Shown here one piece after another: positions 1-32,543 of a DNA stretch of 32,543 bases. The position numbers were made by a program, and so were the translations under genes. Position 1 is the stretch's first letter; every line of letters begins with the position of its first letter. The stretch comes from Candidatus Woesebacteria bacterium RIFCSPHIGHO2_01_FULL_39_23 (GTDB lineage: Bacteria > Patescibacteriota > Microgenomatia > UBA8517), in NCBI GenBank assembly GCA_001792305.1, contig MGGH01000029.1, positions 1-32,543 on the forward strand, in the 5' to 3' direction. The notes below the pieces were generated by a model, which saw only the letters and a list, made by a program, of their open reading frames with translations, was not told the origin of the DNA and searched no databases.

Positions 1-173
1 AGTTCTTTACCGTATACGCTCATATTTCTGGAACCAACTATTGCTACAGATTGGTTGTCTTGAGGTTTTAGTTCACCTCTAACAAAAATTTTGGGGGCGA
101 ACTTTTCCAAAATCTTCAGGTTAGTAGGGTAACCTTTCGTCCAGGGATAAAATATTTGAACTTCCAAGATCAT
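1..173 (-). CDS. dprA: DprA/Smf-like DNA-processing protein, N-terminal part only
   Basis: DprA loads RecA onto incoming single-stranded DNA during natural transformation. Reading leftward from an ATG at 173, about 57 residues are visible before the window ends. They include the start of the Smf Rossmann fold, VAIVGSRNMSVYGKE, which fits the family pattern [VA]IVGSR..S.YG. The start codon overlaps the stop of the upstream penicillin-binding protein gene (ATGA), so the two are translationally coupled in an operon with mreB. No clear Shine-Dalgarno site precedes the start. The N-terminal domain before the Rossmann fold is very short, only about 40 residues, so the SAM-like domain of typical DprA is absent or reduced. 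The rest of the gene lies outside the window. The family call is good; activity cannot be judged from this fragment. Confidence 0.8.
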   Translation of the reverse strand, partial: MILEVQIFYPWTKGYPTNLKILEKFAPKIFVRGELKPQDNQSVAIVGSRNMSVYGKE

Positions 174-1792
174 TTTCTTTGGAAGTAGAACTCTAAAATC
201 TCTCTTGCGATGGGTGCTGCAACTGACGAACCCTCGCCACCTTTTTCAACCAGTACAGTCAGAATTATTTCGGGGTCGTCTGAGGGGGCAAAAACTGTAA
301 ACCAAGCGTGAGTTTTTCCCATCTCAATAGTCTCTGCAGTTCCTGTTTTGCAAGCAACCTTGGGATTATAGTCAAAAAAAGGATACCCGGTTCCCCCAGT
401 CTCACAAGCTTCAACCATTCCTTGCTTGACCAAGCTAATATTTTTTGTAGATATTCCTAACTCTCTACAACTCTTATTAACTTCATTTTCTCGTCTTGCA
501 ATAAAAGGGCGGCAAACTTTGCCATATGAGGCGACAACTGAAGATATTTGGTTAACCGAGAGCGGAGTTAACGCCAGGTCTCCCTGCCCTATCGCCACAT
601 GATAAGTGTTACCCAAAAACCACTTCTCACCCTTTACTCTTCCTTTCCACTCTGGATCGGGGACAAGGCCAGTTACTTCACCAGCCAAATCAATCCCAGA
701 TTTGTCCTCCAGGCCAAATTTTCTTGACCAACTAGCAAGGCTTTTTATACCGACTAATTCCCCCACCTTATAAAAAAACGTGTCTGTCGAACGTGCAATG
801 GCACGTACAACTCCCAGCTCGCCTTCAAGTCCACCATATTGTGTAAAATACCAGTTTGCAAACTCAAAATCATTGATACTAATTACACCCGGATCATCAA
901 AAATAAACTTCTCATCTATTTTTCCTTCAGAGAGAGCTGCTATAGAGGTAACAATTTTGAATGTCGAGCCTGGGTGATAAAGCCCAGCAATGGCTCTATT
1001 AAAAAGAGGGTGGTTACTGTCATTTAAAACATTCTCCAAGCGAGAGGAGTAAGCTAAATTCGAATCAACAAAAAGATTGGGGTCAAATGAAGGAGAGGAG
1101 TAAAGTGCAAGCACTTCACCTTTTATATCTGTTGCAACTATAGCACCGATTTTTCCTTTAATTGCATCAACGGCCTTTTTTTGAAGACCGTAGTCAATCG
1201 TCGTTCTAATGTCCTCACCTGTTCTTGCAGGTTTTCTTCCCAGGACTCGGACTTTATTTCCATGAGTATCAACCTCAATAAGCTCTTCGCCATCAAAACC
1301 ACGTAGTCCACAGTTGTAAGTTTCCTCCAACCCATTTCTTCCAACCCATGAGTTAAGTTTAAGTGCCCCTTTTTCAGGGCACTTCGGTTCAACTCTCGAG
1401 AGCTCGCTTTCCGCAACATAGCCCACAAAACCCGTCACATGGGCTAGATCAGCTCCCAGTGGATAGAATCTTTTGTATTCGATAATTGTGTCAAGACCAC
1501 TTTCTTCAACCTCAATCTTTTGATAACCTCCGTCTCCAGTCAAAACTAACTTAAAGTAAACCGGTCTATTGTCAACTAAAACTTCCCCACCACGGGCGAA
1601 AATTTTTCCCCGAGGTGCATTAATTGTAACTCTACGTACTCTATTTCCATCCGATAAGTCGCGGTAATAATTGCCTTTTATTACCTGAAGTTCAAAAAGT
1701 CGGGCAAATAAAACTAAAGTACCTAAAATTAGAATCCCTCTTAAAAACCATGACAGCCAACTTTGCTCATAACTACTGGTCAAACTCCTCAT
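170..1792 (-). CDS. mrdA: Penicillin-binding protein 2 (peptidoglycan D,D-transpeptidase)
   Basis: This transpeptidase cross-links peptidoglycan during side-wall elongation, working with RodA and the MreB cytoskeleton. The 540-residue protein has one N-terminal membrane anchor at about residues 14-32, then a PBP dimerisation region (APRGKIFARGG near 59-69) and a C-terminal transpeptidase domain. The three active-site motifs are visible: STFK with the nucleophilic serine at 276, STD at 335-337 (the SxD form typical of PBP2), and KTG at 482-484. It starts one base after the mreB stop and overlaps dprA by 4 nt, so all three appear to be co-transcribed. At 540 residues it is somewhat shorter than typical PBP2 (about 600-630), which fits a reduced cell. 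PBP2 is preferred over PBP3/FtsI because of the mreB linkage and the SxD motif. Confidence 0.92.
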   Translation of the reverse strand: MRSLTSSYEQSWLSWFLRGILILGTLVLFARLFELQVIKGNYYRDLSDGNRVRRVTINAPRGKIFARGGEVLVDNRPVYFKLVLTGDGGYQKIEVEESGLDTIIEYKRFYPLGADLAHVTGFVGYVAESELSRVEPKCPEKGALKLNSWVGRNGLEETYNCGLRGFDGEELIEVDTHGNKVRVLGRKPARTGEDIRTTIDYGLQKKAVDAIKGKIGAIVATDIKGEVLALYSSPSFDPNLFVDSNLAYSSRLENVLNDSNHPLFNRAIAGLYHPGSTFKIVTSIAALSEGKIDEKFIFDDPGVISINDFEFANWYFTQYGGLEGELGVVRAIARSTDTFFYKVGELVGIKSLASWSRKFGLEDKSGIDLAGEVTGLVPDPEWKGRVKGEKWFLGNTYHVAIGQGDLALTPLSVNQISSVVASYGKVCRPFIARRENEVNKSCRELGISTKNISLVKQGMVEACETGGTGYPFFDYNPKVACKTGTAETIEMGKTHAWFTVFAPSDDPEIILTVLVEKGGEGSSVAAPIAREILEFYFQRK

Positions 1793-1793
1793 T

Positions 1794-2870
1794 TTAGCTG
1801 GTAAACCTAATTTTATTTAGTAAACTATCGTTTTCAAGAAGTATTCCACACCCCCTGACCACACAAGTCAAAGGGTCTTCTGCAATATTCACAGGAAGAT
1901 GAGTAATTTCCGAGAGTGCTTTGTCGATTCCTGTAAGTAATGCCCCACCGCCTGCCAAAATTATCCCGCGGTCTGTAATGTCCCCAATCAATTCCGGCGG
2001 CACTTCTTCTATTGTTTCGGTGATGTTTTTGGCAATTTCTTGTAGAATCGGAGATAAAGCCTCGCGTACTTCCTCACTAGTTAGTTTAACACTTTTGGGA
2101 AGACCCGACTCAAGATCACGCCCCCGCACTACAAAAAACTTCTCTTTGGCAAGTGTATAGGCAGATCCAATCGACATCTTGGCCTCTTCGGCTGTCGGCT
2201 CACCCATAAGAAGTGAATATTTTAGTCTCACGAAGTTAACTATCGCTTCATTCATCTCATCTCCAGCAATCCTGACCGACCTACCCAGTACTATTCCACC
2301 AAGAGAAATTACCGCAATTTCGCTTGTACCGCCACCTATATCTACTACAAAAATACCATCTGGTTCCTCAACTTTAAGTCCTGCACCGATTGCCGCAGCC
2401 ATTGGTTCCTCTACCAAATCAGCTCGTCTTGCTCCGGCATTGACAGCAGCTTCTGCCACTGCACGGCGCTCAACTTCTGTTACCCCTGATGGAATTCCGA
2501 TAATAAGTCTCGGTCTTGGAATTTTGGGAATGACTGTTCCTGACTCGTGAACTTTTTTAATATAGTAGTCAAGCATCGAAACTGTTGCGTCAAAGTCTGC
2601 AATCACTCCATCTTTAAGAGGCCTTATTGTTTCGATATTTTTCGGTGTTCGTCCGACCATACGTTTCGCAGCACTCCCAATAGCAAGAATTTCTTTTGTT
2701 TTTTTCTTTCTTGCCACAGCCGAAGGTTCCCGAATCACAATTCCTTTTCCTCTTACATAAACAAGTGTGTTTGCTGTACCCAAATCAATTCCTACTTCAT
2801 GAGAAAGATTCCCGAAAATCCTGTTTAAAGAAAAAGAAGATATTACGTCCCAAAATTTTCTTTTCATCAT
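1794..2870 (-). CDS. mreB: Rod-shape actin homologue MreB
   Basis: MreB is a bacterial actin that polymerises along the inner membrane and directs lateral wall synthesis. The 358-residue protein carries the actin-fold nucleotide motifs: phosphate 1 (GIDLGTANTLVYV), phosphate 2 (VVDIGGGTSEIAVISLGG) and the adenosine motif (LAGGGALLTGID). About 25 basic and hydrophobic residues precede the actin core and may help membrane association. Three start codons lie in a row (TTG 2873, ATG 2870, ATG 2867). ATG 2870 is preferred because a -10 box ends 8 nt upstream, which predicts a leaderless message. The gene is followed directly by PBP2. The usual mreC, mreD and rodA genes are not between or beside them in this window. 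Confidence 0.95.
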   Translation of the reverse strand: MMKRKFWDVISSFSLNRIFGNLSHEVGIDLGTANTLVYVRGKGIVIREPSAVARKKKTKEILAIGSAAKRMVGRTPKNIETIRPLKDGVIADFDATVSMLDYYIKKVHESGTVIPKIPRPRLIIGIPSGVTEVERRAVAEAAVNAGARRADLVEEPMAAAIGAGLKVEEPDGIFVVDIGGGTSEIAVISLGGIVLGRSVRIAGDEMNEAIVNFVRLKYSLLMGEPTAEEAKMSIGSAYTLAKEKFFVVRGRDLESGLPKSVKLTSEEVREALSPILQEIAKNITETIEEVPPELIGDITDRGIILAGGGALLTGIDKALSEITHLPVNIAEDPLTCVVRGCGILLENDSLLNKIRFTS

Positions 2871-2878
2871 CAACCCCG

Positions 2879-2884
2879 AGTATA
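2879..2884 (-). promoter_or_regulatory. -10 box of mreB, leaderless
   Basis: TATACT on the minus strand ends 8 nt before the mreB ATG at 2870, so transcription should begin at or within about 2 nt of the start codon. No -35 box was assigned. Confidence 0.55.
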
Positions 2885-2927
2885 TATTGAAGGAAATTTA
2901 TTTCAAAGGGTAAGTTGCGTGGCTAAA

Positions 2928-2936
2928 TGGTATAAT
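2928..2936 (+). promoter_or_regulatory. Extended -10 promoter of def-fmt, leaderless
   Basis: TGGTATAAT is a perfect extended -10 element. Only 6 nt separate it from the ATG at 2943, so the transcript should start at the ATG itself. This excludes the upstream in-frame GTG at 2919, which lies before the promoter element. Confidence 0.75.
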
Positions 2937-2942
2937 TTTCCC

Positions 2943-3476
2943 ATGATCTTGAAAATTGCTGACATCAAAGATACGATACTGCGTCAAAAAGCAAAAAGAG
3001 TCAGCAAATTCGACAAAAGAATAGAAAAGCTTATCTCCAACATGCAGCAAACATTAAAGTTCCAAAGGGATCCAGAAGGAATTGGTCTTGCTGCTCCACA
3101 AATAGGAAAGTCTTTGCAAATTTTTATTGTAAATTTTGAAAAATTGCAAAGAGTTATCATTAATCCAGAAATCCTGAAATCTGAAAAACTCAAAAAGGGG
3201 AACAAAAAATCGAAAGCTAAACTACTTGAAGGGTGTCTGTCGCTTCCAAACTACTACTCACCAATAAGACGACCGAGAAAGATAAAAATTAGATATCAAA
3301 CTCCGTCTGGTCAATCACTTGTTACCAAAGTCGAAGATTTTTTTGGCTTTAATGCACAAATTATCCAGCATGAAATTGATCACCTCAATGGAATCCTTTT
3401 TGTCGACCATGTGCTAAAGCAAAACTCACCTCTTTATAAATTTGAAGGCGATAACTTCGAAGAAGTAGAATTATGA
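2943..3476 (+). CDS. def: Peptide deformylase
   Basis: Peptide deformylase is a metalloenzyme that removes the formyl group from the N-terminal methionine of new proteins. The 177-residue product has all three family motifs: GIGLAAPQIG (motif 1), EGCLSLP with the metal-binding cysteine (motif 2) and QHEIDHLNG with the two histidine ligands and catalytic glutamate (motif 3). An insertion rich in lysine lies between motifs 1 and 2. The ATG at 2943 is chosen because it sits 6 nt after a perfect extended -10 box and gives the usual MILKI-type N-terminus. The stop overlaps the start of fmt (ATGA), so the genes that add and remove the formyl group are coupled. Confidence 0.95.
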   Translation: MILKIADIKDTILRQKAKRVSKFDKRIEKLISNMQQTLKFQRDPEGIGLAAPQIGKSLQIFIVNFEKLQRVIINPEILKSEKLKKGNKKSKAKLLEGCLSLPNYYSPIRRPRKIKIRYQTPSGQSLVTKVEDFFGFNAQIIQHEIDHLNGILFVDHVLKQNSPLYKFEGDNFEEVEL

Positions 3477-4432
3477 AAATCATTTTTTTCGGCACACCTG
3501 AGTATGTCATTCCAATAGCTAGCGCTCTCCATAAAAAATACAGAGTACCCAATTCAAAAGAAAGTGGGGTTGTAGGAGTCGTCACACAACCACCAAAGCC
3601 GGCGGGAAGAATTAATAAACTCCAACACTCAGCAGTTGATATCTGGGCGTGGGAAAGAAAACTTACTATAGTTACTGAGCTAATAAGCACGAAATTACCT
3701 AAAGCTGACTTGGGAATTGTTGCCGCTTACGGTAAAATTATACCGGAAAACATCATTAAACATTTCCCGAAGGGAATTCTTAACCTCCACCCTTCGCTTC
3801 TGCCTACTTTTCGCGGGGCTTCCCCAGTCCAAGCAGCCATAGTAACAGGCACAAACCCCACAGGATTAACAGTCATTAAAATGGATAAGTTTATGGACCA
3901 TGGACCAATAGTTTCCTCGTTTAAAGAAGACATTTCGTCTGGTGACACAACTGAAACCCTCCGACAAAGATTATTCGAAAAATCTGCTCAATTTCTAGTT
4001 GATTTAATTCCAGGTTATTTAAATGGAAAAATAAAATTGAAAGAGCAAGACCATAAAAAGGCAATATTTACCAATACAATTACGCGAGAAGACGGCTTTA
4101 TACCGCCAAAATATTTAAGAGCTGCAGTTAAAGGCGAAAAAGTCAGAGAAAAATGGCAAATTAGATTCATACCTAAATATAACCTAAAACCAACTACCTA
4201 CAACATAGAACGCTTTATCCGCGCAATGTCCTCATGGCCCGGTGCGTGGACTTTCCTTCGCCTTTTAAGAACCGAAGGGCAAGCTCAAAAGAGGTTAAAA
4301 ATTCTAAAAGCTCATGTGAAAGATAACAATTTGATTTTAGATGAAGTCCAACTAGAAGGAAAAAAACCAGTAAGTTTTGATGAATTCGTACGAGGTTATC
4401 CCAGGGCAACACTGGCGGATGAAGATATGTAA
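3473..4432 (+). CDS. fmt: Methionyl-tRNA formyltransferase
   Basis: This enzyme formylates initiator Met-tRNA using 10-formyltetrahydrofolate. The 319-residue protein begins with the Rossmann segment MKIIFFGTPEYVIP and contains the family signature NLHPSLLPTFRGASPVQAAI, with the catalytic Asn and His, followed by MDHGPIVS, which holds the conserved Asp. A C-terminal OB-like domain follows, with ITREDGFI at the linker and SSWPGAWTF within the tRNA-binding part. Length is normal for the family. It is coupled to def by an ATGA overlap. Its last 37 nt overlap the 3' end of rpmB on the opposite strand. Confidence 0.95.
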   Translation: MKIIFFGTPEYVIPIASALHKKYRVPNSKESGVVGVVTQPPKPAGRINKLQHSAVDIWAWERKLTIVTELISTKLPKADLGIVAAYGKIIPENIIKHFPKGILNLHPSLLPTFRGASPVQAAIVTGTNPTGLTVIKMDKFMDHGPIVSSFKEDISSGDTTETLRQRLFEKSAQFLVDLIPGYLNGKIKLKEQDHKKAIFTNTITREDGFIPPKYLRAAVKGEKVREKWQIRFIPKYNLKPTTYNIERFIRAMSSWPGAWTFLRLLRTEGQAQKRLKILKAHVKDNNLILDEVQLEGKKPVSFDEFVRGYPRATLADEDM

Positions 4433-4653
4433 ATCTTATTATCTTTTTTAAACCGCTTAATACATCTTGTGCAAAGCTTCATTCTAACCAGTTTTCCTTG
4501 AACTTTAACCTTTGCAAGCTGCAAATTGGGTTTAAAAAGTCTTTTCGTTTCCTGAGCTCTTTTTTCCCAGCGATGACCAGCAACACCTCGTCTGTGTTGC
4601 TGACTTCTGCCAAAAACAGTGTGCTTACCGCAATTCTCACAAACGTAACTCAT
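4396..4653 (-). CDS. rpmB: 50S ribosomal protein L28 (bL28), zinc-ribbon type
   Basis: L28 is a small protein of the large ribosomal subunit. The 85-residue product begins SYVCENCGKHTVFG and contains HRRGVAGHRW, a pattern typical of L28. Cysteine pairs CENC near the N-terminus and CTRC near residue 60 form a four-cysteine zinc ribbon, so this is the zinc-binding form. The C-terminal tail runs into the end of fmt (37-nt convergent overlap). A TATAAT box lies about 30 nt upstream of the start and a GGAG/AAAGG purine tract lies in between, so unlike many neighbours this gene has a leader with a possible ribosome-binding site. Confidence 0.9.
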   Translation of the reverse strand: MSYVCENCGKHTVFGRSQQHRRGVAGHRWEKRAQETKRLFKPNLQLAKVKVQGKLVRMKLCTRCIKRFKKDNKIYISSSASVALG

Positions 4654-4683
4654 AATTCACAATTTACCTTTCAACTCCGGTCT

Positions 4684-4691
4684 ATTATAAT
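4684..4691. promoter_or_regulatory. Overlapping divergent -10 boxes for rpmB and the M50 peptidase
   Basis: ATTATAAT at 4684-4691 reads as TATAAT on the minus strand (4689-4684, towards rpmB) and as TATAAT on the plus strand (4686-4691, towards the peptidase at 4712). Polymerase bound in one direction should exclude the other, so the two genes may be transcribed in competition. Confidence 0.55.
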
Positions 4692-4711
4692 TGTAGGGTT
4701 CCAAATTAACA

Positions 4712-5356
4712 ATGCTGGATTTTATATTTACTTCCCCGATAATGTTTTTTACATGGATACTAGCTTTATTATTTGCGATAACAATCCATGAATTTTCCCA
4801 TGCTTGGACAGCAGATAGATTAGGAGACCCGACCCCGAGGTTACAGGGAAGAATTACTTTAAACCCCCTTGCGCACCTTGATCCAGTAGGTACTATTATG
4901 CTTATCTTCTTCAGGTTCGGATGGGGAAAACCCGTACAATTTGATCCCTATAATCTCAAAAACCCCAGGCGTGATGCGGCACTGATATCTTTGGCCGGAC
5001 CTGCCTCAAATCTGGTGGCTGCTGGAGTATTCTCAATAGTACTACGTTCTACGGGTACCTTACTCCCAATTATAATGACAGAAGCTATCGTACCCACCTT
5101 TATAGTACTAAACATTCTGCTTGCAGTTTTTAATTTAATACCTATTCACCCATTGGATGGAGGAAAGATTCTAGTTGGGATACTTCCTTCAAAGGATGCA
5201 CATGAACTTGATATGTTTCTTCAGAGATATGGAATTTTCATATTGTTCCTTCTTATTTTTCCATTTGCCGGAGTATCACCAATTTCATCTTTTATTTCCC
5301 CAATTATGAATTTTTTTTTGAAGATTCTGCTTCCTTCGAGCCCAACTTTAGTCTAG
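4712..5356 (+). CDS. Site-2 protease family (M50B) membrane metallopeptidase
   Basis: M50 peptidases cut substrates within the membrane using zinc. The 214-residue protein is very hydrophobic, with about five membrane segments. The first carries the zinc-binding motif HEFSH (HExxH) at about residues 26-30, and a later one carries LIPIHPLDGGKI, matching the family's NxxPxxPLDGG zinc-ligand motif. ISLAGPASNL in between is also typical of the short S2P branch. It lacks the PDZ domain of RseP, so it belongs to the short YwhC-like group, whose substrates are mostly unknown. Its promoter overlaps that of rpmB on the other strand. Confidence 0.9.
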   Translation: MLDFIFTSPIMFFTWILALLFAITIHEFSHAWTADRLGDPTPRLQGRITLNPLAHLDPVGTIMLIFFRFGWGKPVQFDPYNLKNPRRDAALISLAGPASNLVAAGVFSIVLRSTGTLLPIIMTEAIVPTFIVLNILLAVFNLIPIHPLDGGKILVGILPSKDAHELDMFLQRYGIFILFLLIFPFAGVSPISSFISPIMNFFLKILLPSSPTLV

Positions 5357-5374
5357 TAATATATTGACTTTATT

Positions 5375-5383
5375 TGCTAAAAT
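5375..5383 (+). promoter_or_regulatory. Extended -10 promoter of the structured RNA
   Basis: TGCTAAAAT is an extended -10 element. A start 7 nt further on falls at G5390, exactly the first base of the RNA's closing stem. Confidence 0.5.
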
Positions 5384-5389
5384 AGAACC

Positions 5390-5530
5390 GACCCTGTGGA
5401 AAGTGTCGGTTAATCTTTCCTGACCAATTTAAAACATCGGGAGGGCGGGTCCGAAAGCCCTGAGGGGTTTGAGGCAGCTCACCCACCTGGTTACTACAGG
5501 AAATTTTATTCTGACACGGACACCAGGGTC
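5390..5530 (+). ncRNA. Structured non-coding RNA of about 141 nt, class not recognised
   Basis: The segment folds as a long rod. The ends pair (GACCCTG with CAGGGTC), followed by GTGTC with GACAC, then TTTCCTG with CAGGAAA, separated by internal loops of roughly equal size. At the tip, two smaller hairpins are possible: AGGGC/GCCCT around 5453 and a GGG..TGAG/CTCA..CCC hairpin around 5466-5484. An extended -10 box sits 7 nt before the first paired base, so promoter and structure agree on the 5' end. No open frame of note covers it. A rod with internal bulges recalls 6S RNA or SRP RNA, but the SRP core (GGAAG..AGCAG) is absent and I cannot match 6S. The structure is read by eye; covariation would be needed to confirm it. 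Confidence 0.5.
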
Positions 5531-5590
5531 ATCCTTTACGAAAACTCCAAACCCGAAATTATTAATCGATCGGATAATGAAGAACCCTTG

Positions 5591-5675
5591 TGTCGAGGGT
5601 AGGATTCGAACCTACGTAGGTCTTTCGGCCGCCAGATTTACAGTCTGGTGCGATTGTCCGCTCCGCCACCTCGAC
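5591..5675 (-). tRNA. tRNA-Tyr (GUA anticodon)
   Basis: On the minus strand the acceptor arms GTCGAGG and CCTCGAC pair perfectly. The anticodon stem CCAGA/TCTGG encloses GTA, and the long variable arm expected of tRNA-Tyr is present. The T arm is GTAGG-TTCGAAT-CCTAC. The discriminator base is A, and CCA is not encoded. It lies 5 nt downstream of tRNA-Thr, so the two are probably processed from one transcript. Confidence 0.95.
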
Positions 5676-5680
5676 TTGGG

Positions 5681-5751
5681 AGCCTTCCCAGAGAGTCGAA
5701 CTCTGATCGACGGTTTACAAAACCGCTGCTCTGCCGTTGAGCTAGAAAGGC
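5681..5751 (-). tRNA. tRNA-Thr (UGU anticodon)
   Basis: On the minus strand the acceptor stem is GCCTTTC with GGAAGGC (one G-T pair). The D arm is GCTC/GAGC, the anticodon loop TTTGTAA gives TGT, and the T arm is CAGAG-TTCGACT-CTCTG. CCA is not encoded and the discriminator base is T. A second threonine tRNA (GGU) lies at 7755. Confidence 0.95.
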
Positions 5752-5801
5752 ACGTTACAAGTGATATTATATTACATAAATGAAGCTTTCCCAACTTAGA
5801 C

Positions 5802-7145
5802 TTAACCCTTCGCTACCTGCCGCACTCTCGTAAGTTGTTCCCTCGCATTCCTACGGAATTTTGGATCCGATTGTGAAAGAAACGATATTCTGGCAATTGC
5901 ACGGTAATACGGAATTACTATTTCACTCACCTTAGAGTCTGGATCTGACAGCCTGTAGATTGAATCCTCAATTCCCAAGTTAATTCCCAAGTCGGCAAGA
6001 GTTTCTTCCCAGTCGTCAAAAACCAAATCATAACCTTCTGACAAACCTCTTAACTTGTGATCAGAAACAATACCGGGATCTTTCACTTTCTGGTGTGCAA
6101 TTGCGAGCTTGCCAGCCTCTTGCAGGCTGGTCAAATACCTTACCAAATCACTAAAATTGCTGAAGCGGGCACAGCCTCTAAACTCAACCCCCCGAGAAAC
6201 AGTTGGATCTTTATATTTTGACTCCAGGCGATCTCTCAATCTGTGAAGTGGGTAAACATTACCGTCAGGCGACTTTTTGATAACCTCGCTAATATTTAAT
6301 TCACCTTCGTGTTCTTTGTAATATCCAACCTGGCCAGATGTCAGGAAGGGATCTGAAAAACCACAAGCAATCATTAAACTAGTTATTACCATTGGTTCGG
6401 AATTCTCCCAACTAAGATTTAATTCGCTTAAGGTTGCGTGAATATTAACCGGCCATTTTATCCTGTGTTCCTTAAGTAAATAAAGCGTTTCTCGAAGCTG
6501 AGTCGAAGGGCTAGCTGTAGGATATAAAGCCAATTCTCTTAACTGATCTATCTCATTTTTTGCATGGAAAGACCGAAGGGAGATAAATTCCTCCCCTAAA
6601 CTTGCTGTTTTCTCTGGACGCAACTTTAGTCGTGATCTCAAGCTGTCTGATGTTCTCCGCGACAAAATGCTTGGCTGATACTCTACTTCTATACCTATAG
6701 TCGGAGTATACGGATCGGATAAAGCTTTAAGCTCTTTATCTCTAGAACTAACACTGTCTAAAAACTTTCTTGCATCGGCACATGCTTTTGAGATATCGAC
6801 CTTCGACCAATTAAATCCACTCCTTCGCCCCAATTCCTGTAAATAATACCAAAGAGCTAAGTTTTCAGACCCAGCAATTCTTGAAACTTCACCCTCTCCG
6901 TACAAAATGTCCCTGTATCTACGTAATCTTCTTAAGGATTCTCCCAAAGCCTTATCAACCCGATGTTCTTCAAGAGGTACATTACCGGTCAATGGTGAAA
7001 TAACTCTCGTAGCCCTATCTATCGCTTTATAAAAGGCCCTAGAAGTGAGTTTAGATTTTAACCCTAAATCTTCCTCTTTCAAAGAAGACGCTGCTGTAGA
7101 AACTACACTTTCAACTTCTTGCTCTGAATAACCAGTTTCACCCAT
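5802..7145 (-). CDS. Uncharacterised protein, possible glutamine-synthetase-fold (GCS/amidoligase-like) enzyme
   Basis: I do not recognise this 447-residue protein with certainty. Residues from about 150 carry PTIGIEVEYQP, followed by NIHATLSELNLSWEN near 240 and RGVEFRGCARFSN near 325. An acidic GxEvE strand, an NxHxT/S strand and a VEFR strand, in that order, resemble the metal- and substrate-binding strands of glutamate-cysteine ligases and amidoligases, which join amino groups to carboxylates using ATP. The first 150 residues are charged and helical and look like a separate domain. No signal peptide is visible. A TATAAT box lies 17 nt upstream of the start, with an AATCTAA/TTAGAT inverted repeat in between. 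It stands alone after the tRNA pair. The fold assignment is an inference from three short motifs only. Confidence 0.45.
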   Translation of the reverse strand: MGETGYSEQEVESVVSTAASSLKEEDLGLKSKLTSRAFYKAIDRATRVISPLTGNVPLEEHRVDKALGESLRRLRRYRDILYGEGEVSRIAGSENLALWYYLQELGRRSGFNWSKVDISKACADARKFLDSVSSRDKELKALSDPYTPTIGIEVEYQPSILSRRTSDSLRSRLKLRPEKTASLGEEFISLRSFHAKNEIDQLRELALYPTASPSTQLRETLYLLKEHRIKWPVNIHATLSELNLSWENSEPMVITSLMIACGFSDPFLTSGQVGYYKEHEGELNISEVIKKSPDGNVYPLHRLRDRLESKYKDPTVSRGVEFRGCARFSNFSDLVRYLTSLQEAGKLAIAHQKVKDPGIVSDHKLRGLSEGYDLVFDDWEETLADLGINLGIEDSIYRLSDPDSKVSEIVIPYYRAIARISFLSQSDPKFRRNAREQLTRVRQVAKG

Positions 7146-7188
7146 AATCTAAACTTAGATAGATTATAATCCCACAAAGACTATACTT

Positions 7189-7587
7189 CTATTTATTAAA
7201 GTGTTTCTTTACCTCGCTAACCACATGCTTGGCATCGTCTTCCAGAGCCTTACCAAATGAAAGCCCCAAGGCAATAGCCACCGCAAAACTTAGGCCGTTG
7301 AGTAACGCATTAACTAAAGACTGCGCTATTCCTAAATAATCAAGAACTATCAATACGAGCAAAAACTTTCCTAAAACCAACACAACCTGAGTAACAGTAT
7401 TAAGCGCTTTGTCGGCAAGTTTAATCCCTTTGAATTCTATCTTTTTCAAAAGTCCTACTGCCGTATCGATTAAATACTTACCAACAAACCAGATAAGTAG
7501 AGCTACTAAAACTTTGGGAAGAAACAGCATCAACTGATACCAAAGTTGTTGGAAAGATCCTACAAAAACATCACCATATGGAACCAT
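7189..7587 (-). CDS. Small membrane protein with conserved TM-helix (MscS-like) repeats
   Basis: The 132-residue protein has four hydrophobic segments. Two short repeats of the LPKVLVALLIWFVGKYL and LNGLSFAVAIALGLSFGKAL type match the 'conserved TM helix' found beside or within mechanosensitive channel (MscS) proteins. The second repeat, with ALGLSFGKALEDDAKHVV, resembles the pore-lining helix of MscS, but the large cytoplasmic domain is missing, so channel activity is uncertain. The start at 7587 is chosen because an AAAGGGGG Shine-Dalgarno tract lies about 8 nt upstream; the in-frame GTG at 7596 overlaps that tract. An imperfect hairpin (AAAGCC/GGCTTT) lies about 80 nt upstream in the leader. 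Confidence 0.7.
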   Translation of the reverse strand: MVPYGDVFVGSFQQLWYQLMLFLPKVLVALLIWFVGKYLIDTAVGLLKKIEFKGIKLADKALNTVTQVVLVLGKFLLVLIVLDYLGIAQSLVNALLNGLSFAVAIALGLSFGKALEDDAKHVVSEVKKHFNK

Positions 7588-7736
7588 TTTTATCACCCCC
7601 TTTACCCGCTGACCAATTTTGGCACGAGGCGTGTACGAATAGTACCTGAAAGCCGAGTGCGAAAATAAAGCGGGCTTTTACCTATCTATTATTTAACCAT
7701 AACATTAAAATAAACTACCTGTCCAGTATTTTTAAG

Positions 7737-7745
7737 TGGTATAAT
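7737..7745 (+). promoter_or_regulatory. Extended -10 promoter of tRNA-Thr(GGU)
   Basis: TGGTATAAT ends 9 nt before the mature tRNA start at 7755. It is the same extended element used at def, but here it drives a stable RNA. Confidence 0.65.
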
Positions 7746-7754
7746 TGGCTTCAA

Positions 7755-7826
7755 GCCTAGGTAGTTTAGTGGTAAAACAAACCCTTGGTAAGGGTTAGAG
7801 CGAGGGTTCAATTCCCTCCCTAGGCT
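7755..7826 (+). tRNA. tRNA-Thr (GGU anticodon)
   Basis: Acceptor arms GCCTAGG and CCTAGGC pair perfectly. The D arm TAGTTTAGTGGTAAAAC is short, the anticodon stem AACCC/GGGTT encloses TTGGTAA (GGT), and the T arm is GAGGG-TTCAATT-CCCTC. The discriminator base is T, as in the other Thr tRNA at 5681. CCA is not encoded. Confidence 0.95.
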
Positions 7827-7863
7827 CATAACTCACTTCAAATATCTATCTGCCTCCGGCAGA

Positions 7864-7922
7864 AGAGCGCATTCTTGCCTTACCGCGACTTGCGTCTAAA
7901 GAATGAGGTCTCGAGTTCGATC
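7864..7922 (+). pseudogene. tRNA-Gly(GCC)-like remnant with a 19-nt insertion at the anticodon
   Basis: The segment matches the middle of a bacterial tRNA-Gly: the 3' half of the D stem (AGAGC), anticodon stem CATTC/GAATG, anticodon loop TTGCC...AA, the variable region, and the 5' half of the T arm with loop TTCGATC. Between anticodon base 36 and base 37 there are 19 extra nucleotides (7880-7898). The acceptor stem and the 3' side of the T stem are not recognisable. The 9-mer GCGACTTGC occurs both inside the insertion and just after the remnant (7932-7940). The most likely reading is a broken tRNA copy, perhaps left by an integration event. A spliced intron is unlikely because the acceptor stem is missing. 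Confidence 0.55.
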
Positions 7923-7983
7923 GCGCATCTTGCGACTTGCAAATCCGTAACCGTCGGATAAGCAACAAAGCAAGCTAAGCGAT

Positions 7984-9165
7984 ATGAAATCTACTGATTT
8001 CCTATCCCCGACCCAGGCTCCACGATTAAACAAACGACCGATGTTAGAAGATAAGTTAGAGTTTGAACAACAGTCATTATTGGAGACTTCAATTGCCGGG
8101 TCCATAACCCTTGGGCAGATTGTTGAAAAGGTAGCTGATAATTACGATTTTAGTGGGCTAAAACCAACGTACTTGCATCATCTCCCTCTCGGTTTAGAAG
8201 CGGAAAAATATACCTTCTGGATAGGAGAAAAACCTTATTTGTTAAAAATGAGAGTTTATGATCAATCAGAAATTAAACGTGCAGAATATATAATACAGTC
8301 TACCCATGTTGTGGAAAGAAAGCTGGAAGACGCAGGCGTTCCTATTGTTAAAACAGCACCAACTAAGAACTGGAATTCAAAAATTAATGATTACGATAGG
8401 TTTATTACACTACGGACAGAAACGGCTGCTAGTTCGCCCCTACTTATTGCTGTCTCTATCTCGCCAGTGTTTGTAGGACGCTACCTTGAAAATCCAGATG
8501 TGGTTGACGTGCAAGAGATTACCAGATTTATGGCAAAATTTCACCAGACAGAAGGTTACGGAATCGTGCCGGCAGAGGACAGTTGGTCGCTTTTACGTTT
8601 GACTGAAGCATACGAAAATGATTCGTCAAATGAGAATTTACGCCAGACTTTGAAGACCATAACTCCTGTGGTTAATGAGTTTAGGGTTCTGAAATATCAA
8701 TTTGATATGCCGGAATACTTATACCACTCTTTCACCGGCAGGACATTGGGGAAAAGACAGGGGGTGTTTCCGAAAGCATTTGCTCACGGAGACTTACACC
8801 CGGGGAATATCTTAAAGGGGGCAACTGGCGAGTATCGGATACTAGATTTGGGATGTATGGATTATCAGCCAAGGGTAGTGGATCTGGCAATTTTTTTGGC
8901 ACAAACATGTGCTAATTTTGGGGACACTGAGAAAACTAGAGAACTTTTCCAGGCTAGCATTAAGACATATGAGGAGAATAACGGATTAACAGACCACGAA
9001 AAAAGTGTTTTGCCCCTACTTATTCGCGCCAATTACGCTATGTTTGCTCTGCGTTCAGCAGAACTTCTTCAAGAAAATCCTGACGATCAGGAAATCAGAG
9101 ATTGGCACGAACGATCTATAAAAGGATTAGAGTTTATGCAGATATTAGAGTGGAATCATTCTTAA
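7984..9165 (+). CDS. Phosphotransferase family (APH/choline-kinase-like) protein
   Basis: Enzymes of this kinase-like fold transfer phosphate from ATP to small molecules such as aminoglycosides, choline, homoserine or fructosamines. The 393-residue protein has the family's Brenner motif AHGDLHPGNIL (catalytic Asp and Asn) followed by YRILDLGCMDYQPRVVDLAIFLA, where the DLG-type Asp binds magnesium. The N-lobe carries YTFWIGEKPYLLKMRVYDQ, with a candidate ATP-binding lysine. The substrate cannot be told from sequence, and resistance should not be assumed. No Shine-Dalgarno site or close -10 box supports ATG 7984. A second ATG at 8041 (MLEDKLEFEQQS) is an alternative. It lies just after the tRNA remnant, at the left edge of an accessory stretch. 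Confidence 0.8.
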   Translation: MKSTDFLSPTQAPRLNKRPMLEDKLEFEQQSLLETSIAGSITLGQIVEKVADNYDFSGLKPTYLHHLPLGLEAEKYTFWIGEKPYLLKMRVYDQSEIKRAEYIIQSTHVVERKLEDAGVPIVKTAPTKNWNSKINDYDRFITLRTETAASSPLLIAVSISPVFVGRYLENPDVVDVQEITRFMAKFHQTEGYGIVPAEDSWSLLRLTEAYENDSSNENLRQTLKTITPVVNEFRVLKYQFDMPEYLYHSFTGRTLGKRQGVFPKAFAHGDLHPGNILKGATGEYRILDLGCMDYQPRVVDLAIFLAQTCANFGDTEKTRELFQASIKTYEENNGLTDHEKSVLPLLIRANYAMFALRSAELLQENPDDQEIRDWHERSIKGLEFMQILEWNHS

Positions 9166-9660
9166 AAGAAATTAGGTTTGATTTTCGGATGGTTAACGCT
9201 CCACAAAAGAGCATACTATCAGAACTAAATAAGCTAACCAAAAACGGACTACAAAAACGAGGAAAGATATATCTTCTTGATTCAGTGGTCTACCCTAACT
9301 GATTTGGGATTTCACTGAGGAGACGAAATCACTATTAGGGGGTGTGTCGGCGCCACGTAAAACGTGGCTGGAACGTTTGACGTTCCTCACTGGCGGGTGG
9401 GACAACGACTTTTCTCATTTTCCCTTTCTAATTTTCAAACGGCGCGAAAAATTTTGGGAAGCGAGCCCCGCCGGATGGCGGGGCGAGCACTTCGACTTCG
9501 CTCAGTGTAAACTTCTGCGGAGGCGGCTGCGGCGATTCCTTTTCCCCTTAAACCTTTACCCCGCTAATTGCGAAGCAATTTTGTGGGGCCTTTTCCTCGC
9601 CGCAGCCGCCGACGACGGTAATTTATGGTATGTCAATTTTCAGGAATTTTTGATAAAATA
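9166..9660. other. Intergenic stretch rich in hairpins; possible 36-codon ORF at 9191
   Basis: No convincing gene was found. A short frame (9191-9301) encodes 36 residues ending KIYLLDSVVYPN and could be the end of a decayed gene; it has no ribosome-binding site that I can see. A GATTTC/GAAATC hairpin at about 9309-9330 is followed by the strong hairpin group at 9352-9610. Base composition shifts from AT-rich to GC-rich at about 9340. Confidence 0.4.
9352..9610. repeat. Cluster of strong hairpins, including a 14-bp stem enclosing a second hairpin
   Basis: Two back-to-back hairpins with 7-bp stems and 3-nt loops, GCCACGT/ACGTGGC (9352-9368) and GGAACGT/ACGTTCC (9370-9386), are separated by one base. 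Next is GCCCCGCC/GGCGGGGC (9465-9484) and a GAGC..GCTC palindrome. Last, a perfect 14-bp stem pairs 9522-9535 with 9597-9610 and encloses CCCCGC-AATTGC/GCAATT-..GTGGGG (9559-9588). There is no coding explanation. It could be a structured RNA, a small non-autonomous mobile repeat, or a set of decayed terminators. Confidence 0.6.
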
Positions 9661-9669
9661 AGTCCGAAC

Positions 9670-9832
9670 TTTGTTGTAAAGTTGCTCCCATCCCAGATAA
9701 CGACGTGCTTCAAGTCAACCTTCCATTGCTTGCTTTAGGTTTTTGAGAGTCTCTTCAATAGTCTTTCCCTATCGCTTGAAAAGATAGTAAAGCTCACATA
9801 ACAGCCATACTGGACTTCGTAAGGTATAATAT
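9670..9832 (-). pseudogene. Decayed HicB-like antitoxin gene
   Basis: Reading the minus strand from about 9830, one frame gives PYEVQYGCYVSF. A neighbouring frame gives GKTIEETLKNLKQAMEG, an in-frame TGA at 9717-9715, then LEARRYLG. The middle piece closely resembles the HicB signature GxTxEEALxNxKEAIExYLE, so a frameshift near 9770 and a nonsense codon have broken the gene. HicB antitoxins neutralise the HicA ribonuclease; no hicA is visible nearby. The match rests on short motifs read by eye. Confidence 0.55.
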
Positions 9833-9839
9833 TATAGGT

Positions 9840-10260
9840 CAATGCTGCACCTTGACATATAAATTTAAGTTTTCTGACGGCACTTGAAATGTTTTTTAAA
9901 ATGGCCCGGGAGATTTCCGCTGGGGGCAGTCTGCATCCACGTTCGGATCACCAAATGCGGTGATGGGAACGCTGCAGAACAAAATAATACCAGGATGGAT
10001 CCAGGAAACGGATCAAGGAAACGGTTGTCGGAGTTTCCAATACTACCGATGACTACGAAAAAAGACCGGATCAGCCGTGGTGAGAGAAATCAAACCACTC
10101 AACTTGGGAATCCGCCGAAAAGTTGGAAGACCCAAGAGGCAGTGGTTGCCGCCTGACAAAAAGGCAATCTATCCCGAGCAGTCGGGAGACCGCCGTGGCT
10201 TTATGGCCAATCGAGGCTATAAGGCCCCAAACTTCCCGAAACATCGGGAGGGAGGAAAAG
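9840..10260. other. GC-rich stretch before the 10261 gene; no gene assigned
   Basis: Open frames here (for example 9884-10156) have no recognisable protein features and overlap frames on both strands, as expected by chance in GC-rich DNA. TTGACA at 9854-9859 could be a -35 element, without a convincing partner. Two small hairpins with CCCGA-N4-TCGGG stems lie near 10173-10186 and 10236-10249; the second abuts the ribosome-binding site of the next gene and could limit access to it. Confidence 0.4.
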
Positions 10261-10629
10261 ATGAAAATCGCGTTGATTGCGGTGTTGGTTTTGGTCGCAG
10301 CTGCGGTCCTTTTCTTTTTTGTCGTGGCGCCGATCGTCCGGATCTGCGTCACAAAAGACGGTACGATGTATCAGTGCGATTCTCCTCCGCCGCAACAAAC
10401 CCAGACGTCTGGTGGATCCGGGTCGCCCGGGCAAGCTGAGTCCGATACTCCCACCTGGGTTTGCACCCAGGGAGGGACCGTGGTTTCCACAGTTGACCCG
10501 GTCCTGGACGTGAAGACGATGGAGAATTTCCAGGCGCTCGCGGACGAGTTGAACCGCAAAAACGGAACTTCCTGGTCCCCAGAATACGCCTGGCATCAGC
10601 AGGGCGACTGCGATGAGATCATGAAGTAA
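10261..10629 (+). CDS. Small membrane-anchored or secreted protein in a GC-rich cassette
   Basis: I do not recognise this 122-residue protein. It starts with KIALIAVLVLVAAAVLFFFVVAPIV, a single hydrophobic helix acting as signal anchor, followed by a Cys pair region, a Pro/Gln/Ser/Gly-rich linker (about 45-65) and a C-terminal region with VCTQGG and QQGDCDE that could form disulphides. A GGGAGGGAGG Shine-Dalgarno tract precedes the ATG, and a very strong hairpin follows the stop. The base composition is far richer in G and C than the flanking genes and codons end mostly in G or C, so it appears imported. The second GC-rich gene in this window (27223, minus strand) has the same build: secreted protein, strong Shine-Dalgarno site, strong hairpins at the end. 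Confidence 0.7.
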   Translation: MKIALIAVLVLVAAAVLFFFVVAPIVRICVTKDGTMYQCDSPPPQQTQTSGGSGSPGQAESDTPTWVCTQGGTVVSTVDPVLDVKTMENFQALADELNRKNGTSWSPEYAWHQQGDCDEIMK

Positions 10630-10645
10630 AGCAGTCGCCACACAT

Positions 10646-10730
10646 GGCCGGCGCGCGGGGTCCCAATGGGCATCAGCCAAGGGGAATATTCTCCTTGCCC
10701 ACCCGCGCGCCGGTCGCCTGCGGTCTTTTA
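10646..10730 (+). terminator. Strong terminator-like hairpin after the GC-rich gene
   Basis: A 12-bp GC stem (CCGGCGCGCGGG at 10648-10659 with CCCGCGCGCCGG at 10702-10713), extendable by two pairs, encloses an AAGGGGAATATTCTCCTT palindrome. A short T-rich run, CTTTTATTTG, follows 11 nt later. The T-run is further from the stem than in classical intrinsic terminators. Confidence 0.6.
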
Positions 10731-10828
10731 TTTGTATTTGCGTTTGCGTTTGTGCATTGGGGAGCGAATGCTCAAATTGCGGAGCTTCTCCGCGCCCCCA
10801 TCACCCGAAACGCAAACCTACAAACCTA

Positions 10829-10881
10829 CGATAGACCAATAACCTGTGGAGTGGCCTCACTCCAGAGGCTTTGGTCTATCG
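10829..10881. repeat. Long near-perfect hairpin, 11+3+7 bp
   Basis: CGATAGACCAA (10829-10839) pairs with TTGGTCTATCG (10871-10881). Inside, CCT pairs with AGG and TGGAGTG with CACTCCA around a 4-nt loop. It lies downstream of the minus-strand glycosyltransferase gene and has no T-run in either direction, so it is not an ordinary terminator. Confidence 0.6.
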
Positions 10882-10948
10882 GCTTTCAGGTGCCGTCAGA
10901 GAGCTTAGTAGTTTTTAGTAAAATGGGTTCGATCCCCGACCCAGGATC

Positions 10949-13198
10949 TTATTCTGTCAGGAACTTTTTGTAGCTTTTTATTAATTCGGGTCTTTTAGTC
11001 ACCTTTTCAACCCACCCAGAAATCTCTTTGTCAGCAATATCCTTAAGTCTTTGGTACAAAATCGCATAGAATATTGTAAGCCTCTCTTCAAGAACAGAGC
11101 TTTCAATTACAAAAGACGCTATAGGCTCCATACCTTTTGTGATATTGCTTCTTATGGCTTTGACATTTTTCAAATATTGGTCAATGATATTTTTTCTTTT
11201 CTTCAACTGCTCTAGGCCAAGTTCATTCTGCCACCGGAGTAGATATTGTCTCTTTATATCGGAAAACTTTGGAAGATTGAAAACGCTTAAGTAGTAGATG
11301 TTTGGATAATTCTCGTGAATTCTTCGCAAAATTTGAGAAGATAAATAAATCCCCTCCCAAAAATAACACCATTTTTTATATCGCTTATAGTCAAATAAAT
11401 TTCTTCCCATCATCCACAAAAGGTGCGGATACATTGCTTCAACAGTTTTTACATACCCATGGGCCGATTCATAAGTTGCTTTCCATAAAAAGGGTTTCGA
11501 CTCTCCTGGCTTAGCAATATGATATTTTTCATTATCAAAAGCAATCGGTTGCTCAATACCAAGCTGTTGAACGACGAGATTTGCCAAAGTCGATTTTCCA
11601 GACAAACCTCCCAAAAAAATAAAAAGAGGGTTCTTACTCTTAGGAGAAGTAAGAAATTCTTTTACAAGCTCTAGAGTTACGTAACGAATTTTATTTTCAT
11701 CTGGCAAATGCTTGACAGTGAGGGTGAAAAGTTCATAGTTTGTTAGACCCTCAGCCGGAACTTCAGCGATAATAGATTCTGCAAGACCATAAGCACTCTG
11801 AATCATAATTCCACTGGCAATAAGTTTTCCAGATAAAAGAAGTGGAGAAATAATCCTTAAGATACCATTACTTTTAATAAACCTCTCCGACTCAACTATT
11901 AAATATTTTTTAAGTTGAACTTTAGTGTGAAACTTGCTTTTACCTATCCGAAAATTTTTATTTACAAATCTTTTGTATTCTCTCTTGTTATCTAATAGCT
12001 TCAACAACATAACGGTAGCTTTTTTTAAACTTTCTTGGCTAACCTTTGCCAAACCATTACTATCAAGGGCAACTTTATCCGATATATTAATTACTTCAAA
12101 ACCTTTTGGTTTTACGTCAGTTTTAAATACCGGGTATTCAAGAGTTATTATCGGCTTTTTGGCAAATACAGCCTCTAAAAATTGATTCCCAAATCCTTCC
12201 CATAAACTAGGATATAAAATTGTATCGGCATAAGCATAACAATCCCAAAGCGAGTATTTTTTCATCCCTTTCTCCTTTTGTTCTTCGGAACCAACCAGAT
12301 CCTGCAGCCAACGAATTTCAACTTTTAACCCTTCGGCCTTCTCTTTCAATAATTTGATGTACCCTTTTTCATCTTCAAAATAGTCATTGGGAAGAACTAA
12401 AACAGCCCGCCTATTTCCTTTAGGCTTCAAAAGACGATTTACCCAAGCCGTAAAATCTATCCCTATCTCTATTCCTTTTCTTGGCCTAACACGCGATGCA
12501 ATAAGGAAAACCAATTGTCCGTCAGTGATATTTGCGTCTTTCAGAAAATCTCTATTGCTCTCATCAGGCTTCCATGAATTGCGGCTGAAATCAAAAGTAT
12601 CAGTAATAACTTCCGCTTCGATATCTTGCAGGTTTTTCAGCTTCTTTTGTTCCCAAGTACTCAATACTGTGTGATTGATGTTATCTAACTTCGGAGGAAA
12701 ATATTTTTTAAGAACCTTCTTAATATATTCATTTTTAGTCAGATATTTATTTATTCTAGGCGGGTCCCAATAAAAATCATGATGTATACCAACAGTTTTA
12801 ATCTCTGGATGTTTAAGTAAAAAATTATAAACAGCGATCGTAGCTGGAAGACATACTGGCAGAGAAAAAATATTATGAACAAATAGTAATGTGAATTGTC
12901 GATACCTCCAGAATTCTTCTATCTCTGCTTCTATGTCTCTTACAATTACTGTAACCTTTTTTTTAAGGTCAGAAGACTCACGTTGGTTTGTGCCAAAGGC
13001 TGCCTTCTGAATTTCCTTTATCCTCAAATTATTTTTATAGTCAAAAAAAGGTATTGCCAAATCAGCCCCAGGAGAATTATTATCCGCAATAAGAGAAACC
13101 TCGTGTCCAAGTTGCTTAAGAATCGTGGCTCTTTCGTCGATTTGAAGTGAAACTCCATCAGTTAACCCTACCCTAAAATGCGCTATGCAAATCTTCAT
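10949..13198 (-). CDS. Fusion: GT4-type glycosyltransferase with 2-phosphoglycerate-kinase-like C-terminal part
   Basis: The 749-residue protein has two parts. Residues 1 to about 440 look like a retaining GT-B glycosyltransferase: the N-terminal strand KICIAHFRVGLTDGVSLQ, SRVRPRKGIEIGID near 235-248, and the sugar-nucleotide motif YPSLWEGFGNQFLEAVFAKKP near 329-349. From about 450, SPLLLSGKLIASGIMIQ..AYGLAESIIAEV resembles the ATP-cone-like region before the kinase in archaeal 2-phosphoglycerate kinases. The P-loop follows, LGGLSGKST (529-537), with FDNEKYHI after it. The P-loop is one residue shorter than GxxxxGKS/T, which may affect function. The gene starts 3 nt after the GH13_18 phosphorylase, which in other bacteria can act on glucosylglycerate. 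I infer a role in making or recycling a glycosyl-glycerate or a related phosphorylated compound; the donor and acceptor are not known. Confidence 0.75.
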   Translation of the reverse strand: MKICIAHFRVGLTDGVSLQIDERATILKQLGHEVSLIADNNSPGADLAIPFFDYKNNLRIKEIQKAAFGTNQRESSDLKKKVTVIVRDIEAEIEEFWRYRQFTLLFVHNIFSLPVCLPATIAVYNFLLKHPEIKTVGIHHDFYWDPPRINKYLTKNEYIKKVLKKYFPPKLDNINHTVLSTWEQKKLKNLQDIEAEVITDTFDFSRNSWKPDESNRDFLKDANITDGQLVFLIASRVRPRKGIEIGIDFTAWVNRLLKPKGNRRAVLVLPNDYFEDEKGYIKLLKEKAEGLKVEIRWLQDLVGSEEQKEKGMKKYSLWDCYAYADTILYPSLWEGFGNQFLEAVFAKKPIITLEYPVFKTDVKPKGFEVINISDKVALDSNGLAKVSQESLKKATVMLLKLLDNKREYKRFVNKNFRIGKSKFHTKVQLKKYLIVESERFIKSNGILRIISPLLLSGKLIASGIMIQSAYGLAESIIAEVPAEGLTNYELFTLTVKHLPDENKIRYVTLELVKEFLTSPKSKNPLFIFLGGLSGKSTLANLVVQQLGIEQPIAFDNEKYHIAKPGESKPFLWKATYESAHGYVKTVEAMYPHLLWMMGRNLFDYKRYKKWCYFWEGIYLSSQILRRIHENYPNIYYLSVFNLPKFSDIKRQYLLRWQNELGLEQLKKRKNIIDQYLKNVKAIRSNITKGMEPIASFVIESSVLEERLTIFYAILYQRLKDIADKEISGWVEKVTKRPELIKSYKKFLTE

Positions 13199-13201
13199 AA
13201 A

Positions 13202-14866
13202 TTAAAGAATGTTCCAAGAATAAGAATAAGGATCTAAAGTATAATTCTTGTTTTGATAATGTAAAGATACTTTCTGCTTTGACACATTATGAAGTGCCAA
13301 CACCTTACTTTTCCCTTCTCCTCTTACTATTGCAAACACACGTGGATCAAGATATAAAACCTCTTGTTTTGCATTTGGATGAAAGGCTTTCAAACTTTTT
13401 CTTTTTTCTACAAGATTCATCAATGCATTAAAAATGTTGAATTCTCTGCTGTTTTTGTCAGACAACTTTTCAGATATTTCTTTATAAAAAAGATTTGTAC
13501 GATTTATGTCTCTCCCGTGTTGCGTCGCCTCGTACGCTTTTGTGTCATTCTTTGCCCCAAACAACGACAAATAGTAGACAGCAGGTATCCCAGCAAAAGA
13601 CATGGCAATAGCCCGAGATGTGATAAACTTTCGCAGTTGCAACTCAAACGGCTCTTCTCCATCTTTACTCAATGCCGACCACCAAGTAATGTGCATTTCT
13701 TTTATTTCTTTTCCGCCATCGGGAAGATTGCGATATGAAAATTCTCCGCCGCGATTTTTAACTCCATCAAAAATAATTTGAAGATCATTCTTACCAAGTA
13801 TCCTGCTGGCCGCATACATATTAATACCATCGTGTACATCAAGAATATTAAAAAACGTATTACTCCTAGAATCAGTCTTGAGTCTATCAGTAAACACGCC
13901 TAGTTTTTCTGCTGATTCCGTATAGAATGCCAAAAGAACATGTGGGGCCAGCGCAAAATTATAAACAACATGCGCCTCCTTATTGTTTAAATAAGAAATG
14001 TTTTCCTCAAAGGAAGCTGTTGTCGTTTCAGTAAATATAAGGCTACCACAACTTACTTTATCCATAATTCCCCGGAACAAAGAAACTATCGTATGATTCT
14101 GAGAAAGATGCTTACAAGTCGTGCCAAGTTCTTTCCATAGTCCTCCCACTCCATCAAATCTCAATATTCTCATTCCTTTTTCTAAATAAAATAGATACAC
14201 TCTTATCATCTCCAAGAGGATTTCAGAGTTGTGATAGTTAAGGTCGGCGCGGTCAATAATTCCTCCAGTGCTATATGTAGACCAGAGATAGCGAACACCC
14301 TTTTTAGTATTAAAGGGATTTAAAAGTGGAGTCGTCCTGCCACGTCTGACCATTTTAATTTGCTCATCTGACGGAAGATTGTCTTCTCTAAAAGCGATAA
14401 AAAAGTTTTCGTAACGCGGATCTGACTCCAGGAATTTTTTGAACCAGTAATGCTCGAGTGAAACATGGTTAAGAATAAGGTCTGTCATTAGCCTATACTT
14501 TCGACCGATTGCTTTTACATCACTCCACCAACCAAACTCTTTATTGACTTGAAAGAAATCTGAAGGACAAAACCCACGATCCGACGTCGAAGGATAAAAT
14601 GGCAAAATATGGACGATGCTAAACATGCCTTCGATATATTCTCGTAGAAACTTATTGAGTGTTTTCAAAGTGGGAGTACCACTTTCTTGAAATGAATCCG
14701 CATAGGTAATAAGTGTTATATCCTTCTCATCCCAAAGCGATCTATTTTTACAAATAATTTTAGGTTTTGCTTTGTCGATAATTTTTTGAAGTTTATCAGC
14801 AGTTAGTTCGCCTCTTTCTTTTCCATACAAAGAGATCAGTTTCTGTTTAAATGAATTTCCCTGCAT
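13202..14866 (-). CDS. GH13_18 glycoside phosphorylase (glucosylglycerate/sucrose phosphorylase family)
   Basis: GH13_18 enzymes use phosphate to split an alpha-glucoside, releasing glucose 1-phosphate. The 554-residue protein shows the barrel motifs: DLILNHVS near 129-136, RFDGVGG with the nucleophile Asp238, FTETTT with the acid/base Glu280, and LDVHDG with Asp346. SLWDEKDITLITYADSF and VHILPFYPSTSDRGF match the E. coli YcjM (glucosylglycerate phosphorylase) arrangement better than classical sucrose phosphorylase. Length is the same as YcjM (about 559). An AGGAAGG Shine-Dalgarno site lies 5 nt before the start, so this gene is leadered. TTGACC at about 14908 is a possible -35 element. It is the first gene of a two-gene operon with the glycosyltransferase-kinase fusion. 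Substrate assignment is an inference; sucrose, glucosylglycerol and sucrose 6-phosphate are alternatives. Confidence 0.85.
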   Translation of the reverse strand: MQGNSFKQKLISLYGKERGELTADKLQKIIDKAKPKIICKNRSLWDEKDITLITYADSFQESGTPTLKTLNKFLREYIEGMFSIVHILPFYPSTSDRGFCPSDFFQVNKEFGWWSDVKAIGRKYRLMTDLILNHVSLEHYWFKKFLESDPRYENFFIAFREDNLPSDEQIKMVRRGRTTPLLNPFNTKKGVRYLWSTYSTGGIIDRADLNYHNSEILLEMIRVYLFYLEKGMRILRFDGVGGLWKELGTTCKHLSQNHTIVSLFRGIMDKVSCGSLIFTETTTASFEENISYLNNKEAHVVYNFALAPHVLLAFYTESAEKLGVFTDRLKTDSRSNTFFNILDVHDGINMYAASRILGKNDLQIIFDGVKNRGGEFSYRNLPDGGKEIKEMHITWWSALSKDGEEPFELQLRKFITSRAIAMSFAGIPAVYYLSLFGAKNDTKAYEATQHGRDINRTNLFYKEISEKLSDKNSREFNIFNALMNLVEKRKSLKAFHPNAKQEVLYLDPRVFAIVRGEGKSKVLALHNVSKQKVSLHYQNKNYTLDPYSYSWNIL

Positions 14867-14908
14867 CTTACCTTCCTATGGTAATCAATTATTTGATAAG
14901 GTCAAGAC

Positions 14909-14937
14909 TTGTTTACGTTAGCTCAAAATGTTAAAAT
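14909..14937 (+). promoter_or_regulatory. Promoter of rpmG
   Basis: TTGTTT (14909-14914) and TAAAAT (14932-14937) are 17 bp apart. The -10 box ends 9 nt before the ATG, so the leader is absent or about 2-3 nt. Confidence 0.5.
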
Positions 14938-14946
14938 TGTCCCCAT

Positions 14947-15120
14947 ATGGCTAAAAAGGGTGCCAGGGAAATTGTTGCTTTAGTCTGTTCTGTCTGTAAA
15001 AACCAGAATTATATTACCGAACGCAACAAAATTAATATGGAAAAGAAATTAGAAACTAAAAAATACTGCAAGCATTGCAGAAAAGTCCAGCTTCACAAAG
15101 AAACGACCAAGCTAAAATAA
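14947..15120 (+). CDS. rpmG: 50S ribosomal protein L33 (bL33), zinc-binding form
   Basis: L33 is a small protein of the large ribosomal subunit. The 57-residue product starts MAKKGAREIVALVCSVC and ends KYCKHCRKVQLHKETTKLK. Two CxxC pairs (CSVC, CKHC) form the zinc ribbon. In many bacteria rpmG sits just before secE; here it is about 15 kb from secE and is followed by a small HTH gene and a decayed L33 copy. The start is supported by a promoter whose -10 box ends 9 nt upstream. Confidence 0.95.
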   Translation: MAKKGAREIVALVCSVCKNQNYITERNKINMEKKLETKKYCKHCRKVQLHKETTKLK

Positions 15121-15136
15121 ACACTAAAAATCACTT

Positions 15137-15424
15137 ATGGCAAGAATTGAGCTTGAATTAGATGAAAGTTTGGCAAATTATCTTACACCCGCCCAAATGC
15201 AGGTATTGGATCTAAGGGTTAAAGGTAATACACTGGTTAAGGTTGCTGAAGTTTTGGGTAAGTCTCGTAATACTGTCAAAAGCCAATTGTATGGAACAGA
15301 CGACGATCCGGGAATATTTGGTAGAGCAGAGGAAATTTTGGGGGAAAGGCCCCATAACGAAACTCATCTTGTAGTCAACTTTTTATTGAGAGGATTTTTA
15401 AGATTTACAGAAGAAAACCAGTGA
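15137..15424 (+). CDS. Small LuxR/sigma-type helix-turn-helix protein
   Basis: The 95-residue protein contains LTPAQMQVLDLRVKGNTLVKVAEVLGKSRNTVKSQLYG (residues about 16-53, cited here in parts: LTPAQMQVLDLR, then VAEVLGKSRNTVKSQLYG), the pattern of a LuxR C-terminal or sigma-70 region 4 DNA-binding helix-turn-helix. There is no receiver or sensor domain. The remaining part (RAEEILGERPHNETHLVVNFLLRG) may mediate dimerisation. It starts 16 nt after rpmG, so the two are probably co-transcribed. Whether it regulates ribosomal genes is not known. Confidence 0.75.
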   Translation: MARIELELDESLANYLTPAQMQVLDLRVKGNTLVKVAEVLGKSRNTVKSQLYGTDDDPGIFGRAEEILGERPHNETHLVVNFLLRGFLRFTEENQ

Positions 15425-15425
15425 A

Positions 15426-15584
15426 ATTAAGGTACGACTTGCAACTAAAAGTTTATGAACGAATATTATTTCCAAAAAGACAAAAGTGTTCCAAGATGTT
15501 ATTGAAGGAAAATTATCTTTGAGGAAGTACTGTAAACATTGCAAAAAATATCAACTACATAAAGAAACCACTAAATTAAAATAA
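15426..15584 (+). pseudogene. Decayed second L33 (rpmG) gene
   Basis: Translating the frame from 15426 gives KVRLATKSL, a TGA stop (15456-15458), then TNIISKKTK, and finally LRKYCKHCKKYQLHKETTKLK. The tail is nearly identical to that of rpmG at 14947, but the rest resembles a different L33 subtype (KVRLxCxECKSxNY). The first cysteine pair is missing, apparently by a small deletion, while the second pair remains. No intact start is evident. It is best read as a paralogue losing function. Confidence 0.75.
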
Positions 15585-15664
15585 TCTAATAAAACCAATA
15601 ATTTAGTAATGTCGGTAGCTTTTGGTATTTGTCTGAATTAAAGGATTATTGAATAATTGAGTTA

Positions 15665-16984
15665 GTGAATAACCTATTGTCCAAAGATAACCTAACTGTC
15701 TTTACAACCGCTCCGACTGGCCTCGGGCACATCCGTGTAATGGACGCCCTCCGAGACGGCTTACCAGACAACATAAATGTGGAAGAGTTGGGTATTAAAA
15801 ATATCAATGCAGCAAAAATTCACAGGCTTGGAAGCATACTACCCGTCTTACAAAAAATCACGGAGTTTTATCAGACTAATCCTTTAGTTGAAAAAATCGT
15901 AGCTGGAATATTTAAAACTTATCACCACATACATAGCAGAGAAATAGTCAATAAATTAAAAGGGTTAAGAAAAAAATATCCAGATACTAAAAAGTGGTTA
16001 ATCGTTTCTACTCATTTTGCCTTTGCTCACGAAATCGAATACGTTAAACACAAACTCGAAAAACAGTTAAACTTACAAATATTTTTATTTGTAGTAATGA
16101 CTGATGACTCCCCACAGAGAGTCTGGGTAATAAACAATGCTGACATCATTTTCTCCCCCAGCGAAAAGACTTCACTGACAATTCATTCCATGCTCAATAG
16201 CGAGTCTCAGACAAAAGTTGTCACCATTTCGTTTCCGGTTTCCCCAAGACTTACCCAAAAACTGGACAAAAACGAGTTTGACCGGCTTTCGAAGCAATTT
16301 GAACCAAGTAGTAGTGAACCACTTCACATCGAGATCCCAATAAGCGGCGCGGCAGTTCAGTTAAATTTTTTGTCTAAATTAATCGAAGCACTTCGAAACG
16401 AGAATTATAAATTCACTGTAGTTGGGCAAGATTCTATTTACACTAAAATGTTTTTTGGAAAACTCAGAAACAACCCGAATGTCCAGCTTGCAATTGGCGC
16501 AAATGCAAAGCAAACCGTCAACTATTATGAATCGCTTTTTTATCAACCATTTCGCCCGGGTGTGGAAATTACCAAGCCGTCCGAACAGGCCTTTAAATCA
16601 ATTCTTAAACCAACAGAGCGGGGTGGTGTTATTCTGCTTCTCACAAACCCCGTTGGGCGCCAAGAGAAAGACAATTTAAATTTTTTATTAAGACATGACC
16701 TTGTCCCCGACCAAAAACATCAAGAAAAACTTTTTTCTATATTGCTAACTAACCATATACTAACTAACAACGAGCTGTCGTATTGGACTTACCGCGCTAG
16801 TCATTGGAGAGGTATTAGACTGCCAAATGACCCGGCAGACGCGGCACGATACATCATTAATCTCAAGAAAAGTGGAATACTTTTATCTATGCTTTCGTAC
16901 GTTTCCCATAAGAAAAAGGAATTAACAAGTGACGGAGTAAAACAAATTTGGCAAGAAATTGACGCTTTTTTGGGTAAATTTTGA
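15665..16984 (+). CDS. GT-B glycosyltransferase, MGDG-synthase/MurG-like
   Basis: The 439-residue protein begins TVFTTAPTGLGHIRVMDALRDGL, the glycine-rich N-terminal loop and 'GHxRxxxAL' pattern of the monogalactosyldiacylglycerol synthase and diacylglycerol glucosyltransferase group. VVMTDDSPQRVWVINNADIIFSPSEKT near residue 140-170 is also typical of that N-domain (cited in parts: VVMTDDSPQRVW). The C-domain is more divergent but includes PGVEITKPSEQAFKSI near 300, where these enzymes bind the nucleotide sugar. A lipid or wall precursor is the likely acceptor. The start shown is a GTG; no Shine-Dalgarno site is visible. Its end overlaps the next, opposite gene by 98 nt. Confidence 0.7.
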   Translation: MNNLLSKDNLTVFTTAPTGLGHIRVMDALRDGLPDNINVEELGIKNINAAKIHRLGSILPVLQKITEFYQTNPLVEKIVAGIFKTYHHIHSREIVNKLKGLRKKYPDTKKWLIVSTHFAFAHEIEYVKHKLEKQLNLQIFLFVVMTDDSPQRVWVINNADIIFSPSEKTSLTIHSMLNSESQTKVVTISFPVSPRLTQKLDKNEFDRLSKQFEPSSSEPLHIEIPISGAAVQLNFLSKLIEALRNENYKFTVVGQDSIYTKMFFGKLRNNPNVQLAIGANAKQTVNYYESLFYQPFRPGVEITKPSEQAFKSILKPTERGGVILLLTNPVGRQEKDNLNFLLRHDLVPDQKHQEKLFSILLTNHILTNNELSYWTYRASHWRGIRLPNDPADAARYIINLKKSGILLSMLSYVSHKKKELTSDGVKQIWQEIDAFLGKF

Positions 16985-17249
16985 AATAAAGGACTGCTTC
17001 GACAAAGCCAAAAAGTGCCAAGTAAAGGCCAAGTCCTAAACAAAAACGCAGCAGTGAACTTGAAGAAATTTGCAAAACAAACAATAACACTCCAGTTGTA
17101 ATTTGAAAAACTGCTATTTTCATAATCAGATGAAAATATCCTTTATATCTCTCCTTTGCCCCCTTAAGAACTGTTCGTACGGCCAAAGCAAGAATTGTAA
17201 AAGATATTAAAGCTCCAAAGATGTGAAGAATTAATACTAATTGGTACAT
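16887..17249 (-). CDS. Four-helix membrane protein, unknown function
   Basis: The 120-residue protein has four hydrophobic helices (about 5-25, 44-62, 66-88 and a weaker one at the C-terminus) separated by short basic loops. It starts YQLVLILHIFGALISFTILALAV, where a His within helix 1 recalls small haem- or copper-associated membrane proteins, but no family can be named. Its last 98 nt overlap the 3' end of the glycosyltransferase gene on the other strand. A weak TGTGATACC element lies 8 nt before the ATG. Confidence 0.6.
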   Translation of the reverse strand: MYQLVLILHIFGALISFTILALAVRTVLKGAKERYKGYFHLIMKIAVFQITTGVLLFVLQISSSSLLRFCLGLGLYLALFGFVEAVLYFKIYPKKRQFLAKFVLLRHLLIPFSYGKRTKA

Positions 17250-17314
17250 AAAATCAGGGTATCACAATCAACAATTAGAAAACAGTTTTAAAAAGAGTTA
17301 AAATATAAAACGTT

Positions 17315-17388
17315 AGGGGCGTCGTTCAGTGGTAGGACCCGGGTCTCCAAAACCCGTGACGGGGGTTCGATTCCCTCCGCCCCTGCCA
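17315..17388 (+). tRNA. tRNA-Trp (CCA anticodon)
   Basis: Acceptor arms AGGGGCG and CGCCCCT pair perfectly. The anticodon stem CGGGT/ACCCG encloses CTCCAAA (anticodon CCA), and the T arm is GGGGG-TTCGATT-CCCTC. The discriminator is G and the 3' CCA is encoded, unlike the three other tRNAs in the window. A CCA anticodon reads UGG only, in keeping with UGA being a stop here. Confidence 0.95.
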
Positions 17389-17412
17389 CTTCGTTCGCGA
17401 ACGACGTGATTT

Positions 17413-17439
17413 AATTTAGTCCAAATTACCCCCACCACC
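17413..17439 (+). repeat. Upstream repeat U, copy 1
   Basis: A 27-nt sequence beginning AATTTAGTCCAAATTACCC lies upstream of the methyltransferase gene. Copy 2 at 18842-18868 differs at one base and lies upstream of the M23 peptidase gene. Both are preceded by CGTGA and followed by TGATACAAT promoters. Confidence 0.75.
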
Positions 17440-17483
17440 CCCACTTTCTAACTTCGTCCACCTCAACGAAAACACTCCTATTT

Positions 17484-17492
17484 TGATACAAT
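17484..17492 (+). promoter_or_regulatory. Extended -10 promoter of the methyltransferase gene, leaderless
   Basis: TGATACAAT ends 6 nt before the ATG at 17499, placing the transcript start at the start codon. The identical nonamer drives the M23 peptidase gene. Confidence 0.65.
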
Positions 17493-17498
17493 TCAAAT

Positions 17499-18044
17499 AT
17501 GAACATAAGAGAGTGGATAGCAGACAATATCGGGTATAAGTTCGGTGGTTGTGCCTATGCTAAAACTCACGATAGAATCTTCAACCCAATCCAAAAGTTA
17601 ATCCCGAAAGATTTCTTGGGAAGAAAGGTTTCTGATTTAGGTTGCGGTGATTGTAGTAACACCCTTCGAATAAAGAAACTATTTCAAGTTAAAGATATTG
17701 TCGGATTTGAAAGAAATCCATATTTGATACAGAGAGCAAGAAATAAAGGACTAAAAGTTAAAAAACTCGACCTGAACGACTCTATACCAAAAGGTGAACT
17801 CGCTACTTTTTCATTCGCTTTACATCACATTAAAGATAAAGTGAATATGTTGCAGCAGGTCAAAAGAAACTTCAAGTATATTTTTTTAATTGAACCGATG
17901 AAAGACCTATACCACGCCCTGTTTGATGCAGGCTACCCACTCTCTGAAAAAGACTGGATTAAAGTATTTGACGAAGCATTGGGTGAATATCAATTGCACA
18001 AACAAGGCAATAATTTAATTGTATTTTATCGTTCAAAATCTTAG
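17499..18044 (+). CDS. Class I SAM-dependent methyltransferase
   Basis: The 181-residue protein has the Rossmann methyltransferase motif I as KVSDLGCGDCSNTLRI (about 43-58), an acidic residue after the second strand (IVGFERNP), and FSFALHHIKDKVNMLQQV as the motif IV/post-IV region. It then has IFLIEPM in the following strand. It resembles small methyltransferases acting on small molecules or lipids, but the substrate cannot be told. The N-terminal ~40 residues (YKFGGCAYAKTHDRIF) carry no known domain. A leaderless promoter sits upstream. The gene is flanked by the U repeat before and the D repeat after. Confidence 0.8.
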   Translation: MNIREWIADNIGYKFGGCAYAKTHDRIFNPIQKLIPKDFLGRKVSDLGCGDCSNTLRIKKLFQVKDIVGFERNPYLIQRARNKGLKVKKLDLNDSIPKGELATFSFALHHIKDKVNMLQQVKRNFKYIFLIEPMKDLYHALFDAGYPLSEKDWIKVFDEALGEYQLHKQGNNLIVFYRSKS

Positions 18045-18070
18045 GAAGTAGTAGCAAAAGCTGGACCATA

Positions 18071-18120
18071 CCGGGCATTTTGAGTAATATAGGTTCGAAC
18101 GTCGTCCATCAGGTGCTGCT
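18071..18120 (+). repeat. Downstream repeat D, copy 1
   Basis: The conserved core is GGTTCGAACGTCGTCCATC, which includes the palindrome GTTCGAAC. Copies follow at 19396-19427 and 19746-19795. Copies 1 and 3 also share about 20 nt upstream of the core (ATTTTGrG..ATATA). Each copy lies just after a plus-strand gene. Confidence 0.75.
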
Positions 18121-18172
18121 ACATTAAGTTTATCTGAACGTACCATAAGGTGCTGCAAGACACTTTCGGAAC

Positions 18173-18448
18173 TCATTTGTTGGAATAAAGTTCCTTATGA
18201 GTACCCAATGCGACAAAGTAAGCAATTATTACTCCTCCTTCTTCCTTTTCTGTGTATATAGCCCTGTAATCATTTGTGACATCGATACTTCTAAAGCCCT
18301 GCCATTCTGCTCTTAGTGGATGATTATTCAGTTGGAACTCATATGGATTTTTACTGAAGATTATAATTCTCTGCTTGAAGCTCTTTCTAGTTCTTACGTT
18401 TACTTTTTTTAACGTGTCTATGAAATTGGGATCAAACCGTATTTTCAT
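18173..18448 (-). CDS. RelE/ParE-superfamily toxin
   Basis: Toxins of this fold cut mRNA on the ribosome or poison gyrase. The 91-residue basic protein begins KIRFDPNFIDTLKKVNVRTRKSFKQRI and contains HPLRAEWQGFRSIDVTNDYRAIY near the centre (in parts: LRAEWQGFRSIDV), the typical RelE/YafQ core with the 'G..R..DYRvIY' arrangement. The C-terminal HKELYSNK resembles the H..ly end of YafQ-type toxins. Its start overlaps the antitoxin stop by 4 nt, as is usual for toxin-antitoxin operons. RNA cleavage is likely but specificity is unknown. Confidence 0.85.
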   Translation of the reverse strand: MKIRFDPNFIDTLKKVNVRTRKSFKQRIIIFSKNPYEFQLNNHPLRAEWQGFRSIDVTNDYRAIYTEKEEGGVIIAYFVALGTHKELYSNK

Positions 18449-18726
18449 ACCCTATGTTTTTCAAGCCACTTAACAGCTTCTTCCCCGGTTTTAAAAGCTG
18501 GTGAAGTTTTGCCCTTTTTATAATTCTCTTCTGCCCTCTTGATTACAGATTTAAGATACTCGCTCGGAACTTCCCCTAGATCAAATTCCACTTTCCTAGT
18601 TCTCACAAGTTGTTTAAGATATGCGTTCAAAAGAGAACTAAGGCTAACACCGATTTCTTTGGCTACTTGCTGAGCCATTTTTTTCACTTCTGGCTCTGTT
18701 TTTGTAATAATTACCGCTGTATTCAT
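18445..18726 (-). CDS. RelB/DinJ-like ribbon-helix-helix antitoxin
   Basis: The 93-residue protein starts NTAVIITKTEPEVKKMAQQVAKEIGVSLSSLLNAYL, the arrangement of a ribbon-helix-helix DNA-binding domain: a beta strand with T-x-T followed by two helices. The C-terminal part (KTSPAFKTGEEAVKWLEKHR) is charged and would wrap the toxin. It is first in the operon and should repress it. A consensus promoter (TTGACA-17-TATACT) lies immediately upstream, with the ATG 8 nt after the -10 box. Confidence 0.85.
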   Translation of the reverse strand: MNTAVIITKTEPEVKKMAQQVAKEIGVSLSSLLNAYLKQLVRTRKVEFDLGEVPSEYLKSVIKRAEENYKKGKTSPAFKTGEEAVKWLEKHRV

Positions 18727-18734
18727 ATATCTAA

Positions 18735-18763
18735 AGTATATATATTGGCTATATTATTGTCAA
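18735..18763 (-). promoter_or_regulatory. Consensus promoter of the RelBE-like operon
   Basis: On the minus strand TTGACA (18763-18758) and TATACT (18740-18735) are separated by exactly 17 bp. This is the best match to a sigma-70 consensus in the window. TATA-rich inverted repeats overlapping it could be the antitoxin operator. Confidence 0.75.
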
Positions 18764-18841
18764 GAAGAGTATCTTGACTGATCTAAAGTTTACTTTTTTG
18801 TCCTCCTCGTCAAACTGCAACCTTTAATCAAATTTGCGTGA

Positions 18842-18868
18842 AATTTAGTCCAAATTACCCTCACCACC
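18842..18868 (+). repeat. Upstream repeat U, copy 2
   Basis: It matches copy 1 (17413-17439) at 26 of 27 positions. It lies 18 nt before the TGATACAAT element of the M23 gene, whereas copy 1 lies about 47 nt before its TACAAT box, so it is not a fixed-distance promoter part. Confidence 0.75.
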
Positions 18869-18883
18869 TCTCATTCCTTCAAA

Positions 18884-18892
18884 TGATACAAT
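18884..18892 (+). promoter_or_regulatory. Extended -10 promoter of the M23 peptidase gene
   Basis: TGATACAAT ends 9 nt before ATG 18902 and 3 nt before an in-frame GTG at 18896. A start 7 nt after the box would lie past the GTG, so ATG 18902 is preferred. Confidence 0.6.
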
Positions 18893-18901
18893 ACAGTGAT
18901 T

Positions 18902-19396
18902 ATGGCTACAGAAATCCTAAAAAGTATTGCAGTCCTGTTAAAAAAGCAAAAAGATTTAGCAGAAAGTAGTAATTTTTACAGCTTACCTTTTCCTGAAAAT
19001 ACCAATGTGGGACACATAGTCATCGATAGTCCTGCTCACACTGGAAATCTCCGAGGTGCGATTGATTTTCAAGTCGAAGTTGGAACTACTATCAGAGTCC
19101 CCCTAAAGGGTACTGTAGTTGCAGTCGCGGACAAGTACGACCAACACGGACAAACAGAAAAATTTGCCAATTTCTTGAACGAGATAGTTGTCAAACACGA
19201 TGAAAGTGAATTTTCCCAAGTAGCACATTTAGCCAAGGGTAGTGCTCTCGTAAAGCCTGGAGATGAAGTTATTCAAGGACAAACTTTAGCTCGAACTGGA
19301 TTATCAGGCTGGATGACAACACCCCACCTACATTTTTTCGTTTTTACTTATGTTAACGGCGAGATTAAAGGCTTAAAAGTAAAATTTCGAATGTAA
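18902..19396 (+). CDS. M23-family (LytM-type) peptidase-like protein, no signal peptide
   Basis: M23 peptidases are zinc enzymes that cut peptidoglycan cross-bridges. The 164-residue protein has SPAHTGNLRGAIDFQVEVGTTIRVP (first His and the Asp of AIDF), a GTVVAV strand, VVKHDESEFSQVAHLAKGSALVKPGDEVIQGQ (in parts: VAHLAKGSALVKPGDEV), and TTPHLHF with the HxH motif. All expected metal and catalytic positions are present, using the spaced H-x(8)-D variant. No signal peptide or membrane anchor is seen, so it may act inside the cell, be exported another way, or act on another substrate. It is flanked by the U and D repeats. Confidence 0.8.
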   Translation: MATEILKSIAVLLKKQKDLAESSNFYSLPFPENTNVGHIVIDSPAHTGNLRGAIDFQVEVGTTIRVPLKGTVVAVADKYDQHGQTEKFANFLNEIVVKHDESEFSQVAHLAKGSALVKPGDEVIQGQTLARTGLSGWMTTPHLHFFVFTYVNGEIKGLKVKFRM

Positions 19397-19427
19397 TAGG
19401 TTCGAACGTCGTCCATCAGGAGCTGCT
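19396..19427 (+). repeat. Downstream repeat D, copy 2
   Basis: It begins at the last base of the M23 gene's stop codon and matches copy 1 over 32 nt with a single mismatch (AGGAGCTGCT for AGGTGCTGCT). Confidence 0.75.
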
Positions 19428-19466
19428 GATGCTGTTTGATTTATTGAAAATCTTTTTAGCATATTA

Positions 19467-19472
19467 TATATT
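19467..19472 (+). promoter_or_regulatory. -10 box of the coiled-coil gene, leaderless
   Basis: TATATT ends 6 nt before the ATG at 19479. Confidence 0.5.
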
Positions 19473-19478
19473 TCAGTT

Positions 19479-19697
19479 ATGCTTTCAAAATCCGACCTTC
19501 AACAAATAACCAAGGCTTTCAAGACTGAAAATGAGGTTTTGAGGAATGAATTAAAATCCGAAATGAGAAAAGGGTTTGATAAACTAGACAAGAAACTTGA
19601 GTATGCAATTAATTTTTTAGATAGAGATTATATAAAACTTCTTAAAAGAATAGACCGGATTGAAAAGCACCTAGGATTAGAACCTCTCTTTCCCTAG
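19479..19697 (+). CDS. Short coiled-coil protein, unknown function
   Basis: The 72-residue product is highly charged. Heptad-like spacing of Leu/Ile/Phe runs from about residue 18 to 65 (VLRNELKSEMRKGFDKLDKK, then YIKLLKRIDRIEKHLGL), so it should form a helical coiled coil. It resembles the small 'DUF-like' helical proteins common beside mobile genes, but no family can be named. The promoter is leaderless. It lies between D repeat copies 2 and 3. Confidence 0.6.
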   Translation: MLSKSDLQQITKAFKTENEVLRNELKSEMRKGFDKLDKKLEYAINFLDRDYIKLLKRIDRIEKHLGLEPLFP

Positions 19698-19745
19698 ATT
19701 AACCAAAAAATTCAGCAAAAATTTGTTTTACTTCTTCAGGAAAAA

Positions 19746-19795
19746 CCAGGTATTTTGGGCTATATAAGGTTTGAACGTCGTCCATCTGGTGTGCA
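19746..19795 (+). repeat. Downstream repeat D, copy 3
   Basis: It carries the core with GGTTTGAACGTCGTCCATC (one transition from copies 1 and 2) and shares the extra 5' part with copy 1. It lies between the coiled-coil gene and the next anchored-protein gene. Confidence 0.7.
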
Positions 19796-19812
19796 CTATA
19801 ACCTCATTATGT

Positions 19813-19818
19813 TATAGT
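19813..19818 (+). promoter_or_regulatory. -10 box of the 19825 gene, leaderless
   Basis: TATAGT ends 6 nt before the ATG at 19825. Confidence 0.5.
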
Positions 19819-19824
19819 TAAACT

Positions 19825-20532
19825 ATGGATAACACTTCAACACAACAAATCCCAACTGACAACACATTAGTATCAAAAGACACCAATAAAAAAATATTAA
19901 AAAAACAGAAAATTGTCATTCTTGTGCTTACAGTTACCGCAATAATAACATTGATTTTTTCTATATATCTTCTATACCGCAATAACATTCTTAATAAACA
20001 AGTAAACGAATTGATGAAATCTCCTACAACTGGGGCTAGTGATAACAAAGTCGGTGATGTTAGTTCATTGACCCCTACCCCCAATAAACTAAACAATACC
20101 GATTCTCAAGATAGAAATTTAACACATAAACAAGTAGATTCTTGTTCTACTGATGGATGTCTCTTTGTTAAAGAGGATACTCCTGAGGGGTTTGCAAAAA
20201 TACAAGGTTACTTTTTTGAATATGAAGCGGATGATTGGGGCACACTTACGACTTGTACTGGTTTAGTTGTAACAGGAGGTAATGAGACACTGATTGCGCA
20301 TTTTAATGATTGGATAGAAAACGGAAATAACTTAAATAAGTATATTGATGAAAAACTGGTTGTAAACATCTATACAGAAAGTCTCGATAAAAGTACACAA
20401 AATCTAATTATATCTTCTACCATCAACAATCAAGTTGAATTAGGTGTTGTCAGAATAACTCCAGTGGGCAGGGGGGCTTCCACTTGCAGCAATGTAATCG
20501 ATATAGTTTCTGCTAAACCAGTTCCTAACTAA
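19825..20532 (+). CDS. Membrane-anchored extracytoplasmic protein, unknown function
   Basis: The 235-residue protein has a cytoplasmic head of about 28 residues rich in Thr and Lys, one membrane helix (IVILVLTVTAIITLIFSIYL, about 29-49), a Ser/Thr/Asn-rich linker, and a C-terminal domain from about 105 with four cysteines (DSCSTDGCLF, TTCTGLV, STCSNVI). The C-domain has alternating hydrophobic strands (KLVVNIYTE, LGVVRITPVG), suggesting a beta-sandwich outside the cell. No named family was recognised. Its promoter is leaderless. Confidence 0.65.
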   Translation: MDNTSTQQIPTDNTLVSKDTNKKILKKQKIVILVLTVTAIITLIFSIYLLYRNNILNKQVNELMKSPTTGASDNKVGDVSSLTPTPNKLNNTDSQDRNLTHKQVDSCSTDGCLFVKEDTPEGFAKIQGYFFEYEADDWGTLTTCTGLVVTGGNETLIAHFNDWIENGNNLNKYIDEKLVVNIYTESLDKSTQNLIISSTINNQVELGVVRITPVGRGASTCSNVIDIVSAKPVPN

Positions 20533-20572
20533 ATCTACTAGCCTCTGCAGCGAAATCTAAATTAACCATTCA

Positions 20573-20581
20573 TGTTAAAAT
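20573..20581 (+). promoter_or_regulatory. Extended -10 of the 20589 gene, leaderless
   Basis: TGTTAAAAT ends 7 nt before the GTG at 20589. Confidence 0.45.
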
Positions 20582-20588
20582 ATTCATA

Positions 20589-20870
20589 GTGCAAATATAT
20601 AATTTACTTCGTAAAGAAATCTCCGTGCCAGCAACAGTTCTGTCTATTATTATACTATTCCTTATTGTTGGTTTTTTGGTATGGATGAATGTCACCAATG
20701 GTCATTATATGTATCTTGGATGTTGCGATAGTTGTGGGTATTACACCTTAGAAGACAAAAGTAATTTTAATGAAGAACAATGTCGGGTAGTAGACTGTGG
20801 CATTAGTAGAATTAACACACTCAAATGTAAGTTATTAACTACTCTTGCTGTAATCGATTTTAATAAATAA
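20589..20870 (+). CDS. Small single-pass, cysteine-rich membrane protein
   Basis: The 93-residue protein starts with GTG and has one strong membrane helix (VLSIIILFLIVGFLVWM, about 17-34). A short outer part follows with six cysteines (GCCDSCGYY, EQCRVVDC, LKCK), which could form disulphides or bind metal. No family was recognised. The GTG start is supported by an extended -10 box ending 7 nt upstream. A terminator hairpin follows at 20958. Confidence 0.55.
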   Translation: MQIYNLLRKEISVPATVLSIIILFLIVGFLVWMNVTNGHYMYLGCCDSCGYYTLEDKSNFNEEQCRVVDCGISRINTLKCKLLTTLAVIDFNK

Positions 20871-20957
20871 ACTCTCTTCTCAATTAGAATTTTTTCGTTA
20901 AAAAGCAAGCTGTTCAATGCAGAGCCATAAAACGTAGAAAGGGCATCAATTGGCGAC

Positions 20958-20985
20958 TGTGCGGTCGGGAAACCCCGCACATTTT
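20958..20985 (+). terminator. Intrinsic terminator-like hairpin
   Basis: TGTGCGG (20958-20964) pairs with CCGCACA (20975-20981), and TTTTCT follows. It lies about 90 nt after the 20589 gene and 10 nt from the end of the opposite gene. Confidence 0.6.
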
Positions 20986-20994
20986 CTGGTCACC

Positions 20995-21399
20995 CTAGAT
21001 AATTTTCCCTTTTTGGCCGTTGAAGGTAAATTCCTCGCCTTTCTTTTTTCCCGAAATTACGGATCCAAGTGGTGAATTTGAAGAAATTAATTTTACATCT
21101 CCTATGTCCTCTCCTCCGAACCCCTCGGGAACCAAACAAACCTTCAATGCTTTATCGCCGATTGATAATTCAACACATTTCCACTCACTGGAGGAAAAAT
21201 CGCTTATTATTATATCAAGTTTGATTAATTCTGACTCCAAAGCAACCGCAAGCCTTTCATTTTGACTCCTTGTGGTGTCACTATGCGATTCCATAGCAGT
21301 CGGTGCTTTGTCCCTAGCTTCTTTTGCTGCAGTTAAACCTTTGATTAGTTTTTCTCTCTTCTCAATTAATTTTTGCTTGAGCAGTTTATTAAAATCCAT
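20995..21399 (-). CDS. GreA/GreB C-terminal-domain-like protein with helical N-terminus
   Basis: GreA-type factors rescue stalled RNA polymerase, and related small proteins bind the polymerase channel. The 134-residue protein has an N-terminal charged helical region (about 1-65, KREKLIKGLTAAKEARDKAP) and a C-terminal beta domain ending SNSPLGSVISGKKKGEEFTF, which matches the GreA/Rnk C-terminal pattern 'SPlGraLlGkkvGDev'. The paired acidic residues of the GreA coiled-coil tip are not obvious, so cleavage-stimulating activity is uncertain. A TATAAT box lies 10 nt upstream and overlaps the promoter of the opposite gene. Confidence 0.65.
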   Translation of the reverse strand: MDFNKLLKQKLIEKREKLIKGLTAAKEARDKAPTAMESHSDTTRSQNERLAVALESELIKLDIIISDFSSSEWKCVELSIGDKALKVCLVPEGFGGEDIGDVKLISSNSPLGSVISGKKKGEEFTFNGQKGKII

Positions 21400-21409
21400 A
21401 CTTGAAAGT

Positions 21410-21419
21410 ATTATATAAT
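21410..21419. promoter_or_regulatory. Overlapping divergent -10 boxes
   Basis: ATTATATAAT reads as TATAAT on both strands: plus 21414-21419 (7 nt before the GTG at 21427) and minus 21415-21410 (10 nt before the ATG at 21399). The two promoters cannot be occupied at once. Confidence 0.6.
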
Positions 21420-21426
21420 TAATCTT

Positions 21427-22020
21427 GTGCTAAAAAACAAATCTTTTTATGGATTACTGGGAATTGTAATAATATTAATTACCATCGCGGTATACGCGTC
21501 GACGAACCCCAAAACTCCCAATACACTGTCTATTCCAACATCGACCCCTAAAATTTCGGTAAAAAATACTCCTGAAGGCTGGAAAACATATACATCGCAA
21601 AATTTAGGTTTTGCGCTTGCATATCCGTCTTTAATGGAAATTAGGGAACACGAAGATGGTACAGTAACTTTTGTATTGCTTGGACCCACTCAATCAAAAG
21701 GCACTGAAATGTACGACGGAATAAGTATCAATTTCTCCAACCAAAGTTTCGAAGGAGATTTCAAAGAATTTATCGAAAAAGAATGGAAACTCAAAAAAGA
21801 GGATGAAATTTACACCGAAGTTGGGGAAATAAAAGAATCAGATATCGCAGTTAAAAAGGGATTAACTTACTCTGTGAGTTCCCTTGGAAATTTTGATTTA
21901 ATTTTTATACCTACAAGTGATAATAAATATTTACAAATCACGATGCTTGTTGAAGACCCAAAAAATCAAGGGTTTGAGGAAATTAGTAAAAAAATATTGG
22001 ATTCACTGGCTATAAAATAA
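21427..22020 (+). CDS. Secreted or anchored protein, PsbP-like fold possible
   Basis: The 197-residue protein starts at a GTG 7 nt after a TATAAT box. It has an N-terminal membrane helix (LLGIVIILITIAVYA, about 10-24), a Pro/Thr-rich linker, then a soluble domain beginning GWKTYTSQNLGFALAYPS. That opening, followed by beta strands and a final helix (EEISKKILDSL), is a pattern common in patescibacterial surface proteins and distantly like PsbP/LpqN-type domains. Function is unknown. The stop codon overlaps the next start by one base. Confidence 0.6.
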   Translation: MLKNKSFYGLLGIVIILITIAVYASTNPKTPNTLSIPTSTPKISVKNTPEGWKTYTSQNLGFALAYPSLMEIREHEDGTVTFVLLGPTQSKGTEMYDGISINFSNQSFEGDFKEFIEKEWKLKKEDEIYTEVGEIKESDIAVKKGLTYSVSSLGNFDLIFIPTSDNKYLQITMLVEDPKNQGFEEISKKILDSLAIK

Positions 22021-22229
22021 TGAAAAGACTGTTCGACTATTTCGCTGCAATTGCCTTAACTACGGCCATCGGCATTTTATTAACGTTTAGTTTGGCATAT
22101 GATATTATTGGCAAAAACATCTCTCCTCAACTGTGGCAGGTTCTTTCAAGTTTGCTGATTATTTTTTGGGCATTGGTTGGATTTTTGATCGAACACTTTA
22201 AACAAAAGAGGGACAAGAGTACTTTATAA
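22020..22229 (+). CDS. Small two-helix membrane protein
   Basis: The 69-residue protein has two hydrophobic segments (about 8-26 and 40-57) and a basic C-terminal tail (HFKQKRDK). It overlaps the neighbouring genes by one base on each side (TAATG-type junctions), so it is the middle of a three-gene operon. No family was recognised. Confidence 0.6.
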   Translation: MKRLFDYFAAIALTTAIGILLTFSLAYDIIGKNISPQLWQVLSSLLIIFWALVGFLIEHFKQKRDKSTL

Positions 22230-22450
22230 TGCCAGCTCTGACTCGTGACCAGATTGGAAAAATTAGCCTATTTGCCTTTGGACTGGCATTTATATTTGAA
22301 GGACTTCGCGCAATTAGAAACAAAAGTATTACCTTGAGATACAAAAGTTTCGGCCCAGAAACTCACACTGATCAAAGCGCTGTTATCTGGGGTGTAATAT
22401 TTATATTGCTCGGCTCGATATTAGTCTCGACCCTTATATTTTTTGAATAG
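22229..22450 (+). CDS. Small two-helix membrane protein
   Basis: The 73-residue protein has two hydrophobic segments (about 12-26 and 50-71) around a polar loop (SFGPETHTDQSAV). It is the last gene of the three-gene operon. Its final 30 nt overlap the end of the VapC-like toxin gene on the opposite strand. No family was recognised. Confidence 0.6.
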   Translation: MPALTRDQIGKISLFAFGLAFIFEGLRAIRNKSITLRYKSFGPETHTDQSAVIWGVIFILLGSILVSTLIFFE

Positions 22451-22825
22451 ATTTTTCAGCTTTTTATCAAAAGTAAATAAGTCAATTTTATCTATAATAC
22501 ATTTACTTAATAGAAAACTATCAACAAATGAGATATTATTTTCTCTATAGAACTTTAAAGCCTTAGCAAAAATATCTTGTGATTCAGCTTTCAGAAAATC
22601 CAAAGAAATCAAAATCTCAATTCTATCTGCAATGTTCATTCTTTTCTGCAAATAGTAGCTCGACAAAACAAACTGAACTTCAAACACTACTACTTGTGGC
22701 AAGACAACTTCTAACTTTTCTTTCTTTGCTTTATTAAACAATTCTCCCACTTTATCAGCTTGGAGCTTAATATCGTCAAGGAGATATCTCAAAATACAAT
22801 TCGTATCTAGTATATAAGTTTTCAC
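22421..22825 (-). CDS. PIN-domain toxin, VapC-like ribonuclease
   Basis: PIN-domain toxins are magnesium-dependent ribonucleases. The 134-residue protein has the expected acidic residues: Asp in YILDTNCILRYLL near the N-terminus, Glu in VVFEVQFVL near residue 49, and Asp in ISFVDSFLLSK and LFTFDKKL near the C-terminus. The ATGA overlap with the upstream AbrB-type gene is typical of a VapBC operon. All catalytic positions look intact. Confidence 0.88.
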   Translation of the reverse strand: MKTYILDTNCILRYLLDDIKLQADKVGELFNKAKKEKLEVVLPQVVVFEVQFVLSSYYLQKRMNIADRIEILISLDFLKAESQDIFAKALKFYRENNISFVDSFLLSKCIIDKIDLFTFDKKLKNLFKKYKGRD

Positions 22826-23094
22826 TTCTCCAGACCCATTCTTTTCATTTTTTTAGCAAATTCTTTAGCAACAGTTCGAGCAACAAATTCGTGAAGTTCT
22901 CTATTAGAAAGAGGTTTTTTGTTCGTCCTCAAACTTCCGCGAAGTTGAGTATAATCAGGCACGGTCTCAACTATTACTTTTTTCCCTTCCAAAGACACAT
23001 TTGCTTTACTGTTTTTCGTTAACCCAAGCTCTTTGCGAAACTTAACTGGAATGCTTATCTGTCCTTGTGATGTAACAGAAACTGTATAAACCAT
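22822..23094 (-). CDS. AbrB/SpoVT-type antitoxin, VapB-like
   Basis: The roughly 90-residue protein begins VYTVSVTSQGQISIPVKFRKELGL, a swapped-hairpin AbrB DNA-binding domain, followed by GKKVIVETVPDYTQLRGSL and a charged helical C-terminus that would bind the toxin. The second of two ATG codons (23094) is preferred because the -10 box ends 3 nt before the first ATG and 9 nt before the second. It should repress its own operon through the promoter just upstream. Confidence 0.85.
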   Translation of the reverse strand: MVYTVSVTSQGQISIPVKFRKELGLTKNSKANVSLEGKKVIVETVPDYTQLRGSLRTNKKPLSNRELHEFVARTVAKEFAKKMKRMGLEK

Positions 23095-23103
23095 ATGCAT
23101 TAA

Positions 23104-23132
23104 AAAATACCAAAATGTATTACTTTTGTCAA
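23104..23132 (-). promoter_or_regulatory. Promoter of the VapBC-like operon
   Basis: On the minus strand TTGACA (23132-23127) and TATTTT (23109-23104) are 17 bp apart, with TGG before the -10 box making it an extended element. Confidence 0.7.
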
Positions 23133-23202
23133 TATTTAATATGAAATAATATTTATATTAACACGGAGATTTTGGGTGCGGGGTTTACTCAACTATATTA
23201 TT

Positions 23203-23970
23203 TTAGACTTTTATTATTGTCCCAACAATGTCTTTAAACATTTCTACTTCTTCAATTCCGTCAATTTTTCCATGGTTCGCATAATCATAATCCGTCTTCA
23301 CTCTAATTAAATTTCTATCTGGCACGCCGATTTGTCTTAAAGGTGCAATACCGCTTCGCCAGTTATCTTCCACACAGAGAGCTTCATTAGGAGAAATTCC
23401 TAAACAATCAAATGCTCTCAGCCAACCTTGCACATCTTTAAACTCATACGGAGGGATGCAATAAACATTGTCACCAAAAATATCACATAGACCATTTTGG
23501 GGTAATTTAATATTTCTCGTCCAACTTGGATCAGCGTTACTTACAGCAAAGACTTCAATTCCTGTAGCTTTAATTGCTTGAAGAGCCTCATGAACTCCAT
23601 CAAAAACTGGCGGGGCAGCTTCGTAAATTGTCATTAATCTGTCGGTGGCCACAACTACCCTTTCGTCTGCGTAATACCTTAGACCGTATTTTAATGCCAC
23701 AACCCTCGCCGCCTCTTGCATTATTGTTGGGTGTACATTGTAATCACGACGCAATCCATTAAGCGCATCTACTAATAAACTAAATACTTCCTCTTGATCT
23801 GTGTTTGCGAAACCGGATATCACCGCTGCAAACTCCTTCATTTTTGTTCGATAAACTAATGACATATCAAGAATCGTATCGTCAACGTCTGTGACAAACT
23901 TTTTTGTTCCTCGCCTAGCAAATCCTTCTTTAAGTAAGTCTATTATCTGCAGTCTTTCACTTCCAAACAT
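23203..23970 (-). CDS. HAD-superfamily hydrolase
   Basis: HAD enzymes are mostly phosphatases using an aspartate nucleophile. The 255-residue protein shows motif I as FVTDVDDTILD (about 25-35), motif II as VFAVSNADPSW near 145, and motif IV as ALCVEDNWRSGIAPLRQIG near 200-215. A large helical cap lies between motifs I and II (about 40-125), typical of subclass I HADs acting on small phosphorylated substrates. The substrate is not predictable. A TGTGATAAT element ends 9 nt before the ATG at 23970. Confidence 0.85.
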   Translation of the reverse strand: MFGSERLQIIDLLKEGFARRGTKKFVTDVDDTILDMSLVYRTKMKEFAAVISGFANTDQEEVFSLLVDALNGLRRDYNVHPTIMQEAARVVALKYGLRYYADERVVVATDRLMTIYEAAPPVFDGVHEALQAIKATGIEVFAVSNADPSWTRNIKLPQNGLCDIFGDNVYCIPPYEFKDVQGWLRAFDCLGISPNEALCVEDNWRSGIAPLRQIGVPDRNLIRVKTDYDYANHGKIDGIEEVEMFKDIVGTIIKV

Positions 23971-23979
23971 AGCCCAAAT

Positions 23980-23988
23980 ATTATCACA
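23980..23988 (-). promoter_or_regulatory. Extended -10 of the HAD gene
   Basis: On the minus strand TGTGATAAT ends 9 nt before the ATG, so the leader is very short or absent. Confidence 0.5.
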
Positions 23989-24086
23989 AACGAAAGAACC
24001 AGATAATCAGTTTAATGGGATTCTGTAAATTTCTAACTAAATTTCAAATATCCAAAATTAACCAATTCAATATTGAAATCAAAATC

Positions 24087-24095
24087 TGATATACT
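24087..24095 (+). promoter_or_regulatory. Extended -10 of the C39-like gene
   Basis: TGATATACT ends 8 nt before the ATG at 24104, so the leader is absent or about 1-2 nt. Confidence 0.55.
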
Positions 24096-24103
24096 GTGGG
24101 CAA

Positions 24104-24781
24104 ATGATAGATATTCCCCTTATTCGTCAGGATTCAAAAAGTGACGATTGTCTCCGCTGTTGCGTGTTGATGGTTTTTAAGTATTTCGGTGATAAAATTA
24201 CAAAAGATGAAGTCTGGAAAAAACTTCATGTCTACAAAAAACATTCCGGTCTTTGGGGAGCATATTTTACAGACCTTGGAAAAATCGCAATTAAAAAAGG
24301 ATATCAAGCAACAATTCATCACTATGACTGGCATTTTTGGAACAATAATACTGTTGACTCAAACAATAAAAGTACTAAAAGCCTCATTTCTGCTTTAAAA
24401 GAACTTAAAAAAGATAAAAAGGAGTTTGGAACTAAAAAAGAAATTAGTAAACAAATTTCGTATCTAAAACTTGGTGGTTTGTTTAAATTTGAGTTACCAA
24501 ATTTAAAAGTCATCGATTCTTATCTCCAAAAGAATACACCTGTAATTATTAGTTTGTGGGGCCAAGACATTTATAAAAATCCAAAAGAAGACTACCGCCA
24601 CACAATAATTATAAAGGGCAAAGACGGCGATAATTACCTAATAAACGACTCACTTTTTGCATTGGAAAAAATCGATAAAGATCACCTTGATTATGCAACC
24701 AAAAGGCGCGGAGGTTGGATGATGGTTATAGAACCAAAACCGGATACTTCAAAGCTAAAACAGGAAATACTCAAATTTTAG
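24104..24781 (+). CDS. C39-like cysteine peptidase family protein
   Basis: C39-type papain-like enzymes trim leader peptides or cut other peptides. The 225-residue protein begins IDIPLIRQDSKSDDCLRCCVLMVFKYFG, where the Gln and the Cys of DDC sit where the oxyanion Gln and catalytic Cys are expected. Near the C-terminus, YRHTIIIKGKDGDNYLINDS supplies the His and Asn/Asp partners. There is no ABC transporter or signal peptide, so it is a stand-alone cytoplasmic C39-like (BtrH/peptidase_C39_2-type) protein. The neighbouring plsC may be co-transcribed (23 nt gap). The substrate is unknown. Confidence 0.75.
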   Translation: MIDIPLIRQDSKSDDCLRCCVLMVFKYFGDKITKDEVWKKLHVYKKHSGLWGAYFTDLGKIAIKKGYQATIHHYDWHFWNNNTVDSNNKSTKSLISALKELKKDKKEFGTKKEISKQISYLKLGGLFKFELPNLKVIDSYLQKNTPVIISLWGQDIYKNPKEDYRHTIIIKGKDGDNYLINDSLFALEKIDKDHLDYATKRRGGWMMVIEPKPDTSKLKQEILKF

Positions 24782-24804
24782 AAGTTTTGGTGTGATATGC
24801 GCAA

Positions 24805-25482
24805 ATGACTGCAGAATACAAAGTTGGACGTTCTGGAAATGGTCCAATTATTGAATCTGCCCGAAATTTTCTTGCTATACCCTTAGGGATATATAGATAT
24901 GAAATCACAGGGCAAGAGCACTTGGCCGGCATTCGAAACCACCCGTCTGTAGTAGCTTTTTTCCCACATACCAGCCATCTTGATCCGATTTCAATAAGGA
25001 AAAGCACCCCATATGATCTTCGTAAATTTGAAGTATTTCCGGCTGCCGCAGACCGTTGGTATTCAAATTCTGTAAACGCAGTTTTTAGCTCTTTAATGCT
25101 TATAACCATACCACTTGATAGGGTTGAGGCAAAAGAGAGCGTAATCCGATGTCGACAAGTTCTTGATCACGGCTTTACTTTGGTATTTTCTCCCGAAGGC
25201 ACAAGAACTCGTAAACCACTGGAGGAAAGGGATTTGAGACGAGGACCAGCTGACCTTGCCCTAAGAGGCGGTTATCCGATTATTCCCGTACGACTAAGAG
25301 GCTTCGAAAATATAATGCCTAAAGGTTACCTTCCCCGGCTATTTGACGGTACCCAAAGATATCGTGTATCCTTGAGTTTTGGAAAACCCATCTGTGTCCC
25401 TCAAATAGAAGATGTTGTCCAAAGAAAACAGGAAAGTCTCGCTTTGACAGAATATCTCAAACAGCATTTCTTGGAAATGTAG
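24805..25482 (+). CDS. plsC: 1-acyl-glycerol-3-phosphate acyltransferase (PlsC family)
   Basis: PlsC-type enzymes add an acyl chain to lysophosphatidic acid or related lipids at the membrane. The 225-residue protein has the catalytic HX4D motif as FFPHTSHLDP (about 52-61), the acceptor-binding motif FSPEGTRTRK near 131-140, and YPIIPVRLRGFENIMP as the later conserved block. It starts 23 nt after the C39-like gene. Its 3' end overlaps the SET-domain gene on the opposite strand by 26 nt. In cells that lack full lipid synthesis, such enzymes may remodel scavenged lipids; that part is inference. Confidence 0.88.
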   Translation: MTAEYKVGRSGNGPIIESARNFLAIPLGIYRYEITGQEHLAGIRNHPSVVAFFPHTSHLDPISIRKSTPYDLRKFEVFPAAADRWYSNSVNAVFSSLMLITIPLDRVEAKESVIRCRQVLDHGFTLVFSPEGTRTRKPLEERDLRRGPADLALRGGYPIIPVRLRGFENIMPKGYLPRLFDGTQRYRVSLSFGKPICVPQIEDVVQRKQESLALTEYLKQHFLEM

Positions 25483-25966
25483 AGGCAGTTTTAACAATAG
25501 CCCCTTGTGTCCAACTCGGTAAGTGCCCCGCGTGTAGTTTTTGAAAATCCGGATCCTTATAATCGTCAGGAGTTACCGAACCTCGACAATCTGCTGCCCC
25601 ACAATTGCAGGCGAATTTGTGCATAGTGTCCTCGGTAATTTCTGTCGTGGCATAGTCATATGTAACCTCCTCATTCTCCTTAATATCCCGCTTGGCAACC
25701 AGTGTTTCATCATCCGCCCACCAGGTATTTGGGTCGCATGAGTGATTAATATACATCCTATCGTCCTGTACAAAAATAAAATGATCTTTGTAATGGTGAA
25801 TAAATTTATGGTACTCCGGTTGAATCGTCGGTAATTTATCTTTGGTTAACTGGATTGCGTCCGGTTCCATTTTCCAAATGACTGTTCCGACAGGAATGCT
25901 TCGAGCTGCAACAAGACCAATTCCTTCGACGTCACTTTTGCTAACTGTTACATCCGGATGAAGCAT
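25457..25966 (-). CDS. Small SET-domain protein (lysine methyltransferase-like)
   Basis: SET-domain enzymes methylate lysines using S-adenosylmethionine. The 169-residue protein consists of little more than the domain: GIGLVAARSIPVGTVIW at the start, the pseudoknot motif NHSCDPNTWW, the catalytic-Tyr segment EEVTYDYATTE, and a post-SET zinc motif CNCGAADCRG. Key residues are all present. An upstream in-frame extension exists to 26125 but is excluded, because TATAAT (25978-25973) ends 6 nt before the ATG at 25966 and the extension crosses terminator-like hairpins. Such short SET proteins occur sporadically in bacteria; the target is unknown. Confidence 0.85.
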   Translation of the reverse strand: MLHPDVTVSKSDVEGIGLVAARSIPVGTVIWKMEPDAIQLTKDKLPTIQPEYHKFIHHYKDHFIFVQDDRMYINHSCDPNTWWADDETLVAKRDIKENEEVTYDYATTEITEDTMHKFACNCGAADCRGSVTPDDYKDPDFQKLHAGHLPSWTQGAIVKTASTFPRNAV

Positions 25967-25972
25967 AGGATT

Positions 25973-25978
25973 ATTATA
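25973..25978 (-). promoter_or_regulatory. -10 box of the SET gene, leaderless
   Basis: On the minus strand TATAAT ends 6 nt before the ATG at 25966, which decides the start of the SET gene. Confidence 0.65.
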
Positions 25979-26048
25979 TAAGTTTTCTATATTATTGGCA
26001 TGCAGGAGTTTTTGTTTCTTATGTAAGAGTGGGTTTTGGAAATTTGGC

Positions 26049-26122
26049 GGGGCCGCTTTGGCCCCCTTTTCCTCCCACCCTGGGAGGAAAGAGTCCCACC
26101 AGCAGTGCCGGCGGGACTCTTT
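26049..26122 (-). terminator. Three tandem hairpins after the GC-rich LysM gene
   Basis: In minus-strand order after the stop: AAAGAGTCCC/GGGACTCTTT (26122-26088), TCCTCCCA/TGGGAGGA (26088-26070) and GGGGCC/GGCCCC (26065-26049). The first two share a base. T-runs are short, so this is a strong but non-classical terminator, like the one after the other GC-rich gene. Confidence 0.6.
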
Positions 26123-26125
26123 CAT

Positions 26126-27223
26126 TTACTGGGGACAGGTAAACACCCAGTCTTGACTTTCGATGCTGTATGAGGCGTTGTACCCCGCAGCCCGACATGT
26201 TGGTGTGTTTAGTACTGCTCCACACATATCAAGCGTAGCCGAGTCCACTACAGATACAAGGCCAGGTGTGACATTAATTGTAAACGTTGTCACTCCAAGA
26301 AAACGAGCCAAGCTTCCATACCGCCGGAAACCCGATGCACGTGCTATCGTGCACGCGGCCCGACACTGCGTAGTGTCCGGGGGGGGTGGGCTGTACGGCA
26401 TTGCCGTCGCGACAGGCCGGGCGATAGGCCGCGCGTAGACTCGCGCTGACGGGTAGGCCGCGGCTTGAAGCACCGAAACTCCTACCATTATGACCAGGAA
26501 TCCGCCGGCAACTGTTGCGACTACACCAATAACAGTTGCTACGGCTGCGGCTACCCGCGGCAGCACAGTACCCGCGCCAATCACCACGGCGCTAGACAGC
26601 TGTGCCTCGTAACCGGGCTTCATGTAAACACGGTTGCCCATCTGGTCCAAGTACGATTCCCATGACCCGTACCCTTGCGGGACGGTTACAGTGTAGGCTG
26701 GCCCATCGCTGGGTGCCCAGCCGTCGCTCGAACGGACAACGTAGGACCCGACCCGATAGAATGTGACGCCTCCGTACTGGCGGGCGTCAATGACTTCGAA
26801 CACACTGCAGGACGAGCCGGCCCAGATTAGAGCGAAAGCGAAGTCATCTCGCGACGTCGACCAGAGCGGGAGCTCACTCCCGGTTCCGCAGGCCCCCGAC
26901 GGTCCTACATAGGGCGTCACCCTCCCGATACGGGTCGATTTCGGCTGGGGAATCGGCGACGGCGTACGCGCCAAACTGATACACGGCACCCGGATCACAG
27001 ACCCAGCTTCCAGCGAGCCCGACATCGGAAAACTCGTGTTCCCGTTATTCCTGTTCAGCGCCGTCAACGCAAACGGCGCTGTCTGGTACTTCTGGGCGAC
27101 ACCCTCCACAGTGTCGCCAGATTGTACCGTATATGTACAACCCTGTGCGACCGCGGGTCGCACGCCGATCGGGGCCACGGACATAGCCGCAGCCAAAAGT
27201 ACGGACAAAATTCGCGCGTACAT
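26126..27223 (-). CDS. Secreted LysM-domain protein in a GC-rich cassette
   Basis: LysM domains bind peptidoglycan or chitin-type glycans. The 365-residue protein has a signal peptide (YARILSVLLAAAMSVAPIG, ending AVAQ near 27), then a LysM motif, YTVQSGDTVEGVAQKYQTAP..LNRNN..IRVPC (about 31-80). A Pro-rich linker follows, then a middle domain with two or more cysteines, a hydrophobic segment (about 220-253) that could span the membrane, and a Cys-containing C-terminal domain. The DNA is much more GC-rich than its neighbours. A perfect AAAGGAGG Shine-Dalgarno site lies 6 nt before the ATG, unlike the leaderless genes around it. It looks like an import, possibly from the same kind of source as the 10261 gene. 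Confidence 0.8.
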   Translation of the reverse strand: MYARILSVLLAAAMSVAPIGVRPAVAQGCTYTVQSGDTVEGVAQKYQTAPFALTALNRNNGNTSFPMSGSLEAGSVIRVPCISLARTPSPIPQPKSTRIGRVTPYVGPSGACGTGSELPLWSTSRDDFAFALIWAGSSCSVFEVIDARQYGGVTFYRVGSYVVRSSDGWAPSDGPAYTVTVPQGYGSWESYLDQMGNRVYMKPGYEAQLSSAVVIGAGTVLPRVAAAVATVIGVVATVAGGFLVIMVGVSVLQAAAYPSARVYARPIARPVATAMPYSPPPPDTTQCRAACTIARASGFRRYGSLARFLGVTTFTINVTPGLVSVVDSATLDMCGAVLNTPTCRAAGYNASYSIESQDWVFTCPQ

Positions 27224-27537
27224 GGTGTTCCTCCTTTCGCGCGATCAACGACTTAACCGGGACGAGTAAATCCCGTCAATACGACTATTTCTTTCTTTTT
27301 CCCTCCTTTCTCTAATTCCGGAAATCTCCGGATGGAGCGCTCCAAAACGAAGCATACAAAAAAATAAAAGCCCATAATTTTTTACTTCTACCCTTTTGAA
27401 TGCTCCGCTTTTAGCACTTTTCTCCTGCATGTCAAAGTGCGTAAATTGCCTATTCGGCTAAAAATCACCGCTTTTTAGTGATTGCCAAACAGGTTTTAAA
27501 CATTCTAACACTGCATCCTATAATAGTAAAGGTGAGA
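27224..27537. other. Leader region of the LysM gene and end region of gdhA
   Basis: This holds the Shine-Dalgarno site (27230-27237), an AT-rich stretch with TCCGGA- and GGAGCGCTCC-type palindromes (27317-27343), a GCACTTT/AAAGTGC hairpin (27414-27440) and the gdhA terminator (27463-27483). On the minus strand TTGACA occurs within the 27414-27440 hairpin and could be a -35 element for the LysM gene. No gene is supported. Confidence 0.45.
27463..27483 (-). terminator. Intrinsic terminator of gdhA
   Basis: On the minus strand AATCAC pairs with GTGATT around a 9-nt loop and TTTTAG follows, about 55 nt after the gdhA stop. Confidence 0.6.
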
Positions 27538-28779
27538 TTAAACTCTTCCTAATACTCTCATAGCGGAAACGACGCGGGAGACGGCTGTAACATAAGCAGT
27601 CATACGAAGCGTAAGCTGGGGTTTTTCAACGTGAACTTTCCACATTTCATTAAACGCTTTGTCCATTATCTTTTTAAGCTTCTTAAAAACTTCACGCTTT
27701 TCCCAATAGTAACCTGAAAGATTTTGGACCCACTCAAAATAAGAAACTGTCACTCCACCAGCGTTGGCTAAAACATCAGGTACAACCAATATCCCTCTTT
27801 TCTGTAAAATTTTATCTGAATCAGGAGTTGTGGGACCATTGGCAAGCTCAATAATAAATTTGGCATTTATTTTTTGGACATTTTTACCAGTTATCACGTT
27901 TTCCAGAGCGGCTGGTGCCAAGACATCGACATCAAGAGTCAAAAGCTGGTCATTAGTTAGCTCGTCGTAAATTCCAACAACTGACCCTGTTTTTTCTTTA
28001 TGTCTAACAACCTTCTCTATGTCAATCCCCTTCGGGTTATAGACAGCACCTTTTGAATCTGAAATTGCGATAACTTTATATCCTACATCAAGAGCAAACT
28101 TTGCAAACCAGTACCCCACATTTCCCATTCCCTGCACTACAATTGTAGGTTTTTTATTTCTAAATTTCTTAATTTTTTTAGTTAAATTTTCTAACGTATA
28201 AAAACCACCCAAACCTGTCGCTTCTTCTCTCCCCTCTGACCCGCCAATTTCTATTGGCTTTCCCGTAAAAGACGCCCGCGGATTATAATTCTGAATTTTT
28301 TCATACTCGTCCACCATCCAAGCCATGATTTGACTGTCGGTATTAACATCGGGCGCGGGAATATCAATCCAGCAACCAATAAATTTAGAGGCCCACCTGG
28401 CATAGGCTCGTGACAACCTTTCAAGTTCAGTCTTTGATAACATCTTAGGGTCAACCACTATTCCTCCCTTTCCTCCACCATATGGAATTCCGGCAACACT
28501 ACACTTCCAACTCATCCACATAGATAGCGCTTTTACCTCATCTTCCGTTACTCCGGGGTGAAATCTAATCCCACCCTTGTAAGGTCCGCGGCTACTACTG
28601 TGTTGCGAGCGAAAAGCGCTAAAGGCAGCCAGTTCACCATTATCAAGCTTTATCTTGAGTTTTGTTTTATAGAAGTGTTCCGGTTTGGAGAGATAATCAT
28701 ATTCTTTTGCTGTTAATCCGATAATTTTAGACACTTCCTTTAGTTGGGCCTTTGCGTTTTTATAAGGATTTCCTAACAT
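27538..28779 (-). CDS. gdhA: Glutamate dehydrogenase (Glu/Leu/Phe/Val dehydrogenase family)
   Basis: Glutamate dehydrogenase interconverts glutamate and 2-oxoglutarate with ammonia. The 413-residue protein has the substrate motif YKGGIRFHP..DEVKALS..MSWKCS, the catalytic lysine region IPYGGGKGGI near 106-115, and the NAD(P)-binding motif VVQGMGNVGYWFAKFA near 221-236. DVLANAGGVTVSYFEW near the C-terminus is also conserved. Length fits the small hexameric (class GDH-I) form. ATG 28779 is preferred over the in-frame TTG at 28785. TAAAAT lies about 11 nt upstream. It stands alone between the LysM cassette and rpsU. Confidence 0.95.
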   Translation of the reverse strand: MLGNPYKNAKAQLKEVSKIIGLTAKEYDYLSKPEHFYKTKLKIKLDNGELAAFSAFRSQHSSSRGPYKGGIRFHPGVTEDEVKALSMWMSWKCSVAGIPYGGGKGGIVVDPKMLSKTELERLSRAYARWASKFIGCWIDIPAPDVNTDSQIMAWMVDEYEKIQNYNPRASFTGKPIEIGGSEGREEATGLGGFYTLENLTKKIKKFRNKKPTIVVQGMGNVGYWFAKFALDVGYKVIAISDSKGAVYNPKGIDIEKVVRHKEKTGSVVGIYDELTNDQLLTLDVDVLAPAALENVITGKNVQKINAKFIIELANGPTTPDSDKILQKRGILVVPDVLANAGGVTVSYFEWVQNLSGYYWEKREVFKKLKKIMDKAFNEMWKVHVEKPQLTLRMTAYVTAVSRVVSAMRVLGRV

Positions 28780-28947
28780 TACCAAAGATTATTTTAAACT
28801 AGATTAAAATTAGATTAAGGGGTTTAATTTTTCAAGTGGCATCTTGACATTACTTTTGTTAAAATACTTCCGGATGGTGATTTTTTATGGCTTATTTAAA
28901 CATCAAGTCTTTAATACAAATCTACTTTGGAGAGGGGGCGATCATTC

Positions 28948-29142
28948 ATGGTGTTCGTCAAACGCCAAAAAGGAGAAACGGAAGACAGACTTATTGCTCG
29001 CTTCAAGAAAAAGGTCCTTTCCGAGAAAATATTAATTGATTACAGAGAGCGCGAAAGATATAAAAGTCCGTCTGAGCGAAGGAAAGAGAAAAAATACAGA
29101 ATAGAGCACCTTAGAGAATTAGAGAAAAAAAGGAGTTATTAA
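28948..29142 (+). CDS. rpsU: 30S ribosomal protein S21 (bS21)
   Basis: S21 lies near the mRNA exit channel of the small subunit and assists initiation. The 64-residue product, VFVKRQKGETEDRLIARFKKKV and a long basic helical tail (RERERYKSPSERRKEKKYR), matches the family's usual form. A GGAGAGGGGG tract about 8 nt before ATG 28948 serves as a Shine-Dalgarno site, which excludes the upstream in-frame TTG at 28927. A leader of roughly 80 nt follows TTGACA/TTAAAAT elements near 28846-28863. The stop overlaps that of rnhB on the other strand by 4 nt. Confidence 0.9.
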   Translation: MVFVKRQKGETEDRLIARFKKKVLSEKILIDYRERERYKSPSERRKEKKYRIEHLRELEKKRSY

Positions 29143-29777
29143 TCAACAAAAGCTTTTCGGTGATATTTTGTAACTCCGTACTTTAGAATAGCATCCCGAT
29201 GTTCTTTTGTTCCGTATCCTTTGTTTTTATCCCAAAGATATTTTTGGCACTTCTTATTTAACGCAATCATCAAATTATCCCTATAAACTTTTGCCAATAT
29301 CGCGGCTGATGCTATAGACACACTTTTCTCATCGCCTCTAATTATAGGTTTCTGTTTGCTCCTACGTATTCCTCCGATATAAGGGATATAGAAAGCGTCT
29401 ATGAGTAAATAATCTATACGCCTATCCAAGGATTTTGTCATAAGTTTAATAGCCGAACGAAAGGCGAAATTAGTCGCTTTGACTATTCCCGCATGATTAA
29501 TTAATGTCACACTACCCACTCCAATTCCCCAAGCAATAGAATTTTCTTTAATCCACTTGTCGGCAATCTCTCTTTGCTTCGTTGTTAATTTCTTCGAATC
29601 ATCTATCCTTGGACTGTTTGAATTATTGACCAACTGATTTATTGACTTACTAAAAGCAACAACTGCCGAAACTACCGGTCCAGCAAATGATCCCCTCCCT
29701 ACCTCATCTGCTCCTGCAACGATACTAAACCCTTTATCCCAAAGTATATTTTCCAAACTTAAATTCGGAAACCGCAT
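29139..29777 (-). CDS. rnhB: Ribonuclease HII
   Basis: RNase HII cuts RNA in RNA-DNA hybrids and at single ribonucleotides in DNA. The 212-residue protein starts with VAGADEVGRGSFAGPVV (about 20-36), which has the catalytic Asp and Glu and the GRG substrate-sensing loop. DYLLIDAFYIP holds the third Asp, and KPIIRGDEKSVSIASAAILAKV the fourth region (in parts: GDEKSVSIASAAILAKV). The length is typical. An extended -10 box, TGATAAAAT, ends 9 nt before the ATG, so the leader is about 2 nt or none. Confidence 0.95.
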   Translation of the reverse strand: MRFPNLSLENILWDKGFSIVAGADEVGRGSFAGPVVSAVVAFSKSINQLVNNSNSPRIDDSKKLTTKQREIADKWIKENSIAWGIGVGSVTLINHAGIVKATNFAFRSAIKLMTKSLDRRIDYLLIDAFYIPYIGGIRRSKQKPIIRGDEKSVSIASAAILAKVYRDNLMIALNKKCQKYLWDKNKGYGTKEHRDAILKYGVTKYHRKAFVD

Positions 29778-29786
29778 TGCTTGAAT

Positions 29787-29795
29787 ATTTTATCA
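29787..29795 (-). promoter_or_regulatory. Extended -10 of rnhB
   Basis: On the minus strand TGATAAAAT ends 9 nt before the ATG at 29777. It lies only 8 bp from the secE -10 box on the plus strand, so the two promoters are back to back. Confidence 0.5.
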
Positions 29796-29803
29796 AAGAA
29801 AGG

Positions 29804-29809
29804 TACAAT
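29804..29809 (+). promoter_or_regulatory. -10 box of secE-nusG-rplK-rplA, leaderless
   Basis: TACAAT ends 8 nt before the GTG start of secE at 29818, so even this core operon appears to start without a ribosome-binding leader. Confidence 0.55.
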
Positions 29810-29817
29810 TTTAACTT

Positions 29818-30021
29818 GTGAAACAAACTAACCTTCTAAAAAACACTTTTGGATTTTTATCTGAAGTAAAAACTGAGGTTTCCAAAGTTACTTGGCCAAA
29901 GCGTGATGATGTTATTAAATTGACTTTAATTGTGGTAGTTGTCTCAGTGGTTGTCGGAGCATATCTTGGGGGTATAGATTATTTGTTTACCAAACTATTA
30001 GAATTACTTGTATACAAATAA
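29818..30021 (+). CDS. secE: Preprotein translocase subunit SecE
   Basis: SecE is the essential small subunit of the SecYEG protein channel. The 67-residue protein has the conserved amphipathic segment FLSEVKTEVSKVTWPKRDDVIK followed by one membrane helix (LTLIVVVVSVVVGAYLGGI), which is the short single-helix form found in most bacteria. It starts with GTG, 8 nt after a TACAAT box. It is first in the secE-nusG-rplK-rplA operon, with nusG 3 nt downstream. Confidence 0.95.
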   Translation: MKQTNLLKNTFGFLSEVKTEVSKVTWPKRDDVIKLTLIVVVVSVVVGAYLGGIDYLFTKLLELLVYK

Positions 30022-30024
30022 ATA

Positions 30025-30645
30025 ATGAATAAAACACAATTAAATGATGCAGGTGTTGCCGAGCGCGGCACTGGTTCTAAAAAAATACCTGGACACATTA
30101 TAATCAATGAGGGTCATAACCCAAAAGCGAAATGGTTTGTAGTACACACAACAAGCGGCCATGAAGCAAGAATTGCCGAAACACTTCGCCAAAGAGTCGA
30201 AACCATGAATCTCACTGGCAAAGTTTTGGAGGTCCTTATTCCCACCCAAGACAGAGTAGTCATTCGATCCGGCAAAAAGTCCACTGTAAAGGAAAAGATA
30301 TTCCCAGGGTATATGCTTATCAAAATGGAGCTTGATGATCCTACATGGTTGGGTGTCCGTACCACTCCCGGAGTCACGGGATTTGTGGGTTCAGGAAATA
30401 ACCCCACTCCACTTTCAGAAGAAGAGGTTAAAAACATTCAGAAATTCATAAGCGCTCCGGCTCCAAGATTTAAAACCAAGTTTTCAGTCGGAGAAGCTGT
30501 CAAAATTACAGATGGACCTTTTGCTGACTTTCTTGGATCAATCCACGAAATGGATGATGAAAAAGGGAAAGTGAAAGTCTTAGTCTCTATTTTCGGCCGT
30601 GAAACACCTGTCGAACTTGACTTCCTACAAATTACCAAAATTTAA
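30025..30645 (+). CDS. nusG: Transcription termination/antitermination protein NusG
   Basis: NusG binds RNA polymerase and couples transcription with translation or Rho. The 206-residue protein has the N-terminal domain (KWFVVHTTSGHEARIAETL, then KIFPGYMLIKMELDDPTW) and a C-terminal KOW domain (SVGEAVKITDGPFADFLGSI). About 35 residues of polar sequence precede the conserved core, longer than in E. coli NusG (181 residues in total). It is co-transcribed with secE and rplK. Confidence 0.95.
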   Translation: MNKTQLNDAGVAERGTGSKKIPGHIIINEGHNPKAKWFVVHTTSGHEARIAETLRQRVETMNLTGKVLEVLIPTQDRVVIRSGKKSTVKEKIFPGYMLIKMELDDPTWLGVRTTPGVTGFVGSGNNPTPLSEEEVKNIQKFISAPAPRFKTKFSVGEAVKITDGPFADFLGSIHEMDDEKGKVKVLVSIFGRETPVELDFLQITKI

Positions 30646-30648
30646 TTT

Positions 30649-31074
30649 ATGGCAATTAAGAAAATTAAGACAGTCATCAAAATTAATCTTCCTGGAGGAG
30701 AAGCTACTCCGGCTCAACCATTGGGCCCCGCTCTCGGTCAACACGGAGTTGCCATAATGGACTTTGTAAAACAATATAATGATAAAACAAAGGACATGAA
30801 AGGTAATACTGTTCCCGCAGTAATCACAATCTATGAAGACCGCAGTTTTGATTTTGAAATAAAACTTGCGCCCGTTTCAGACATGATCAAAAAAAGGTTG
30901 AATTTAGAAAAAGGTTCAGGAGTACCAAACAGAGACGTAGTTGGAACACTAACCAAAGCGCAAGCCGAAGAAATTGCAAAAGAAAAAATGAGAGATTTAA
31001 ATACCGATAGTGTCAAGGCTGCAATGAAAATTGTGGAGGGCACAGCAAGATCGATGGGGGTAAAGATACAATAA
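30649..31074 (+). CDS. rplK: 50S ribosomal protein L11 (uL11)
   Basis: L11 forms part of the GTPase-associated centre of the ribosome. The 141-residue product is standard: KTVIKINLPGGEATPAQPLGPALGQHGV at the N-terminus (in parts: LPGGEATPAQPLGPALGQHG) and an RNA-binding C-domain with TLTKAQAEEIAKEKMRDLN and IVEGTARSMGV. The stop overlaps the rplA start (TAATG). Confidence 0.96.
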   Translation: MAIKKIKTVIKINLPGGEATPAQPLGPALGQHGVAIMDFVKQYNDKTKDMKGNTVPAVITIYEDRSFDFEIKLAPVSDMIKKRLNLEKGSGVPNRDVVGTLTKAQAEEIAKEKMRDLNTDSVKAAMKIVEGTARSMGVKIQ

Positions 31075-31871
31075 TGGGAAAAACAAAAACAGCTTTTATA
31101 ACGGAGGCCGAAGAGAAACAACTTTCTGGAAAAGAAGTTTATGAAAAACGAAAAAAAGCAAAAGAGGAAAAACAAAAGATTCATATTTCAGGCCTTAAGG
31201 GAGGACAGCGAGTGGTTGCTATAGAGTCAGAACCAATCGAACAAGTAGAAAAAGTTGAGAAAGCCGAAAAGTTAAGAAAAGGGCCAAAAAAGAGAAGCAA
31301 AAAATACTCAGAATCCAAGTCTAAAGTTAACACAACAAAGTTATACAAGATCGCTGAAGCTCTCAAGCTTTTGAAAGATATTTCTTATACAAAATTCGAT
31401 TCAACAGTAGAAATCCACTTGGTTGTTAAAAAAGACAATTTAACCGCCAATCTAACATTACCCCACTCGACATGGAAAACAAAAAAAATCGAACTCGCCT
31501 CCAGTGATACTATTAAAAAATTGCAAATTGGGAAAGTAGATTTTGACGTACTGCTCGCGACTCCCGAGATGATGCCAAAGTTAGTCCCATTTGCAAAATT
31601 ACTTGGTCCCAAAGGACTTTATCCCAATCCCAAAAACGGAACATTCATTAAAAGTGAAAAGGATGTAAGCAAGTTTTCAGCAAATTCAATTACTTTAAAA
31701 ACTGAAAAATCAGCGCCACTAATTCACACTACTGCTGGAAAGCTCTCAATGAGTGAAAAAGAGTTGGAAGAAAACATAAATGCAATTTTGGAAGCAGTTA
31801 ACACTAAGCAGATAATTAAAGCTTATATAAATTCAACAATGTCTCCGGGTATTAAGCTGGCCGTATCTTAA
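31074..31871 (+). CDS. rplA: 50S ribosomal protein L1 (uL1) with N-terminal extension
   Basis: L1 forms the L1 stalk that helps release deacylated tRNA. The 265-residue protein is longer than the usual ~230. About 67 Lys/Glu-rich residues (KEVYEKRKKAKEEKQKIH and so on) precede the normal start of the family around KKRSKKYSES. The core is regular, with TLPHSTWK, FDVLLATPEMMPKLVPFAKLLGPKGLYPNPKNGT (in parts: MMPKLVPFAKLLGPKGLYPN) and the C-terminal STMSPGIKL. rplJ and rplL, which usually follow, are absent here. A minus-strand gene overlaps its end by 4 nt. Confidence 0.95.
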   Translation: MGKTKTAFITEAEEKQLSGKEVYEKRKKAKEEKQKIHISGLKGGQRVVAIESEPIEQVEKVEKAEKLRKGPKKRSKKYSESKSKVNTTKLYKIAEALKLLKDISYTKFDSTVEIHLVVKKDNLTANLTLPHSTWKTKKIELASSDTIKKLQIGKVDFDVLLATPEMMPKLVPFAKLLGPKGLYPNPKNGTFIKSEKDVSKFSANSITLKTEKSAPLIHTTAGKLSMSEKELEENINAILEAVNTKQIIKAYINSTMSPGIKLAVS

Positions 31872-32543
31872 AAAATTACTGGTACTCTACTGTTTTGACC
31901 GAAAATTGAAAGAATTACTACTATCACAAACACGTAAAAAGCTACCCAGAAAACTGTCATCAAAAATGTGGCCAGAGCCCAATGGAGTCCTTTCTTGAGC
32001 CCAACATATAAGGCCGGGAAAAAAAGTAACACTCCGTAGACTGCAATAGACAAAATTACAACAATGATAAACAAAACTGCTCCCAAATAGTCATAACCGT
32101 AGTTAAACATTCTTGATGATGACAAAAGAATTAGTGCGAAAGTATAAGCTACCATTAAAAGGGGTGAGAAAAATGTAACAGCTGCAATTATCACTCCACT
32201 TCTGAAATTATCTTGAATCTTATCCGTCTTTTCTTCTTTTGTCAGTTTCATTGAATGAAGTCTTTTATATACAAAGCGTGTCGTAAACCAAAATCCGGCG
32301 ACAAGTAATAATAAGACCACTAAACCATAGAAAATTTCTTTCTGGTAAAGTTTGATTTTAGAGTCGGCATAAACGCCTTTGACAGTGTAGCTTTCTAAAG
32401 ATGCGAGGTTTGAAGCTGTTTTTGTCACTGTCCCCCTTCCTATTCCGCTCACAAAGCTTGTCACTTTGGGGTTAGTTAAGGCAACACCATATTGAGCTTC
32501 CGACAATGGGGCAAGACTTGCCTCGTCAAATCTGTAATTAACT
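31868..32543 (-). CDS. Multi-pass membrane protein, N-terminus beyond the window
   Basis: The reading frame is open to the right edge, so the protein is incomplete at its N-terminus; a TTG at 32506 is only an internal codon. At least 225 residues are visible. A polar segment (SFVSGIGRGTVTKTASNL) precedes the first visible helix (IFYGLVVLLLLVAGFWF), a basic cytoplasmic loop (KRLHSMKLTKEEKTDKIQ), and three or four further helices ending at the C-terminus. The polar part probably belongs to a larger external domain. No family was recognised. Confidence 0.65.
   Translation of the reverse strand, partial: VNYRFDEASLAPLSEAQYGVALTNPKVTSFVSGIGRGTVTKTASNLASLESYTVKGVYADSKIKLYQKEIFYGLVVLLLLVAGFWFTTRFVYKRLHSMKLTKEEKTDKIQDNFRSGVIIAAVTFFSPLLMVAYTFALILLSSSRMFNYGYDYLGAVLFIIVVILSIAVYGVLLFFPALYVGLKKGLHWALATFLMTVFWVAFYVFVIVVILSIFGQNSRVPVIF

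Follow-up and report, generated by a model that had tools for sequence, protein, structure and literature searches.

Genes at the Locus

The window, that is, the whole 32,543-nt stretch of contig MGGH01000029.1 analysed here, comes from Candidatus Woesebacteria bacterium RIFCSPHIGHO2_01_FULL_39_23. On its minus strand, a GH13_18 phosphorylase gene is followed after 3 nt by a gene for a 749-residue fusion protein (Table 1); both open reading frames are as described in a first-pass annotation of this DNA. The phosphorylase gene has an ATG start with AGGAAGG 4 nt upstream. An equal fusion, of 765 residues, is encoded after a GH13_18 gene, likewise across a 3-nt gap, in Microgenomates GW2011_GWA2_44_7 (locus L044); because that occurrence is independent, neither an assembly error nor a sequencing artefact can account for the fusion.

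Table 1. Genes, domains and motifs of the operon, in window coordinates
Feature	Position	Strand	Remarks
GH13_18-type glycoside phosphorylase	13202..14866	minus	554 aa; operon gene 1
Loop B motif R-G-R, residues 175-177	14336..14344	minus	RPR in glucosylglycerate phosphorylases (GGaPs), orphan relatives and sucrose phosphorylases
Acid/base motif TETT, residues 279-282	14021..14032	minus	One additional residue after the motif; TETN in GGaPs
Loop A K-E-M, residues 389-391	13694..13702	minus	GGaP-marking Glu retained; Tyr before Glu replaced by Lys
749-aa fusion, GT4 (MggS family) and 2PGK-like kinase	10949..13198	minus	ATG start
Glycosyltransferase (GT) domain, residues about 1-432, MggS family, retaining GT-B fold	11903..13198	minus	NF041101, 299 bits
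Helical region before the P-loop, residues about 445-516 (ATP-cone-like in 2PGK)	11651..11866	minus	Within the NF003259 match
Shortened Walker A GGLSGKST, residues 530-537	11588..11611	minus	GGxxGK[ST] in 6/6 members
Kinase core, residues about 520-749	10952..11641	minus	Conserved DxEKY, TYE, KWxYxWEGIY, YxxRWxxE, ID, N, IR (six-member alignment)

A Conserved Operon in Microgenomatia

Across other Microgenomates the trio recurs: phosphorylase, GT, and kinase form a conserved operon. The kinase is present in six of 374 Microgenomatia genomes and directly follows the GT in all six. The order phosphorylase-GT-kinase is kept in four genomes, and across both gene orders most junctions have gaps of 1–3 nt. 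Fisher tests of co-occurrence serve as a guide only, as they take no account of relatedness. The trio is encoded by three consecutive genes in two genomes; GT and kinase are fused in two others, the source genome and that of L044. Two further genomes have the GT-kinase pair alone (G044 and G447). GT and kinase are separate but adjoining in L022/L046, L045, L054, and L056. The L044 operon also holds a second MggS-family GT. A scan of the genome contigs with the lone fusion sequence gave no match; a two-row kinase alignment used as the query identified three loci. Kinase relatives were found neither in plasmids nor in viral contigs, and two apparent matches were discarded as spurious: in G577, no open reading frame of at least 150 residues on the matched strand carries the match; in G242, the match is poor (E 5.7e-5, 27% identity) and lies in a short frame.

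A Phosphorylase with an Altered Acceptor Site

By sequence, the phosphorylase groups with GGaPs such as E. coli YcjM (EC 2.4.1.352), not with sucrose phosphorylases. It is 35–37% identical over its full length to YcjM and the Meiothermus and Priestia relatives (37%, E 9e-106, for YcjM), versus E 1e-38 for sucrose phosphorylases. In the tree, its group, which includes two orphans, lies nearest to the YcjM group with moderate support, and a 100/100 branch parts it from two sucrose-phosphorylase-type rows. A sucrose phosphorylase identity fails: the specificity loops do not follow the sucrose pattern, loop A reading G-G-K-E-I-K-E instead of N(L/V)D(I/L/V)YQ, and TIGR03852 scores 191 bits, under its cut-off of 334. 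The catalytic residues are those of GGaPs; D238 (nucleophile), E280 (acid/base), D346 (stabiliser), H134, R236, and H345 are invariant in the four-member operon clade. Also shared is the loop-A Glu (E390), a hallmark of GGaPs at a site that is Gln in most other GH13_18 clades.

If the enzyme sits so close to YcjM, why not call it a GGaP? The GGaP signature (T/S)ETN (PMC7178133), at the tip of strand 5, is replaced by TETT plus a one-residue insertion; this position is not fixed, since one phosphorylase (G714) has TEVN in place of TETT. Three more changes, RPR to R[GS]R in loop B, Tyr to Lys in loop A, and HDGxG to HDGxN, are seen in the four kinase-linked phosphorylases and in none of the thirteen other proteins compared, all of which keep RPR. 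The loop-A Lys is present in 4/4 kinase-linked and 0/7 kinase-less Microgenomatia phosphorylases. The four enzymes form one clade (support 97/96), so the changes arose once and the correlation between kinase and Lys represents a single evolutionary event. The YcjM-like assignment made in the first-pass annotation thus stands as a family tie, but not the D-glycerate acceptor that it implied: TETT and the three +1-site replacements specific to the kinase-linked clade leave that acceptor unsupported.

What might the loop-A Lys do? Its aligned counterpart in TtSPP, a sucrose 6F-phosphate phosphorylase (SPP) also belonging to GH13_18, is the phosphate-binding His344, so that both enzymes carry a basic residue at the GGaP Tyr site. 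SPP activity is associated with kinases in the same gene cluster (PMC7178133, PMC6720575). However, loop A of TtSPP reads GFDVHQ and carries Gln, whereas the phosphorylases here have (I/V)KE, with the GGaP Glu, and overall TtSPP and IcSPP are farther from them than GGaPs are (PDB 6S9V, E 2e-44). The neighborhoods differ as well: E. coli ycjM and the Meiothermus and Priestia genes have ABC-transporter neighbors, in contrast to the GT-kinase module in this operon.

A Glycosyltransferase Fused to a 2PGK-like Kinase

The N-terminal half of the fusion, earlier described as GT4-type, belongs by profile match specifically to the GT4 family of mannosylglucosylglycerate synthase (MggS). NF041101 matches residues 1–426 nearly end to end (profile 1–421 of 431, E about 4e-89 to 2e-88), as it does all nine GTs tested, and its score of 299 bits is short of the curated cut-off of 640; among 14 control genomes, the model matches in three, T. 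maritima among them, and exceeds the cut-off in one. Like MggS, the domain has the EX7E motif (EGFGNQFLE at 334–342) and the donor-site basic residues (R236/R240/K241), and H140-D141 is also conserved; unlike MggS, it is fused to a kinase. The structural model of the domain matches MshA, BshA, and PimA, with target-normalised TM mostly 0.61–0.72 for those three. In view of the missed cut-off, donor and acceptor may differ from those of MggS. Kinase-linked GTs form a single clade (support 100/98), in which G447 and G044, both lacking a neighboring phosphorylase gene, branch first.

The C-terminal half is, on profile evidence, a remote relative of archaeal 2-phosphoglycerate kinase (2PGK), as the first-pass annotation had proposed, and no unrelated kinase family matches better. 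NF003259 (2PGK) covers residues 454–556, with E 3e-6 for the whole protein and 3.5e-7 for the C-terminal part alone; the 2PGK models match 5–6 of the six family members, with a best E of 4.6e-12. Scores are far below the cut-offs (30 bits vs 343 for NF003259, 10 vs 603 for the bacterial NF008994), and the comparisons with 2PGK, like those with Thermotoga MggS, are of profile scores, not of characterised sequences. As in 2PGK, a helical N-terminal region is joined to a P-loop core; the predicted structure places four helices ahead of the first strand, with pLDDT mostly 71–91. 2PGK itself has a full-length Walker A loop. In contrast, the loop here, noted earlier as a P-loop, is non-canonical: it is two residues shorter than G-x4-GK[ST] in all six kinases, the canonical form occurring in none, while two remote P-loop kinases retain a full-length GGAPxxGK[ST]. 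The domain also differs from 2PGK in lying C-terminal to a GT. The six members, free-standing ones included, are 38–66% identical. Foldseek found no match at E <= 0.001 for the kinase-alone prediction (pLDDT 54.5), whose weak matches (PPK2, guanylate kinase) are taken as "P-loop kinase-like" only; when solved structures were searched with a profile of the kinase alignment, only chance matches came back.

Each of the three parts, then, misses a diagnostic motif or a curated cut-off, and for this reason they are not filed as GGaP, MggS, and 2PGK. Still, GT, phosphorylase, and kinase all have homologs in glycerate metabolism, as noted before, and membership of the GT in the MggS family makes the tie to glycerate more direct than the earlier annotation had it.

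A Proposed Pathway and its Alternatives

Together, the three enzymes probably make or recycle a sugar-glycerate solute. Our working model, offered tentatively, is that the operon serves a glycosyl-glycerate compound, with the kinase phosphorylating the glycerate end and the phosphorylase handling the phosphorylated product; every substrate, the phosphorylated position, and the direction of the pathway are inferred. In a reversible reaction, the phosphorylase would couple a glycerate-type acceptor with glucose 1-phosphate. The glucosylglycerate would receive from the GT4 domain a hexose, for which mannose, donated by GDP-mannose, is the best candidate; the genome encodes a GDP-mannose pyrophosphorylase homolog (148 bits, under the cut-off). 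The fused 2PGK-like domain would transfer phosphate from ATP to the glycerate end, most probably to the free 3-OH of the 2-O-glycosylated glycerate, paralleling 2PGK action on the 3-OH of 2-O-phosphoglycerate. From the gene fusion, a single molecule is predicted to be the target of both transferase and kinase. The phosphorylase acceptor site would suit phosphoglycerate rather than glycerate, in which case breakdown would yield glucose 1-phosphate and 3-phosphoglycerate, both glycolytic. The kinase step would not need the phosphorylase, since G044 and G447 carry the GT-kinase pair without one.

A stricter version is more doubtful: a new phosphorylated route in which a short-P-loop, 2PGK-derived kinase acts on the 3-OH of the 2-O-glycosylglycerate that its MggS-type fusion partner produces, and a GH13_18 enzyme has been re-tuned as a glucosyl-3-phosphoglycerate phosphorylase. 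Such an activity is absent from the GH13_18 specificities described in the reviews consulted, and no description of a kinase step in sugar-glycerate solute pathways was found in the databases and literature searched.

Could the kinase simply be a glycerate kinase, converting the D-glycerate freed by an ordinary GGaP into 2- or 3-phosphoglycerate while the GT makes the solute? A glycerate kinase gene often adjoins that of GGaP (PMC7178133), and the loop-A Glu is retained. Neither of the glycerate kinase families searched, PF02595 and PF13660, was found in the genome. That fits a glycerate kinase here, but it fits the working model as well, since glycerate freed by a plain GGaP would have nowhere to go; with a genome 92% complete and a search that covered these two families, their absence could be a gap. 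However, an acceptor-site change limited to kinase-bearing loci stays unexplained by this scheme, and the kinase is paired or fused with the GT, not with the phosphorylase, which has no gene beside the pair in two genomes. We regard this explanation as unlikely.

Quite unlikely, too, is a GT-kinase pair whose final product is a phosphorylated glycoside (serving as an anionic solute or as a precursor for the envelope, e.g., phospho-mannosylglucosylglycerate), the phosphorylase being recruited later to supply or trim the glucosyl-acceptor core. The early branches of the GT tree suggest that the pair predates its association with the phosphorylase, and the second MggS-family GT of L044 would fit. 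Yet the loci read gave no recognisable gene for an exporter, lipid carrier, or polymerase next to the operon, and the sequence itself does not reveal the product.

The weak 2PGK score of the fusion protein might reflect fold-level similarity only, the kinase having an unrelated substrate and the GT and phosphorylase acting on another hydroxy-acid or polyol; weak matches also come from the uridine-kinase, mevalonate-3-phosphate-5-kinase, and PRK09270 models, and for plant 2PGK homologs a role on inositol phosphates has been proposed (PMC4844318). This is improbable, as the 2PGK models are the best ones in 5–6 of six members and cover the helical region besides the P-loop, and the partner families of the kinase are glycerate-linked. 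With its P-loop shortened, the domain might use ATP differently or not at all, and together with the ATP-cone-like helical region the short loop would suit a kinase part that is now a non-catalytic, ATP-sensing regulatory domain of the GT, a very improbable state given that the Walker A Lys and Ser/Thr, DxEKY, WEGIY, RW, and IR are kept among members as divergent as these, free-standing ones included.

If the tentative model of phosphorylation at the glycerate end is true, the metabolism of sugar-glycerate solutes would gain a kinase step and a further phosphorylase specificity, a new one, and a concrete pathway for storage or compatible solutes could be assigned to Microgenomatia, a class in which few carbohydrate enzymes have been assayed. 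How far the loop of a P-loop kinase may stray from the consensus is a question that the conserved short Walker A motif puts cleanly to the test. The source bacterium has a tiny genome.

Domain assignments

The phosphorylase gene, preceded by a ribosome-binding-like AGGAAGG, and the fusion gene adjoin as the first-pass annotation described, 3 nt apart and co-oriented, on one complete contig of an 850-kb genome. While Pfam assigns the phosphorylase only an alpha-amylase domain, tblastn places it nearer to YcjM than to sucrose-type enzymes: it is 36-37% identical to YcjM-type glucosylglycerate phosphorylases (E about 1e-105 to 1e-108), vs E 1e-38 or worse for sucrose phosphorylases. The N-terminal half of the fusion is, as proposed, a glycosyltransferase (GT): its sole strong NCBIfam match is mannosylglucosylglycerate synthase (MggS; NF041101; E 2e-88 for the full protein, 299 bits for this half alone), also matched by 9/9 related GTs, and its predicted fold is a retaining GT-B, nearest to MshA and BshA. 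The BshA acceptor, L-malate, is also a hydroxy acid.

The claimed resemblance of the C-terminal half to 2-phosphoglycerate kinase (2PGK) holds: a Pfam search of this half gives no match, but 2PGK is the best NCBIfam model (E 3e-7, half searched alone). The Walker A loop of the family is two residues shorter than G-x4-GK[ST]. 2PGK models match 5-6 of the six family members (best E 4.6e-12), which are 38-66% identical to the window member and share GGxxGK[ST], DxEKY, TYE, KWxYxWEGIY, YxxRWxxE and, C-terminal to these, ID, N and IR. The Walker A Lys and Ser/Thr are strictly conserved, which favors an active enzyme. Two remote relatives read GGAPLSGKS and GGAPRCGKT, two residues longer. Modeled alone, the kinase is poorly predicted (pLDDT 54.5); within the fusion model, confidence is good over its N-terminal helices (block means mostly 71-91), and the P-loop region and following stretch (residues 532-578) fall below 50. 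Overall, the original observation stands and its interpretation finds partial support. No one of the three proteins qualifies as a member of the named family nearest to it, and all are therefore filed as relatives that probably handle the same class of compounds.

Acceptor site and proposed mechanism

Seventeen GH13_18 proteins were aligned, including four kinase-linked members, whose operons also carry the 2PGK-like kinase. Only in these four does loop B read R[GS]R instead of RPR, loop A carry Lys where the others have Tyr (or Val/Ser), HDGxN occur (the others read mostly HDGxG, none with Asn), and one inserted residue follow the acid/base Glu. Because the four form a single clade, these changes count as one evolutionary event. 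Just outside this clade branch the phosphorylases of G709 and G665, orphans with neither GT nor kinase beside them; their loop A reads VVE and VYE. In TtSPP, a sucrose-6-phosphate phosphorylase, His344 sits at the site equivalent to the loop-A Tyr and binds the phosphate group of the substrate, sucrose 6-phosphate (PMC7178133, PMC6720575); by this equivalence, the Lys of kinase-linked enzymes suggests that their acceptor is anionic and probably phosphorylated. A separate Microgenomatia GH13_18-like clade (four loci in the table) has long domain B inserts, SEVN/AEVN acid/base motifs in 3/4, and often lies near an MggS-type GT.

Why would a GT be fused to such a kinase? 2PGK phosphorylates the 3-OH of glycerate bearing phosphate on the 2-OH (PMC12136491); a glycosylglycerate, with sugar on the 2-OH and the 3-OH free, is a natural analogue of this substrate. 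By analogy, the kinase half would phosphorylate that free 3-OH; GT and kinase, being fused, most likely modify a single molecule in succession; and 3-phosphoglycerate, not glycerate, would be what the phosphorylase releases. This mechanism as a whole is put forward tentatively, as possible rather than probable; it would account together for the acceptor-site changes, the fusion, and the absent glycerate kinase (none of PF02595 or PF13660 in the window's genome). Compared with this joint account, it is less likely that the kinase domain is itself a glycerate kinase, and slightly less likely again that the GT-kinase pair makes a phosphorylated glycoside as end product. The genome also encodes a GDP-mannose pyrophosphorylase homologue, scoring below its curated cut-off.

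Distribution and proposed history

The suggested survey of other Microgenomates recovered phosphorylase followed by fusion in L044 (GW2011_GWA2_44_7) and three separate consecutive genes, phosphorylase-GT-kinase, in L045 (Roizmanbacteria RIFCSPHIGHO2_02_FULL_38_11) and G714; in G044 and G447, GT adjoins kinase with no phosphorylase beside them. Named relatives of the fusion come from Roizmanbacteria and a Microgenomates group bacterium, on which basis the genome of the window is taken to belong to Microgenomatia (CPR). Kinase relatives, sought with a two-row kinase alignment, occur in six credible genomes of 374 Microgenomatia and, remote P-loop kinases aside, nowhere else in 362 phylum genomes. 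The GT family is present in 32 of the 374 and clear GH13_18-like phosphorylases in 11; eight genomes have both, six with the two genes adjacent and two with them no more than about 10 kb apart. In the GT tree, G447 and then G044 branch outside the four phosphorylase-containing operons, and the window joins L044 at 100/97; the simplest history suggested by this order is a GT-kinase pair first, phosphorylase recruitment next, and one fusion last.

In G001, of the same genus, a different phosphorylase/GT pair (only 28-34% identical, divergently oriented, without kinase) adjoins the same 439-aa neighbor gene (72% identical); the window operon has therefore probably taken the place of a different pair once resident there. 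This neighbor (window, L023 and L029) lies beside MggS-type GTs in G000, G001 (72% identical) and G025 (38% identical).

Features of the window and compared loci
Feature	Location	Strand	Remarks
Phosphorylase ORF	14866->13202	minus	
GT-kinase fusion ORF	13198->10949	minus	
tRNA T-loop-like stretch	10922-10945	+	AATGGGTTCGATCCCCGACCCAGG; just beyond fusion gene end; no tRNA called there; possibly an integration relic
Perfect 10-bp inverted repeat	10830-10880		GATAGACCAA...TTGGTCTATC; in GC-rich (about 54%) stretch adjoining AT-rich operon
439-aa protein	15665-16984	+	matches diglucosyl-diacylglycerol-synthase-like GTs, only weakly
Separate GH13_18-like clade	L023:7229-9181; L024:7545-9395; L091:6170-8389; L090:6314-7900		
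Second MggS-family GT	L044:305-1909		294 bits; upstream of phosphorylase; operon thus has two such transferases
417-aa protein	L056:6489-7742		TIGR01577 (oligosaccharide amylases) matched weakly; lies immediately downstream of G447 GT-kinase pair
393-aa APH-fold kinase	7984-9165	+	Pfam APH; weak homoserine-kinase-like matches; same contig
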